Shown: positions 1 to 64,000 of the stretch, one piece after another
Layout of the letters: the number at the start of each line of letters is the position of its first letter
Numbering within the stretch: the first letter of the stretch is position 1
Source of the DNA: Marasmius tenuissimus
Lineage: Eukaryota; Basidiomycota; Agaricomycetes; Agaricales; Marasmiaceae
Reading direction: 5' to 3'
Assembly (NCBI GenBank): GCA_029532415.1
Contig: JAQOTA010000015.1
Location: 806,001-870,000, forward strand
DNA length: 64,000 nt
The notes under the pieces: model-generated
Seen by the model: only the letters and a program-made list of their open reading frames with translations
Databases searched by the model: none
What the model was told of the DNA's origin: nothing
Position numbers and translations under genes: made by a program

Positions 1-2493
1 ACACCTCTGTGTCGTGGTTGTGCTGAAGGCAAGATGCATGAGAAATTGTTTCCCAACTCTATAACAAGAGCTTCTAAACTGTTTGAACGCATACATTCAG
101 ATTGGAAGTCGTACCCAGCTGAAACGTATCACCGGTACAAGTACTACATCTCTTTTCTCGATGACTGCACGTCCTATGTTTGGACCTCCAAGCTCAAGAC
201 GAAAGACGAGGCAGTACCCGCTTTGAGGGACTTCCTTACTATGGTCAAGACGCAATTCAATGCTGTTGTCAAGACCTGGATGTCCGATGAAGGGGGAGAG
301 TACAAAGGAGATAAGTTTGATGCAGTACTGAAAGAGTATGGGATCCAAAGGGATCAAAGCATACTGTATACACCACAGCAAAACGGTCGTGCTGAATGAT
401 TCAACAGGACTATTCATGAGAAGGCTGAAGCTCTTCGCTTTGAAGCTTGTATGCCTCAGTCCTGGTGGGAATTTTGCCATGTGCACGCCTTCCACCTCTA
501 CAATCACACTCCTGTGCAATGATTGAGCTGGCGAACTCCGTTTGAAATGCTTTACAGCGAAGCACCTGATGTTTCACATCTCTGAGTTATGGGTTGTGCA
601 GCCTACGCCTTCATTCATGAAGATCGTAGAAAAAATAAACTCACTCCTCGTAGCGAGTTGATGACTTTCATCGGCTATCAAGATGGGATGAAAGGCTTCC
701 TGTTCATGCGACATAATAATTCTGTATTCAAAGGTAGCACTGCACTGTTCGATGAGACGCTGTATAATAAGTGTCCTGATGCCAAAACTCGTGGCTTCAC
801 ACCTGTCGGTAGTGAACCATTTACTTTGGGTGAAAATCCCAACATTCCTTTGGAAGATGAAGACTCTGATGATGATTGGGACAATACTCCGTTTCCAGAT
901 CTCAGACGTCACTCTGAACCTTCTAAGAGATCAGAACCTCAGGTTGACAAACCTGCAGGTGGCCCTGCACCAGGGGATGTGCCACTCCCTCAATCTGGTC
1001 CTCTGACGCCTCCAGGTGAACCCGCTGTTCCTCCGCCTGCACCAGCAGCAGATGGTCCATGTTGGTCTTCAAGGCAGCGGAAGGGTACAACGCAACCTGG
1101 TAACATATTTGGTGAACAGCAGAACCCAAATAGACCCTCAGATATTATTCCCGACTTAGAGAATAAGAATACTTGGAGAAATGTCACTGGAGATAAGGAA
1201 CCTCTGCATCCAGTTGATCGTCCTAGCTCTTCGTGATCTAGGAAAGGCAAAGGTGGTAAAAAGGAGATTCCTGGTCCACTTCTGCCTCCGCCTGCTCCAG
1301 AACCTAGTGGAAGCACTGAGTCGCATGAGGAAGAAAGCATAGTCGAAAGACTGACCCAAGAAGGGGGAGTAGGATTTGTGATTTACCTGTTGAACAATGC
1401 CGTTCCAGTTCACAATTTGCTTCCAATGTCTGATACTCCTGATTTCTCTAACATCAGAGAGTGGACACTCCGCGATATTCCAAAGTTGCCTGTTGAGCAA
1501 CAGAAGGAATGGAAGAACGCTTGCCACAAAGAACTTGAGGCACTTCGTAAATGCAAGGTCTTCAAACTCTGTGACTTGCCTAAAGGTCGCAAAGCCATCA
1601 GAAACAGATGGGTCTTCGACATTAAGTCGAATGGTCGCAAGAAAGCGAGACTTGTTGCCAAAGGTTTCTCTCAGGTCGAAGGTGTAGACTTGGATGAGAT
1701 CTTCTCACCTGTTGTTCATTATGAGACTGTTTGTATGATGCTTGCTCTCGCAGCTCTCAAAAACTGGTACATCACTTCTGTTGATGTTAAGAACGCCTTC
1801 CTGTATGGCAATCTTGTTGAAGAGATTTACATGGAACAACCTGAAGGCTTCAAAGTCAAGGGCCAAGAACGTAAGGTACTACACCCGCATCGTGCATTAT
1901 ATGGACTGAAGCAAGCTGCCCTTGAGTGGTGGTGAACCCTCAGCTCATCCATGAAAGTATTAGGCTTCAAACGCCTGACTTCTGATGCCGGACTCTTCAT
2001 CTGCAAAGATCCGAAGAGCAGTGAAATTGTGTATGTGATCATTTACGTTGACAATACACTCTTCATGGGTCCTAACAAAGCTTTTGTTGATATGAAGAAA
2101 GCTGAGTTCATGGCTCGATGGGAATGCCGCGATATGGGCGATGCTAGCGAGTTTCTCCGCATGAGCATTCGTCGCGAAGGAAATAAGATCATGATTGACC
2201 AGAAGGATTATCTGAAGAAAGTCCTTGAACTTTTTGGGATGCAGAATGCGAAAGGTGCTCCTATGCCCTTACCTGCTGGCTATGTGCCAACTCCCAACGA
2301 TGGTCCAGTCAATCCTGCCATTCACTCCAAATTCCAGTCTGTGATTGGATCGCTTCTGTACATTATGCTGGGCACACATCCTGATATTGCCTATGCAGTT
2401 ACAAAGCTGTCCCAATTCTCTTCTAATCCAACAAAGGAACACCTCGATAAACCTCTGTATATCTGCCGCTATCTTACTGGCACATCAGACTAT
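1..2493 (+). pseudogene. Decayed Copia pol fragment (integrase to reverse transcriptase)
   Basis: Partial Ty1/Copia polyprotein, cut by the left window edge. It reads in one frame without any indel from the zinc-knuckle end of the integrase (CRGCAEGKMH), through the DDE integrase core, the Pro-rich linker and the reverse transcriptase, stopping just before RNase H. It is clearly related to, but well diverged from, the full element at 4010-10098 (compare 6847-9297). Five in-frame stops interrupt it at 397, 520, 583, 1234 and 1933, all TGA; where alignment with the other copy is clear they stand at arginine positions. The catalytic reverse-transcriptase box YVDD has become YVDN near 2050, so the enzyme would be dead even without the stops. 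RNase H and the true 3' end are missing. Confidence 0.93.
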
Positions 2494-2814
2494 TGTTGAA
2501 TCCGTGGACTATAATTAGATCCCGGTATATCCAAAGTCCCGGTTCATACTTCCCGCCATTGTATTATGCGGGACAATGCATTCGCTATTGTTCTATTCTT
2601 CATTGTTCATTATGCTCATATGTACAATTTCTATTCTCATCCTTATATGGTAACTCTATTGTCTTTACATGTATATAAGCTTGTAGTTCTCTACCTGAAT
2701 CTATAGTGTGCTTGAGCTTCTACGTCTCGCCTCTACCTCTCTAAACTCCTCTCTGGTAAGTAGTAGTGTAGCCATGTTGTAGTCCTCTGCGCTAGGCGTC
2801 ATGCCGGCTCATCA
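2494..2814 (+). repeat. Old Copia-type LTR
   Basis: Begins TGTTGAATCC like the LTR of the full element nearby and ends CTCATCA, giving TG..CA ends. It holds a TATA-like GTATATAAG near 2670 and a GTAAGT splice donor at 2756, in the same relative place as in the other LTRs of the window. It abuts the truncated pol frame directly at 2493. No 5-bp duplication flanks it (ACTAT before, TTAGG after), so it is not a clean solo LTR. Confidence 0.7.
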
Positions 2815-3292
2815 TTAGGGGCCAATACACTGCCTTATAAAAAGGCATTGTGTTTCCACAAAGGAAATTATCAGTCGGGAATCAAACTTGTTGACGTTAC
2901 ATTATCTGTAACTTACTAAGATATGCATTTGTGAATTCATTAAAGTTATCAATCGCAAAACCTCAGCCTCTTTCATTGAGGTATACCCTTATATCTGGAT
3001 GGGAAGGAAATGATTTACCGGGCTGGTTAATCTTCATAGTTCCCGAATCCAGTTTCACGGCCGTGAAATTCTGCTTGGTCCCCCGTGTACGTGGTCATAT
3101 GTAGAAAAGAATGACGAAGGATTAGGCCTCTACGAGGCGGGAGCTGAACCTTAATTGACTAGTTGCTCCTGCCCATCAATCCATCAAACGCCATACCGTA
3201 ACTGGCCACGCGAGTCTAGGCTAAACCTAAAGGTTCAGCTAATGAATCGATCAAAGCGCGGGCGCTTGGGGATTCTGATCTCGCCTTCCACC
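2815..3292. other. Stretch without a recognisable gene
   Basis: AT-rich sequence between the old LTR and the F-box gene. Its first bases (TTAGGGGCC) resemble the bases following the 5' LTR of the full Copia element (TTATGGGCC), so it may begin inside an internally deleted second element. The last ~100 bp presumably carry the F-box gene promoter; no clear TATA box is visible. Confidence 0.5.
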
Positions 3293-4009
3293 ATGGCCAC
3301 GCCATCCCCATCACCCCCGCAGTTTGATTCAGATCCAGAGACCGCACAAGTAAGTGATAGTATCCACGAGTCGATTTCATCTTTATAACCTCACTTATAT
3401 CGTCTGTAGCAACCGCGTTCGCCGGACTATCCGATGGAAATAGAGCAACACCTTGCTCTTGTAGCACAATGCTATCGTGAAGCAATGAACATCTCGGTCG
3501 ATAATCATCCCATCGCACCTCAGCTTTTCCACTCGAACTACATACCTACCGACAGCGAGATCTATCAAACAAGGAGGTTTATGCCTGAAGAAGAGCGAGC
3601 ACTGGCGACATGCAAGACGGGGATAGCGAATCTTGATGAGGTGTTGAACGAGCTCAAGAGGAGAAAAGAGATCTTGGAGGAAAGAATCCATCAACGTCGT
3701 GCCGCTGTTTCTGTCAAGCGACGGATACCGGTAGAGCTGTGGGAGCAAATCTTTGGCCTGGTGTCGACCACTAGTGGGCATTCCCTACAATTGGAATTTA
3801 CGCGAAAGGCATCGACAGCACCCGCTATCATCCTCTCTCATGTGTGTTCGCACTGGGGAAATATCATGTTGAACACACCTGCCATCTGGGCTTCAATCAA
3901 AATCCATTTTGCGGGCCGAGTCCCTCATCCGTCCTTACAGCGCCTTCTCGAGTTGTATCTATCCAACTCGGGGCAACATCCCCTTCGGATCGAGCTATTG
4001 GGGGACTAC
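3293..4009 (+). pseudogene. F-box protein gene, 5' part (split by a retrotransposon)
   Basis: Start ATG at 3293 sits in a good context (CCACCATGG). Exon 1 (3293-3349, 19 codons) is followed by a 60-bp intron 3350-3409 with GTAAGT donor and CTGTAG acceptor, and exon 2 runs open from 3410 to the insertion point. The protein has an N-terminal coiled-coil-like stretch (DEVLNELKRRKEILEERI), an F-box core (RRIPVELWEQIF) and the usual following segment (ILSHVCSHWGNIMLNTPAIW). F-box proteins of this layout are substrate adaptors of SCF ubiquitin ligases and are very numerous in Agaricomycetes. After GAC TAC at 4009 the Copia LTR brings an immediate stop; the rest of the gene resumes at 10104 in the same frame. 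Confidence 0.85.
4005..4009. repeat. Target-site duplication, left (ACTAC)
   Basis: ACTAC directly precedes the 5' LTR and recurs at 10099-10103 directly after the 3' LTR. Five-base duplications are typical of Copia integrases. This fixes the element ends exactly. Confidence 0.95.
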
Positions 4010-4268
4010 TGTTGAATCCGGACTACCGGATATATGGACCGTTGTATCGGGCCGCATATATGCTTCAATCGTTTTACTATGATCTATGCTATTCCTAGTC
4101 ACTCCTGTTATAGAAGATACAGCCACCTCTGTATAGTATATAAGTAGCTCTGTATCTACATGCAATATCAGTACTTTTTACTACTCTCGTTGCTGCCTCT
4201 AAGCCTATCTCCAGGTGAGCTAGTCTGTCCCATGCTGCCACTGCGTGGGCAGGACCTCTGCCTCAACA
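4010..4268 (+). repeat. Copia 5' LTR
   Basis: 259 bp, TGTTG..CAACA. Contains a TATA-like box (AGTATATAAG near 4136) and, 54 bases before its end, a GTGAGC splice donor at 4215. The sequence after it (GGTTATGGGCCCC) is where the primer-binding site should be, but I cannot match it to a specific tRNA. Confidence 0.95.
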
Positions 4269-4590
4269 GGTTATGGGCCCCGGTGCCCTGTCGATGTGCC
4301 CTGCGATGGCAGCTCTCTAGGATGTGCACCTTTATTGTGTGCTGCCTATGATGATGCGCTATTGTGGTCGTTGCACTCGATAACCATTGTGACTGCTTAA
4401 TCGCTGTCGTGATGGGCAGACCGTTAACACCGGTTCTGGACCTGTGAAGTCGACATCTTCATTGATGTTTGACGATGGTGGACTGTGTCCTCAACAATGA
4501 TCGATGGCTATCGCCGTTGACCGTGCAGTGATTTCTTTTATCATTGCCTATGATGATGAACATATGCTGATCGTTGTTTTATTACTCCAG
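4215..4590 (+). promoter_or_regulatory. Probable leader intron of the Copia element
   Basis: Donor AG/GTGAGC lies within the 5' LTR and the acceptor (ATTACTCCAG) ends six bases before the gag ATG at 4597; a CTGAT branch-like motif lies about 20 bases upstream of the acceptor. Removing these 376 bp would put the gag start close to the cap and delete upstream ATGs. Inferred from splice motifs only. Confidence 0.6.
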
Positions 4591-4596
4591 ATCGCT

Positions 4597-7500
4597 ATGG
4601 CTCCTGTTATGTCTACCCTTATCCCCACCGTTGAGGTCTTCAGCGGTGTCAACTGGCGCAAGTGGTCCAAAGGTCTTGGTACCTATGCCATGATCAACGA
4701 GTTCTACGACCATTACACCAACGACGATCCTGAACCTATTGAACCCGATAAACCTAAAGAACCAGCAGAACCAAAGCCAACTACTCGCACTGTCACTGTT
4801 GCTGCTACATCTACAACTGAAGCAACTACACGCACGGAGACGGTCTCTCCTACCGATGCTCAGATGCAGCAGTATGCTAGGGACTTGGAGCAGTATGCTA
4901 ACGCTTTGGAGAGGTATGAGAAGGAGGTTCTCAGGTATGAGAAGGATAATCGACGTTGGAAGAAGTATGAATTCAAAGCCATGGGTGCACTACGTGCCAC
5001 CACCACCATTGCCGTGCAAAGTATTATCGAGGATGATGATACGGCTTGGGGTGCTTGGGAGAAGATCAAGGCTCGTTATGGTCAACAGACTTCTGTGTCT
5101 GTTTGGGCTGACTTCAAGTCGGTCATGGAGTTTCGTTTGTCCGGTGGTAACCCCGTTCCCGAAATTGCTAAACTCGAACTCCTATTCGGCCAGCTCACTG
5201 AAGCTCAGATCGATCTTCCTACCCTTGTCAGAGCCATGCTCCTCCTCTCTATCATTCCACAGTCATGGGCCAACGCTCGTGAATTCGCTACCAATGGTAA
5301 CTCGCCAGCTGAACTTACTTTCGAAGTGGCTCGTGATGCCGTCATTAACCACTACGAATCCCGCAAACCCGCTCCTCTCGCGTCGCGCATCTCTTCTGTC
5401 AAGAAGAAGGACAAGGACCCGAAGTTTAACCAGCAGTCTAATCCTCCTTCGTCGACGTCTAATAATAACAACCAGTCTAAGAGCGACAACGACCAGAAGA
5501 AGAAGAATAACCGACGTGGCAGGAAGAAGAAGGGTGATTCTCAGGACAACAAGGGTGACTCCTCTCACAAGGGTCATTCTCATATCGCTTCCCTCTCTCA
5601 TTTGTCCATCTCTTCACCACCCATCGTTCCTGATACTCCATCTGTCGTACATCCCGCGGACCGATCCCGGGATCCACTCCATATGCAGCGTTTCTCCGGT
5701 GCTACCTCTGGTGGTACTGTTTTTGAGAATGCTCAAGCTGCTCGCAGTCTTGCCGATCGTCTTGGTGTTCCCAAGTATGCCCACGTCCTTGAACCTATCG
5801 AACAGGGATATGCGGCTGCTTCCTCTTCCTCCCTTAAGCATCGTATTGATGGTCCCTTCTCTACTGCTCCACCTGCAAAGCGTGCTAAGAGTGTCGAGAA
5901 GGTTTACGACCTCTATGATTCTTTCTATGAGGACTCCGACTCTGAACGTGAGGATCGTATTGCGTTGAACGCTGTGAACGATTCTTTGCGTACAGAGATT
6001 GCGAGTGAAAGTGCCATGGACGTTGACAGCGAGATCGCAGATGCCGCTGGTTTTTCCGACGATGTTGAGTACGATTCAGTCTCCATCGGATCTGAGGAAT
6101 CTGACGATGACAGGCAAGTGCCTTATCTCAGTCTTTCTTCTAACACTGATACGAACCTACAGTGCGCCGCTTTATTAGCTGCTTCTAAACGTAGTAGTTC
6201 GGATATCGTGTCCCGTATGAAATTTGCGCAATATATTGGTGATCACTTTGCCACATGTGCCAATTGTAAGGGAAAGAAGGCGACTGGAAACTCGCAAGAG
6301 TGGATCGTCGATTCAGGTGCTTCATCGCACTTCACTTATGATCTCGAAGATTTTGCTGAGTACGAACCCATGAACAATGGACCGCAGCTAAACACTGCAC
6401 AGAAGGACAACCCTATCCAAATCAAGGGGAAAGGGACTGTGTTCATCTCTCATTCTGTTGAAGGATCTGACGGTAGTATGGAGGAACGCATTACGCGACT
6501 CTATCCTGTCTATTATGTTCCGCTTCTGTCAATTCGACTTCTCTCGCTTGGAGAATTCTTGCAAGGTGGTCTGCAAGTACGCGGATCGTCTAGCAAATTG
6601 GCTTTTTATCAAAAGGGTCGACGCCAGTCATTGGTATCTTACCCGCTCATGCCTGGTCAAACCATTTATTGGGTTAGCTCGCAGAAAGCCTCTGCTCGTA
6701 GCTTAATGGCCAAGTCAACGATGGATAAAGTTGACTACAAGGTTCTACACAGACGTTTTGGACATTGTTCAGACAAGGCTCTGGATAAAGCTCGGAAGCA
6801 TACAAAGAACTTCCCGGAATTCGACCGAAAACCGAAGAAAACCCGGTTATGTCGAGGATGTGCAGAAGGAAAAATGCACTCCAGATCGTTCCCTGACTCC
6901 ACTACCCGTGCCTCGAAACCCTTCGAGAAAATCCACTCCGACCTCAAACAATTCCCCACTGAGTTGTACCACAAATACAAATGGTATATGTCGTTTGTCG
7001 ACGACTGTACTTCACATGGCTGGACAATGCTCATGCGACGCAAATCTGACTCTGTCAAGATGCTCTGTGACTTTATTGCTATGGTAAAGGTACAATTCGG
7101 TGTTGATATTAAGGAATGGATGTCCGATGGAGGGGGAGAGTACAAATCGGATGCCTTCGATGATGTACTAAAGGAGCACGGAATCAAAATTCTGACCAGC
7201 ATTCCATATACGCCGGAACAGAATGGTCGTGCAGAACGGTTCAATCGGACCATTGTCGAGAAAGCTCAAGCTCTTCGCTTTGATGCTTGTCTTCCACCTT
7301 CTTGGTGGGAATTCTGTGTGTTGCACGCTGTTGCACTTCACAATCGGACGCCGTCCCAGCGTTTACGTTGGTTGACCCTGCATGAGAAGTTGCATGGCAG
7401 TGCACCGGATGTTTCGGATCTTCGAGTCTTCGGATGTGCAGCGTATGCGTTTATTCTGGAAAAGCGTTGAGTTAACAAGTTATCTCCGTGTTCGGAACTG

Positions 7501-9798
7501 ATGACCTTTATCAGTTTTCAGGAAGGCATGAAAGAATATGTCTTCATGAAGATGTCCAACAATAGTATCTTTAAAAGCGCTACTGCTCTGTTCAATGAAA
7601 ACTTGTTCCCGAAGTGTTCTGATAAGAAACCGCGTGGCTTTACCCCGGTGGGTGAAATCCCTGAAATACCGCCGGTATTGGGTGAAAATCCCAACTTCTC
7701 TTCGGATAGTGATGATGATTCGTCTGATGACGATCTTTATCCTCCCAAGAACCTTCCAAAGCGATCGGAATCTCCTCATGACGATGATGGAAATGGTCCT
7801 GTACCTCAGGGTGAACGTCAACACTCTGATCCTGATCCTCTGTTCCAGCCTCCTAGGCCACCTACACCTGTGGGTGGACAAGAGCAGACTCTGCCGCCAA
7901 GGCATTCAGGCAGGAAACGGACGGGTACTAAGCAACCTGATAATGTATTTGGTGAACAACGAGACCCAAATAATCCCTCGCGCATTGTGCGTGATATGGA
8001 GAAAAACTCTACATGGAGAGATGCCACGGGTGATAGAGAACCCATGGATCCACCTACTACTCGTAGGAGAGGCAGACCCAGAAAAGTTCCTGGGACTAAT
8101 CGTGCCAGTCTGTCTACCATGTGTAACTCCAGGGGGAGTCAGCCCGATAGCTTAGTGCAACAATTATCCCAGGAAGGGGGAGTAGGTTTCGTGATTTATC
8201 TGTTAAATCGGGCAGTTCCCGTTCACGATGACCTCACCGATATGTCTAACGTTTGAGAGTGGACTCTCCGTGACATACTGAAGCTGCCAGCTGAGCAGCA
8301 GAGAGAATGGAAGGTCGCTTGCCGCGATGAACTAGAGGCTCTTCGCAAGCGCAAGGTCTTCGAATTGGTTGACCTACCTAAAGGTCGCAAGGCTGTCAAA
8401 AACAGATGGGTGTTTGACGTTAAGTCAGACGGTCGAAAGAAAGCTCGACTTGTTGCCAAGGGTTTCTCTCAGGTTGAAGGTGTTGACTTTGATGAGATCT
8501 TCTCACCAGTTGTACGGTTTGAAACTGTACGGATGATGCTCGCATTAGCAGCTCTCAAAAACTGGCACATTCAGGCATTGGATGTGAAGAACGCCTTCCT
8601 TTATGGTGAACTTAAAGAAGAGATCTATATGGATCAACCTGAAGGTTTCAAGGTTAAGGGTCAGGAAGGCAAAGTCTATCGCCTTCGCCGTGCATTATAT
8701 GGACTGAAGCAAGCCGCTCTTGAGTGGTGGCGTGCCCTCAGCTCGTCCATGGAAGTAATGGGCTTCAAACGCTTAACTTCCGATGCAGGTCTCTTCATCT
8801 GCAAAGATCGTGAGACTGGTGAAGAATGTATTGCGTTGATCTATGTTGACGATGCATTGTTCCTTGGACCCAACAAAGCCTTTGTCGAAAAGAAGAAAGC
8901 CGAGTTTATGGCTCGTTGGGAATGCCGTGATCCTGGAGAAGTTAAAGAGTTCTTGCGCATGCGTATTCGTCGCAGAGGCCGTAAAATCCTTCTTGACCAG
9001 ACCGACTACTTAAAGAAGGTCTTGAAGCGATTTGGCATGCAGAATGCAAAAGCAGCAGATACTCCTCTTCCTGCCGGCTATATTCCACAACCCAACGAAG
9101 GTCCTGTTGATCCCGAACGTCGCGCTCGATATCAATCAGTGATTGGATCGCTTTTGTATATCATGCTTGGCACTCGTCCAGATATTGCCTACGCTGTTAC
9201 AAAGCTTTCTCAATTCTCTGCTAATCCATCGGAGGATCACCTGAAGAAGGCGTTTTATATTTGCCGCTATCTTGCAGGAACTCCAGACTATGCACTGGTC
9301 TATGATGGAGCCTCTGACGGAGGTTTACTAGCATTCACTGATTCTGATTGGGCTGCTGATCCGATCAAACGTCGGTCGATCACGGGCTATTTCTTCAAAT
9401 TGGCAGGTGGCATCTTCTGTTGGCAATCACGCGCCCAGAAGACTGTTGCGCTTTCATCCACTGAAGCTGAATACATGGCGCTATCAGACTGTAGTCGTCA
9501 AGCTGTGTGGATTCGACAGTTACTCTCTGAACTTGGGATTGACATGACTCCCGTACCCATATGTGGAGACAATCAAGGCTCGATTTTTATCGCCTCTAAC
9601 CCAGTTCAAGAACGTCGCACCAAACACATTGATATTCGCTATCACTATATTCGCGAATGTGTTTCAGACCGCAAGGTCGATCTTTTCTTTATTGACGGTG
9701 CCTACAATCCTGCGGACATGTTTACCAAGAATTTGGGTCATGTCAAGTTCTCCGCTTTTAGAGAACATCTTGGACTTGAATTTTATTCGTCCGAATAG
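4597..9798 (+). pseudogene. Copia gag-pol polyprotein with two nonsense codons
   Basis: One frame of 1734 codons. Gag starts at the ATG at 4597 (MAPVMSTLIPTVEVFSG), directly after the predicted leader-intron acceptor. A basic Asn/Lys-rich segment is followed by the aspartic protease (WIVDSGASSHF, D near residue 572), the HHCC-type GAG-pre-integrase, the DDE integrase (HSDL, MSDGGGEY, EQNGRAERF), the reverse transcriptase (NRWVFDVK, LDVKNAFLYG, YVDD) and the RNase H (FTDSDWAAD, STEAEYMAL). Normal function is reverse transcription and integration of the element. Two in-frame TGA codons, at 7468 (end of integrase) and 8254 (before the reverse transcriptase), break it; the second aligns with an arginine of the older copy. 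All visible catalytic residues are kept, so decay is slight. Confidence 0.95.
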
Positions 9799-9830
9799 AC
9801 GCTTCGTGCTCTACTTGTGCCGCACTTAGC

Positions 9831-9839
9831 GAGGGGGAG
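9831..9839 (+). promoter_or_regulatory. Polypurine tract
   Basis: GAGGGGGAG directly precedes the 3' LTR, the expected primer for plus-strand synthesis in LTR retrotransposons. Confidence 0.9.
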
Positions 9840-10098
9840 TGTTGAATCCGGACTACCGGATATATGGACCGTTGTATCGGGCCGCATATATGCTTCAATC
9901 GTTTTACTATGATCTATGCTATTCCTAGTCACTCCTGTTATAGAAGATACAGCCACCTCTGTATAGTATATAAGTAGCTCTGTATCTACATGCAATATCA
10001 GTACTTTTTACTACTCTCGTTGCTGCCTCTAAGCCTATCTCCAGGTGAGCTAGTCTGTCCCATGCTGCCACTGCGTGGGCAGGACCTCTGCCTCAACA
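9840..10098 (+). repeat. Copia 3' LTR
   Basis: Identical to the 5' LTR by direct reading. Its splice donor (10045) lies 70 bp upstream of an acceptor-like CTATTCCAG in the host gene at 10114. Confidence 0.96.
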
Positions 10099-10103
10099 AC
10101 TAC
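10099..10103. repeat. Target-site duplication, right (ACTAC)
   Basis: Copy of the bases at 4005-4009; marks the right end of the Copia insertion. Confidence 0.95.
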
Positions 10104-11034
10104 TTCTATTCCAGTATCCCGAGAGGTGTTCAGCAACTCTGGGAGACCCTACTTTCGCATATGCATCGATGCGAATCACTTTATTGCTTTGAACTCGGTG
10201 GAGAGTTCGCAATCCCTATCGACTTTCTTCTGAACCTCACAACACTGATAGATGATTCAAGGAATCCTATCGCGGAGCGTCAGATCGCGTACAAGAATGC
10301 TTCTAGACTGACAAGCGTCACGACCTCTTTCCTCTACCCCCTCCACGATCTGCCATATCACCAGCTAACATCGTTCGAATGTCACGATCTCCGTCGTGGG
10401 GACGTGGAAAGGCTGATACGACACGTACTTCCTTCTTGCAAGAACCTGGAATCTCTCACCCTCAAGGACATTCCCGATAACATTCCTGGTCTCTCGCCCT
10501 CAGCTGACAAACATCCCAAGCCTTCGAAAATTCTCCATCACATACTCAGCACATTTTCCAATACTGGATATCGCTTCTCCCATTTCCGGATTGACGCTGT
10601 CCCTCTATTCCCCTGCTCTGATGACCTTGCAATTGATGTTGTCCCGAGGACGAGCTGAGGGTTGGGCGCCACACTTCACTGATTTTCTTACACGTACTTC
10701 CGACTCCCTACAACACCTTTCATTAACGCTCGCCCATTCAACTGTTCCTCTCGCACAACCGCTTTCCGGCATATTGGCACAAGTACCCAATATCGTTAAA
10801 TTCGATCTTATATTGACGAGGGAACCTAGTTTTTGGGGTGCATGGGACCATTCGGGCTTCCTCCCGCAACAGCTCCACGACTTTTTTCGTGACTTGCGGT
10901 ACAAGCCGTTGGCCCCCAAGCTCGCAGATATTTCTGTCTCCGTGATGGACTACATGTTATTGACCAACAAACTCGTAGAACTCGTTGTCGATGCCGCAGA
11001 GTCGAGGTCGAGGTTGTCACAATCGGGTCTCTGA
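10104..11034 (+). pseudogene. F-box protein gene, 3' part
   Basis: Continues the frame interrupted at 4009 (GAC TAC then TTC TAT TCC). Encodes a leucine-rich C-terminal region typical of F-box/LRR-like basidiomycete proteins (LTSFECHDLRR, CKNLESLTLKDIP, SDSLQHLSLTLAH). Frame 3 is open to 10658 but the homologous-looking continuation (SRGRAEGWAPHFTDFL onward) is in another frame to the TGA at 11034, so a one-base frameshift lies near 10640; a 61-bp intron 10599-10659 would also restore phase but has a weak donor. Without the transposon the product would be about 540 aa. As it stands the gene cannot make its normal protein. Confidence 0.8.
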
Positions 11035-11590
11035 AAGTTACTGGGACCCTAACTGAGGACGGTTAATTTGCCTCCCTATTCGGGGTCATCTTTGTTCGAG
11101 AACCCTGGGAGGTTGATGCTTGCACAGTAATAAAGGATCTGAGTCTTTTCTCGACCACCTATGTCCTCTCACGCTCCACGCAAAATCATGCATCTCCGGC
11201 TCTGCAATGCCCGGTACAATCACGTAGTCAGCAGGGGGGCGTGAGTACCAGACTGTTCAACCCAGGCGAATCGTCTATCCGCAACCCCGCATCCAGTGCG
11301 CATGAAGCGATTGAAGCTCTCATTTCCGTTCACACGAGAGCAGCGACACGGACATTGAGTGACCTCAAATGAGGTAAAAGTTGCTCATTCCGGTCTTGTA
11401 TACCCAGCGTAGCCCGCCGATCTAAATTCTACCCCCTCTCTTTGGCTGCTTGAGGCCCGGGGGTAATCGTGGAGGCTCGTAGACCAACACGATGCCTGAT
11501 ATAGATGCTCGACTTGTAACATGTATACGTCTTCCGCTTTGACAACATTGTCTACGCACATCTTACGGATGATAACCCATGTCCACATCG
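11035..11590. other. Intergenic, no gene seen
   Basis: Between the end of the F-box gene (+) and the end of the alpha/beta hydrolase (-), i.e. two convergent 3' ends. No conserved frame or repeat seen. Confidence 0.6.
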
Positions 11591-12929
11591 TCATCCATCC
11601 AAGATGTCCTTGAGTAGATCAACAGTCTCCTTCGGAAAGTCCCAATGCATCTAAAGTAGCACCATGAGCCCTCGATTCGTGCGCCAGCGCAAAAAAGCAA
11701 CCCCAAACTCACGAAATGATTGACCCCCTTCATGACCCTAAACTCCACAAACTCCCTCCCCTCCCCATCGATTACCCGCTGCTTCCCCTTCTCCCCCTCA
11801 TTATCATCCCAAACCTGCCAAAACGCGCTAATAACAATAGCCGCCGACCTATCCCCCACGATCTCGACCACCTTCATCCTCGGAACAAGCTCCCTCCTCA
11901 CGACATCGCCAAAGCACGCTTTCTGATAATTAACCCTCAACACATCGAGCCAGAGAGGCGCAGTCCTCGTCATAAGTATATCCGCCATCGGCAACGGTCT
12001 CGGCGGCAACGACACGATCTCTTCCACATCCCCCGAGGTCATATTATAGATACTCGGAACGGGGGCAGGATACGCGGGAGCGACATGCTCGAGTTGAAGA
12101 GAATCTCGGGTTTGGTTTCCTGGGTCGAGAGAGACGGCGTTGGGTGCTGGGTGGTTGAAGTAGGCGGTGACCATGAGGACGAAGAGGTTCATGGCGGATG
12201 CTGGGGCCATTGAGGGGGAGTCGCGGGTAGGGACCCAGGTTCCGGGGACTGGTTTGCAGCCGATGGTCACTGCGGCTGGTTCTGAGGGGAGGTTTAGAGC
12301 TGGGGTTGAGGTGCAGGGAAAGTGGGGAACTCACCCAGGAGGATATGTAACCGCAAGTATTCGGCCATTCTGGCTTGGACCTCTTTCGGCTCGTGCTCTA
12401 GGTTCGCAAGGGCTGGAAAGGTTACGCTGTGTCCGAGAGACCAGCCCAAGAAAGCGATTCCACCGCGTAACTTCTTCGAATCGCCGTCGACGGCAGATAT
12501 AGGTGGGAGTTGGTTCTGGCGAATGAAGACATCGACAAAGGCGAGGAACTCCGACCCCCTTGCCTTCAGGAAATCCAACTTTTTCTGTTCCTTCTCCGCA
12601 TCTGACAGCGGATTCGACGGGTCGTTGTTGAAGGCAGCAATGTCGGCGTCAGACAAGGCAGTGGATCCGGGATATCCACGTCGGTTTATGGCGACGAAAC
12701 GGATATTGGCGGCGTTACAGAGGGGTAAGAGTTTCTTGAAGACCGCTTGAACGACGAATTATGAGGACGTTTAGTGGCCTGATAAGAGATGTTTTACTTT
12801 ACCTCCACTGAACATCCACCCGTGTACTGCAAATATCGTCGTGTACGGTATTTCCGTGGTTTCTGGAGGACCGCTATCGTAGTAAGACAGACGAATGTCG
12901 TTGGTTTCGTCGACAAGAATCGAGTTCAT
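11591..12929 (-). CDS. Alpha/beta hydrolase, 388 aa
   Basis: Four exons on the minus strand: 12803-12929, 12335-12745, 11713-12281, 11591-11650; introns of 57, 53 and 62 bp all have GT..AG ends and the phases join exactly (389 codons with stop). The start ATG at 12929 gives the peptide MNSILVDETNDIRLSYYDSG. Features of the fold: an HGW oxyanion-side motif (IFAVHGWMFSG), the nucleophile elbow GWSLG near residue 145, and a terminal catalytic-His segment NHFMHWD split across the last intron. Length and layout match fungal lipase/esterase-like hydrolases; no signal peptide is evident, so a cytosolic enzyme is likely. The substrate cannot be told from sequence. Divergent from the reductase gene at 13420 with ~490 bp between starts. 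Confidence 0.9.
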
Positions 12930-13419
12930 CGTTCAGAGAGGATCTTGATCTTGATTGGCTTGTTGTAGTCGGTGCTGTATCTCGTTGGATCTGGGTGCTA
13001 TTCTATTGTCCAGCTGACCTGGCTGACTGTGTCAGCAGATCTGACTATCAGAGTATGCGGGTTTCGGGGGATGATTTGACATGAGAAGATTCTGTTCGAG
13101 TTGAGCGTGGATGTAGTAGCAGATGACGAGAACACTGAGAAGGTATTGGATTCAAATCAATACTCGATGGAGGGTGGCCACTAGTGCACGCATCGTTACG
13201 ATGGATGTTCGGGAGCACGAGGTGGAACTTGAAGTGGGTTCGAAGAGTACATCAGCGAGAGAATTGTTGCGATAGAATGTGTTCGTGGTTCGTGAGGAAG
13301 GAGGGAGAACGGCTCCGAGACGCCGCCCCTACAAAATCGGAAGTCGGGACACAGCCACCGGAAACGTTCTCTTTGACGAAAATGCATCGTACGATGCTCC
13401 TCCGTCTCACTCGGTTTGA
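12930..13419. promoter_or_regulatory. Divergent promoter region
   Basis: 490 bp between the starts of the hydrolase (-) and the ERG27-type reductase (+); must hold both promoters. No strong TATA box or repeated operator-like motif seen. Confidence 0.5.
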
Positions 13420-14920
13420 ATGTCAAAGCCACGACCTATAATAGTCGTCACGGGTGCCAACGGGTAAGATTTTTCCCCCCTTTTCTCCTCGCACCGAATC
13501 ATGAAAACTCAGATTTACAAGTGGAGTAGGATTCGGGATATGCCAACGACTACTGTTCCAGCTCTCGCAGGTTTCGCCTTTGGATGCTCGACTACGACCA
13601 GCTGGTGAACACAAGGAGGACAGAGAAAGCACAAGCGATGACCAGTTAGCGCCATGCGACGGTCTGACACTCATTCTTGCATGTCGGAACACGAAACGCG
13701 CGGAGGCTGCGAAGGAAAAGTTGTTAAAGTTGCTGGATGGGCATGTCGCCAAGCTTCAGACGACGCCAAGCTACGACGGACATGCGGAGACCTTTCGAGA
13801 AAACTTGAGGATAGAGGTCTACGAGCTGGATTTGGGCATGTTGAGCACAGTCACGAAGTTCGCGTCTGAGGTTGCTAGAAAGTACGTGTTTGTCTTTTCC
13901 CTCCTCGTGTTTTCGCGTCCTAACAAGGATTCTTTCAGATACGAATACGTTTCTCATCTCATCTGCAACGCGGGTGTAGCAACTTTCAATAAGATCGACT
14001 GGTGGAAAGCCGCAAGACAGCTCCTCATTACACCCTACGGTGCAGTCACCACACCCATGTTCTACAGTGAAACCTGGGGCGAAACCAGCCCAGATGGTTA
14101 CGGATGGGTATGGCAGTGTAATGTCTTCGGGCACTACTTCCTCGTACGCGTCTTCCCCTTTGCTTCGTGGCATACTTTACTCACGTCGTTTCCTCCAGTT
14201 CCGTGAACTCCAACCCCTCCTTCTATCCACCAAATACCCCGAAAGCACCCGCATCATATGGACCTCTTCTCTAAAAGCCCTCCCCCAATACGATCCCTCG
14301 GATTGGCAACTCAAGCTCACCCAAAACCCATACAGCTCGTCCAAATACCAGACCGAGCTCATGGCAACCCACCTCGACCGCTTAGAACTACGAAAATCGC
14401 CGGAAGAGAAGAAGATACGGCATTTCATATCCCACCCAAGCGTCTGCCATACCAACATCGACTTGAACTTGATACCGCCAATACTTCATCATGTCAAGTT
14501 TCTCATCTTTCACGTCGTACGTTGATTTTCTCTTCCTTTTCGCGTCATTGCGTTCGTTAAGTTTCCATCTAGGCGCGACTGTTAGGCTCAATATACCATC
14601 CTATAACTTTCGAAAAGGGAGCGCTCGCTGCGGTTTGGCTCTCTATAATCTCGGTATCGTCAATATCTACGATGTTCGTCTCGACTACCACCAATGGTCA
14701 CACCGATCCCAACACCAAAACTACATTTGCTCCTACACCTCGACCTCCCGTCAAATTCGGCTCATGCTGTGATCGATGGGGGAACCCTTTAGTCGGGCTA
14801 CAGCCCATCGAATGTTGGGATGCCGAAGAAGCGGAGAGGTTGGTTGAGAGGTGTGAGGAGACGTATGAGAAGGAGAAGGCGTGTCAGAGGTGGAAGTCGA
14901 AGCCCGAGAAGAGGACATAA
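13420..14920 (+). CDS. ERG27: 3-keto-steroid reductase (ERG27-type SDR), 424 aa
   Basis: Five exons: 13420-13463, 13522-13881, 13939-14143, 14199-14516, 14573-14920 (425 codons, all phases consistent, introns 55-58 bp). Short-chain dehydrogenase fold: NADP-binding TGANGGVGFG at residues 11-20 (split by intron 1), NAG motif (HLICNAGVATF), and the catalytic YxxxK (PYSSSKYQTEL) with a preceding serine (IIWTSS). The signature WVWQCNVFGHYFL and the long insertions are those of Erg27/HSD17B7 rather than generic SDRs. In ergosterol synthesis this enzyme reduces the C-3 ketone after C-4 demethylation, at the endoplasmic reticulum with Erg25 and Erg26. The gene appears intact and is probably essential, in contrast to the surrounding repeats. 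Confidence 0.93.
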
Positions 14921-15409
14921 TAGGTAGCTTTCGGGTGTTCTTGACGCAGAGGGTTGATAGCTTCATGAACGGATCAATCCTTCATAAAAATCTGCAATAC
15001 ATAGACGTTGCGAGGACAGTGGACATTCTTTACGCCTGTACAGAATGTAATCAGTGTATCGAGACTAGTCTGCGAACACTTGGGAGGGTATACTGGAGTA
15101 TAGGACAAACCACATCATATCAATGATCCTCGGGCCATGCATACCAACTGGAACGAGCGACTTTTATCCTCAGTCAAGGTCCATGTCAAATGTCTCCACG
15201 TCACATATCTCCATCATAACTTCCGAATCACTTGAGGGAGGCGACGACCCTGAGCTGGCAGATTGTCGAGCTCTAGGAGGTGAGTCTTTTGAGAAACTCG
15301 GGGTGTCAACTGGGTAGGTAGAAGTGGAATACCCCATTGCCCGAGAGATGGACAATCCACCTCCCAGCGGAACATCTGACCACAAAAAATCGTGAAAGTT
15401 CAGACGATA
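14921..15409. other. Intergenic, convergent 3' ends
   Basis: Between the ends of ERG27 (+) and family gene A (-). No conserved frame seen. Confidence 0.6.
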
Positions 15410-17229
15410 TCAAGTGAAAGAAAGTGATAAAACGGGACCTTCTTGAGCCTCTTGAAACCGCTCCGAGTCATTCACAGTCTGGTAGACATGTTTGTCGTAT
15501 CCAACATGTCTCGCGAAATCAATGGTGGCGGGATCAAAACCCCGAAGAAGTTGATATTGGAGGAGGCGTTCGTAGTCTGCGTTCGACCAAGAGTACAAGT
15601 GGTAGCGAATGTGGAATTGCAATTCAATAGGGAGGCCGAGAGAATAACAGACATTGGGCGGGATGGGTGATTGACCATCTTCATCAAACGACCAGAAATG
15701 GACAGAAGAGGTAATACAATCGTTCAGGCCGGGAGGTGGTGGTCGAACAAAGAGGTAAGCTGGTTGGGACCGCCGTCTGTGGTCTTCAGAGGGCCAAATG
15801 TGGCCATGTAACTGGGCATCGGAATAGTCGAGATCTGAAGACTTTTAGCACGCAGTAAGCGGGTGTAAAAGAATGACACACTATAGGTACTTAAATCCTC
15901 CTCCAAAGTGACTCCGCGAGCGTGAAAAATGCTCCATGCTTGGGACATCCACGGCTTCTCTAAATTCCAATTCCATCTCAACCAGAGATAGGACCCGGAA
16001 CCACCATTGAGTGTAAATCTACGCAAGGCGTCAGGTAAAGATGCGGGTGATTTCTTTGAACGCACCTGAACAGTCCATTTTCTAGCAATTTCGGCCTTGA
16101 TGGATTATCAGACTTGCTCTCCCAGATATTGTTTGTGACGGCGATGGGGGTATTCGTTATCGCCGAAATCACAGTCGGCTGAGAGACTCTTCGAGGCACA
16201 AAGATGGCACGCTGGGTATAGATTGCGCCTACAACAACAGCACAATCAGCTTCCCTTGACTTGAGGCTCGCCAAAAAGCGCAACGTGACATCTTCTCGGA
16301 GAAGCTCGCTGGCCAAGGGTAGGTCTTTGATTTCAATGTCCCAATTCTGGAAAGTTGCCCCTGGCCCTGGTGGACCACGACAGATCACGCCTCTCCCGGC
16401 ATCTATCCACAGCTCATTTGTCCTGCCTTCCTCGCGACACAGTTGGATCTGTGTGACTATTTCATTCAAGTGTTTCCAAATAAGCACTGCATTAACTACT
16501 TACGCCCAGATTAGAGATATAAATAGCGCTCAACCCCCCTGGATTCCTCATAAAATGCGCAATCGGCATCAGCTCTGCAGCAGCAAACATCAGCCAGATT
16601 AGATGGATGTCTATCCAGTCACATACCGTTGTATGATATGAGCATTGGGATCTCTGAATCATTGTACCCGTAGACTTGCCAAACGTCTGAGGTCCTGGCG
16701 CAAATTTGAGCATCCGAAGTGACGGTAATGGAAAGAGTGAGGTATACAATGCTCGCGCAAACGTCCGAAAGTCATCTTCAAAAGCCTGGAAAAAGAGTAA
16801 GGATCGGATGGGGATCGCTGCGCCACGACCCACATTCCGTGCCTCTGGTCCACTATATTCCATCACTGTGAACACCGCATCCCGTTCCTTTCGTACTCTG
16901 GCCGTACAAATCGTCCGATCAGCCCGTGGTTGACCCTCTTCATGCCATCTTCTATTGCCTTCATCCCATCGCCTTGGATACCTGTTGGTGTAGATGTTCC
17001 TTAGTCTGCAGATCGCACCCCGCTTCACGTTGTAGAACTATGAGAAAGATTAGCTCTTCGCCATCAAGAAGCGATATTTCCCGCTCACCTCGTCAAATTC
17101 TGTCCGCGCCTCGATTCGTTTTTGAATGATTGTCGTCGGGCCGTTGTAGTTATTCTGGCTCCCCTCAACGTGGTTGAAGCTGCTACCAACAATCTTGAAG
17201 TTCCGTGCATTTGCGAAAAAATCGGACAT
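15410..17229 (-). CDS. Repeated ~480-aa family protein, copy A
   Basis: First of five paralogues (A-E). Start ATG at 17229 (MSDFFANARNFKIVGSSF); stop at 15410-15412. The same eight-exon layout as copy C can be followed with short GT..AG introns (for example after TEFDE, and after ISNLG), and no internal stop remains. The N-terminal block (FxxARNFxIxGxxF) is followed by YPRRWDEG..ADRTICTARV, then YGYNDSEIP, MPIAH, ELWIDAGRGVICRGPPGPG, QPTVISxxTNTPIAV, FTLNGG, WMSQAWSIFHARG, a PAYLFVRPPPPG segment, HFWSFDEDGQ and a C-terminal RGFDPATIDFARHVGY. Families like this recur as uncharacterised proteins in Agaricomycetes; I know no assigned function. A is the most divergent copy and lies outside the tandem array. 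Confidence 0.85.
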
Positions 17230-18911
17230 TGGAATTGTTGGCGGGGTGTGTGGCGAGAGAGGCTGATAGAGGAGGAGAAGGTGAGTTGCCCAGATGCATT
17301 CAGTATTATGTACAACAACACCCATTTTTGGACGTTGGCCGCACCATAGCCGACTGTGGGTCAGTGTGGGACACAGACACCGGAATTTGCCCTGTAGATC
17401 GCCGTCAGCAACGCAGGGTGAATTGAAAGAATACAGTATGAGTCATGTCTCGCGGGAGGGATGGATGCGCTCTTCCAAGTACCCAATTAATTTCAGTATT
17501 CCAATTTCCGCCATGTTGCTCGTATCGGAGGACTAGAAAGAATGTTTCGCAAAAATTCCATACGTTACGATAAATAAATTCAAGGTCGTCGTCGTGGGTG
17601 TTGCGAAACAAGGAGGAAAAACCGTCATCGGTATTGAGAGAGTCGGACCGGTTCCGGAAGATTGCGAAAGCGCCCATAGGTGCACCGTCTTGCTGATAGG
17701 CGCCTATGCGTCATTGTCAACCACTACCACCGTCAATCCTCCTTGTATTGTTCGATAGCTCCTCTATTTTGGAGCCGCAAAACTTTCTATATTGAGGGAA
17801 ATTCGCTGACTCTAGACACCGTATCAGCTGAACGTAATTTTTATGAACAAGGTGCGTTGGTGACTTCGTGTCGGTCTCCGAGTGCCAGTGTCATTCTCTA
17901 CTAAGCTGAAAAACCATCGTCTATAGGACCGGAACTAGCTTTGTAATCAGAACGAGTTTGAGATCCAGAGGACGCTCCAGATTGCTTACCAGAGAACCAG
18001 TTTGAGTATGCGTACCGGCATGGAACAATGACAGGAAGACAGAAATGTCTTTTTTGGCACGTCGACCTGACTCAAGACTCAATTTTGTATCAGGACCTTG
18101 TGATACTTACATTCGCAAATCTAGAAAGATAGCATTCAAAATACACAAGCCCAGGTCTCGTCCCATACCGAGCCTTTGACAGTGAGATACAACCCTCAAC
18201 CTTCAATCCCACAAAATAAACCAACGAACCTTCATGCGGTACGTTCATACTTTTGCTTTGAGGTCCGATACCGTAGGTCTCTGACTAAGGTCCAGGATCT
18301 CGCTGCTCTCAGGTTTCGTCTCTTCCCCGCGCTCCCACCCTCGTGTTCAGCGGACACCTCTGTCGATGATGGGAACGTATCAGCTTCCTACGTTGTCGAT
18401 ACCCCAAAAACAATGGATCAGAACCGTTGGATCACCCGAAAGATCCTCCAGCAAATCTGTATGACCTGTCATCCTCATAGTGCGCGTACCTCGAGACGTC
18501 GGTATTTCGAACGCTCTAGAGTAGATGATCAAACTCACGCTTAGAAGCTGGTGGACGGTAGCTATTACGCGGAATGGTCAGTTTGTTTCAACTACGACTG
18601 CCGTGCCGATGTAACAGTACGAATCCTATCAGGAATGCTAGGGGCTTATGAGGGCTGCATATCAGACAAGACATGGTACATGACCGAGGGCTTTGATCAC
18701 TGATGCTCATTCAGCTCTTCGTAACGTCCTGGTTTCCTTGAACTACCCCTTGTCTGCCCTGGACTTCAATGGTTCGAGATTCGTTGTCTCCCTTACGTTC
18801 TCATCTTGAGGGAGACTTCCGAGCAAAGTTTATTGCGACATGTCAATACACATAACTTCTATCTATGCAGCTTTCAATCGAGAGACAGAACCAGTCTTGT
18901 CCGGCGGCCAC
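17230..18911. other. Upstream of copy A: degenerate repeat, no gene
   Basis: Parts of 17400-17780 resemble the sequence upstream of copy C (47540-47840), for example shared TTCGATAG/TTCGATGC..CTC blocks and a similar decayed minus-strand peptide (NTHDDDLEF versus NTHHDRTVL). The remainder to 18911 shows no supported frame. Confidence 0.45.
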
Positions 18912-20224
18912 TTATTCCAGTCCCTCGACCCAAGACAGAAGATCGCGATTAACCTCATCCTTCGCCTCCCAATGAACCCAATGTCCAGCGTTGTACAAGT
19001 GGATGGTCGAATTGGTGCTGGTATCGAGCGTTGCCTTGATCTGCACCGGAGCAATCGCCACAAAGTCTTGCAAAGCGGCACCAAAGAAGACCGGTTTTTT
19101 CACCACAATGTTCTCCGGCGGAATGTCTACACCCGATTGTCAGATGTCAGCATGGTCAGAACCGGAAGAGGAACTCACTCTTGTTATCTTGAGCTTCGAT
19201 ATCTGATACGACGACTTTGTACCACGCCAACGAAGCCTCGACGGCATTGGGAAGTCTATAGGCTTGAAGGTAGTGTGCCTCTTCCTATCAACATATCGAG
19301 GTCATTGATAGCCGATCTGCAATTGAGACGAGAGATCCTTACCTCCGGGGTCCAAACACTGGATGCCGACCTCCGGTCTTCCGTCACCCAAGCCTCCAAC
19401 GCGCCCAGCGGGGACCAATGTTCAATCAACTCGACCGCATTTGCGGTATGGACCAAGCTGAACAATGACTCGAGCTGATCTTCGATTATCTCGTGTGCAC
19501 CGGGGCGAGCGAAAAAGTCCCAGTAGCCGAAGTTCTCGTATCCAAGTACAGCTTTCGTCTGTGAACATCCCTCAGTTTCGTAGAAATGTAGCCAATGATT
19601 CTGGATCTCACTCACCAGGTTGACCGCCACCGAGTAGGGCGTCTCGAAGAACGATGGTCCAAGGTTCCCAACGGCCAAAAACCCAAAGGCAAAGAATCTT
19701 TCCGGGAAATAGTTCCCAAGTCTCGCAACAACCTTGGCGCCCCTAGCAAGCACTGAGTCCGCGAAGCTCGACATGGAATGTATTACTCACCAGTCGTGCC
19801 CAACCGCGACAACGTTGTTGTCGACGGATTCCGCGTCCAAGATGTCCACAATATCTCGGCTGATCAAGCTCGACTTGTACTCCTCTGGGTCTATCGGCTT
19901 GTCAGTCTTCCCGAACCCAAGCAAGTCTGGTACGATCAACCCATAGCCCGCCTCCCTGAAAAAGTCGACTTGGAAGCGGTAGTCGTACGAAAATCCGGGC
20001 CAACCGTGCACGAAGAGGAGGTAACGCTTGTCATTGTTGGCGGGGGGAGAGAAGTAATAGTTGTATGTAATCCCGCGAGAGGTAGTCAAGTTCTTGTAGT
20101 TTGTTGGGTCTAGAAAGTCGCGTTTACTGAGACCCGGAGCTGCTGCTGCTGAGGCAACGGGCGTGAATGGTAGAGATACCAAGGTAATGGCGCCGGCGAC
20201 GAGCGACGAGATTGAGAAACGCAT
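18912..20224 (-). CDS. Secreted epoxide hydrolase-like alpha/beta hydrolase, 363 aa
   Basis: Five exons on the minus strand: 19791-20224, 19616-19742, 19343-19558, 19179-19278, 18912-19126 (364 codons, phases exact; introns 48-64 bp). The ATG at 20224 gives a signal peptide (MRFSISSLVAGAITLVSLPF then an Ala-rich cleavage region), so it is probably exported; the upstream in-frame ATG at 20257 would bury that signal. Motifs of the epoxide-hydrolase/haloalkane-dehalogenase branch: HGWPG at 73-77 and GHDWGA with the nucleophile Asp near 144; the C-terminal NAGHWVHWE carries the catalytic His. Likely hydrolyses epoxides or related xenobiotics or lipids outside the cell; the substrate is unknown. 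Isolated from its neighbours. Confidence 0.9.
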
Positions 20225-23200
20225 AGTACTGTCGGAACTGTGGAGTGGTTGTATCACGGGTCCTCTGTTTCGTTGTGAGTTGCTGCCTGCTTCACAAAAG
20301 GTTTAAGTAGTTCACGATTGGGTATAGGGAGCGACCGGCCTGGTCCAGAAGCGGTATATTTGAATAGAAATGGGACCATCATTGCGAAAGTTAAATTTGG
20401 CTGACTGATATTGGAGGTTTATAAGCTGGTGGTACAGTCAGCTTCGTCGGCGCCATAATAAATGGCAAGAATCAATACCTATTACCCGTGTCTCTGATCC
20501 AAGAAATTGCGATATATGCTGGTGGGCTGATGCGATTCGTTGCATACAGACACATGTCGGACAGCGGGCATATCGGGTCAAGGACCTTGAACTGAGGTTT
20601 CATGGGTGGGACTTGACGAGCAAATCTTGAGTTCAAAATCTTGAAGGAATCGTCAGGAGACAAAGTAAGACTTTCGATGGTGCAGGGTGTCTTCCAATAA
20701 TGTTGGCGGTAGAGAAATCTGAGTCTGAAGGTGAGAAACAAGTCCAAAAACTTACCAAATGCTTCTCCGAATGAGTCTCCAGCTGGGAGGTAGCAATTAG
20801 GATAATTGGGAGGGTGAGGTCGCGGAAGATGAGTGTTAAGTATTCTCAATGCCGGGGTTTAGATGATACCAACCGCCTGACGAGCTCGGAAGGGATGGCG
20901 TCAATTTAAACAAACACGAGAGAACAAGTTATAATGGAACACACCTTGCGCAACGGGTACGACCGCAATGGGGTGGATAAGTTACCAGCCTGGGCGTGAT
21001 TGCTCTGCGTGATTTCTCTTCCAACTTTGCAGTACCCGATGAGAATGAGTGGATGACAACCGACTCGCCGAAGGCGTGCATGTGTTAAACTGAGCTCTCG
21101 GAGTCAGCGTTGGAGGAATACGCTTGGTTTCGGACAGCAGAGATGGTACAGAAAACTGCGTAAGCGTGTTTCTGAGGGCAATGAAGGTGTCTTCTGAATG
21201 GGTTGATGGAACGGGAGGAAGGCCATGCACCAATCTTGCTCCTGTCTTTCGAGTTGTTTGGCGAAAGCCAAGTGAGGAGAAGGTAGAAAGCCTTGAAGGT
21301 TCTTATGGAGAGGAGAAGAGTCGAGGTGGATGGTAGGGCAAACGCGACATCGTTGTGGTCAAAAGACATACTAACGCCGCGGTGTTCTCAGCCTGAGATC
21401 GGAATTACGGACCGGCACATTTTCTGTCCCCACCACCATGTCCAAAACCCACTCGAGTCACCAAACTCAATCCTCAACATCTTGGGGACTTTGCTTCACC
21501 ACTCGAAACTACCAGAAAACACGCTCGATTTATTTTTAGACGCGATAACTCGAATGAACGATGTTGAGGTGTTTGATATGAAGCTGCTGGCTGGAGCCTG
21601 GAGGCTCGCTCGTTTGGACAAGTAACGGTGGATTTGAGGTAAGTCGGATTCGTCCGTCTTCTGCCTTCCAATTACCGAGCCATCCCCTCGTCTGTAGGCT
21701 CATGACACCATCAATATCTCTCGATGATCAACCCTACTAAAAACACACGTCGCAACCTCGTACGTTTCCATTGACGAGTGAGTATAGTGGGAGAGATTGT
21801 GGATGAAGTGAACATTCCGACCCGGAAGTTGCAGAGGTCATGGTCTGATGTATGCTGATACGAGCCGCATCTGGATGGGCTCGTCGGGACGAGTTCTGAG
21901 TCTCAGGTATTTCCAATTCGCTCACCCTTCTCTTTTGACTCTCAAATCGTTACTTCCCTATCTCCAGACTCGGAATGATTCTTCTGTTAAACACCTCTGA
22001 AGCACGCCGTCAGAAACGACAGTATACGCCAGAAACGTTTGGATTTCTACGCTTTCCAAGGGATGCCATCAAAGCGGCCAGTAGAGTTGAAGGGCTCTGG
22101 GTAGAATATAAACTGAACTCTCGCGTTTAGTTGATTTGTGAAGCCATTTGATGACGGCTACTGAGCCGTCGAGACCACTTCCAGATATGAGTCTCCACGG
22201 GACAAGCAGTACGTGTTCAATCTTTCGTCCTATGCCGATGGTTAGGCCAATGATTTTGCTCTAGATCCCAATGATTTTTCATTTCACCAGCGCCGCCGCC
22301 TCCGTTCGCTGTCAATGCACCGCACAGAGTCTTCTCTTCCGACGCCTCGAAGAGAGATACACCAGAAATGGCATCGTCGTTTCGTAGAACACAAAGTTCC
22401 CAATATGAGGACGAGCTGGCGGCACTATAGTTGAAGGTGGGGGGATCGGTCAGAACGAGGAGAAGAGGGAAATGAGAGATACAGAGGGCTGAATTTAGGT
22501 GCACGACGATACTGGAGGGATGCGGCAAAGAACCCGAACATCATCAACAAAGTCAGCAACGTTCGCCTCGCTCAATACGATACTGGTCTTTTGGCCTTAG
22601 AAACCACACGTCCACACTCAAAGCCATACGCGACGGTCTCCGCCGCACACTGGTGGATGCTCCCCAAGGCACATTTCTTGTTTCATCGTCTTCACGCCTT
22701 CATCGTACTCACTCGACAGAAATCAGCCTCTCGATCTTCCGCAGTGCCGAGAACGTTCATTTCGTGGCCGTAGAAATCGAGGTGGATACCCCGAACCTTT
22801 AAGCTTGTCTGGCACTCAGAGCGCCCCAGCCTGCCTTCATGACCAAACCGTCAACACCGGATGAGAAGAGGAATAGAAGAGGAGTTGGGCCCACTTGGGA
22901 CATGGAGAGAGAATATCATGGTCGCGATAGAGACCGTGTAAACACGTCGAGGACCGAGACAAGAAGACACGGGTTTCGTTTGGAGGATGTGATCTACTTG
23001 CGATGGCACGTTCCGTCGATATTCCTCAACGATAATATAAACGCTGATCCTCGCGACTGCAGAGCATCTAGGTCAAGCCCCTCTCCACATCGCCACCTTC
23101 AAGATTCAGGTATCCATTGTTATCAAGCCCTTGTCATCGGGTGCTCAATCGCCGAGCATCAGCCCGACCTCTAACGAACGAATGGTACTGAGGAATTGTC

Positions 23201-23654
23201 GTCGAGAAATCTCCTTCCGGCGGCGCACATGTCCTTGGATTTCGTACGGTCACTTCAAGGAGAAATATCCTGGGATACGGACCTATGCAAGTAGAGCTTC
23301 GCACTAGAGTTTAACAAGGATTAGCTTCGATCAGTCGTGTGATTTAGACAGGTGTAACGAATGGCATTACTTTCGACCCGATTCCGTTCAATGGCCACAT
23401 TAAGAGTCTCTACGCCGGCTTCCAAAACGCTTGAATCCCGTAATGGGAACAGGGATACGGGATCGAAAGCTGGTGGATTGTTGAGCTCTCAGGGGAATCA
23501 CAGATCCCGATGCAGGTGGTAGGTGAGTGGGAGTCACCGTAGAGTCGAATGTCGGCGTCGAGGGTCTACCTTCGAGTGGAGGAACTGACAGCCAAGATCA
23601 GAAAATCAGGTGGCGTCAAATATAAAAATACCAACGAGGCGAACATGGTTGTAA
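20225..23654. other. Degenerate region downstream of copy B, no intact gene
   Basis: Contains the promoter of the epoxide hydrolase gene near 20225-20400, then decayed sequence. 22930-23190 is a diverged copy of the module found at 44480-44890, 53380-53650 and 61740-62050 (shared CGGGTTTCG..GGAGGATGTGAT and a later CATCGGGTxCTC..GCCGAGCATC block). Open stretches at 20472-20849 (-) and 21474-21625 (+) look vaguely protein-like but have no partner exon or recognisable domain. Confidence 0.5.
22930..23190 (+). repeat. Flanking module, copy 1 of 4
   Basis: Most diverged of four copies of a sequence lying 0.5-1.3 kb beyond the 3' end of family genes B, C, D and E. Confidence 0.6.
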
Positions 23655-24687
23655 CTATTCAAATCGATCCGAATTGTTCACGGGTTGGTAGACGTTTCTA
23701 TAAAGTCCGAGGTGTCGAGCAAAATCGGCGGTGGCGGGGTCGAAGCCTCGGACACGTTGATATTGGTGGATGGTCTTGTAATGTTCATTTGACCAACAGT
23801 TTGAGTTATACTGAGGAACTAAAATAAGCTGAAAGGGGAGGCCAAGTTCGTCGCAGACATTGTGTGAGAGAGGAGATTGGCCGTCTTCGTCAAAAGACCA
23901 GAAGTGGAATGAAGAGGTGCACCCATCATCCAGGTCAAGAGGAGGTGGTCGGACAAAAATGTAAATCGATTGTCGGGATCGTCGCTTGCGTTGGATTTCA
24001 GAGTCTGAAATGAGGCCATGCATTAAGGCGTCATGGTAGACGAGGTCTGAAAGATGTTAGCAGGTGGAAAAGGGGCGAAAAACAACGACGCACGGTAAAC
24101 GCTCATATCATCCTCCAAAGATATTCCTCGGGCATGAAAAACACGCCATGCTTGCGAGATCCATGCCTTTCTTGCATCCCAATTCCACCACAACCCAATA
24201 TCGACTCCACTATTGAGCGTGAATCTACCCGAGGTGTTAGAAGAAGAAGTGGAAAATTCCTTTGAACCCACCTGGTCAGCCCATTTTCCCACAATCTTTG
24301 ATCTGAAAGGCTATCTTCGTAGCTCTTCCAGTCATTGTTTGCAATGGCAATGGGGGCGTTGGTCAACTTTGATATCACAGTCGGTTGAGCGAAGCGTTCA
24401 GTGACAGGCGCACTAGAGTCAGCCGCAAGAGACACGCCTGAGATGACGGCCCGATCAACTCCCCCCGACTTGAAACTCGCCAAGAAGCGCAACAATACAT
24501 CTTCCTGGACGAGCTCTACGGTCAAAGGCAGGTCCTCAATCTCGCTGTTGAAGCTCCCTTCAGGAACACTGACATTGGGGTTTGGCCCTTGTGGCCCGCG
24601 ACAAATCATTCCTCTTTCTGTATCCAACCACAGCTCACTTGTATCGAGCATGCAACCTAACTGCCACTGCAACTATTTGGTTCAATA

Positions 24688-25200
24688 GGTAGTTTGCGTG
24701 ACACGGTTGGCGTGCGAAAAGCATTGCGTCATACGAACCGTTCAATATTTTTCGGGATTTTGCGTTGCGTGAGGCAACCTTGAAACTCATACAATTCCTC
24801 TCATTCTACTGTAATCTCCTTGAAACAAAGTTCCTGACAGTGTTATTTTGAGACACTCAGACATCCGATGTATCACCAATGGTTGTTGGACCGGCTGGGA
24901 GGGCCTGTAGACTGGCAAGAAACTAGCCGTGATGGCATCAGCCGGTACCGTTCGTGCCGAGCATGCATTGAGCAAGCATTGATGATGAAGCTAGCAAGAA
25001 AAAGGGAGAAGTTCTCAATGGTAGGAAGTGTGATTGTGTCTCTCTGAGCCATACACTGCCCACAAGCTCAATTCCTCGTGGGAGATGCACATAAAATTTG
25101 CAAGTGGTGGTGGCCTCACGCAACGCCAAATCCCGAAAAATATCGAACGGTTCGTATGACGCAATGCTTTTCGCACGCCAACCGTGTCACGCAAACTACC
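24688..25200. mobile_element. MITE with ~87-bp terminal inverted repeats
   Basis: Begins GGTAGTTTGCGTGACACGG and ends with its exact reverse complement; the inverted repeats match over about 87 bp with two mismatches by eye. A TA dinucleotide flanks each end (24686-24687, 25201-25202), as for Tc1/mariner-type elements. The ~340-bp middle has no coding capacity. It lies wholly within an intron of family gene B (donor GTAAGT near 25231, acceptor TTGCAG near 24671). Confidence 0.9.
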
Positions 25201-25847
25201 TAATTCTTCCCGAGTATTATACTGACTACTTACAGGCAAACTATAGAGATACATCCGACCCAACAACCCTATCTTTCCCTCCAAGCTTGCCATCGGTGTT
25301 AAATCTACAGTAAACATCAGCTGGACTGGATTGGCGTGTGCCCAATCACGTACCATTGTACAATATGAGCGAGGGGATTGCAGACTTATTGTAACCGTAG
25401 ATTTGCGACGCATTCGACGTTCTGCAATCATATGAGTAATAAGAATGGTGAAAGGACAGCACGCACAGTATTCTCGATAGCATTCGGAAGTCTCGTTCAA
25501 AAGCCTAGGGAAAGAGTGTGAGCATCGAATGAACACGATTATCATTGGACCAAAGCACACCTTTTGTGCATCTGGTCCACTGTACTGCACCATGGTAAAC
25601 ATCGTGTCCCGTTCTGCTCGCACTCTCGCTGCACAGATCATTCTGTCAGCCCGATATCCCACTTCCCGCTGCCTTCGATCTCCATCGTCCCATCGTCGCG
25701 GATACGTGTAACACCCGTTGTCCTTCAGCTTGTATATTTCGCCGCGCTTCACCTCGTTGTACTGAACCAAAGTTAGACCTCTACATTTGAAGCGACACTC
25801 TTTGCTCACCTCATCAAACTCCGTGACTTCTCTCTCCTTCTCCTTTA

Positions 25848-25854
25848 CATGAAC
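25848..25854. repeat. Target-site duplication, left (CATGAAC)
   Basis: CATGAAC occurs here and at 35303-35309. The uninterrupted paralogue C has the single sequence CACATGAACGATCG at the corresponding place (47188-47201). Confidence 0.92.
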
Positions 25855-26283
25855 CCCAACGAGATGTCCGTGGGTTAATTCGGACAACCCAGGACAAAAC
25901 CAGGTCAATTGGGGCTACTTCTGACAATTTTGGACTAACCGGCGTCTGACGGACAAAGATAAACCACCCTTATCGTCCATCTTCCCGTAGCTCACAGCCC
26001 TTCCACCACTTCAAACGACTTGAATTTTTGCGAGAATCTCAAATTCGACGCAGTGCAAACGCAACTTCCGTCAAATGTCAAATTTGTGGTCCGTGCGTTC
26101 AATTGTTCCTTGTTTGGCACCCGTCCGTTTCTCACATATACTCGCATCCACAACCCAGTCTCCTCATCATTTCTTTCTTCCCCTCCGCCATCATCGACAC
26201 TCCCTGCCCTTATCATATACTATCGCCAACACACCGGTATGCTGTCTCGAGCGCGTTTGTGAGGATCAGGGCAACATAGCAGC
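25855..26283. other. Left arm of the outer element
   Basis: Terminal repeat followed by sequence with a plus-strand open frame from 26075 (MSNLWSVRS..) that stays open to the 15-bp direct repeat. Joining it to 33213 continues the same frame (MKHKDGPQ) up to a GTGCGT donor at 33235, whose partner acceptor TGCTTTCAG ends at 33297 with a TACTGAC branch motif before it. This suggests an ancient exon cut by the inner insertion. Confidence 0.45.
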
Positions 26284-26298
26284 GACTAGGATGATGAT
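26284..26298. repeat. 15-bp direct repeat, left
   Basis: GACTAGGATGATGAT, identical to 33198-33212; the two copies bracket the helicase/DUF6589 segment. Confidence 0.8.
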
Positions 26299-26327
26299 AG
26301 TCTGTATCAATTTCCCACCGTTTAGCC

Positions 26328-26845
26328 TGTTGAACATGATGAAAATCATGTGATACACTGTTGACGTGTTGTTTACGCGTCACACTATTTATAGAGCTAC
26401 GCCTCTAGAACACTTGCGTTCTCATGCAAGTACTACGTCTCTGTCTACGTACCTTACTACGTACATCTAGTTTCATCATATATGACACTATAGACAGTCG
26501 CTATCCAATAGCATAAGTAGAGCCTTCAATAAGTGAGGCAAACACGACTATGCTCACCAAGCATACTACCATTCATGGTAGAAGTACTTACACAGTACTA
26601 ATGTCTTTTACGCCTTTAGGGCCGAATACCTACTTCTAGTAGTAGTTTCAGTTGGTGTAATACTCATTACATGTACCAGAAACTTATGTATAAAAGACTG
26701 GACAAAAGGCCTTAAGCCTTAGGACAATCTACTCGATTATCACCTCTTCTCAAGCATCTCAAGACTACAAGAACACTCTGTGTATTACCCATGTGAGGTT
26801 TACTTCGTTATACCCACTGTGCACTTTAACTATGCTGGCTCATCA
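26328..26845 (+). mobile_element. Copia solo LTR (518 bp)
   Basis: Starts TGTTGAACATG and ends GGCTCATCA; flanked by TAGCC on both sides (26323-26327 and 26846-26850), a perfect 5-bp target duplication. Contains a TATA box (GTATAAAAG near 26688) and a GTGAGG donor 53 bases before its end, like the other LTRs here. No internal element sequence remains, so the copy was lost by LTR-LTR recombination. It interrupts the left inverted repeat of the helicase/DUF6589 segment and is therefore younger. Confidence 0.92.
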
Positions 26846-26956
26846 TAGCCGTACCTCAAAATATATGTCACATGTGTTTCACGTGTAGTCTGATTATCAG
26901 GAGATAACGATAAGACATTGACGCGTCTGAATATTCTCATCGCCTCGACGCGTCTC

Positions 26957-29240
26957 ATGCATGAAACACCACCTTCCCACACCATTATTCCCTATAATTC
27001 GCCAGAAGGGCGACTTCTCTTTCTTGAAATTGCACGAAGTCACCTTCCCTTTGTTCCTCATGACTTCAGTGTTGAGGTTGCGGCCGAATTTTTTGACCAG
27101 CAAGATATCCTTGTCAGGACAGCGTGTGGGTCTGGGAAAACAGGAACTATCGCACTCATTGCAGTCTTGATGACAGAAATCAAGAAGAACCCTGCCCGCT
27201 TCCAGCAGTTCAACTTGTGGTTTCCTGACAATCCCGCTATCCTTGTCATCTGTCCAACCGACGCACTTGAAGTCAATATTGTGAGAGAGTTCTTCATGTT
27301 GAAAGTGCAGACTGACTTATCTGAAGCAGGAGGAGAAGATGTTGAAGATGAAGATTCCTGCAGTTGCGCTGAACTCAAAGATCATTCACAGTCATATGCA
27401 TAATGGGAATCTTGGAGAACTTTGGGAGAAGATTAGGACGGCAACTATCATTCTGATGTCCCCCGAGATGCTGCAGTCCCAACCAGTACGGAAACACCTA
27501 GCGTTGGACCAGGAGGTGTCAAAATCAGAGTTCAAGTCCAGATGCACATTGCTAGTTTGTGACGAAGCTCACCTTGTATATGTGTGGGGGCGCAACTTTC
27601 GTGAATCCTTCAAGAACATTGGATTGATGCGCGTTCACCTCCCCTTGACACGCTTGCTGTTGTTGACAGCGACACTTCAAGATGGTCCAGCACTTGACTT
27701 TGTGCTTCCATCCTTTGGATTAGAGACCAAAAAGTTTATTGACATGCATCGATCGAACCTCCGCCCCGAGATACAAGTCACCACCTCTCTTTTAGAGTCA
27801 AATCTCAATGCGGCACGATCCTTCCCCGAATTCGACTGGATAATGCCACTGCTCAGAATCACCATTGTCTTTTGCCCAGATTGGCAACTGGCAAAGTGGA
27901 TAACACTGCACCTCCAGCGGAGTTTTTATGGGGCTGGGAGCAAGGAATGGAGGCGCGTACGGAAATGGGATGCGACAAACGACAAGGAAACCTACGATGA
28001 AGAGACACTGAAGATGATTGAGTCATTGGATCCTGAAAAAGAGCGTCTCATTATCGTATGTACCGTGATTCTGATGGTCGGAATGGACTTCAGACATGTA
28101 CAGAGGATTCTGAACATCAACTGCATGGATTTTGACGAGGAGTTGCAGAAAGAAGGCCGGCTTCTTCGAGAGATGGACAGCTTTCTCAAATGGGCAGAGT
28201 TGTATGTCTATGTCTCAAAGGCGGTCATGAAGACTGTGCGAGAAACAGTGGAAGCTCACAATAAAGGAATGGATAGTACGAAGGATGATCGGAATTCTGG
28301 TGCTTCCCGAAGCTGTCCCACGCTTGACATCAATTACGCTCATCATCTCGTGGCAGAGTGCCGTACAGAGGTGCAGAATACTGTCTATAACAACCCCCCT
28401 CTCAACAAATACCTGTGTGGTTGCCCTGTGTGTGTCCAGAACCGCACCCCTCAACATCAGACATCACTCTCTTTGGACACTCCCCCTCCGTGTCTCTGTT
28501 CTGGGTGTCAACCAGGGATGTGTGAGCGAGACCTTCGGTCCCTTTATCGAGAAAACACTCTTCACGCCAGCGCAGAGGCTACTAGGAAGGGGTTTGGACT
28601 TGGTGTTGTGGAGGGACCCCCAGAGTATGCTGATGAGAATCAGGATGGTGCCGCTTCGGAAGTAGTTGAAGAAGAGATCAGAGGAATGACTGCTGCCAGT
28701 CAGGACATAATCAATCAGCATCTTGTCCAGCTTGATGCAGATCTCTTTCAGGCAGGAACTGGAAATATCAGAGGCTTTCTCACCCCCGGGATGTTCATTC
28801 CTTCACCTGTCATCTCCATTATTACCGAGAAATTCCTTGCTATTATCACAGATTGGGATGGTCCAGCACGTCTCTCGATGGAGCTTGAAGACTACGACAT
28901 GGATCCAAGATGGCTGGAAGCCATCTGGAAGACTATAACTCAGAAGATATACCCAGCAATCAAGCAGTACCACCAACAACGGGAACTTGAGAATGAGCAG
29001 CGCAAGCGGGAGCAAAAGCGTGCGAAATTGGAGAAGGAAGTGAAGGCGTTGAATGAGCAGGATACTCGGACTCTTGTGGTATTTGAGCCGATACTGGAGG
29101 AGGAGAAGGTTACCAACAAATTGACAAAGGATCATTTAACCTGGGAGCTTCGATGGCACAGGCTTTGGGATGTGGATCTCCCAAAACCATACAAGCTGAA
29201 CAAGGCAGAGTTTATTTCTGTTATTCGTGGTGCAGTGTGA
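26957..29240 (+). CDS. RecQ-like superfamily 2 helicase, 744 aa
   Basis: Two exons, 26957-27280 and 27330-29240, with a 49-bp intron (GTGAGA..GCAG) in phase 0. Start chosen at the first ATG of the frame (MHETPPSHTIIPYNSPEG). Helicase motifs: Walker A ACGSGKTG at residues 56-63, DEAH at 186-189, motif III TATL near 221, and a RecQ-type end with GMDFRHV and a Q-x-x-GR-x-x-R motif VI (QKEGRLLR near 380). After the helicase core comes a Cys-rich stretch (CGCPVC near 470 and CLCSGCQPGMC near 495) that could bind zinc, then a charged coiled coil rich in Glu/Lys/Arg. ATP-dependent unwinding of DNA is expected. It faces the DUF6589 gene, stop to stop 92 bp apart, within one insertion. It is open throughout, unlike its partner. 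Confidence 0.88.
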
Positions 29241-29332
29241 AAGTTTACTGAGGAGCTATATACAGTAGAAGATGTACGTGAAATATTCACTATTAGACAG
29301 GATTCAAATTAATCGCTATGTAGTATAGTATG

Positions 29333-32300
29333 CTAAATATCAATCAACCAGTCCTCATCATCATCAGTCTCATATCCATCGGGTGCGGCTAGTAGTTCTG
29401 CTGGATCAGTCAGATCCTCTTCTTCATCCAGCTCATCGCTTGCTCCCGACTCGAGTAATGAGATCGTGAGGCAGGCATCTGCATCGACATTGAGTTCTTC
29501 AGTGACGATGTTTCCGTCCCTCACAGTGTTTGACCAAAGTGGTGCCAATCGAATGTCGGTGTCATAAGAATTATCCATATTGGTGTCATCCTCCTCGTTT
29601 CCCACTCCGGCAGTAGGTGGTAAGGAAGAGTGCTTGGAAACAGTGACATCACGGTCCAACATCATATTTGTAGTCCACTTGTTCAACAATCCATCCTGTA
29701 CGTCTTTGAACCCCTTCCGTGACTGGCTCTTGTATATGCCATGATGCTTCCCGCCTTTGATCTGGTAACGTGAAAACAGATGTACCTCTGCACGACGTAG
29801 CTTCTCCAGTAAGATCCACAGCTCCGGGTCTTGTGAAGGCCTTGAGTGTCGCTGACTACGATGTTCAAGCCCAACCCCACTGAGGAGATCCTCCTTGAGC
29901 CGCCGGAGTTGTCCTACACAACGTGCAATGGCCTCTCGGATAAAACGCTCACCAAACTCGGCACCCTTATGCTGCACAACCGCCTCAATGATACGCTGGA
30001 AGAATTCCTGCAGTAGGTCACAGCATCGGTGTGTTCCAGGCTTCCCAGAAAGACTGGCGACCATTGAGGAGAGTAAGGCTTCAGCGAGCTCAGGGCTCGA
30101 CTCGAAGCAGATATCAATGATGTCCTCCAAGATGTACTGAGCATACTTCTTATGCCCTGATGCGACAAATGGGAAGAACAGGGCAATTATTTGCTCCCAG
30201 ACACGACTAACATCACCTTCTGCCACTGCCCAAACACACTCCTGTGATCTCATGACTTCCCGCATAAACTCTTTCTTTGATGCGAGTACAGCATCGCCAG
30301 GCCCAATAGGGGTCTCTCCATTGTTGAGAGCATTGAGCGCTGAGAGAAGATCAGGTCGGGGTTGATCGGTAGTCTTGGGAAACGTGGGCTTTTCCGTCCC
30401 TGTTGCAGCATGGTATATTGCTTCCTCGGTTGTATAGCGCTCGTAAAGCTCATAGGCAAACCTCTCCAAATCAGCCAGGGAGGGGAGCTTCGATGATGAA
30501 TGGAGGGCTTCAACAATGTCGGTCACGTCATCATGGCCAGAGACATCAACGCCAGACTTTCGTGCATGTTCTTCGAGATAGATTCTACCGAAAGCTCAAT
30601 TAATAATCCGAACTCATGAGATAATGAAGAGGCTTACCTCCAGCAGCTGAGGATGTCTGCATCGAGAACCAGGTACAAAGCCTCACTCGCTTGCTTGTAG
30701 TTATATTTTCCTTGTTCCTTTGAGAGCTTGCGATCAATCGACGACAGTAGATGTCCGAGACTGGACATGTCAGACCCCGCAGGGTTGCCCATGTGAAGAT
30801 CAATAATGCGCGCATCATTGGTCCAAAATAGATGCCACCACTGGAGCTTGGGGTTGAGAAAGCAGAGACTATGGAAAGGGGAATCATGGAATTGGCGGTG
30901 GGAGATGATCCTGTGGAGAAGCTCAAATGTAAGCCCATTGCCACCTATGGGAAGCATACGTTTCAGAAAGCAGGCCCCTGTTTGGCCCACACTCTTCAAA
31001 AAGTCAAGGACACGTTCGAGGAACTCGGGCAGTTTGGTTTTGCTACCACTCACGGTTGGTAGAGTGAAGCATTCGACCGGTTCATTGGGAACCTTTTGCC
31101 GCTTCCCAACTGTCTGCAGGCGCTCGTTCGCAAGGTCTTTGAGACCCTGAAGCCGCTGCGCGTAATTCCCGAGTACCCACATCCACTGGAACGCAAAGAT
31201 ATGGCACTCGTGCTCTGAATTCACAAGATGAGACAGCCTCTGGGCTGTGAGTCTGTTTCGCTGAAAATTTGCACGGTGTCTCTGCTTGTCGTCGTAGTCA
31301 AAGACACAGCGGGGATCAAGATTCGCTGAAAGCCGGCGCAACCAAACCGTTGCTGCCATGCCCAAGTTCATGAAATTCGGGCGTCCGAGTCGCGCAGAAC
31401 GGTGTCAAATGTAGTTCTGGATGTTATCAATAACAATCCAAAACCAGTAGCCCGGATCCCAACAGAGATATACCACCTGTCTGGCAGCTTGTTGACCAAG
31501 GCCATACAACCCACTGGCGACAGTATTGTATGCAGGTGTATTTCCGACGTGTGAGTCATATCGGAACCTGTCGAATGAAACCAGAGAGACCATATTGAAT
31601 AATCCCTCAAGCATCGGTCCAAGACGGGCATGAGGCGAGCGGCTGAATGTCAGCTTTGATATTGCGGTGGAAACAACCTAGTAAGGCCATCAGAGTCAAA
31701 AACGGCAAAGAAGAGCTAATACTGGGACATACAGCTTCTACGGGCCGATAGGCTCTGGCTTTATCTCCCCTTTTACCTTGCTCGGGGGTTGCAACCTTTG
31801 TCAAGAGACCCCAAAGCAGGTTCTGACAACGTTTGTGGATGTTTGTGACTGCCTGATGAGTCTGCGAGGTAAGGTTCTTCCAATCGATGACAGCAACATG
31901 CTGTTTCGTTGGGCGGCGTTTGGTGGGGATATGGACATGCAGTCCCAATGATGGCTGGACTGCGACACGAGCTTGGGAAATGAGCTCGCGTTGCACCATC
32001 TGCGCAGAAAAAGAGGTGATAGCAGGACGAACAGGTTTTATTTCCTGGTAAGGGTGCTCAAGCAAGAACATGTCGGCAGAGTCCTTGTGAACCCGTCCAT
32101 AGGGATGGCGGGCCAGCCGGTCCAGCCAGCTTGAGACTGTTATGTTGCACATACCACAGACGAAGGCCGAAACAAGACCTGCACGGGATTTGAAGCATCT
32201 CTGGGCTTCACCGTGGTCATCCCAGGAGGCTTTTTCTTCAGTCGTAGGCGGACAAAGCATCTGGTATGTATACAGGGGAAAAGGGAGCCCGACACTACGG

Positions 32301-32938
32301 GAATACGCAGAAATACGGTGCAGGCGGATCTCCAAGGGAAGGGAGCGCTTGTTGGTGTGATCATACGGGGAAGGCACGGAGTTATTATGGTTGGACGTAG
32401 GCATCGGTGACTGACTGGGTGAGTTTTGATGTGGTAGGTCGGAGGAAAGACCCCTCTCAGCAGTTTCGCAGTCAGTCTCGGGGGGTTTTCGTTTGGTAGC
32501 ACGGTGTTGGTGGGCGGGCATGGGAAGAAATTGGGCCATGTGGGGGGACTGTGTGTGGGATACCTTCTGTTTTTTTGGTGGAGGCTGGTCCGGAGTTTCA
32601 AAAATAAGGGAGCTGGAAGACAATGTTATCGGAGTGGCTGGAGTTGATGAAGAACTGCTACGCAATGGATTAGAAGGAGGTGGTGGGGTGGAAATAGGAT
32701 CTGAAGGCCCCGATGGGTCATTCTCGCAATTAGAGATTATAATACGATGATTTTGAAGCTTAGGTTTGACATTTGGTCCTCGAGGTCGCCGCCGTTTCAC
32801 GGTATTAGTCGGATTGAAGGAGTTGTCCACTGTTTTAATCAGGCTTTGGTCGGATAATGGAACACGAGTGGAGGGTGTTTGGCGGCGAGATGGTGTCGCA
32901 GGGTTCGCAGAATATGAAGAAGGAGAAAGAAAGTTCAT
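29333..32938 (-). pseudogene. DUF6589-domain protein gene, 1165 codons, one nonsense codon
   Basis: Three exons on the minus strand: 31733-32938, 30638-31677, 29333-30584; introns 55 and 53 bp, phases exact. The N-terminal ~150 residues are Ser/Pro-rich and basic (KRRRPRGP), suggesting nuclear targeting. The central and C-terminal regions carry the DUF6589 signatures: DNIQNY, LGMAATVW, HIFAFQWMWVLGNYAQ, then VWEQIIALFFPF, LLQEFFQRIIEAVV and RFIREAIARCVGQL, ending in an acidic tail (DDDEDWLIDI). DUF6589 is a widespread basidiomycete family without known function. An in-frame TGA at 31405-31407, right after DNIQNYI, sits where relatives have a basic residue and is most simply a CGA to TGA change. 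Everything else is open, so the damage is recent. Confidence 0.85.
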
Positions 32939-33197
32939 TATTCAAGCATAATTAATGTCTAGTTGAGGGAGAGGAGAGTAAACGAATGGTTAGGAGGATG
33001 GAAGCTGAACGCGAAGTCGCAATCGGTGAATTCAACAAACGTCCATGTGCAAAATTTACATCACATGACTTATCTTATTACTATATACGGAAAACTAGGA
33101 GACCCACAAGGGAGGTACAGCTAAGGGACCGCGTTTTGCAGCAGACCCTTATATCATTTGCGAGCGTAGCGAGCTGATATAAGGTCTGCCTAGGGGA
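32939..33197. promoter_or_regulatory. DUF6589 upstream region and right end of inner element
   Basis: Holds the DUF6589 promoter. 33112-33146 is the inverted partner of the left end: reading the reverse complement, GTCTG, a 17-base spacer and TTAGCTGTACCTC match 26300-26327 plus 26851-26857 (GTCTG, 17-base spacer, TTAGCCGTACCTC) with the solo LTR removed. Confidence 0.6.
33141..33189. repeat. Strong hairpin at the right end of the inner element
   Basis: Arms GCAGACCCTTATATCA (33141-33156) and TGATATAAGGTCTGC (33175-33189) pair over 15 bases with one bulged C; the 18-base loop contains two GCGAGC direct repeats. It lies a few bases inside the right 15-bp direct repeat. Confidence 0.85.
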
Positions 33198-33212
33198 GAC
33201 TAGGATGATGAT
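33198..33212. repeat. 15-bp direct repeat, right
   Basis: GACTAGGATGATGAT, identical to 26284-26298. Confidence 0.8.
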
Positions 33213-34062
33213 GAAGCACAAAGATGGTCCTCAGGTGCGTATCGCGGCAACTATAGTCTCAATAAATGGTACTGACGCGTTTTTGCTCTGCTTTCAGTCA
33301 CTTTAAACATTGCTGTAACAAAGTAGAAGACTTCGTGAAGATACATACAGCCCGAAATCAACCCTGTGCTCAGCGGCTCCGTCAATGAACTAGTCGAGTT
33401 GAACACGTCAGCGATGTGGTGTTTAAGCTAGCGAGGTGTGGTGACTGTACGGCACGAAGGGCCCTCGACTTATCTATTTCTCTAGGCTCTCCAACACGTT
33501 GAACTATAGACACACCGCCGGAATTATAGCCGATGGAAGAATCGACAACGGCAAGCCAACAAGGGTATGTCTATTTTACCCCTTCTAGACTCTATGCTGC
33601 TTGCTTATATCTTGACATTCCTGTTCTAGTTTCGTGGATGTTAGAAGCCTCCTTCAGTCAGTGCGGGGCAAGCTGGAGCCTGGGGGTTGGTTGTGCAGGA
33701 TCTTACGCATGGTGGTCTGGAGTTTGTGCTTAAAGTTGTAGGTCAGTAGCTAGGCATGTACTTCTGTAGCAGATGAATACCATGTTGAATTCACTGGACA
33801 TATAAGAGTGATTTGGTACAATTTGAACAACCGAACCAACCCTGCATCAGGAAACAGTGAAAGTTGTACGTTGATCTCACATACCTGCTCCGTAAGTGAT
33901 GTGTAGTAGATGTAGAGATCATGTCACTATGTAGCGTTAGCGCCAGTGCCATGGACTCTCCAACTTGTCCGTAGGCGCCTGGTATGGGGTCAGTATAGTC
34001 TGTATCACACCACCAAGCAGTACAAGGCAAAACGTGCTGTGTGTACACTCAGGGTCATCCAT

Positions 34063-34099
34063 CCGTATCGCCCGTATCGCCCGTATCGTCTGTATCGGT
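34063..34099. repeat. Short tandem repeat, CGTATCGCC unit
   Basis: About four copies of a 9-base unit with core CGTATCGC. Confidence 0.85.
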
Positions 34100-34980
34100 A
34101 CGTATACAAGACAAGTTGCTTTCCTGCTTCACTGCCTATAAATCCTCCAAACCTATTCAAATCTATAACAGACCTACTGAGATTCACTCTCAAGTAGAAA
34201 TATGGCAGATTTGTCCTCCTGGGCTTGGAGATGTAGCGGGTGAAGGCGACTGGTACTACTTACTGAGCTCAGCTGAGACGACTATGAGCATCGCTGGGAA
34301 ACTCACGCCACTTCGACCCTGGCAGCCCGCCTCAACCCGTCGCGTCATCGCTCCAATGCTGTCTCCAAATCCTCACGAGGTCAGCTCCAACGCCCAGCTC
34401 CACAGACCGTATAAATACGGAGCACTTGTGGGACCCACGCTTTCGTAACTTCGTCCCTCTCCCCTTGCGTCCCTAGGAGTCCCAACTCGATAACGATTTA
34501 CACTGACTCAATTTTCCTTCTCTCGCAATATACAACCGGTCGATCCTCTCCGGCGTGATTTCCACGCTATCTTGATACCAGTGCATACTATTCCATTTAT
34601 TCCATCCCATCTCCCAAGCACAGTTCCAAAATTTGTTTCGACTTAGAAATTTGAGGAGTTTGAGACAGCGAAAGTTGGTAAGTGAAGCCGATACAAGTTC
34701 AATGCTTTTCGCCCTATCCTAAGTAGTCTATTTCGTGTACCTACCCCCCATAATTAGTTTTCGAGAGCTAAAATGACATTCAACATTTTTACAATCCTTA
34801 CTGTTTGGAATGAGTTCTCTGAGCGCTCCGTATGGAAATACTACCAGGCCGAGCATGATAATGAGTGTCCCAAAAATGGGTCTATGTCTTGTAGCATATC
34901 ATTCTGTAGCCTATTGTAGAGATACATAGCGGACTGCGAGATGAAACGCAGCAACACATGAAGGATACCAGAGGTATACA

Positions 34981-35010
34981 GAGCGATACGGAGCGATACG
35001 GAGTGATACA
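34981..35010. repeat. Short tandem repeat, GAGYGATACG unit
   Basis: Three 10-base units; its core GCGATACG is the reverse complement of the core of the repeat at 34063-34099. Confidence 0.85.
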
Positions 35011-35302
35011 GAGAGGGTGGCGTGGGTGAATGTAGCACACCTACGTCTACATAGAGGGGGGGGTGTGAACTCCGATACTCCTGCTACGGAGAGTACGCAC
35101 TGGTACGTCGACATTTCATTTTTTCCTGATGTGCCCATGCTGGCTCACATAGCTAGGATGGTCCCCAATAGTCCGAATTTGGCCCCACGTTGCCCCAGAT
35201 AGTCCCGAAAAAGCGTCACTCGTGGACTATTCCGGACAATATTAGGACATTTGGGGACTATCCCCTGGATAGTCCCCAATGGTCCACAGAAATCTCATTG
35301 GG

Positions 35303-35408
35303 CATGAACGATCGTTGTCGTCTGGTTGACTTGGTCCCCTTGAATTTGGACAAAGTTGCCGCCGCTGATGTGAAAGTTGTGCGCCTTTCGGAAAAACTCG
35401 GAGGTCAT
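35303..35408 (-). pseudogene. Family copy B, N-terminal exon fragment
   Basis: Start ATG at 35408. Encodes MTSEFFRKAHNFHISGGNF and on to GDQVNQTTTIVH, matching the N-terminus of copies C and D, then stops at the insertion. The codon split by the insertion is completed at 25854, giving IVHVKEK as in copy C. The first seven bases (35303-35309) are the target duplication. Confidence 0.92.
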
Positions 35409-36033
35409 CGATTATACAAGTAGCTGGGTGTGTGTTGAAGGAGAGGAAAGCGAGGCGGCGCTCGAATTTAGGTGGTGGTACCAGGTGTAGCTGTACCAGG
35501 TTACCATCAGGATTCAGAACACGCGGCATCCATGACCCAATAGTAAATTCACTGTTTCTTTTGGACCCCCCACACGATTCCTGAGGTTCTGGTCAGTAAT
35601 TTCCTTATCGAGACGAATATATCTGTCACATCAGGAAGACGAGTAATTTTCCGGCGGCCGGTTTCGGCAGTTCTTGGCTTTTCAGCCATTCTCGCAGGCT
35701 GACAGGCTCAAAGGTCCAAAAAAGCTACACAAATACCGCACTCAGAGAACCATATGTCATGCTAATGGAAAGATAAATACCATCAGCATGGTCTATCCAG
35801 ACCGAAAATTATTGTGAGCCTACATTTTGCCTCGGGAAATGGGCTGTATGGCCGGGTTTGTGTGCTGAAGACCCAGCCTGCGGAAAAACAGACATAGCCG
35901 GTCAGGACCCTGATCCTTAGCGTAAAACGGCCAGGAACGGCCAAGACCGGTTTTTTGTGATCTTCCCGATGCATAAGCGTGGTGATTTCCAGGTAGAGCC
36001 CCGTAGAACACTCACATTGATAACAGGACTCAC

Positions 36034-36552
36034 CCTGCACTACGATCGCATCTACCTTCCACTCGTGAGCAGCTCGGAGGGCATACTCAACCGAGCTCAC
36101 CACCACGAATATCAGAGTCTTGTGCTCACGCTTGGAATCGTACAACCTTACTTGTTCAACATACTTTGCAAGGTCGACGCCGAAGGCGAACCAGATAGCG
36201 GCAGGTTTTCCTTCGAGGATGGCATGAAGACGCGGATCGTCGGAGGCCTCAGTAGTATCCAGGATCCACCCTATGAATCCAACTCCAACCGGCACTGGGT
36301 CGTCATCTTTCAAGTTGAGGGTTCGTCGAACTATGTTGAAATCTCCCTTGATATCTTGAGCTGTTCTGAACTCTGCGTTGCTCATCAGTATGGCACATCG
36401 CTTTGATAAAACCACGAACTCGAATACTCAACCTGCTCCTATGAACCCGAATATTCCTGCCTTGGTTACAGCGTTAGTAAGCTCTCCTCTTCCGCCGAAG
36501 CCCATGGGGGCTTGTACGATAGGTGCGTTGATATCTAGTCCACTATTGTCTG
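36034..36552 (-). pseudogene. Nitronate monooxygenase fragment
   Basis: Two exons can be read: about 36433-36552 and 36034-36372, joined by a 60-bp intron with TACTGATG branch-like motif. They encode the FMN-binding N-terminal half of a nitronate monooxygenase (2-nitropropane dioxygenase): INAPIVQAPMGFGGRGEL, KAGIFGFIGA, then PVGVGFIGWIL, KPAAIWFAFGVDLAKYV, KTLIFVVVSSVEYALRAA and WKVDAIVVQG. Nitronate monooxygenases oxidise alkyl nitronates with flavin. The conserved continuation (EAGGHG and the rest of the barrel) is not found in the following 250 bp, nor a convincing start upstream, so this is a truncated relic lying just upstream of copy B's original promoter. Confidence 0.8.
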
Positions 36553-37109
36553 AGCGTTAAACAGGAAAAGAGACTTAGGAGCGTACTGAGAAGTTTCGTC
36601 AAGGGAGTGACAATTCGGGACATTTTGATCAGACACTTTAGTGGCCGCTATCTTCCTTATAGCGATTATAGGAGAGGGATGTTTCGGATGAACGCCTTTT
36701 CGGCCTCGGAGGAAACGGACAGACACTGAACAGTTGAATGAATACTCCACGCCACCTATTCAAGAGAGGGCAAGAGGTGTCCCACAGAAATGTAGCATGA
36801 TCAATCAGTAATAGAGTCATAGACAGTGGCGGCCAAAGCTAGTGAGCTGTTTTGTCCCACGGGCTGGCTATGACGGTGATCGAGCGGATTGCGGGCCAAG
36901 TTTGCAGAGAAATATCAAAGGGGTAAGTACGAGGTACTTACATTATTAGGAGGAGCATCATTGAACAAAAATACACATTTAGTGCAATTTCCGCCAGGGG
37001 GACAACAAGATTAAACAAGCCTACAATTTTGGAGAGCAGACCAGTCCGGCAGCAGATTCTGAAGGCGAAAGTTCGAGTCCATAAATACGCCTAGTACGCC
37101 GATATACAA
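36553..37109. other. Intergenic, no gene seen
   Basis: Between the nitronate monooxygenase relic and the 3' end of the DUF2235-WD40 gene. No supported frame. Confidence 0.5.
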
Positions 37110-40100
37110 TCAAGCCTTCGATGGCTTGAAGAAATAGCCTTCCTCTGATGCATGTTTAAGCAACCTCTTGCCGCTGGGCCCCTCTTCATCCCATAGAGTG
37201 ACGCCACCGCGATACCGGGTCCCCACCGCGATGCATCGTGATTCCCCATCAGCATACGACAGCGAGTAGATAGCTGAGTGGTGATCCATTTTCCCTCCAT
37301 ATGACTTTATCTGGTCCGCAGAAACGTCAAATATCTCGACCGTTCCCGAGGCATCATCATGGCCACACACTAAACGATCACCAGCACCAGCCAGGGCACT
37401 GATGCTCGAGTTTGTCTTAGTCAGCTCCTTTTGCAAGAACTCTTGCTCCTGCCAAGTCCATCTGCGAATGGTGCAATCGTCGCCTCCAGTGTAGAAGCAA
37501 TCGTTCGTTGGAAACGCGACGGCACGTGCTCCGACGACTACGTCCATGACCTTGCAGTCCGTTGACTCGGATTCTACGTCCCACATGTAGACCTTATCAT
37601 CCTTAGAAGTGGCAACGAGCTTTTTCGAGTCTGGGGAGAGCGAAAAGCTAGTAATGGTGTCGTCTGGACCACGGTAGAACGGCTGCGCCCCGTCGGGCGT
37701 GCGAACTTCATCCCTTGGTGGCGGGTCAGACTCATGGTTCATCAGAACGCTCCAGGACCATATACCGTGTCCTGAAAGCCCTGACGTTGAGTAGTATACC
37801 CTTCCATTATTGGAGGAGAAGCGAACGTCCAAGATTGAATCCTTTTCGTCATGGGCCTTTTGGAGGATGGCCCGGGCGCTGCGCTTATCGGAGTCATGCT
37901 TTCCGATTTCCCACACTACAACCTTTTTGTCATCGCGAGGCTCGTTAAAGCCGGCGGCGACAAGGCAGCCATTTGGGGAGATCGCAACACAGCAAACACG
38001 AATGTTGTCGGAAGGCAGCAATGAAAGGGAGGATTGCGATCTAGAATTTACCTCCAAAAACGAGTTGGAAGTGGTGTCAACAACCGTGATTTTCCCTGAG
38101 TCACGGGCGAGGTACACCAGGCAACTCCCGTCTGCAGATATGGAGACCTTAACGGGCCCAGGTTGTGGCAACGTGAATATTTCGCCTGGCAATGATAATG
38201 TCAATCACTGTCAGAAAGCGTGAAAGCAAGCACGTCATATCCAGACACACCTGTTCCGAAGGTGGAGAGAAATTTCCACGCAAACTCTTTCAGGTCGTCG
38301 TTTTTGTGCGGTAGTCTCATCATGTCACCAAGGACCGGCGGCAGACGTCGAGGCGCGTTCTTTTGGAATAGGTGGGCACCCGCTTGAATCAAGGCGTCCA
38401 TTGCACCTGTCGCATCGCACTGCTGCTTCGGAGAGTCGATTCCCTTTTCCTGGAAATCCTCGTACAGTTTACGTATCAGGTCCTGAAACTGCAACCGCCC
38501 CTCTCCTATTGTGACCACTCACCGTTAGCTATACGACGTCAGGAAGTGCAACTGACTCGACTTACTTTGTCCTGCCAGTCTCTTGAGCTTGTCCATGACC
38601 ATGGTTAACTCGTCGTGGGACGCTGCCACATCCGCCGGCTGAGGGCATGTGGCGACTCCTATAGACTTGTAGACTCGTTTTTCGTGCAGGAGTTTCACGT
38701 TTTGGAAGTATGTTAAAAACTCATGAGCTCTGGTGGGGGTGCCATCTGGCTCAACATGTTCGTGAATGGACTCGGAGTCTTGATATTCGTGGGGTAGATT
38801 GTCCCGAGCGTATTGTCCCTTTTTTACCGAATATACCGACTGGTGAATACGTTGTCCAGGTAAAATGTGACGTCGTTCCCCTAGATGAGGCCTGTAACTT
38901 AGTTTGAGCTCTTGTATGAAGACGGATGAAGTCGGACGCTTTACCGACGCGTAGTCTTATTATCTTCAGCATACGAGCGCTCTGCTTTAGGAGTTCGCGC
39001 TGACTGCGAACCGTAGGCAAGATGTTTTAACGGGAGGCATTCGAGTAGTTTCCAAAGCCCTTTAAGGGACTCCTTGATTACGGGTTCGTCCTTCATAGTA
39101 GGATCGTCCGTGGAGCTACCAACGAAAAGATCTTTGATGTGCAACCCAGCTCTCTCGGCCTCTTGGCTCATCCAACGGAGAGCAGGGCGGTTGTTATTAA
39201 GAGCCGCATTTTCCGCATTTCCGCCTCCACTATGTTGTATGGAGGAAAATCAACGACTGGCGATCAGCGAATGGTGGTGATACACGTACATATCCGAGTG
39301 CGTTCCGACGAACCAGACTTCCTTTGTATGGGGCATGCTCGGATTTTTCCCATAATCTGAGACTGGGCTCCCGCCTCCGCAAGCATAGTCAGGGAGGAAT
39401 TTGATCCGTCGTTCATCGAGAGCTAGAGCATGACGAAAGTAGCATACGTGCTGCATGCCCTCCACTGTCATAGGGAGGCTCTCGTTCCGTACAACGCCAA
39501 CAGAGGAGACTGTATCCCTGAGTTCGAGTTAACGAGTTGAGTTTCTGAGAATATATCCTGATAGTCGATACAGTACGTACCACGCTCCGACGAAATGTAC
39601 CTTAACCTCCCGACAGAAGGTTCTTTTGAACCGCAAAGCCGGCTCCTCCGCACCTCTCTCAGCCCCGAGTCGTTTAGGGTCATCGAGGCGTGGCTTCATA
39701 GTACCAGACATTTCCGGTGGAGATGGAGGCCCATCATGTTTCTGTTGCGAACGATAGTAAAGTTCATATGCGCTGAGTAAGGTGATCAGCTCGAGGTTGA
39801 TCAAGGTCTACAAGATACCCACAAGGGTATTTGGCCTTCATTCCCTTTATAAATCAATCCAACCTGTGGATCTGAGGTAAGTACTCATGCATGAACAACA
39901 GCCTTTTGTGTCTACCTTTTCTATCATAGCTGAGAGGGCGCGTGCTTGGTATGCACCTCGAGAGAAACCTGGTACCGGTTATCAATGCTCAGAACACACA
40001 GCGCCACAGACACTGACGCGGAGGGATCGCGGAGGAGTCACCCACCGATTAGATAAATGCGATCATTTGGCCGGTAATACTCGCTGAGCCACGTATATGC

Positions 40101-40682
40101 CTTGAGGATGATTTGTTGGAAGCGGCTGTAACTTGATTACTGGGAACGAGCTGCAGAAAGATAATGTCGGACACTCACAAGGCAACCATTAGATCCAACC
40201 GATGTCCGATTAGCCCGAGGTAATAATTCATTCCCTTGTGGTTAGGAACAGGATAGGTTCCGATACCACTGTCATAGTACGTGAGTTGATTCTCGTCTTT
40301 TTGAAGTCGGCTGTACAATTCGACCACGTTAGTGTTCTGTCGGAGACTTGACAGTGAGTCTCGTTATGACTGTATGGAACGATTGAGGGCTTACTCTGCT
40401 GCTGAACTTATTCGAGGTTCCATCGATACAGATAACCAGGTTCCTGCTGCAATGGTGCCCATTACTGATAACATTGTGCTTGCTCACAGAGCAAGGAATT
40501 GGGTCAATCTTCGTGGTGTCTGGAGTCGATGAGGATTCATGCTGAGTTTCAGAAGGCCCAGGTGGGGTGGGGGAATCAGGGTTCTCTGGTGGAGGAGATG
40601 AATTGAACCATGACTGGAGTAGTGATAGTAGGGCCATGATTTCGAGGGGAGTTTGTCTGTGCAAAGGACAAGCAAGTGCCAT
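37110..40682 (-). CDS. DUF2235 (Tle1-like lipase) + WD40 protein, 993 aa
   Basis: Eleven exons on the minus strand: 40395-40682, 40179-40336, 40046-40125, 39916-39968, 39823-39863, 39581-39772, 39290-39517, 38945-39229, 38566-38891, 38251-38505, 37110-38185; 994 codons with every phase matching and introns of 50-77 bp. Residues ~80-465 form a DUF2235/Tle1-like alpha/beta hydrolase: NLVICIDGTSNKFS, the nucleophile elbow GFSRGA (Ser ~178), the acid HSDIGGGN (Asp ~346) and the His in GQRIHQSV (~458). A helical linker follows, then WD40-type beta-propeller repeats over the last ~350 residues (VVVWEIGK, VYMWDVES, IRRWTWQE, VTLWDEEG). Bacterial Tle1 members are phospholipases; here the enzyme is fused to a likely sensing or scaffold propeller. 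The alternative start ATG at 40637 cannot be excluded. Intact, with no signal peptide. Confidence 0.9.
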
Positions 40683-42740
40683 GGATTTATGTTATCGTTC
40701 TGGGTATTCCTCCCGCCAGCAGGGAGGCTGATGACATTCACCGGCAAGTGACTTGCAGGACCTCATCTGCGATTTCGATATGTGAATGAAAGAAAGAAGC
40801 TTCTCAGGACTTCTCCCGTCCAAACTGTTCCTTGTGAAACATGTGCTATTGGATCGGAGTCAGGAAGAATCAAAATGCCTCTATTTTACCGAAAGCCGAT
40901 CGGCTAGGCTGATCAGCCTAAAATTCCAATACCTCATGGTAGCTTGTATATACCTTGAGAGCTATCATGAATACAACGTGAAGTCGAAGAGACTGAGGGA
41001 GTATATTTACATTTCGTGCCAAAACGTAGCCTGCCAGTCAGTTGACTTAGGCAGGCGAAACCCGGCCGCAGCCGGCAGATTTAGGTTCCGCGGGCCAACT
41101 CCGTGTCGCCTCTTTGCACGCAGAATCATGATCATAGCAGGTAATCGGATAGGTACCGAGCTGGGACTTGTGTACAGGCTTCGAAAGCCAGGCGCAAGCT
41201 GCTCGATAGACCCCAGATCTCAAAGAGGTTTACGCACAATTAGAAGAATTAGGTGAAAATGAGGCGAAACATGGTTTCCAGCAGGTCAGAAATCCGTCAG
41301 CAAACATCAGTTCACGTCGGCTTCATCGGAGGCTGTCTGTTGGCGTCGGCCGGCATCAGCTTGCTTCTCGTTGGGACATTTACTAGTCGGGTTGGGCAGA
41401 AGCTGGCGAAAAAAGGAAGAAGGAAATACAACGCCTCCCTCACTGGGCGTTCGACACTCGGACTGCATCCAGGCAACCGCATTGAGCAACGAGTCTTGAG
41501 GCTTGAGCGCTGTAGCCATCCGCCATCAGTAGAGTACTGACTGTGGAGACCAAAGCCAGTCGGTGGCGGAGCGCTCAGGATCGTCTATTTCAATCAGTAC
41601 TCTACTCAGTCACGGTCCAGCGTTCAACGTTCAACGTCCACGTTCAGCCCCCAAACTCCAGCCTGTCAATTGCGCAACCAAAAAGCCATCATCATTTTCT
41701 CCTCGTTTCTGACACATTTCCGATCTGCACCGATCCCCCCTCTTCCATTCACCCCCCGCGACACAGTACACACTTGGACGCTCTCGAGCGAAATATGCTG
41801 ATCCACCCAAAATCCACCGCATCTCGCTGTACCCGGTGCGCGAGTGTATAGACACTCTACGAGCCCTTTGCCCAGGTTCTTGGCTGAATCCCTCGGTTCG
41901 CTTCCCTGTCCTTCCTTGACTCCATATCCTCACATCCCGGCTTTCCTCGAAATACTCTACATTTTCCCTTGATTCGTACGTCCCGTGCCACCTGCCAGTG
42001 CCATTGACTAACTCCACAGGACACACGCAGATCAGCAGATTCTGCGGAAGATCAGCTCATCGGAAGTTGAGATGGACAATTCATTGAGGCATGCGGATGA
42101 AGCATCAATGCAGAACGCGCACGGAGATCTTCAAAGAGCACAGGCTAGACTTTTTCCGACGTAGCTGACGGTCAAGAGTCAGTGGATAGCTTGTTGGTCC
42201 GTACATGTAGCGGAAATGTGACCACGGACGTTTCCAATGCCGAGCTGATTCGGCATGCCGGCGAGTGATGACTGCTTGAAGTCTCACCACGACCGCCCTC
42301 CATTTTATTCGTTCGATAACTCTGGCGCTCTGATATACCTCAAAAAGTAGACAACCCCAGACACGTCATGCTTTCGAGATGTGCGGATGTGGTTCTCGCT
42401 TCCCATCTCGCCCTCGAAGCAGATTGCAACTTGTCACCATGCCCGTTCTGTTCATCCTCGAGGGATAAACTGGGCCAGCAGTAGACGCATCAGACGAGCG
42501 TTATGTCGAACATGCCAATCTCACGGGCTTTTCTGCGTTCTTCCCGACGTTTGTGAAGTCATTCTCCCCATCGACGACCATTCTCGCAGTACCGATATCG
42601 TCACCAGGACCCACGTTTTCCCACTATTCACTCAACACGTTCTTTCGAGCCTCATTCCCTATACACGAGCTACGTCGTGTCGACCTGCTATCTACCAAGA
42701 GGGCAGCTAGCGTTCTACCCGAAGAAGAGTGGGAATGTGA
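40683..42740. other. No supported gene
   Basis: Promoter of the DUF2235-WD40 gene near its left end, then 2 kb of apparently decayed sequence. 42280-42350 shares a block (CACCACGACCGCC..CATTTTATTCGTTCGATAAC) with 57120-57160 and a shorter one with 47790-47830, showing that the repeat unit of the right half begins around here. Confidence 0.5.
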
Positions 42741-43358
42741 GTGGTCAGGAAGGAAATTTGCTGGTTATGTGGACTGCTCGACGAGCTAGACCACGCCGAG
42801 AGGGTGACAAGGATTGACGGTATTGAAGAGTACCTGTCGAGACTGGCCCGAGTCAACCCCACCTATCTACCTTTCTCCATTGCCTACATCGATCTCGGGC
42901 TTTCTCGGGATGTTCATCTCGGTGTTCTGGACATATTCACGAACCCGCAAGATCCATCCCTACCATACACATTGATGGAAAGGATTGCGGCCCTCCCCTC
43001 GGACCATATCGTGCGGAATATCAGAATCTCGATTCTTTCGACGCTGCTCCGTATTGTACGCCCATCATTGTCCATTGTGCGGAAAGCAGCCACCCCCCTC
43101 AGCCATCTACTCTACCATGAACAACTCGCGTCGCTCACCGTCGTTAATCCAGAAGATCTTTCTCGCCAGCAGTTCCATTACCTTGCAACCGAGTGTCATG
43201 TTGTGGGTCATGAAAGCCACTCGACGGTGGCCCATGAACTTGATTCAGCGGAGAGATGCTGGCCCTCATTATCCGCGGTTCGGCCAGCATCGGTCACGTT
43301 CAAAAATCTCACTCCGTTCCGAAGGCTACGAAGATCGACCATTGACCTCAAATCATAG
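42741..43358 (+). CDS. Hypothetical open frame, uncertain
   Basis: 206 codons open on the plus strand with fairly protein-like composition (IEEYLSRLARVNPTYLPFSI, ILSTLLRIVRPSLSIVRKAA) and preference for C/G in third positions. I do not recognise a domain. No convincing start context or downstream exon was found, and the frame may be an exon of a decayed gene in the repeat unit. Confidence 0.3.
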   Translation: MVRKEICWLCGLLDELDHAERVTRIDGIEEYLSRLARVNPTYLPFSIAYIDLGLSRDVHLGVLDIFTNPQDPSLPYTLMERIAALPSDHIVRNIRISILSTLLRIVRPSLSIVRKAATPLSHLLYHEQLASLTVVNPEDLSRQQFHYLATECHVVGHESHSTVAHELDSAERCWPSLSAVRPASVTFKNLTPFRRLRRSTIDLKS

Positions 43359-45491
43359 CCCGAATAATCACAGAACAACCTATATCAGACGAAATATATC
43401 CAAGCCGCCGTTCTCCAAACCACCGGTTCTTGTGTTGCTTGCCTGCCGCCCATCAATCTTCGCCAACGTCAGAAATTCCGCCAACTTGAGTTCCAACATC
43501 TCAGATGAAACAGGTCAAGATCATTGTTTCAGGGAGCTCAAGTCGCACCTTACGCTTCATACGGTCCGGGTACGAAGCTGCTGCACTGTAGCTGCGGGCG
43601 ATAATATCACGAGGAGCCGGTTAAGGAGGGCCAAGACGAGACCGGGAGGTAGATGGGAACGGAGAGGGTCGGTCATGAGCGGGCACGGCACTGTGTGAGA
43701 GATGCATAGGTGGCTGAGGTCACTGTACCTCTTTCTGATTTGATGGTGGGGGCAATTTGTACGACGATTATGAGATCCATTTCATTGACCAAGATCGCTG
43801 GGGAGTACCATGTATGTGTTCCATCTACCTTCCATGTCATTCCGTTAATCGAGCCCATTCTCGTTATCCAGGCTCCAACCTTCCCAGCGCCGCCTAGTCG
43901 GAGATGTTGACAATGACCATTACCAAACGGGTTTGTTACCCTCGTTCTCAAGGGGTATGCTCAACGCCGCCTGACTTGTCGGTTTTCTTGTTCGTCATCA
44001 TTCCCGATCCTTGGTACATCATGAGTGGCGAATACGGGACTGATATTGGTACAAGTCCAACCAGACGAAACCCTGGTTCTCGGGCCCTCTTGAGGGCTTC
44101 TTGAGTCTGACTTGATGTGAAGGATGAGACTGTGGGTGGCCTTGGGATGTGTGAACGCTGGGAGTTGCGTTACACCAATTTTCATCTTCGTCTCGAATTT
44201 ATGTTGACCGAACCCTCCATCCTAATAGGCTTGAACACCCTAAGTATTGACAGTAGAAGACTTCACGACTCAGCCTCGAAGACGCAGTGCTCGGGTCGCG
44301 TTCGCCGAGAGCCAGTGCCGGGTCAGTAGCTGCACGATATGTAGCTGCTCATTGGATGGAAATCCTACGCTGCTTCTGAATGCCCGACACGAGATAGTAA
44401 GTGGTTTTGACCAGCTTACATAGCACGAGTCAACGAGTTGGGGGTCGTTTCAACCCATCCCTAACGTTTTCGAGAAACGTTGTCGTGTTCTGGTAATCCG
44501 CCCGCCGGAGGGAAGGCACGGGTAAGGTTTGGAGGGGGTGATTTCATCGTAAGTTATCTCCGATACTCCACGACGAGAACATTGACATTGAACCACGTGT
44601 CTTCAGAAGATCCATGTCAATCCTCTTTCTATATCGCCACTTCCAGATCCTCCTTCAGACATTTGTCGTCGGGTACCCGAACAGTCTATTGCCTGTCGGT
44701 CCTCAATCGGACCTCTGGGCGAGCAAACCATACTGAGGAAACGTCATTGCGTGTCCTCGCAGCAGCGCATATGTTTTTTGGAATCTATCCGGTCACCTCA
44801 GGGAGAGACAGTCTGGAATTCGGGTTTCCGCGAGTAGGGTTTTGCGCCAAGTGTCAAGGAGGGTTTACTAGAGGGCGGCAGGGGCTGGCGTAGTGTCCGG
44901 AATAAGGTATGGTTCCTGCAGATAACTTTTGGAAGCCTCGGTTGTGCTGATTGTGTGCACTACGTTTTGGAACCAGGTTTTGCTGTTCGGGGCTTGAAGG
45001 CATGGTCTTTACCTGTGCGGGTGTACTGCACGCAGTTCGGGTAAAATAGTGAAGAATGACAATATATTTTTTGGGATTTGGCATACATGGACGGATAGTG
45101 TGAGAGCAGACAATATACTATAACAAAAGTCTTAGAAAGTGTGCCACCATTCATCACCAGGCAAGTGGGAGAATGCCCAGGTTGATGAGAAGGAAAGTAG
45201 ATGGCAATAGATAATGTGAGTCGAGGGGCATGTACTGAAGGCATTGCCTTTAACGCGATATTGGTCAATGGTCCTATCAAGAGTCTCTATGCCGGCGTCC
45301 AAAATGCTTGAATTTCGTAATGAGAACAAGGATACGGGACCTGAAGCTGGTAAATTGTCGAGCTCTCAGGGGCATCGCAGGATCTGATGGGTGAGTAGGA
45401 GTCGCCGGAAAGCCAGATGGCAGTGTCGAGGGTGAATTTCCGGGCAGAGAATCTGACAGCCAAAAATCAGGCAGTGTCAAGTACAAAGATA
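43359..45491. other. Degenerate region downstream of copy C
   Basis: No intact gene. A short minus-strand stretch at 43700-43900 (MGSINGMTWKVDG..) looks protein-like but is isolated. 44480-44890 is the second copy of the flanking module; 45240-45491 is the 3' flank shared with D and E. Confidence 0.45.
44480..44890 (+). repeat. Flanking module, copy 2 of 4
   Basis: Aligns with 53380-53770 and 61740-62160 (GCCGGAGxGAAxGCACGGG, CATCGGGTACTCGAGCCG-like, and GTAGGGTTTxGG blocks), more diverged than those two are from each other. Confidence 0.7.
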
Positions 45492-47297
45492 TCAATGAAG
45501 CGAACCTTGTTGAAACTGTTCGAATCGATCCGAGTCGTTCACGTGTTGGTAGATGTTGTCAAATCCGACATGTCGAGCAAAATCAGGGGTGGAGGGGTCG
45601 AAGCCTCGGGAGAGTTGATATTGGTGGATGAGTGCATAGTTGTCATTTGACCAAGACTGCGAGTAGTAGGCACTGAAGAGAGGGAGCTGGATGGGGAGGC
45701 TGAGATTGTTGCAGACATTGTGTGGGAGGGGAAATTGGCCGTCTTCATCAAAAGACCAGAAATGGATCGGAGAGGTGTCGCCATCAGGGTGGTCAAGAGG
45801 AGGTGGTCGGACAAAGAGGTAGATTGGTTGTTGGGATCGTCGTTGGTGTTTTGCTTCAAAGTCTGAAAGGTCGCCATACAACCAGGCGTAATGGTGGACG
45901 AGGTCTGGAAGATGTTAGCAGGTGGAAGGGAGTGAAAAACGACGACGCACTGTAAACACTCAGATCCTCGTCCAATGAGATTCCATGCGCGTGAAAAACC
46001 CTCGATGCTTGCGACAACCACACATCCTCTGCATACCAATTCCACGCCAACCAAACCTTGCCTCCACCATTGAGTGTGAATCTACTCGCGGTGTCAGATA
46101 AAGAAACGGAAAATTCCCATGAAACTCACCTTGTCAGCCCATTGTCCAACAATCTTAGATCTGAAAGACTATTTTCTAAGCTCGTCCAGGCGTTGTTTGC
46201 GATGGCGATGGGCGTGTTTGTCAACTGTGAAATCACAGTTGGTTGAGCATACCATTCAGGCACATTGGGCCTGGCCCACTCATAATCGGAAGACACGGCC
46301 TCGACGACGGCCCGATCGACTCCCCACGACTTGAGACTCGTAAACAAGCGTAACAGAACATCTTCCTGCCAGACGAGTTCTACAGTCAAAGGCAGGTCCA
46401 TATTCTCATCACTGAGGCCCCCTCCGTCGACATTGGGGTCTGGCCCTGGTGGACCCCGACAAATCATCCCTTTTCCTGCATCCAACCACAGCTCATTTTC
46501 ATTGAACAAGCAACCTAACTGCAACTGTGACCAGTTGGTTCAATTGATTCTGAGCATTACACTGGCTACTTACACTCAAGTTAACAAGATAAGTCTGACC
46601 CAACAGCCCTATCTTTCCCGTCAAGCTTGCGATTGGTGTCAAGTCTACAGCAAACATCAGCTGGACTAGATCAGCATGCATCCAAACACGCACCGTTATA
46701 CATTATGAGCGAGGGAATCGCAGACTTGTTGTAGCCGTACATTTGCGATGCATTTGATGTTCTGCGATAATATAAGATTGACAATGATGGGAAAAGATGG
46801 AACGAACAGTATTCTTGATAACATCCGAAAGTCTCGTTCGAAAGCCTGTCAAAAGAGTGTAAACTTCGATTAATGACAATCATTTCTGGACGACAACCCA
46901 CTTTTTGTGCGTCTGGACCACTATACTGCACCACAGTAAACATCGTGTCTTGTTTCCCTTGCACTCTTGCTGCACAGATCGTCTTGTCAGCTCGATATCC
47001 CTTTCTCCACCACTCTAGATCTCCATTGTCCCATTGTCGCGGGTACGTGTAGCATCCATTATCCTTTAGCTTGTGTATGTCGCCGCGCTTCACCTCATTG
47101 AACTGAACCACAGTTAGATTTTTGCATTCGGAGCGACACTCTATGCTCACCTCATCGAACTCTGTGACTTCTCTCTGCTTCTCCTTCACATGAACGATCG
47201 TTGTCGTGTGGTTGACTTGGTCCCCTTGGATTTGAACGAAATTGCCGCCGTGGATGCGAAAGTTACGGGCATTTTGGAAGAATTCGGAGGAAGACAT
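45492..47297 (-). CDS. Repeated ~480-aa family protein, copy C, 487 aa
   Basis: Reference model for the family: eight exons at 47151-47297, 46902-47102, 46808-46845, 46694-46761, 46574-46644, 46130-46524, 45951-46081, 45492-45904 (488 codons; every phase matches; introns 46-56 bp). N-terminal block FFQNARNFRIHGGNFVQIQG with GDQVN, then YPRQWDNGD, ADKTICAARV, MFTVVQYSGPDAQK, YGYNKSAIPSL, ELWLDAGKGMICRGPPGP, QPTVISQLTNTPIAIANN, WLSQASRVFHAHGISL, QQPIYLFVRPPP, HFWSFDEDGQFPLP and RGFDPSTPDFARHVGF. No signal peptide or membrane segment. The FxIxGGxFxxIxGD start resembles the short Gly/Asn-rich beta motif at the N-terminus of many Agaricomycete proteins, including some NLR-like ones. Function unknown. 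Confidence 0.92.
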
Positions 47298-48059
47298 GGA
47301 TTATACGAGTGGAGGGTGTGCATCGAATGGGAGAAAGGAGAGGCGACACTCGAGGTGATATAGCTGTACCAGACCCCCACGATCCATCAGAACACGCGGC
47401 GTCCATGATCCATGATCTAACAGCAATGACTCCCCGCCGCACTACAACCCACAACTCGCAAGGTTCCGGTCAGCGCTTTTCCTTATCGATACGAACATGG
47501 CCTGTCAGTCTGATGCGCAGTGATTTCCAGGTGGAGCACTCACGATGATAAACACCCTCTTCCGCTTACTCTCACGTCCCTCGTAGCCCGTAAGTAGAGA
47601 TAAAGGCGAATGGGAAGGTGGTCGTATCTCACGCTCTGATTTTGAAGGTCGGGAAGGCGAGATCCGTCAACTCTCAGAACGGTTCGGTCGTGGTGAGTGT
47701 TGTGGAACAAGGTAGTCATCCTGCAGGGAACACCGGCCCGAAACCGAATCGGAGATTTCTCGAAAGTGCCCATGCTTTGGCTTGCGCTCGAACGTCGGAC
47801 CGCTCCTCTAATTTATTCGTTCGATGCCCCCCGCGGAGTGCTCTATCATAACTCAAGAAGTAGATGATTCAGAAATCAATCTTTGGGTGAGTTATCGAAG
47901 TCTATTCGTGGTAGAACCCACAAGTGACGAATCTTTGACATCCTTACCGTCTCTGACCAGCTTGTGCCTCAAAAGCCCTGGACTCGTAAAAGCCAGAAGA
48001 TACATATGATGTGAGATGGTTGGGGCACCCCGAGGGAGCCTGAAAAATGTGCACAAGGT

Positions 48060-48450
48060 CATATCAGATATACGAGGGTGTACATTGACAGTAGCCTCAT
48101 ATATACGCTACGGCGAAAGTATAGCCATTGGCGTCAGTCCGCAGACGCCCTTGACCACTTGCGAGGTGATTGATTATTGATATCCCGCGTACGAGACAAA
48201 GAGAGGAAGGGTAGATCTGATTATTCTGAGTGTCTTTTAGGTTTCAGTGGTTGTAAAAGACCGGAACGAGCAGCATTACCTGTGAACACAATCTCAGTCA
48301 ATATCCGTGTCAGCCTGCATCTCGGGGCCCGAATCACTCGAGGTTTTTGTGAGAAGTGACATGAAAATGGGGGACCAGATACTGGTTGATGGTTGGTTTC
48401 TAAATGTCGATGCTGGTCGCGGGTAAGCTGGAATGAGAGATTTGATTGCT
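48060..48450 (+). repeat. Segmental duplication block a, unit 1
   Basis: Partner at 58110-58510; shared stretches include GTCATATCAGA, GCGAAAGTAT and GTCAATATCCGTGTC. Confidence 0.75.
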
Positions 48451-50739
48451 TCATGAACACTGGAGTTTGGTAGATCGGATATAGGGATTTGAGTGAGAGC
48501 ATTTAGATTGAATCCATGATGAGTAGGGCGACATAGAAAGCGGGAAGGGGGTTCAGATAATGACCGAAAGGGCGAGCAGGCTGCAGAACCGAATCAGAAG
48601 ATTAGGAAGAATAGAGGCCGAGGCTGCAATGAACATTTTTCCTTGTACGACTAAACAGGATTGAGACGGAAGGAGGGTGCAAGGCGTTGGTCACAGACGT
48701 CCGGTCGAGTTCAGTGAGCCCAGAAGCAGAGCTAGTGGACGAGTAGATGCGTATGTCAGTCGAATAGCAATCAAAGGTAAGCGGACAGGTACCTAAATTG
48801 AGGGATGCGCTCGATTTCGCAGCTGCTGTGGTCGGAGTTGTTCGTCACCAACGATCCAACCTCTTTCTCTGCGTCTTCTAAACTCCTCATCTCAGTCTAC
48901 CTGCGCGTGTTCACCATAAAAGCCCCGTGTCCAAGTTCCTCTGAGTTGAATGGACTCGTCTTCTATCCCCATAACCACGGTGGGAAAATTTGACGTCTCG
49001 AGCTCGAGGTTGGAGTAGTTTTTGGGCGTTGAGCTTGAGGCAACATGCAAAGCTTGTGTTTGGGACCTTGAAGGAATTCTCGAGAAAGACAGTAGGAGCT
49101 TGCGATGTGAATAGAGATTGGAGATCGGGGGTTGGGACAGGATGAAAGTCGGGTGAGAGAACAGCCGGCGCCGCTCCAAAACTCCGCCCACAACCACGGT
49201 CCTGGCATGGTCACGAAGCTTTCTAAATCGCCTCAGAATGTTCTATTTCATCGCCACAAATACCGACGAGTTCTGGACTCGTTCTCTCAGGCAACCATAC
49301 GAGATCAACGTACGGTCTGCCAGCAAAATTCCAACTCGTTTGCCGTTCCCAACCAGTCCACGCCAGCTTAGCGCTCTCAACAACCACAGCAACCATAGGT
49401 TTCAAGGAGAATACAAATGACAGTTTTCGGATAGAGACTAGGTACGTTGTGGCACCCATTTTTATTGTTCCAAGTTCGATTCTGAACGTACGAAGACTTG
49501 TGCCGCGAGAGAACTATCATCGTCACTAGTTTCTCGTAGCTATTGAGACGAAAGAAGCCAAACAGATAACAACGGTATGGAGGGAGTGACGTGTATAGAA
49601 GACAGATTGGCGCAGTGATAAGTAGGAGTCAACAGAGTTCGTTAGAACCATATGCAGAAACCATGTAGTACCAGATAACACATGGATATGAGCAATCAGA
49701 GGATCTTTCCACAAAAGGGATTGAGCCACGAAGTACTGGGCACGAACTTATCCAAAGTTAGGGCTCAGAAATCACACTTCTCAAAGTACCTTTCGAAAGA
49801 ATCGCATTGTGCGAGGCGGGGCTGAATCATAGGTATGATTCCAGGAACTAGCAACCCTCGATCGCCTGAAACTTCCCGTTACCTGTTGTCAACGGAAAGG
49901 GTTGGTCAAGTCCGGAGGGAGGTCCTACCAAACGGTTTATATTGACCTTGGTGCGTCGAGTCGAGCCGTTTGCAGGTCGATGTTGAATGTTGGACTTGCC
50001 ATTGGGACATAACTTGATATTTGGAACGGCGGGCACGATAGTGGCGGTTGATCGAATCCTCGAAGGGGTTAACTCTGGGTTCTGTTTCTGCATTGAACGA
50101 AGTATTCGGGATATGAAGGATTGGAGGGAGCGGAGGTGAGCCGCACGGAGAGGTTGCGTTTTGAATCTTGATTGTGGTTTTTCAGGGGGGAAGAGGATGC
50201 GGGCTCTGTTCATTCGTGAGGCTAAGACGAATTGAGGTGGAAGGGAGGGGGGGCACTGGAGAAGCGTGATTGAGGTGTGTAGGATCGTAGCGGCCATCGG
50301 TATTAGCAAGCCCAGAAGTAGGGTTGATAGTCGATTGGAGGATGCACACGTAGGTTTGCATCTGGTTCTTCACGGCGGACGTAAACGTCATTTTTGCCTC
50401 CAGCTGGAGAAGTTGTTCATCATCGACCCAGCACCTCTCCGACTCACCAACGCCACAACTCGATCCACCTCCACCACACACTCGACTCCAATACCTTCCA
50501 GAGTGTCAACGCTGAGGTTGCTCCATTTTGAATTGAAGGTCTTCTGTATTGGTGCCGCCGCGGGAGTCCTGTTCTTCAGGCTCAAGGCCAGTAGTTTTTG
50601 AATTTTGAGGTCAAAGCATTGAGTAGAGGGAGAAACATCGAGTGAGACAAGGGCAAGTAATGGGGAGTCTTGCAGTGGAGGTCGGGTGAGTCAATTGTCC
50701 CGGGTCCCGGGGTTTCCGATTATGGCCGCCGGCGCCGGG

Positions 50740-51300
50740 GGGGCGTCAAAGTCTCTATCCGCGACCACCATGAACATCACCTTGATCCCCACTTCCACGC
50801 CTTCAATTCGCCCAGAATTTTATCCTTCAGGTGAATGGTTGGTTCGATGTTGGATCTAAATTAGGATTCTGACACGTTCGGCGCTTGCCTCTAGTCTACA
50901 CCTCAGCGCGAAAAACTCGAGGAGCTCAGTAATCGGCAGCGACAGCAAACACAGGACATAAATCGGACACAACCAATGTTGGTGGAAAGTAATAAATCAG
51001 GTACGTCGTGCCTATGTTTCTGCTCCTCATTCTGACCACAACAGGGACGATAAAATTCACCTTGGGGCCAGACCCGAAGACTGTCCTTTGGCGTCACTGT
51101 CGCCCTCGGTACCTCGAGGTCAAATTTGCCGGATGGCTCTATTCGACACCTCCATGAAACGCCTCGTATAACTCAACATCACCAACTCAAGTTTCGCTCT
51201 ACTATTCTTTGAGAAGGTTGAATAAGTTGTAAGCCAGAGGTGTGCACATTCAGAGGGTACGTGCTCGCTCCCCAACCTACACGCTATTCGATGGCAGTTC
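50740..51300 (+). repeat. Segmental duplication block b, unit 1
   Basis: Partner at 59215-59760; shared CGCGACCACCATGAACATCA and GTACGTGCTCGCTC-like sequences, contains the decayed MNIT.. start. Confidence 0.75.
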
Positions 51301-53039
51301 TCAGATGCTGGATTTTAGTCCCTTGGTTCTTGGCAATTGACAGAACCAAACCGGGCTGGCAGACGAGCAAACTACTGGACGTCCAAGTGTTTGCTGTATA
51401 TAACGAAGTCGCAACTCAGGATGCGGCTACTCAATGACGGGCGGACCAATCGCGAGCCAAACACCCAATTTTATAGGGCATCACCTGGATCAGTCGTGTC
51501 TCTTCCAAGACCCCATCGATTCTCTCTTTCACCTCAGTCCATCGATCCCTCAGATAACCCAAATCAACATGCTCTTTGCCCTGAAGGCTTCCGATCTTCT
51601 CGCATCGATTCGCGGCTCATCAAACTCGAATTTCAATGGTCTAAACCGAGCACATTCTATACTTTTACCATCATCGGCACTCCAGCTTTTCACATCTCGA
51701 GATGCGGTGCAGCTCTGTAGTAGACGCTGCAAAGGCGTTGCAACGAATCTTTGGTAAATCAGCTTCCCGCTTCGCAGCTCAGCATCCCTCCTAATCTTGC
51801 CTTCACCGACAGGCCTCCAAAATCAGCCGGAAATGAACCTTCGTAGATCCGCGTGCCTTCGTGATCACAGCTTGTTGGTCGCAAGCGTCATGGAGGGGAA
51901 TTGCGGGGCTCTGGGGTATAGACGTTGTAAAGACCATGTAGGCACGGAGGGCCGAGACGTTCAATGTCAGGCCAATGGTCAGACCGGTTATGGGTTGGTG
52001 GATTGGTCCGGGCGTCACTGTGACGACCTTTGAATTCTAGGTGCGTCCAGTATGGTCACTGTCCTTTCCTGGTTCTCATACTACTTCACCATCTAAGGCT
52101 AGGAAAATCCGAGTAACAACATCTTTCTGGGACCACCCGAGGCCTTCGTTATAACTGGCGTTGACATATCGAGCTTGCTTGCTGGTCACGGTTGGAGGGA
52201 GGGCTAGTGGATAGTATTGGGCCATGAACAACGTTGTACGTTCACTTCGTTTCAATACGCCGTCGGATTGCTCTCTAATAGTCTTTGATCAGACGGCCAC
52301 GACCCTTGTCGTCGTCGAAGCAACATTGCCTCGTCCATGAACAGTCCGAGAGCAAACGAAGGGCTTGAAGATTGAGAAAATGATTTGGTTGATCGTCGTA
52401 GCCTTCGAAACGGGTCCCGAACGAAACCAACACTGCCGTTCAGGTGCCCAAGGACTCCGGTCCCAGAAGGTACATATCCAACTCACTGTACATGTCCATC
52501 AAATTAGTGCTTACCGTGCTCACCTTCCAGATATGTATATTGGCGTCCGAGGTCTCGTTGATCTGGGTCCCCTCTCATGATCTCTCAAGATACGCCGATT
52601 AATCCCATCCTGAGGAACCAACATTATCGATTCACCTTGCGCCTCATTCAGTCAGAGGGCGAATTTACGGCCCCGCAGCTGCCGGCAAGGTTAATACGAG
52701 GAGCTGGGAGGGTCAATTTGAGATTGGAAGCATTGGTGATAGGGAGGCTTGTGAGTGGGTGCAGCACTGTGCGAGGAATGCGAATGCTGAAGGCGCCGTA
52801 TCTCGTCTTGAAGCTGGATGATGGGGGGAGATGGCTCGTACGACGGTTGTGAGGCATGAGTTGTTGCCCTTCGAAAACAAATGGTCTAGGTGCCTACGAG
52901 ACGATGAGAAGGATGCACACCGTACGTATTCCGCCTGTCTTTCTTCGTATACCATCAATCGGGCTAATTCCTGTCCACTAGACTGTAACCTTTCCAGCAC
53001 ATTGCCCAGCTGGGGACTTCGCCATTCGCTTTCTCCAAA

Positions 53040-54440
53040 AGGCTTCGCCGTCCTGGTGCCCGAGAAAAATACGCTCGACTAGACATATTCCGTGTCAATC
53101 GTCCTGGCGAATCCATAGCATCGTCTGGGTTTGGATATGACGTTGAAGTTGCAAGACCGGACAATTTTCTCGTTCTTCTCGCGAATGCGGTTACTTTACA
53201 CGATGTAAGGGATCAGGTTATAGGCGACCCCTCGGGATATGCAAACGCTAGAGGGTATGTTACATCCAAACAATATCTTCATCTCGAACGTCAAGTGAAT
53301 CTTCTGCCGAATAGGTTCGAGGATTCCTCGCCCCTCAGACTCCATGTTCCTAGCCGTGGAGACACATCGACTGTGTTCTCGAGAGTTGTGGTCGTACCTG
53401 GTAACTCGCTCGCCGGAGAGAAAGCACGGGTTTCGTCTGGAGGATGTGATTTCGTGACAGTGTAAATGGTGTGTTCATCTTCGAGATTTCACGACGGGAA
53501 TGTTCACGCTTGCTGATGTGTCTCCAGAAGATCGATGTCAAGCCTCTCCACAACACCTCCTTCAAGATTCCGGTGTCCGTCATTGCCAGGCTCTTGCCAT
53601 CGGGTACTCGAGCCGCTGAGCACCTGAACGAACGAATGACAGTACCGACGGACTGTCATCAAGGGGTTCAGTGCATATATCCTCGGAATCCATACGGCCA
53701 TTTCTAGGAGAGACCTTGGGTTTTGGGCTTATGCGAGTAGGGTTTCGGACTGGAGTTTGAGGAGGGTTAGCTAGAGGTCTGGTCGAGTTGTGGTGTCGGG
53801 AAGGAGGTACGGTTTCCTTCAGATGATTTCTTGGATGCCCGAGTTTTGCTAATACACAAGGTTTCAGATCCAGGTGTTCTGACTTTCGGAGCTTCGAAGG
53901 CACGGCTTTCGCCTCTATGTCTGTGGTAGTGTACTCCGTGCAGGGGGGGCGAAATACTGTAGAATGAAGATGTATTACATGGGATCCCGTGTATATAGAC
54001 AGACAATAAGAGGCAGGATGGATTTTCGATATAAAATTACCGGAAATTGTTTCGTAAGATTACATGAGTAGTGCGCCTTCGACTGTTGCGAGGCAACTGA
54101 TACAATGTCCAGGTCGATGAGAAGGAAATTAGATGGCCATGAATATAAGTACGAGTTGCATAATTCACAGAGGTATGTATTGAATGACATTACCTTTAGC
54201 GCGAGCCAGTCGTGGCATATCGAGTTGAATCTCTACGCCGGCGTCCAAAATGCTTGAATTTCATAATGAGAACAAGGATACGGGACCTGAAGCTGGTAGA
54301 TTGTCGAGCTCTCAGGGGCATCGCAGGATCTGATAGGTGAGTAGGAGGCACCGCAGAGTCAGGTGTCAGCGGCGAGGGTAGATTTTCAAGTGGAGAATCT
54401 GACAGCAGAGAATCAGGCAACACCGTCAAGTACGAGAATA
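53040..54440 (+). repeat. Segmental duplication block c, unit 1 (includes flanking module copy 3)
   Basis: Partner at 61430-62640. The part from 53640 on is nearly the same in both, e.g. ATGGGATCCCGTGTATATAG and ATATAAAATTACCGGAAATT at matching spacing. Confidence 0.85.
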
Positions 54441-56271
54441 TCAACAAAAAGAACCTGGTTGAAGCTGCTCAAATCGGCTAGAGTCATTCACAGGCTGGTA
54501 GAGGTTTCCATCAAATCCAATGTGTCGAGCAAAATCAGTGGTGGTGGGGTTGAAGCCTTGGGAGAGTTGATATTGGTGGATGAGCTTGTAATGATTATTT
54601 TGCCAAGATTTCGGGCGATAGCCAATTGAAAAGTAGAGCTGGTTGCGGAGGCTGAAATCCTTGCCGACATTGTATGGGAGGTTGAAATTGTCACAAACAT
54701 TATATGGGAGGGGAAATTGGCCATCTTTATCAAAAGACCAGAAGTGGACAGAAGAGGTGTAGTCTGAGTTTGGGAGGTCTAGAGGAGGTGGTCGGACAAA
54801 AAGGTAGATTGGTTGTTGAGATCGTTGTTTGCGTTGGGCTTTAGAGCCTGTGAGGGTGCCTCTCAGGAGAGCTTGAGGGTAGACAATTTCTGAAAGATGT
54901 TAGCAGGTGGAAGGAGAGTGAAAACAATGACGCACCGTAAACACTCAAATCATTCTCCAATGAGATTCCTTGGGCACGAAAAATACCCCATGCTTGCGAC
55001 ATCCACGCCTGGCCACCATACAAATTCAACGACAAGACAAATTGACCTCCACCATTGAGCGTGAATCTACTTGGGGTGTCAGATAGAGAAGTGGATGATT
55101 CTTTTGAACCCACCTTGTCAAGCCATTTCCCAATAATTTCCGATCTGAAAGACAACCGTACCTGCTCTGCCAGTCATTGTTTGCAATGGCGATAGGTGTG
55201 TTTGTCAACTTTGAAGTCACAGTGGGTTGAGCGAACCATTCAACAGGTGCACTAGAGTTACCTGCACCAGACACACCCGAGACGAAGGCCACATCAACTT
55301 CCTTTGACTTGCGACTCGTCAAAAAGCGCAACAAATTGTCTTCCTGGACGAGTTCTACAGTCAAAGGCAGGTCCTTAATCCTCCTGCTCATGTCCCATGT
55401 ATGGACATCGGGTTCTGGGCCTGGTGGACCTCGACAAATCATTCCCTTTCCCGCATCCAACCACAGCTCATTGTGAGGCGGCCTGCAACCTAACTGCCAC
55501 TGTAACCAGTTTATTAAATCAATTCTGAATATTACACGTTGGCTACTTACACTCAAGCTATGAAGATACATCCGACCCAGCAACCCTATTTTTCCCGTCA
55601 AGCTTGCAATTGGGGTTAAATCTATAGCAAACATCAGCTAGACTACATCAGTATGCACCCAAACACGTACCATCATACATTATGAGTGAGGGGATTGCAG
55701 ACTTGTTGTAGCCATAGATTTGTGGCACATTTGATGTTCTGTGATAACATGAGGATTGACAATGATAAAAGGGATGAAACGCACAGTATTCTTGATAACC
55801 TCCGAAAGTCTTCTTCAAACGCCTGGCAAAAGAGTGTAAACTTCGATTACTGACAATCATTTCTGGACCACAACCCACCTTTTGTGCGTCTGGTCCGCTA
55901 TACTGCACCACGGTAAACATTGTATCCTGTTCCCCTCGCACTCTCGCTGTACAGATCGTCCTGTCAGCCCGAGCTTGTCCCTCTTCCGACCACTTTCGAT
56001 CTCCATTGTCCCATCGCCGCGGGTATCTGTAGCATCCTTTGTCCCTCAGCCTGTTTATTCCACCGCGCTTCACCTTGTAGAACTGGGACCGCATCAGATC
56101 TGTCCGTTCGAAACGACATTCTCTGCCCACCTCGTCGAACTCAGTGACTTCCTTCTCCTTCTTCACATGAATGATTGTTGTTGTGTTATTGACTTGATCC
56201 CCCTGGATCTGGACAAAGTTGCCGCCGTTGATGCGAAAGTTTTGTGCGTTTTGAAAAAAACTGGAGGACAT
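54441..56271 (-). CDS. Repeated ~480-aa family protein, copy D
   Basis: Start ATG at 56271 (MSSSFFQNAQNFRINGGNF), stop at 54441-54443. The eight-exon layout of copy C can be followed; exons read through YPRRWDNGD, ADRTICTARVRGEQD, YGYNKSAIPSL, LTPIASLTGKIGLLG, ELWLDAGKGMICRGPPGP, FTLNGGGQFVLSL, WMSQAWGIFRAQGISL, YLFVRPPPLDLPN, HFWSFDKDGQFPLP, GFNPTTTDFARHIGF to a final RFEQLQPGSFC, without stops. A 30-bp in-frame tandem duplication (54651-54680 and 54681-54710) adds ten residues (LPYNVCDNFN then LPYNVGKDFS) that the other copies lack. Otherwise as copy C. Confidence 0.88.
54651..54710. repeat. 30-bp tandem duplication inside copy D
   Basis: Two adjacent 30-base units, similar but not identical, in frame; absent from copies A, B, C and E. 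Confidence 0.85.
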
Positions 56272-58109
56272 CGAGGATGGAGGGGCATACGTCGAGTGAT
56301 TGAGAGGAAGGAGAGAAGGAGAGGCGGCACTCGAGGCAGTACTTATAGCTTGGCAGGCTCCCATCAGAACATGCGGGATCCCTGTACAGTATAGTCTTGA
56401 AACAATCCTCTATAACCCGGTTCAGGTATTCCCTTACTATAGAGTCTTGTACGGTTGTCAGGGTTTCGAAGAGGTGCGGTTTGGATGTTGAAAATTTGAC
56501 ATCAGCAGGGGCGGCAGACCGGTAAGCCACATGAACTTGTCGCGTCAATATCGATTCCAATCGCGTTCCTTTCTTCGTGTCAGTGACCCACCTCTCGCTG
56601 CGTACCACCAACAAATCCGAACCCGGATGGGAGAATTCTCGGATTCAGCGCCCATACACCGCTGCACGGGTGCGACAAGAATTTGATGAGAACAGGGATG
56701 TTAAGAATTCGGTAACAAATTGTCGGGGAAAATGAATCTCCGACACTTGGCTCATGTGGTGACTCCCGGCTCCTCAACGAGTGGGTCTCAGATTGATGCC
56801 AAATTTTTATCAACATATGTTGACACCATGACAACCTGGTTCAGCTTGGTACCTTGGACCATTCCTTCCCTCGCTTCATTATTCGCTCGTATCCTTCCAA
56901 TAGCCCAGTAAAAACATGATGAAATGAGGCGCTAATGCTTTGGCTTGCGCTGGGACCACGATCCACGGTCAACTTCGGCAACCCGTCTTCCTCCTCTATT
57001 TCCTCTCGCTCTCAAGTGTCGTCTAAAATGGAGGCACCTTGTCCTCGTACTCAGGCCCATATTAACACTCCATCTACAAGAACCGGGATGCATTCTGAAT
57101 CTCTTTTGGAGTCTGGAGTCTCACCACGACCGCTGTTCCATTTTATTCATTCGATAACCCGCAGAGCGCTCGATTATATCCCAAGAAATAGGCTAACCTG
57201 GACTCCATCTTATGGGTGAACGATCCTAGTCGGTTTGGGATAGAATTCGCAAGTAATGAAATTCTGACGCCTAAAGTGCCGTCTAGCAGTTTCGTGCCTC
57301 GAAAATCTTCAAATCAAGCAGCACGGGAGAGCCAAGAGAAAGAAAATTGATGCGTTGCTCGATGTGGTGATATGAGGGCTCTGGGCATCAGAACAGGTGT
57401 TATAGAAGGCACACCGTACCGCACCCAATCTCTCTCTTCGATCCTGACGCACGACCTTTCAATCAGGCCATATGCAACTCTTCTCGCCGTCTTTTATCAG
57501 CTGCCAACGTGAATATTCTTCACGTCTTCGGTACTCTCACGTCGTGAGCTGCAACTGAAGCCCGGTCCCCCTTCATCTCGGAAGAATTCTCAAGGCTCTT
57601 GATCCCGACGTAGCCTGACACAATCGAACTAATGAACCATCCGAAAGACGTTTCATTCACGGTCCTAGCGTTGTCTCTTTCGAGAACCAGAGCCACAGCT
57701 ACCATCTCTTAGGACATGTTTCCTGCCCCCGTTCTAAGCATCTACAGGAAATCCCCAAATAACCTAGAGGAAGTGGTCCCTCATTCGCCTCGACCGCCCT
57801 TCATTTATCATTATAAGACACTTCCTAAACGCAGTGCTATTCGCCGTACACGTTGTTGAACAATCCTTGTGGTTGTCGACCTCGCCGCTGCTCGGAGGTA
57901 GCTTCTCCCTGGGTTTGAGGCCATACGGATGGTTAGGGATACGATCACGGCTATCGTTCTGGCGCGTTCAAGATTTATGAACCTTAGGGCGAATGGTTAT
58001 GTGAGCTATCCTCTTTTCACACTGGCATACGGATTGTCGGCTCATGTTCGGTACTTTGAAGGCGTGTTGGTATTCCCGTCAGAGACTGTGGTCTGTAGAT
58101 GGACTGAAG

Positions 58110-58510
58110 GTCATATCAGACAGACGAAGGTGTAACTAAGCTTAGAGTGTACGTAGACAGATTATAGAGGAAGTATGTTTATATATGCGACAGCGAAAGT
58201 ATTACAGTGGTGTCAGTCTGCACCCTCGACCACTGTAGGGCGTTCAACAGGCTGCGTCCGAGTCTACGAGAGGGAGAGTGATCCTAAATGTCTTTGAACT
58301 ACGTTGGCTACACAAGACCGGAACAGGCAGTTTTTACCAGCAAATGCGACGTTAGTCAATATCCGTGTCGAGAGTCTGTCTTGCAGCGTCTGAAACACTC
58401 GATGCTTTCAAGGTGAGTGACATAAAAACGGAGGACCAGATGTTGGTTAGTGGTCGATTCCCAGAGGTGGATGCTGGTCTTGTGTGAGCTGGAACGGGAG
58501 ATTCGATTGG
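58110..58510 (+). repeat. Segmental duplication block a, unit 2
   Basis: Partner of 48060-48450. Confidence 0.75.
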
Positions 58511-59214
58511 TTGGGTTGAGGGTGGACTTGAGTCGGGTGGAGAATCTGACAACCAAAAAACGGGACAGATCAGACGGCGTCAAGTACAAAAAGACAAAGG
58601 AAGCGGTCCTAGTTGAAACCGCTCGAATCGATCCGAATTTATCACGGGCTGGTAAATATGGTCGTCAGACGAACGTGGTCGAGACGTGGAGATTTATAGC
58701 AGCCAGAGTCAGTAAGCCCTAGAGCAAGGCTAGTAATCGACCGGAGGATGCATACGCTGGGTTGCATTGGGGTTTCCTAGCTGTTGTGGTTGAACTTGAA
58801 GCGTCGTAATCGTCGTTTTGGCGTCCAGTTCGAGAAGTTGTTTGTCTTCGATGATGAGGATCCAACCCCGCACCTCTCTCCGTGTCACGAGCCCCCACAT
58901 CTTGAACCACCTCAACCACCCACACTAGACCCTAGAAACCTTCCAATGTCAACGTTGAGGTCGCTCCGTTGTAATTCGTGATTTAAAGGTCTTCTGTACC
59001 CATGACACCGGCGACCACGGAAAACCTGACATCTCGAGCTCGAGCGCAAGGTTAGTAGTTCTTGGACTCTTGAGTTTGAAACAATGAGGAGGGTTCAATT
59101 TGGAGGGAGAAACATCGATTGAGACGAGGAGTCAGGACCATGGTTTCGGAAGTCGGGCGAGTCGATTTGTCCCGGGGTTTCCGGTTATGAGTGCCAAGAC
59201 CAGGTAGGCGCCAA

Positions 59215-59760
59215 AACTCTGCCCGCGACCACCATGAACATCACCTCAATTCCCTCTTCCACTCCTTTCAAATCACCCAGAACTCTACCCTTGAGGTAAG
59301 TGTTTGGTTTGATTTTTGACCTTCGAGCAGATTTCGACGCGTTTGCCGTTTATCTCTAGTCTACTGCCCAGCACAAATGAACCCGAAGAGCTCAGCAATC
59401 GGCAGCTATAGCACAGGACACAAGTAGGACACAAACGATGCTGGGTGAAGGAATATTAGGTATGTCACGGTATTTTGGTCCTCTTTCTGTATCTTGACAG
59501 GAAGATCGTACACGGCAGCGATACAACTCTCTTTGGGGTCAAACTCGAAGACCGCCCCCTTCATCTCATATCACCGTCGGCATTGTCACTGTCTCCATTG
59601 TTCCCTCGAGATAGAACGTATCGAATGGCTCCGCTTGGCGTCCTTATATCTCGCCTCGTAGAACCCAACCTCACCGACCCACGGTGCGCCTAACTGGCCT
59701 TGGAGAAGATTGTATGGGTTGTGAGCTAGAGATGTGCACGTTAAACAGGTATGTGCTCGC
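59215..59760 (+). repeat. Segmental duplication block b, unit 2
   Basis: Partner of 50740-51300; here the decayed start reads MNITSIPSSTPF with a GTAAGTG donor after it. Confidence 0.75.
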
Positions 59761-61429
59761 TCTAACTACCCGCCACTCCGTCTAGGTACTCAAAGGCCTG
59801 ATTATAGCTCCCTGAGCCTCGGGAAAATGGCATCAACGAACCGCATTCAACGAGATAAGGAGATCGATGAGCTATCCGTCGTAGACAACGAGAACGCGAC
59901 CCAGAATGAAGATATTGGATACACAGGCGACGACAGCAGACAAGATCTGGGGTCGAGCGCATGAATCTGGATGGCATCGGCTGGGCCAATCGCGTCTTTT
60001 TCATGACCACCGCATCCACCATCGATCTCAAAAAAAAATATAAGTCGATATGTCCTTAGGCTCAAAAGTTTGCTGCCTATCATTGCATCAAGTTGCAGCT
60101 CACAAAACCCGGATTCCGACAGCCGACGGTTTACAGCGAACACCTCCACCATCATCGGCGTACATCAGCTCTTCACATTCGAAGATGCACGGAAGTTCAA
60201 TGGTAGGCGTTGTGGTGAGTCAACATCGTGCTTTGCAGCTTGGCATATCTCTGAAGTATTCCCTTTTAGCAAACCTCCAGGAACTAAACCCAGATGTACA
60301 GCTCCCAGCCTTCCTCAACGCCTCAAACTTGCGAGCCTTGAATATCGCAGCTCGTCAGTTATGGCCTTCTGGGGCACAGTCGTGGTAACGACTGTGTAGA
60401 CACGGGGGACCGAGACGTTCATTGTCGGATCATGGAGCGGTGGATTGGTTAAGGCGCCATTGTAACGAGCTTTGGATGTCAGGTGCGTTCGTATGTGTTC
60501 ACTTTCGCTTCAATGGTTCTCATTGCTTCGCCATCCACAGGTCACGAGAAGCTAAGGATATCTTTTCTGGGATGATCCAGGCTCTTAATACTACCGGCAT
60601 TGGTATATTGAGCTTGCTGGTCACAGTCAAAGGGAGGGGTGGATAGTATCGAACCATGACTGAGGTACGTCTCCTTCGGTTGATTTTGTAAACTTATTTC
60701 CTAATGGTATGCCATCAGACACCCGCCACTATCGTTATCATTGAGGCGAGAACGCCTTCCCGTGTATGACAGTCGAACGACATCCTTGGCATTCAAGATT
60801 GTCTCAATCCGCCTCAAACGCTGCGAAGGTCAGCCAAATTGTACCCCAGACTGGCCAGTTCGAGACGGTAAGTTTCTGGCCTGCTGTTATTCCAAACCCA
60901 GAGCTCACGTACTCGCCTGCTAGACACCAAGCTTTGCCAACACCGCCCGAACTCCCGATAACTTGGGTTCCCCCTTCCGACGAGGAGAAATACGCCCAGG
61001 TCGTTGCATTTGCTCTCGGGAATGCAAAGCCACCTGCCCACCCGCCTGACCTCGGTCGGAGTACCGCTGCAGGCGAGGTCGTTACGAGGAGCTGGTCGGG
61101 GAGGATGGAAATCAGATTGGGAGGGAATTGGTAACAGGGAGGGCTGTGAGTGGGCGCAGAGCTGGGCGAGGGATGCGGGTGTCGAGAGCGTCGTATCTCT
61201 ACCTGTAGTTGGATGATGGGGGCAACTCGCACGACGGTTGTAGGGTGTGTTTCGCTGGCCTCTGGAAACAAACTATCTGAGTTCCTACGAGAAGCTGAGT
61301 AGCAAGCACACCGTACGTATTCCGTTCGTCTTTCGGCATGTCCTATCCACCAGGCTTATTCCCGCCCTCTGGACCGTAACCTTTCCAGCACACCGCTTAG
61401 TCGGAAACCTTGCCGATCTTTTACCCCAA

Positions 61430-62640
61430 AAGGCTTCGCCGTTCTCCGTTCAAGGAAAATTCCCTCGATCCCAAGTGTTCCGAGCCCATCGTCCTGGCGA
61501 TTCCACAGCATATTCTGGGTTCGGATATGACGTCGAAGTTTGGTGCAAGACCGGACGACTTTCTCGTTCTTCTCGCGAATGCGGTTACTCGTCATGATGT
61601 GAAGGATCAGCTTGTGGGTGACCCCTCGGGATACACAAATGCTAGAAGGTGTGTTACATCCATCAATATCCTCATCTCGAACATTGACTGAATCTTTTGC
61701 TGTCCAGGCTAGACGGTTTCCAGCCTCTCAGACTCCATGACACATCGATTGTGTTCTCGAGAGTTATTGTCATTGTACCTAAATTGCTCGCCGGAGAGAA
61801 AGCACGGGCTTCGTCTGGAGGATGTGATTTCGTGACAATGTTGGCGTGTTCTTCTTCGAGATTTTACGACAGGAATTTTCACGCTTACGCACGAGTCTCC
61901 AGAACATCCACGTCAATGCTCTCTTCACAACGTCACCTTCGAGATTCAGGCATCCGTCATTATCAGGCCCTCGCCATTGGGTACTCGAGCCGCCGAGCAT
62001 CAACCCGAGCCTCTGAACGAACAAATGGTAGTACCGACGGACCGTCATCAAGGGGTTCAGTGCATATATCCTCGGAATCCATACGGCCGTTTCTAGAAGA
62101 GACCTTGAGTTTTGGGCTTATGCGGGTAGGGTTTCGGACTGGAGTTTGAGGAGGGTTAGCTAGAGGGTCTGGTCGAGCTGTGGTGTTGGGAAGGAGGTAC
62201 GGTTTCCTTCGGATGATTTCTTGGATGCCCGAGTTTTGCTAATACACAAGGTTTCAGATCCAGGTGTTCTGACTTTCAGAGCTTTGAAGGCACGGCTTTC
62301 GCCTCTATGTCTGTGGTAGTGTACTCCGTGCTGGGGGGCGAAATACTGTAGAATGAAGATGTATTACATGGGATCCCGTGTATATAGATAGACAATAGGA
62401 GACAGGATGGATTTTCGATATAAAATTACCGGAAATTGTTTCGTAAGGTTACATGAGCAATGCGACTGGTGCGAGGCAATTGATACGATGTTCAGGTCAA
62501 TGAGAAGGAAATTAGCTGGCAATGGATATAAGCACAAGTTGCATGATTCACAGAGGTATGTATTGAATGACATTACCTTTAGCGCGAGCTAGTCGTGGCA
62601 TATAGAGTTGAATCTCTACGCTGGCGTCCAAAATGCTTAA
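61430..62640 (+). repeat. Segmental duplication block c, unit 2 (includes flanking module copy 4)
   Basis: Partner of 53040-54260; the similarity to unit 1 fades at about 62640, just before the 3' end of gene E. Confidence 0.85.
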
Positions 62641-62805
62641 ATCCCCCAGCGGGAACGGGGATACGCGACCTAAAGCTAGTGGATTTCTGAGCTCTCAGGG
62701 GCGCCGCAGATCCTGACGGGTGAGTAGGAGTCGCCGGAAAGTCAGATGCCGGCGTTAAGGGAGAATCTTCGAGTGGAGAATCTGACAGCCAAAAATCAGG
62801 CGGCG

Positions 62806-64000
62806 TCAAGTACAGAGATGCCAATGAAGCAAACCTTGAAGCCGATCGAATCGATCCGAGTCGTTCACGGACTGGAAGATGTTTCCGTCAAATCCAACGT
62901 GTCGAGCAAAATCGGTGGTGGTGGGGTCGAAGCCTCGGGAGAGTTGATATTGGTGGATGAGTGCGTAGTGGTCATTTGACCAAGACTGCGAGTGGCAGTA
63001 ACTGTAGAAAGAGAGCCGGATGGGGAGGCCGAGATCGTCGCAGACATTGTGCGGGATGGGAAATCCGCCGTCTTCATCGAAAGACCAGAAGTGGACAGAA
63101 GACGTGTTGCCGTGGGGGAGGTCAAGAGGAGGTGGTTGGGGGCGGACAAAGAGGTAGATTGGTTGGCGGGATCGTCGATGGGGTTCAGAGTTTGGAAGGT
63201 GGCCATCCAACGAGGCCCAATGGCAGACGAGGTCTGGAGATGTTAGCAGGTGGAAGGGGAATGAAAAACGACGACGCACAGTAAACACTCAGATCATCTT
63301 CCAATGAGATTCCACGGGCGTGAAAAACGCTCGATGCTTGCGACATCCACGCCCTATCTACATTCCAATTCCACCACAACTCAATAACACGTCCACCATT
63401 GAGTGTGAATCTACTCGAGGTTTCGGATAAAGAAGTGGAAAATTCCCTCAAAACTCACCTTGTCAGCCCATTGTCCAACAATCTTCGATCTGAAAGACTA
63501 TTTTCTAAGCTCGTCCAGGTGTTGTTTGCGATGGCGATGGGCGTGTTTGTCAACTTTGAAACCACAGTCGGTTGAGCAAACCGTTCAGGCACATCGGAGA
63601 TCGTGTCAGCCGCCAAAGACACGCCCGCGACGACGGCCCAATCGATTTCCCTCGACTTGAGACTCGTAAACAAGCGTAACAAAACATCTTCCTGCCAGAC
63701 GAGTTCTACAGTCAAAGGCAGGTCCTTGATCTTGAGACTGAGGCCCCCTCCGCGGATATCGGGATTTGGCCCTGGTGGACCCCGACAAATCATTCCTTTT
63801 CCTGCATCCAACCACAGCTCATTTCGACTGGAAAAGCAACCTAACTGCAACTTTGACTAGTTGGAACAATTGATTCTGAGCATTACACTGGCTACTTACA
63901 CCCAAGTTAACAAGATACGTCTGACCCAACAGCCCTATCTTTCCCGTCAAGCTTGCAATTGGTGTCAAGTCTACAGCAAACATCAGCTGGACTAGATCAG
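62806..64000 (-). CDS. Repeated ~480-aa family protein, copy E (5' end outside window)
   Basis: Stop at 62806; the gene runs off the right edge within the exon encoding LTPIASLTGKIGLLG. Visible exons are open: ELWLDAGKGMICRGPPGP, LPLTVELVWQEDVLLRLFTS, QPTVVSKLTNTPIAIANN, FTLNGGRVIELWWNW, WMSQASSVFHARGISLEDD, YLFVRPQPPPLDLPHG, HFWSFDEDGGFPIP, RGFDPTTTDFARHVGF. In sequence it is closest to copy C (shared WQEDVLLRLFTSLKS and TWTSLENSLSD-type segments), although its downstream flank is almost the same as that of copy D. Confidence 0.87.

Follow-up and report, generated by a model that had tools for sequence, protein, structure and literature searches.

The founding description of the AcademH transposons is reportedly that of Kojima (2020, Mob DNA 11:15). 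As summarized in a portion of PMC10045372, AcademH elements encode a helicase and have 9- or 10-bp target duplications, a feature that the paper relates to the helicase; in the AcademX elements of the Academ superfamily, a nuclease replaces the helicase and the duplications are of 3 or 4 bp. Excerpts of other papers list AcademH as low-copy in Basidiomycota, Ascomycota, and Mucoromycota (PMC10799480), count Academ among the recent types (PMC12210899), cite the founding AcademH paper (PMC9970103), and report that putative MULE and Academ elements of non-autonomous type are widespread in Marasmius oreades and that KDZ and Plavaka elements are common in mushrooms (PMC8290104). No function has been assigned to the Pfam family DUF6589 (PF20231). 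A limited literature search found no mention of DUF6589, and its sole match for "PF20231" was listed as a nanophotonics paper.

The window, the whole 64,000-nucleotide stretch of the Marasmius tenuissimus genome analyzed here, contains a RecQ-type helicase gene and a DUF6589 gene in convergent orientation (Table 1). The short introns and the size of the genome are consistent with a basidiomycete. Together, the helicase and DUF6589 genes form the coding part of a multicopy mobile element with TAGNCT ends and a 9-bp target duplication. Such mobility had been proposed in the first-pass annotation of the same sequence and is borne out by empty sites, conserved ends, 9-bp duplications, and many copies.

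Table 1. Features of the transposon copy in the window
Feature	Position	Strand	Details
Transposon	26298-33202		6905 bp including the later solo LTR; delimited by empty paralogous sites, termini, and 9-bp duplication
Target duplication, left	26289-26297		GGATGATGA
Target duplication, right	33203-33211		GGATGATGA
Left terminus	26298-26303	+	TAGTCT
Right terminus	33197-33202	-	TAGTCT as read on the - strand; the copy runs TAGTCT...AGACTA
Solo LTR	26328-26845	+	518 bp; later insertion; ~97% identity to LTRs in L043 and L028
Duplication of the solo LTR	26323-26327 and 26846-26850		TAGCC, 5 bp
Left counterpart of the inner inverted motif	26322-26327 + 26851-26857		Split by the LTR
RecQ-type helicase gene	26957-29240	+	744 aa, frame open; exons 26957-27280, 27330-29240
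DUF6589 gene	29333-32938	-	1165 codons; exons 32938-31733, 31677-30638, 30584-29333
Inner inverted motif	33112-33124	-	TTAGCTGTACCTC
Subterminal hairpin, right end	33141-33189		Arms 33141-33156 and 33175-33189

The closest solved relatives of the helicase are WRN, RECQ5, bacterial RecQ, and BLM. Its gene has a single intron (27281-27329). Of 37 frame-keeping candidates, two yield 744 aa, and the one selected from these has the stronger donor and a sequence resembling a branch site. The stop codons of the two genes are separated by 92 bp (29241-29332). The earlier gene models, a 744-aa helicase and a 1165-codon DUF6589 gene ending 92 bp apart, have thus been retained, with one intron in the former and three exons in the latter. 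A Pfam scan matched PF20231 to the second and third exons of the DUF6589 gene in the window, with E values of 5.6e-37 and 2.7e-43, respectively. The gene model contains an in-frame TGA (31407-31405), which was absent from the first-pass annotation, and carries GN in place of a conserved GD (codon 30939-30937); a second motif, DN, is retained (the D codon starts at 31428). Given the TGA and the loss of GD, the window copy looks dead.

DDE transposases have an RNase H-like fold and a triad of acidic residues. Among the relatives of the DUF6589 protein, the DN motif is conserved and is preceded by a hydrophobic stretch, the GD motif has D in 25 of 28 rows and N in the other 3, a His residue 35 positions past GD is found in all 29 rows, and a candidate Glu is present in 24 of 31; the identity of the third acidic residue is uncertain. 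This set of residues suggests that DUF6589 acts as a DDE-type transposase, and the role of candidate transposase previously assigned to it still appears apt: in a multicopy element with conserved ends, it would be the likeliest one. No other Pfam family matched DUF6589 significantly, either in the window exons (E up to 0.01) or in three members of the family (E up to 10), and no significant match was found among the solved structures in the PDB. Structure prediction for the second exon of the window's DUF6589 gene, made with no alignment, gave a pLDDT of 35, too low to be informative about the fold. No relatives were found in viral contigs in two scans (alignments A1 and A2) or in bacterial and archaeal genomes in one scan (alignment A2).

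The limits of the window copy follow from a 15-mer, GACTAGGATGATGAT, that occurs exactly four times in the 71-Mb genome: twice in the window (26284-26298 and 33198-33212) and once each in the loci L001 and L002. Both of these loci match the two flanks of the window insertion (95.0% and 93.5% identity for L001; 93.0% and 94.1% for L002) and run continuously through the single 15-mer, with the element absent; they are paralogous empty sites of the window insertion. The host flanks at 25854-26298 and 33198-33845 are part of a repeat that has at least these same two loci as paralogues. The 15-mer consists of GACTA, the 9-bp duplication GGATGATGA, and a T. On the left, GACTA is host sequence that equals the right end of the element; on the right, it is the element end itself. 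The 15-bp direct repeat described earlier is therefore present, but the duplication comprises only the 9 bp of GGATGATGA, the rest being chance identity. A 15-bp target duplication was also rejected by comparison of copies, which have constant ends TAGNCT/AGNCTA and 9 bp duplicated.

The window element measures 6382 bp once the solo LTR and one of the two TAGCC copies are subtracted. The LTR had already been recognized as a solo element, and its 518-bp length and TAGCC duplication agree with that assignment. The inverted inner sequences, likewise noted before, are present on both sides, the left one being interrupted by the LTR. Elsewhere in the window, positions ~2000-2480 resemble, by eye, the end of a Copia-type polyprotein.

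Brackets of 9-bp duplications and TAGNCT...AGNCTA ends were detected in 11 of 13 element loci in a scan that required matching flanks, and in 0 of 13 each time the right flank was shifted, by 50 distances. The duplicated sequence varies between sites; 10 of the 11 duplications are perfect and that of L035 has one mismatch. In L046, an 8-bp duplication is possible as an alternative. The scan of 13 loci found no duplication in L042, because its helicase-side end lies outside the fetched stretch, or in L045, which is unexplained. The copies L038 and L039 share 99.4% identity across 7039 bp and differ in flanks and duplications. The loci L040 and L041 (C30:693799-707629) are two head-to-tail copies, the first of which has no DUF6589-side hairpin where the two meet. 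One 9-bp duplication encloses the entire 13.8 kb, as would be expected from joint transposition of the dimer. In L046 (8455-8524), ~70 bases of the DUF6589-side end occur twice, with target-like sequence between them.

The ends of the full elements are shared by short non-autonomous relatives. For the divergent lineage (defined below), the DUF6589-side end was found at 33 places (0 in the control), and the helicase-side end at 19 places with at most 2 mismatches (3 in the control); 3 of these 19 (L079, L083, and L084) look unrelated outside the motif. The sequences of L081, L082, and a fragment in the window diverge inside the hairpin; the fragment, at 3201-3218 on the - strand plus ~40 bases inwards, derives from the helicase-side end of the divergent lineage. 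Among nine short or internally deleted elements in which both ends were compared, six have perfect 9-bp duplications, two are inverted copies whose duplications have been exchanged with each other, and one has non-matching sequences. The two inverted, internally deleted copies are located at C20:60600-62557 (ends L061 and L073) and C20:76082-78039 (ends L062 and L074); exchanged duplications are expected if recombination between them inverted the intervening ~13.5 kb. In L050 and L060, the DUF6589-side ends continue into helicase-side hairpin sequence and resemble fusions or template-switch chimeras.

A genome search with PF20231 produced 98 matches, merged by hand into 43 DUF6589 places, and two helicase queries produced 31 and 44 matches, similarly merged into 40 helicase places. 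A RecQ-type helicase lies within 10.5 kb of 34 of the 43 DUF6589 places (within 6 kb of 33), compared with 0.51 pairs expected by chance; conversely, 34 of the 40 helicase places adjoin DUF6589. The remaining 9 DUF6589 places have no detected helicase. The members of all 34 pairs are on opposite strands, 26 of them tail-to-tail (convergent) and 8 head-to-head (divergent). The tail-to-tail helicase neighbor anticipated in the first-pass annotation therefore holds for the pairing and the opposite strands, but not for the orientation of these eight. That annotation would have abandoned the transposon reading if DUF6589 genes had turned out to be single-copy and syntenic, with neither a helicase neighbor nor conserved termini; instead, they occupy 43 places, 34 of them paired, and have shared ends. 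In a FastTree tree of 31 rows, which sampled all divergent copies except the eighth one, at C30:454 kb, the seven included form one clade (support 0.999). Since these seven group together, the tree suggests a single change between the convergent and divergent gene orders.

Unlike the left end of the window copy, the right end contains a subterminal hairpin. In 14 of 22 ends, the 110 bases next to the terminus contain a perfect stem of 10 bp or longer, against 19 of 1,000 random stretches from the same loci; this comparison is limited by the non-independence of related copies and by the element ends in the control pool. The 14 stems start 11 to 21 bases from the terminus. Hairpins are present at both ends in all five divergent rows (10 ends), whereas four of the six convergent elements have a hairpin at one end each: the DUF6589 side in L035 and the window, and the helicase side in L036 and L047. 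The L037 stem is 8 bp, and the 110 bases at either end of L046 contain no stem of 10 bp or more, with a stem-like repeat seen by eye deeper inside. Stem sequences differ strongly between lineages. In an alignment of six related helicase-side ends, out of 19 such rows (the stems of more distant lineages not being alignable), 2 of the 14 stem pairs have changed on both sides with pairing kept, and the other pairs include one T-G, one mismatch, and one gap. Such covariation lends modest support to the maintenance of pairing. The loci L048 and L049 (C69:1132849 and C69:1265741) represent the same insertion in a duplicated host segment, with shared flanks and duplication; the DUF6589-side hairpin of L048 has been lost from L049.

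Taken together, these data make it likely that the window contains one broken copy of a DNA transposon with two genes that most likely belongs to the AcademH lineage, with DUF6589 as the DDE transposase, the RecQ-type helicase as its helper, and derivatives moved in trans. The DUF6589 protein would make the cuts at the ends and link these to target DNA cut with a 9-base stagger, and the end-only short derivatives would be mobilized in trans. The helicase, encoded on the opposite strand, might open or process the ends, or the gap left behind, probably aided by the subterminal hairpins, which hint at a folded intermediate of the transposon ends. A more specific proposal, tentative and rather doubtful, is that end recognition or processing depends in part on DNA shape, with the RecQ-type helicase folding or unfolding the hairpins during DDE-type transposition by PF20231. 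If so, PF20231 would be the transposase of a hairpin-assisted, helicase-dependent cut-and-paste mechanism. A limited search found neither DUF6589 as the AcademH transposase nor hairpin ends in print; the additions made here are the putative transposase role of PF20231 and the lineage-variable subterminal hairpins observed. Should that role be correct, the DUF6589 genes at the 43 places in this genome can be annotated as transposon genes. The hairpin ends offer a direct test of why such transposons carry a helicase.

Alternatively, the element could represent an unnamed superfamily of its own, made up of DDE transposons that carry a helicase, with an AcademH-like stagger and an independently acquired RecQ-type helicase. 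In its favor, DUF6589 is only a putative relative of the Academ transposases, and the word "hairpin" is absent from the searched text of PMC10045372 and PMC10799480, which is weak evidence. However, both the helicase and the 9- or 10-bp duplication of AcademH are found here, so that this explanation is unlikely. It is far less probable still that the helicase itself mobilizes the element in a Helitron-like rolling circle, with DUF6589 as an accessory or regulatory protein. Helitrons combine a PIF1-type helicase with a rolling-circle Rep domain, produce no target duplication, and have a hairpin near one end. The hairpins near the ends, the tandem dimer of L040 and L041, and the presence of the helicase in most copies would fit such a mechanism, but here the helicase is RecQ-type, the TAGNCT ends are inverted, the 9-bp target duplications are consistent, and the Pfam scans of the window proteins found no Rep domain. 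Helitron membership was rejected on these grounds. The chance tail-to-tail placement of two ordinary host genes in a duplicated region, for which the 9 of 43 DUF6589 places without a detected helicase might speak, is contradicted by the empty sites, duplications, multicopy ends, and non-autonomous derivatives and can be dismissed.

The AcademH-like two-gene transposon was also compared with other known kinds. Crypton and Starship elements use a tyrosine recombinase and make no random-sequence target duplication; they were rejected because the Pfam scan found no recombinase domain and the 9-bp duplications vary by site. KolobokH elements duplicate TTAA and were rejected given the 9-bp duplications of variable sequence. 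KDZ and Plavaka are also large DNA transposons of Agaricomycetes, but their Pfam transposase domains are absent from the DUF6589 matches. A 9-bp duplication is typical of MULEs, from which the window element differs by its helicase partner; MULE membership was rejected because PF10551 is absent from the Pfam matches of the window exons (E up to 0.01) and three DUF6589 members (E up to 10). AcademX shares its superfamily with AcademH, but its nuclease and 3- or 4-bp duplications, as given in PMC10045372, are unlike the window element. AcademH is described as low-copy in the phyla listed above, in contrast to the 43 DUF6589 places here. Features of AcademH shared with the window element are a helicase gene beside the transposase gene, a 9- or 10-bp duplication, and occurrence in Basidiomycota. 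The helicase is RecQ-type and lies near 34 of 43 DUF6589 places, and 11 of the 13 loci carry duplications of the described size, one of them imperfect, against none of 13 in the control. Because the helicase and the 9-bp duplication fit what the excerpt of PMC10045372 states for AcademH, the earlier view of an undescribed transposon is probably wrong, and the window element is probably a member of AcademH, an assignment based on the helicase and the duplication size.
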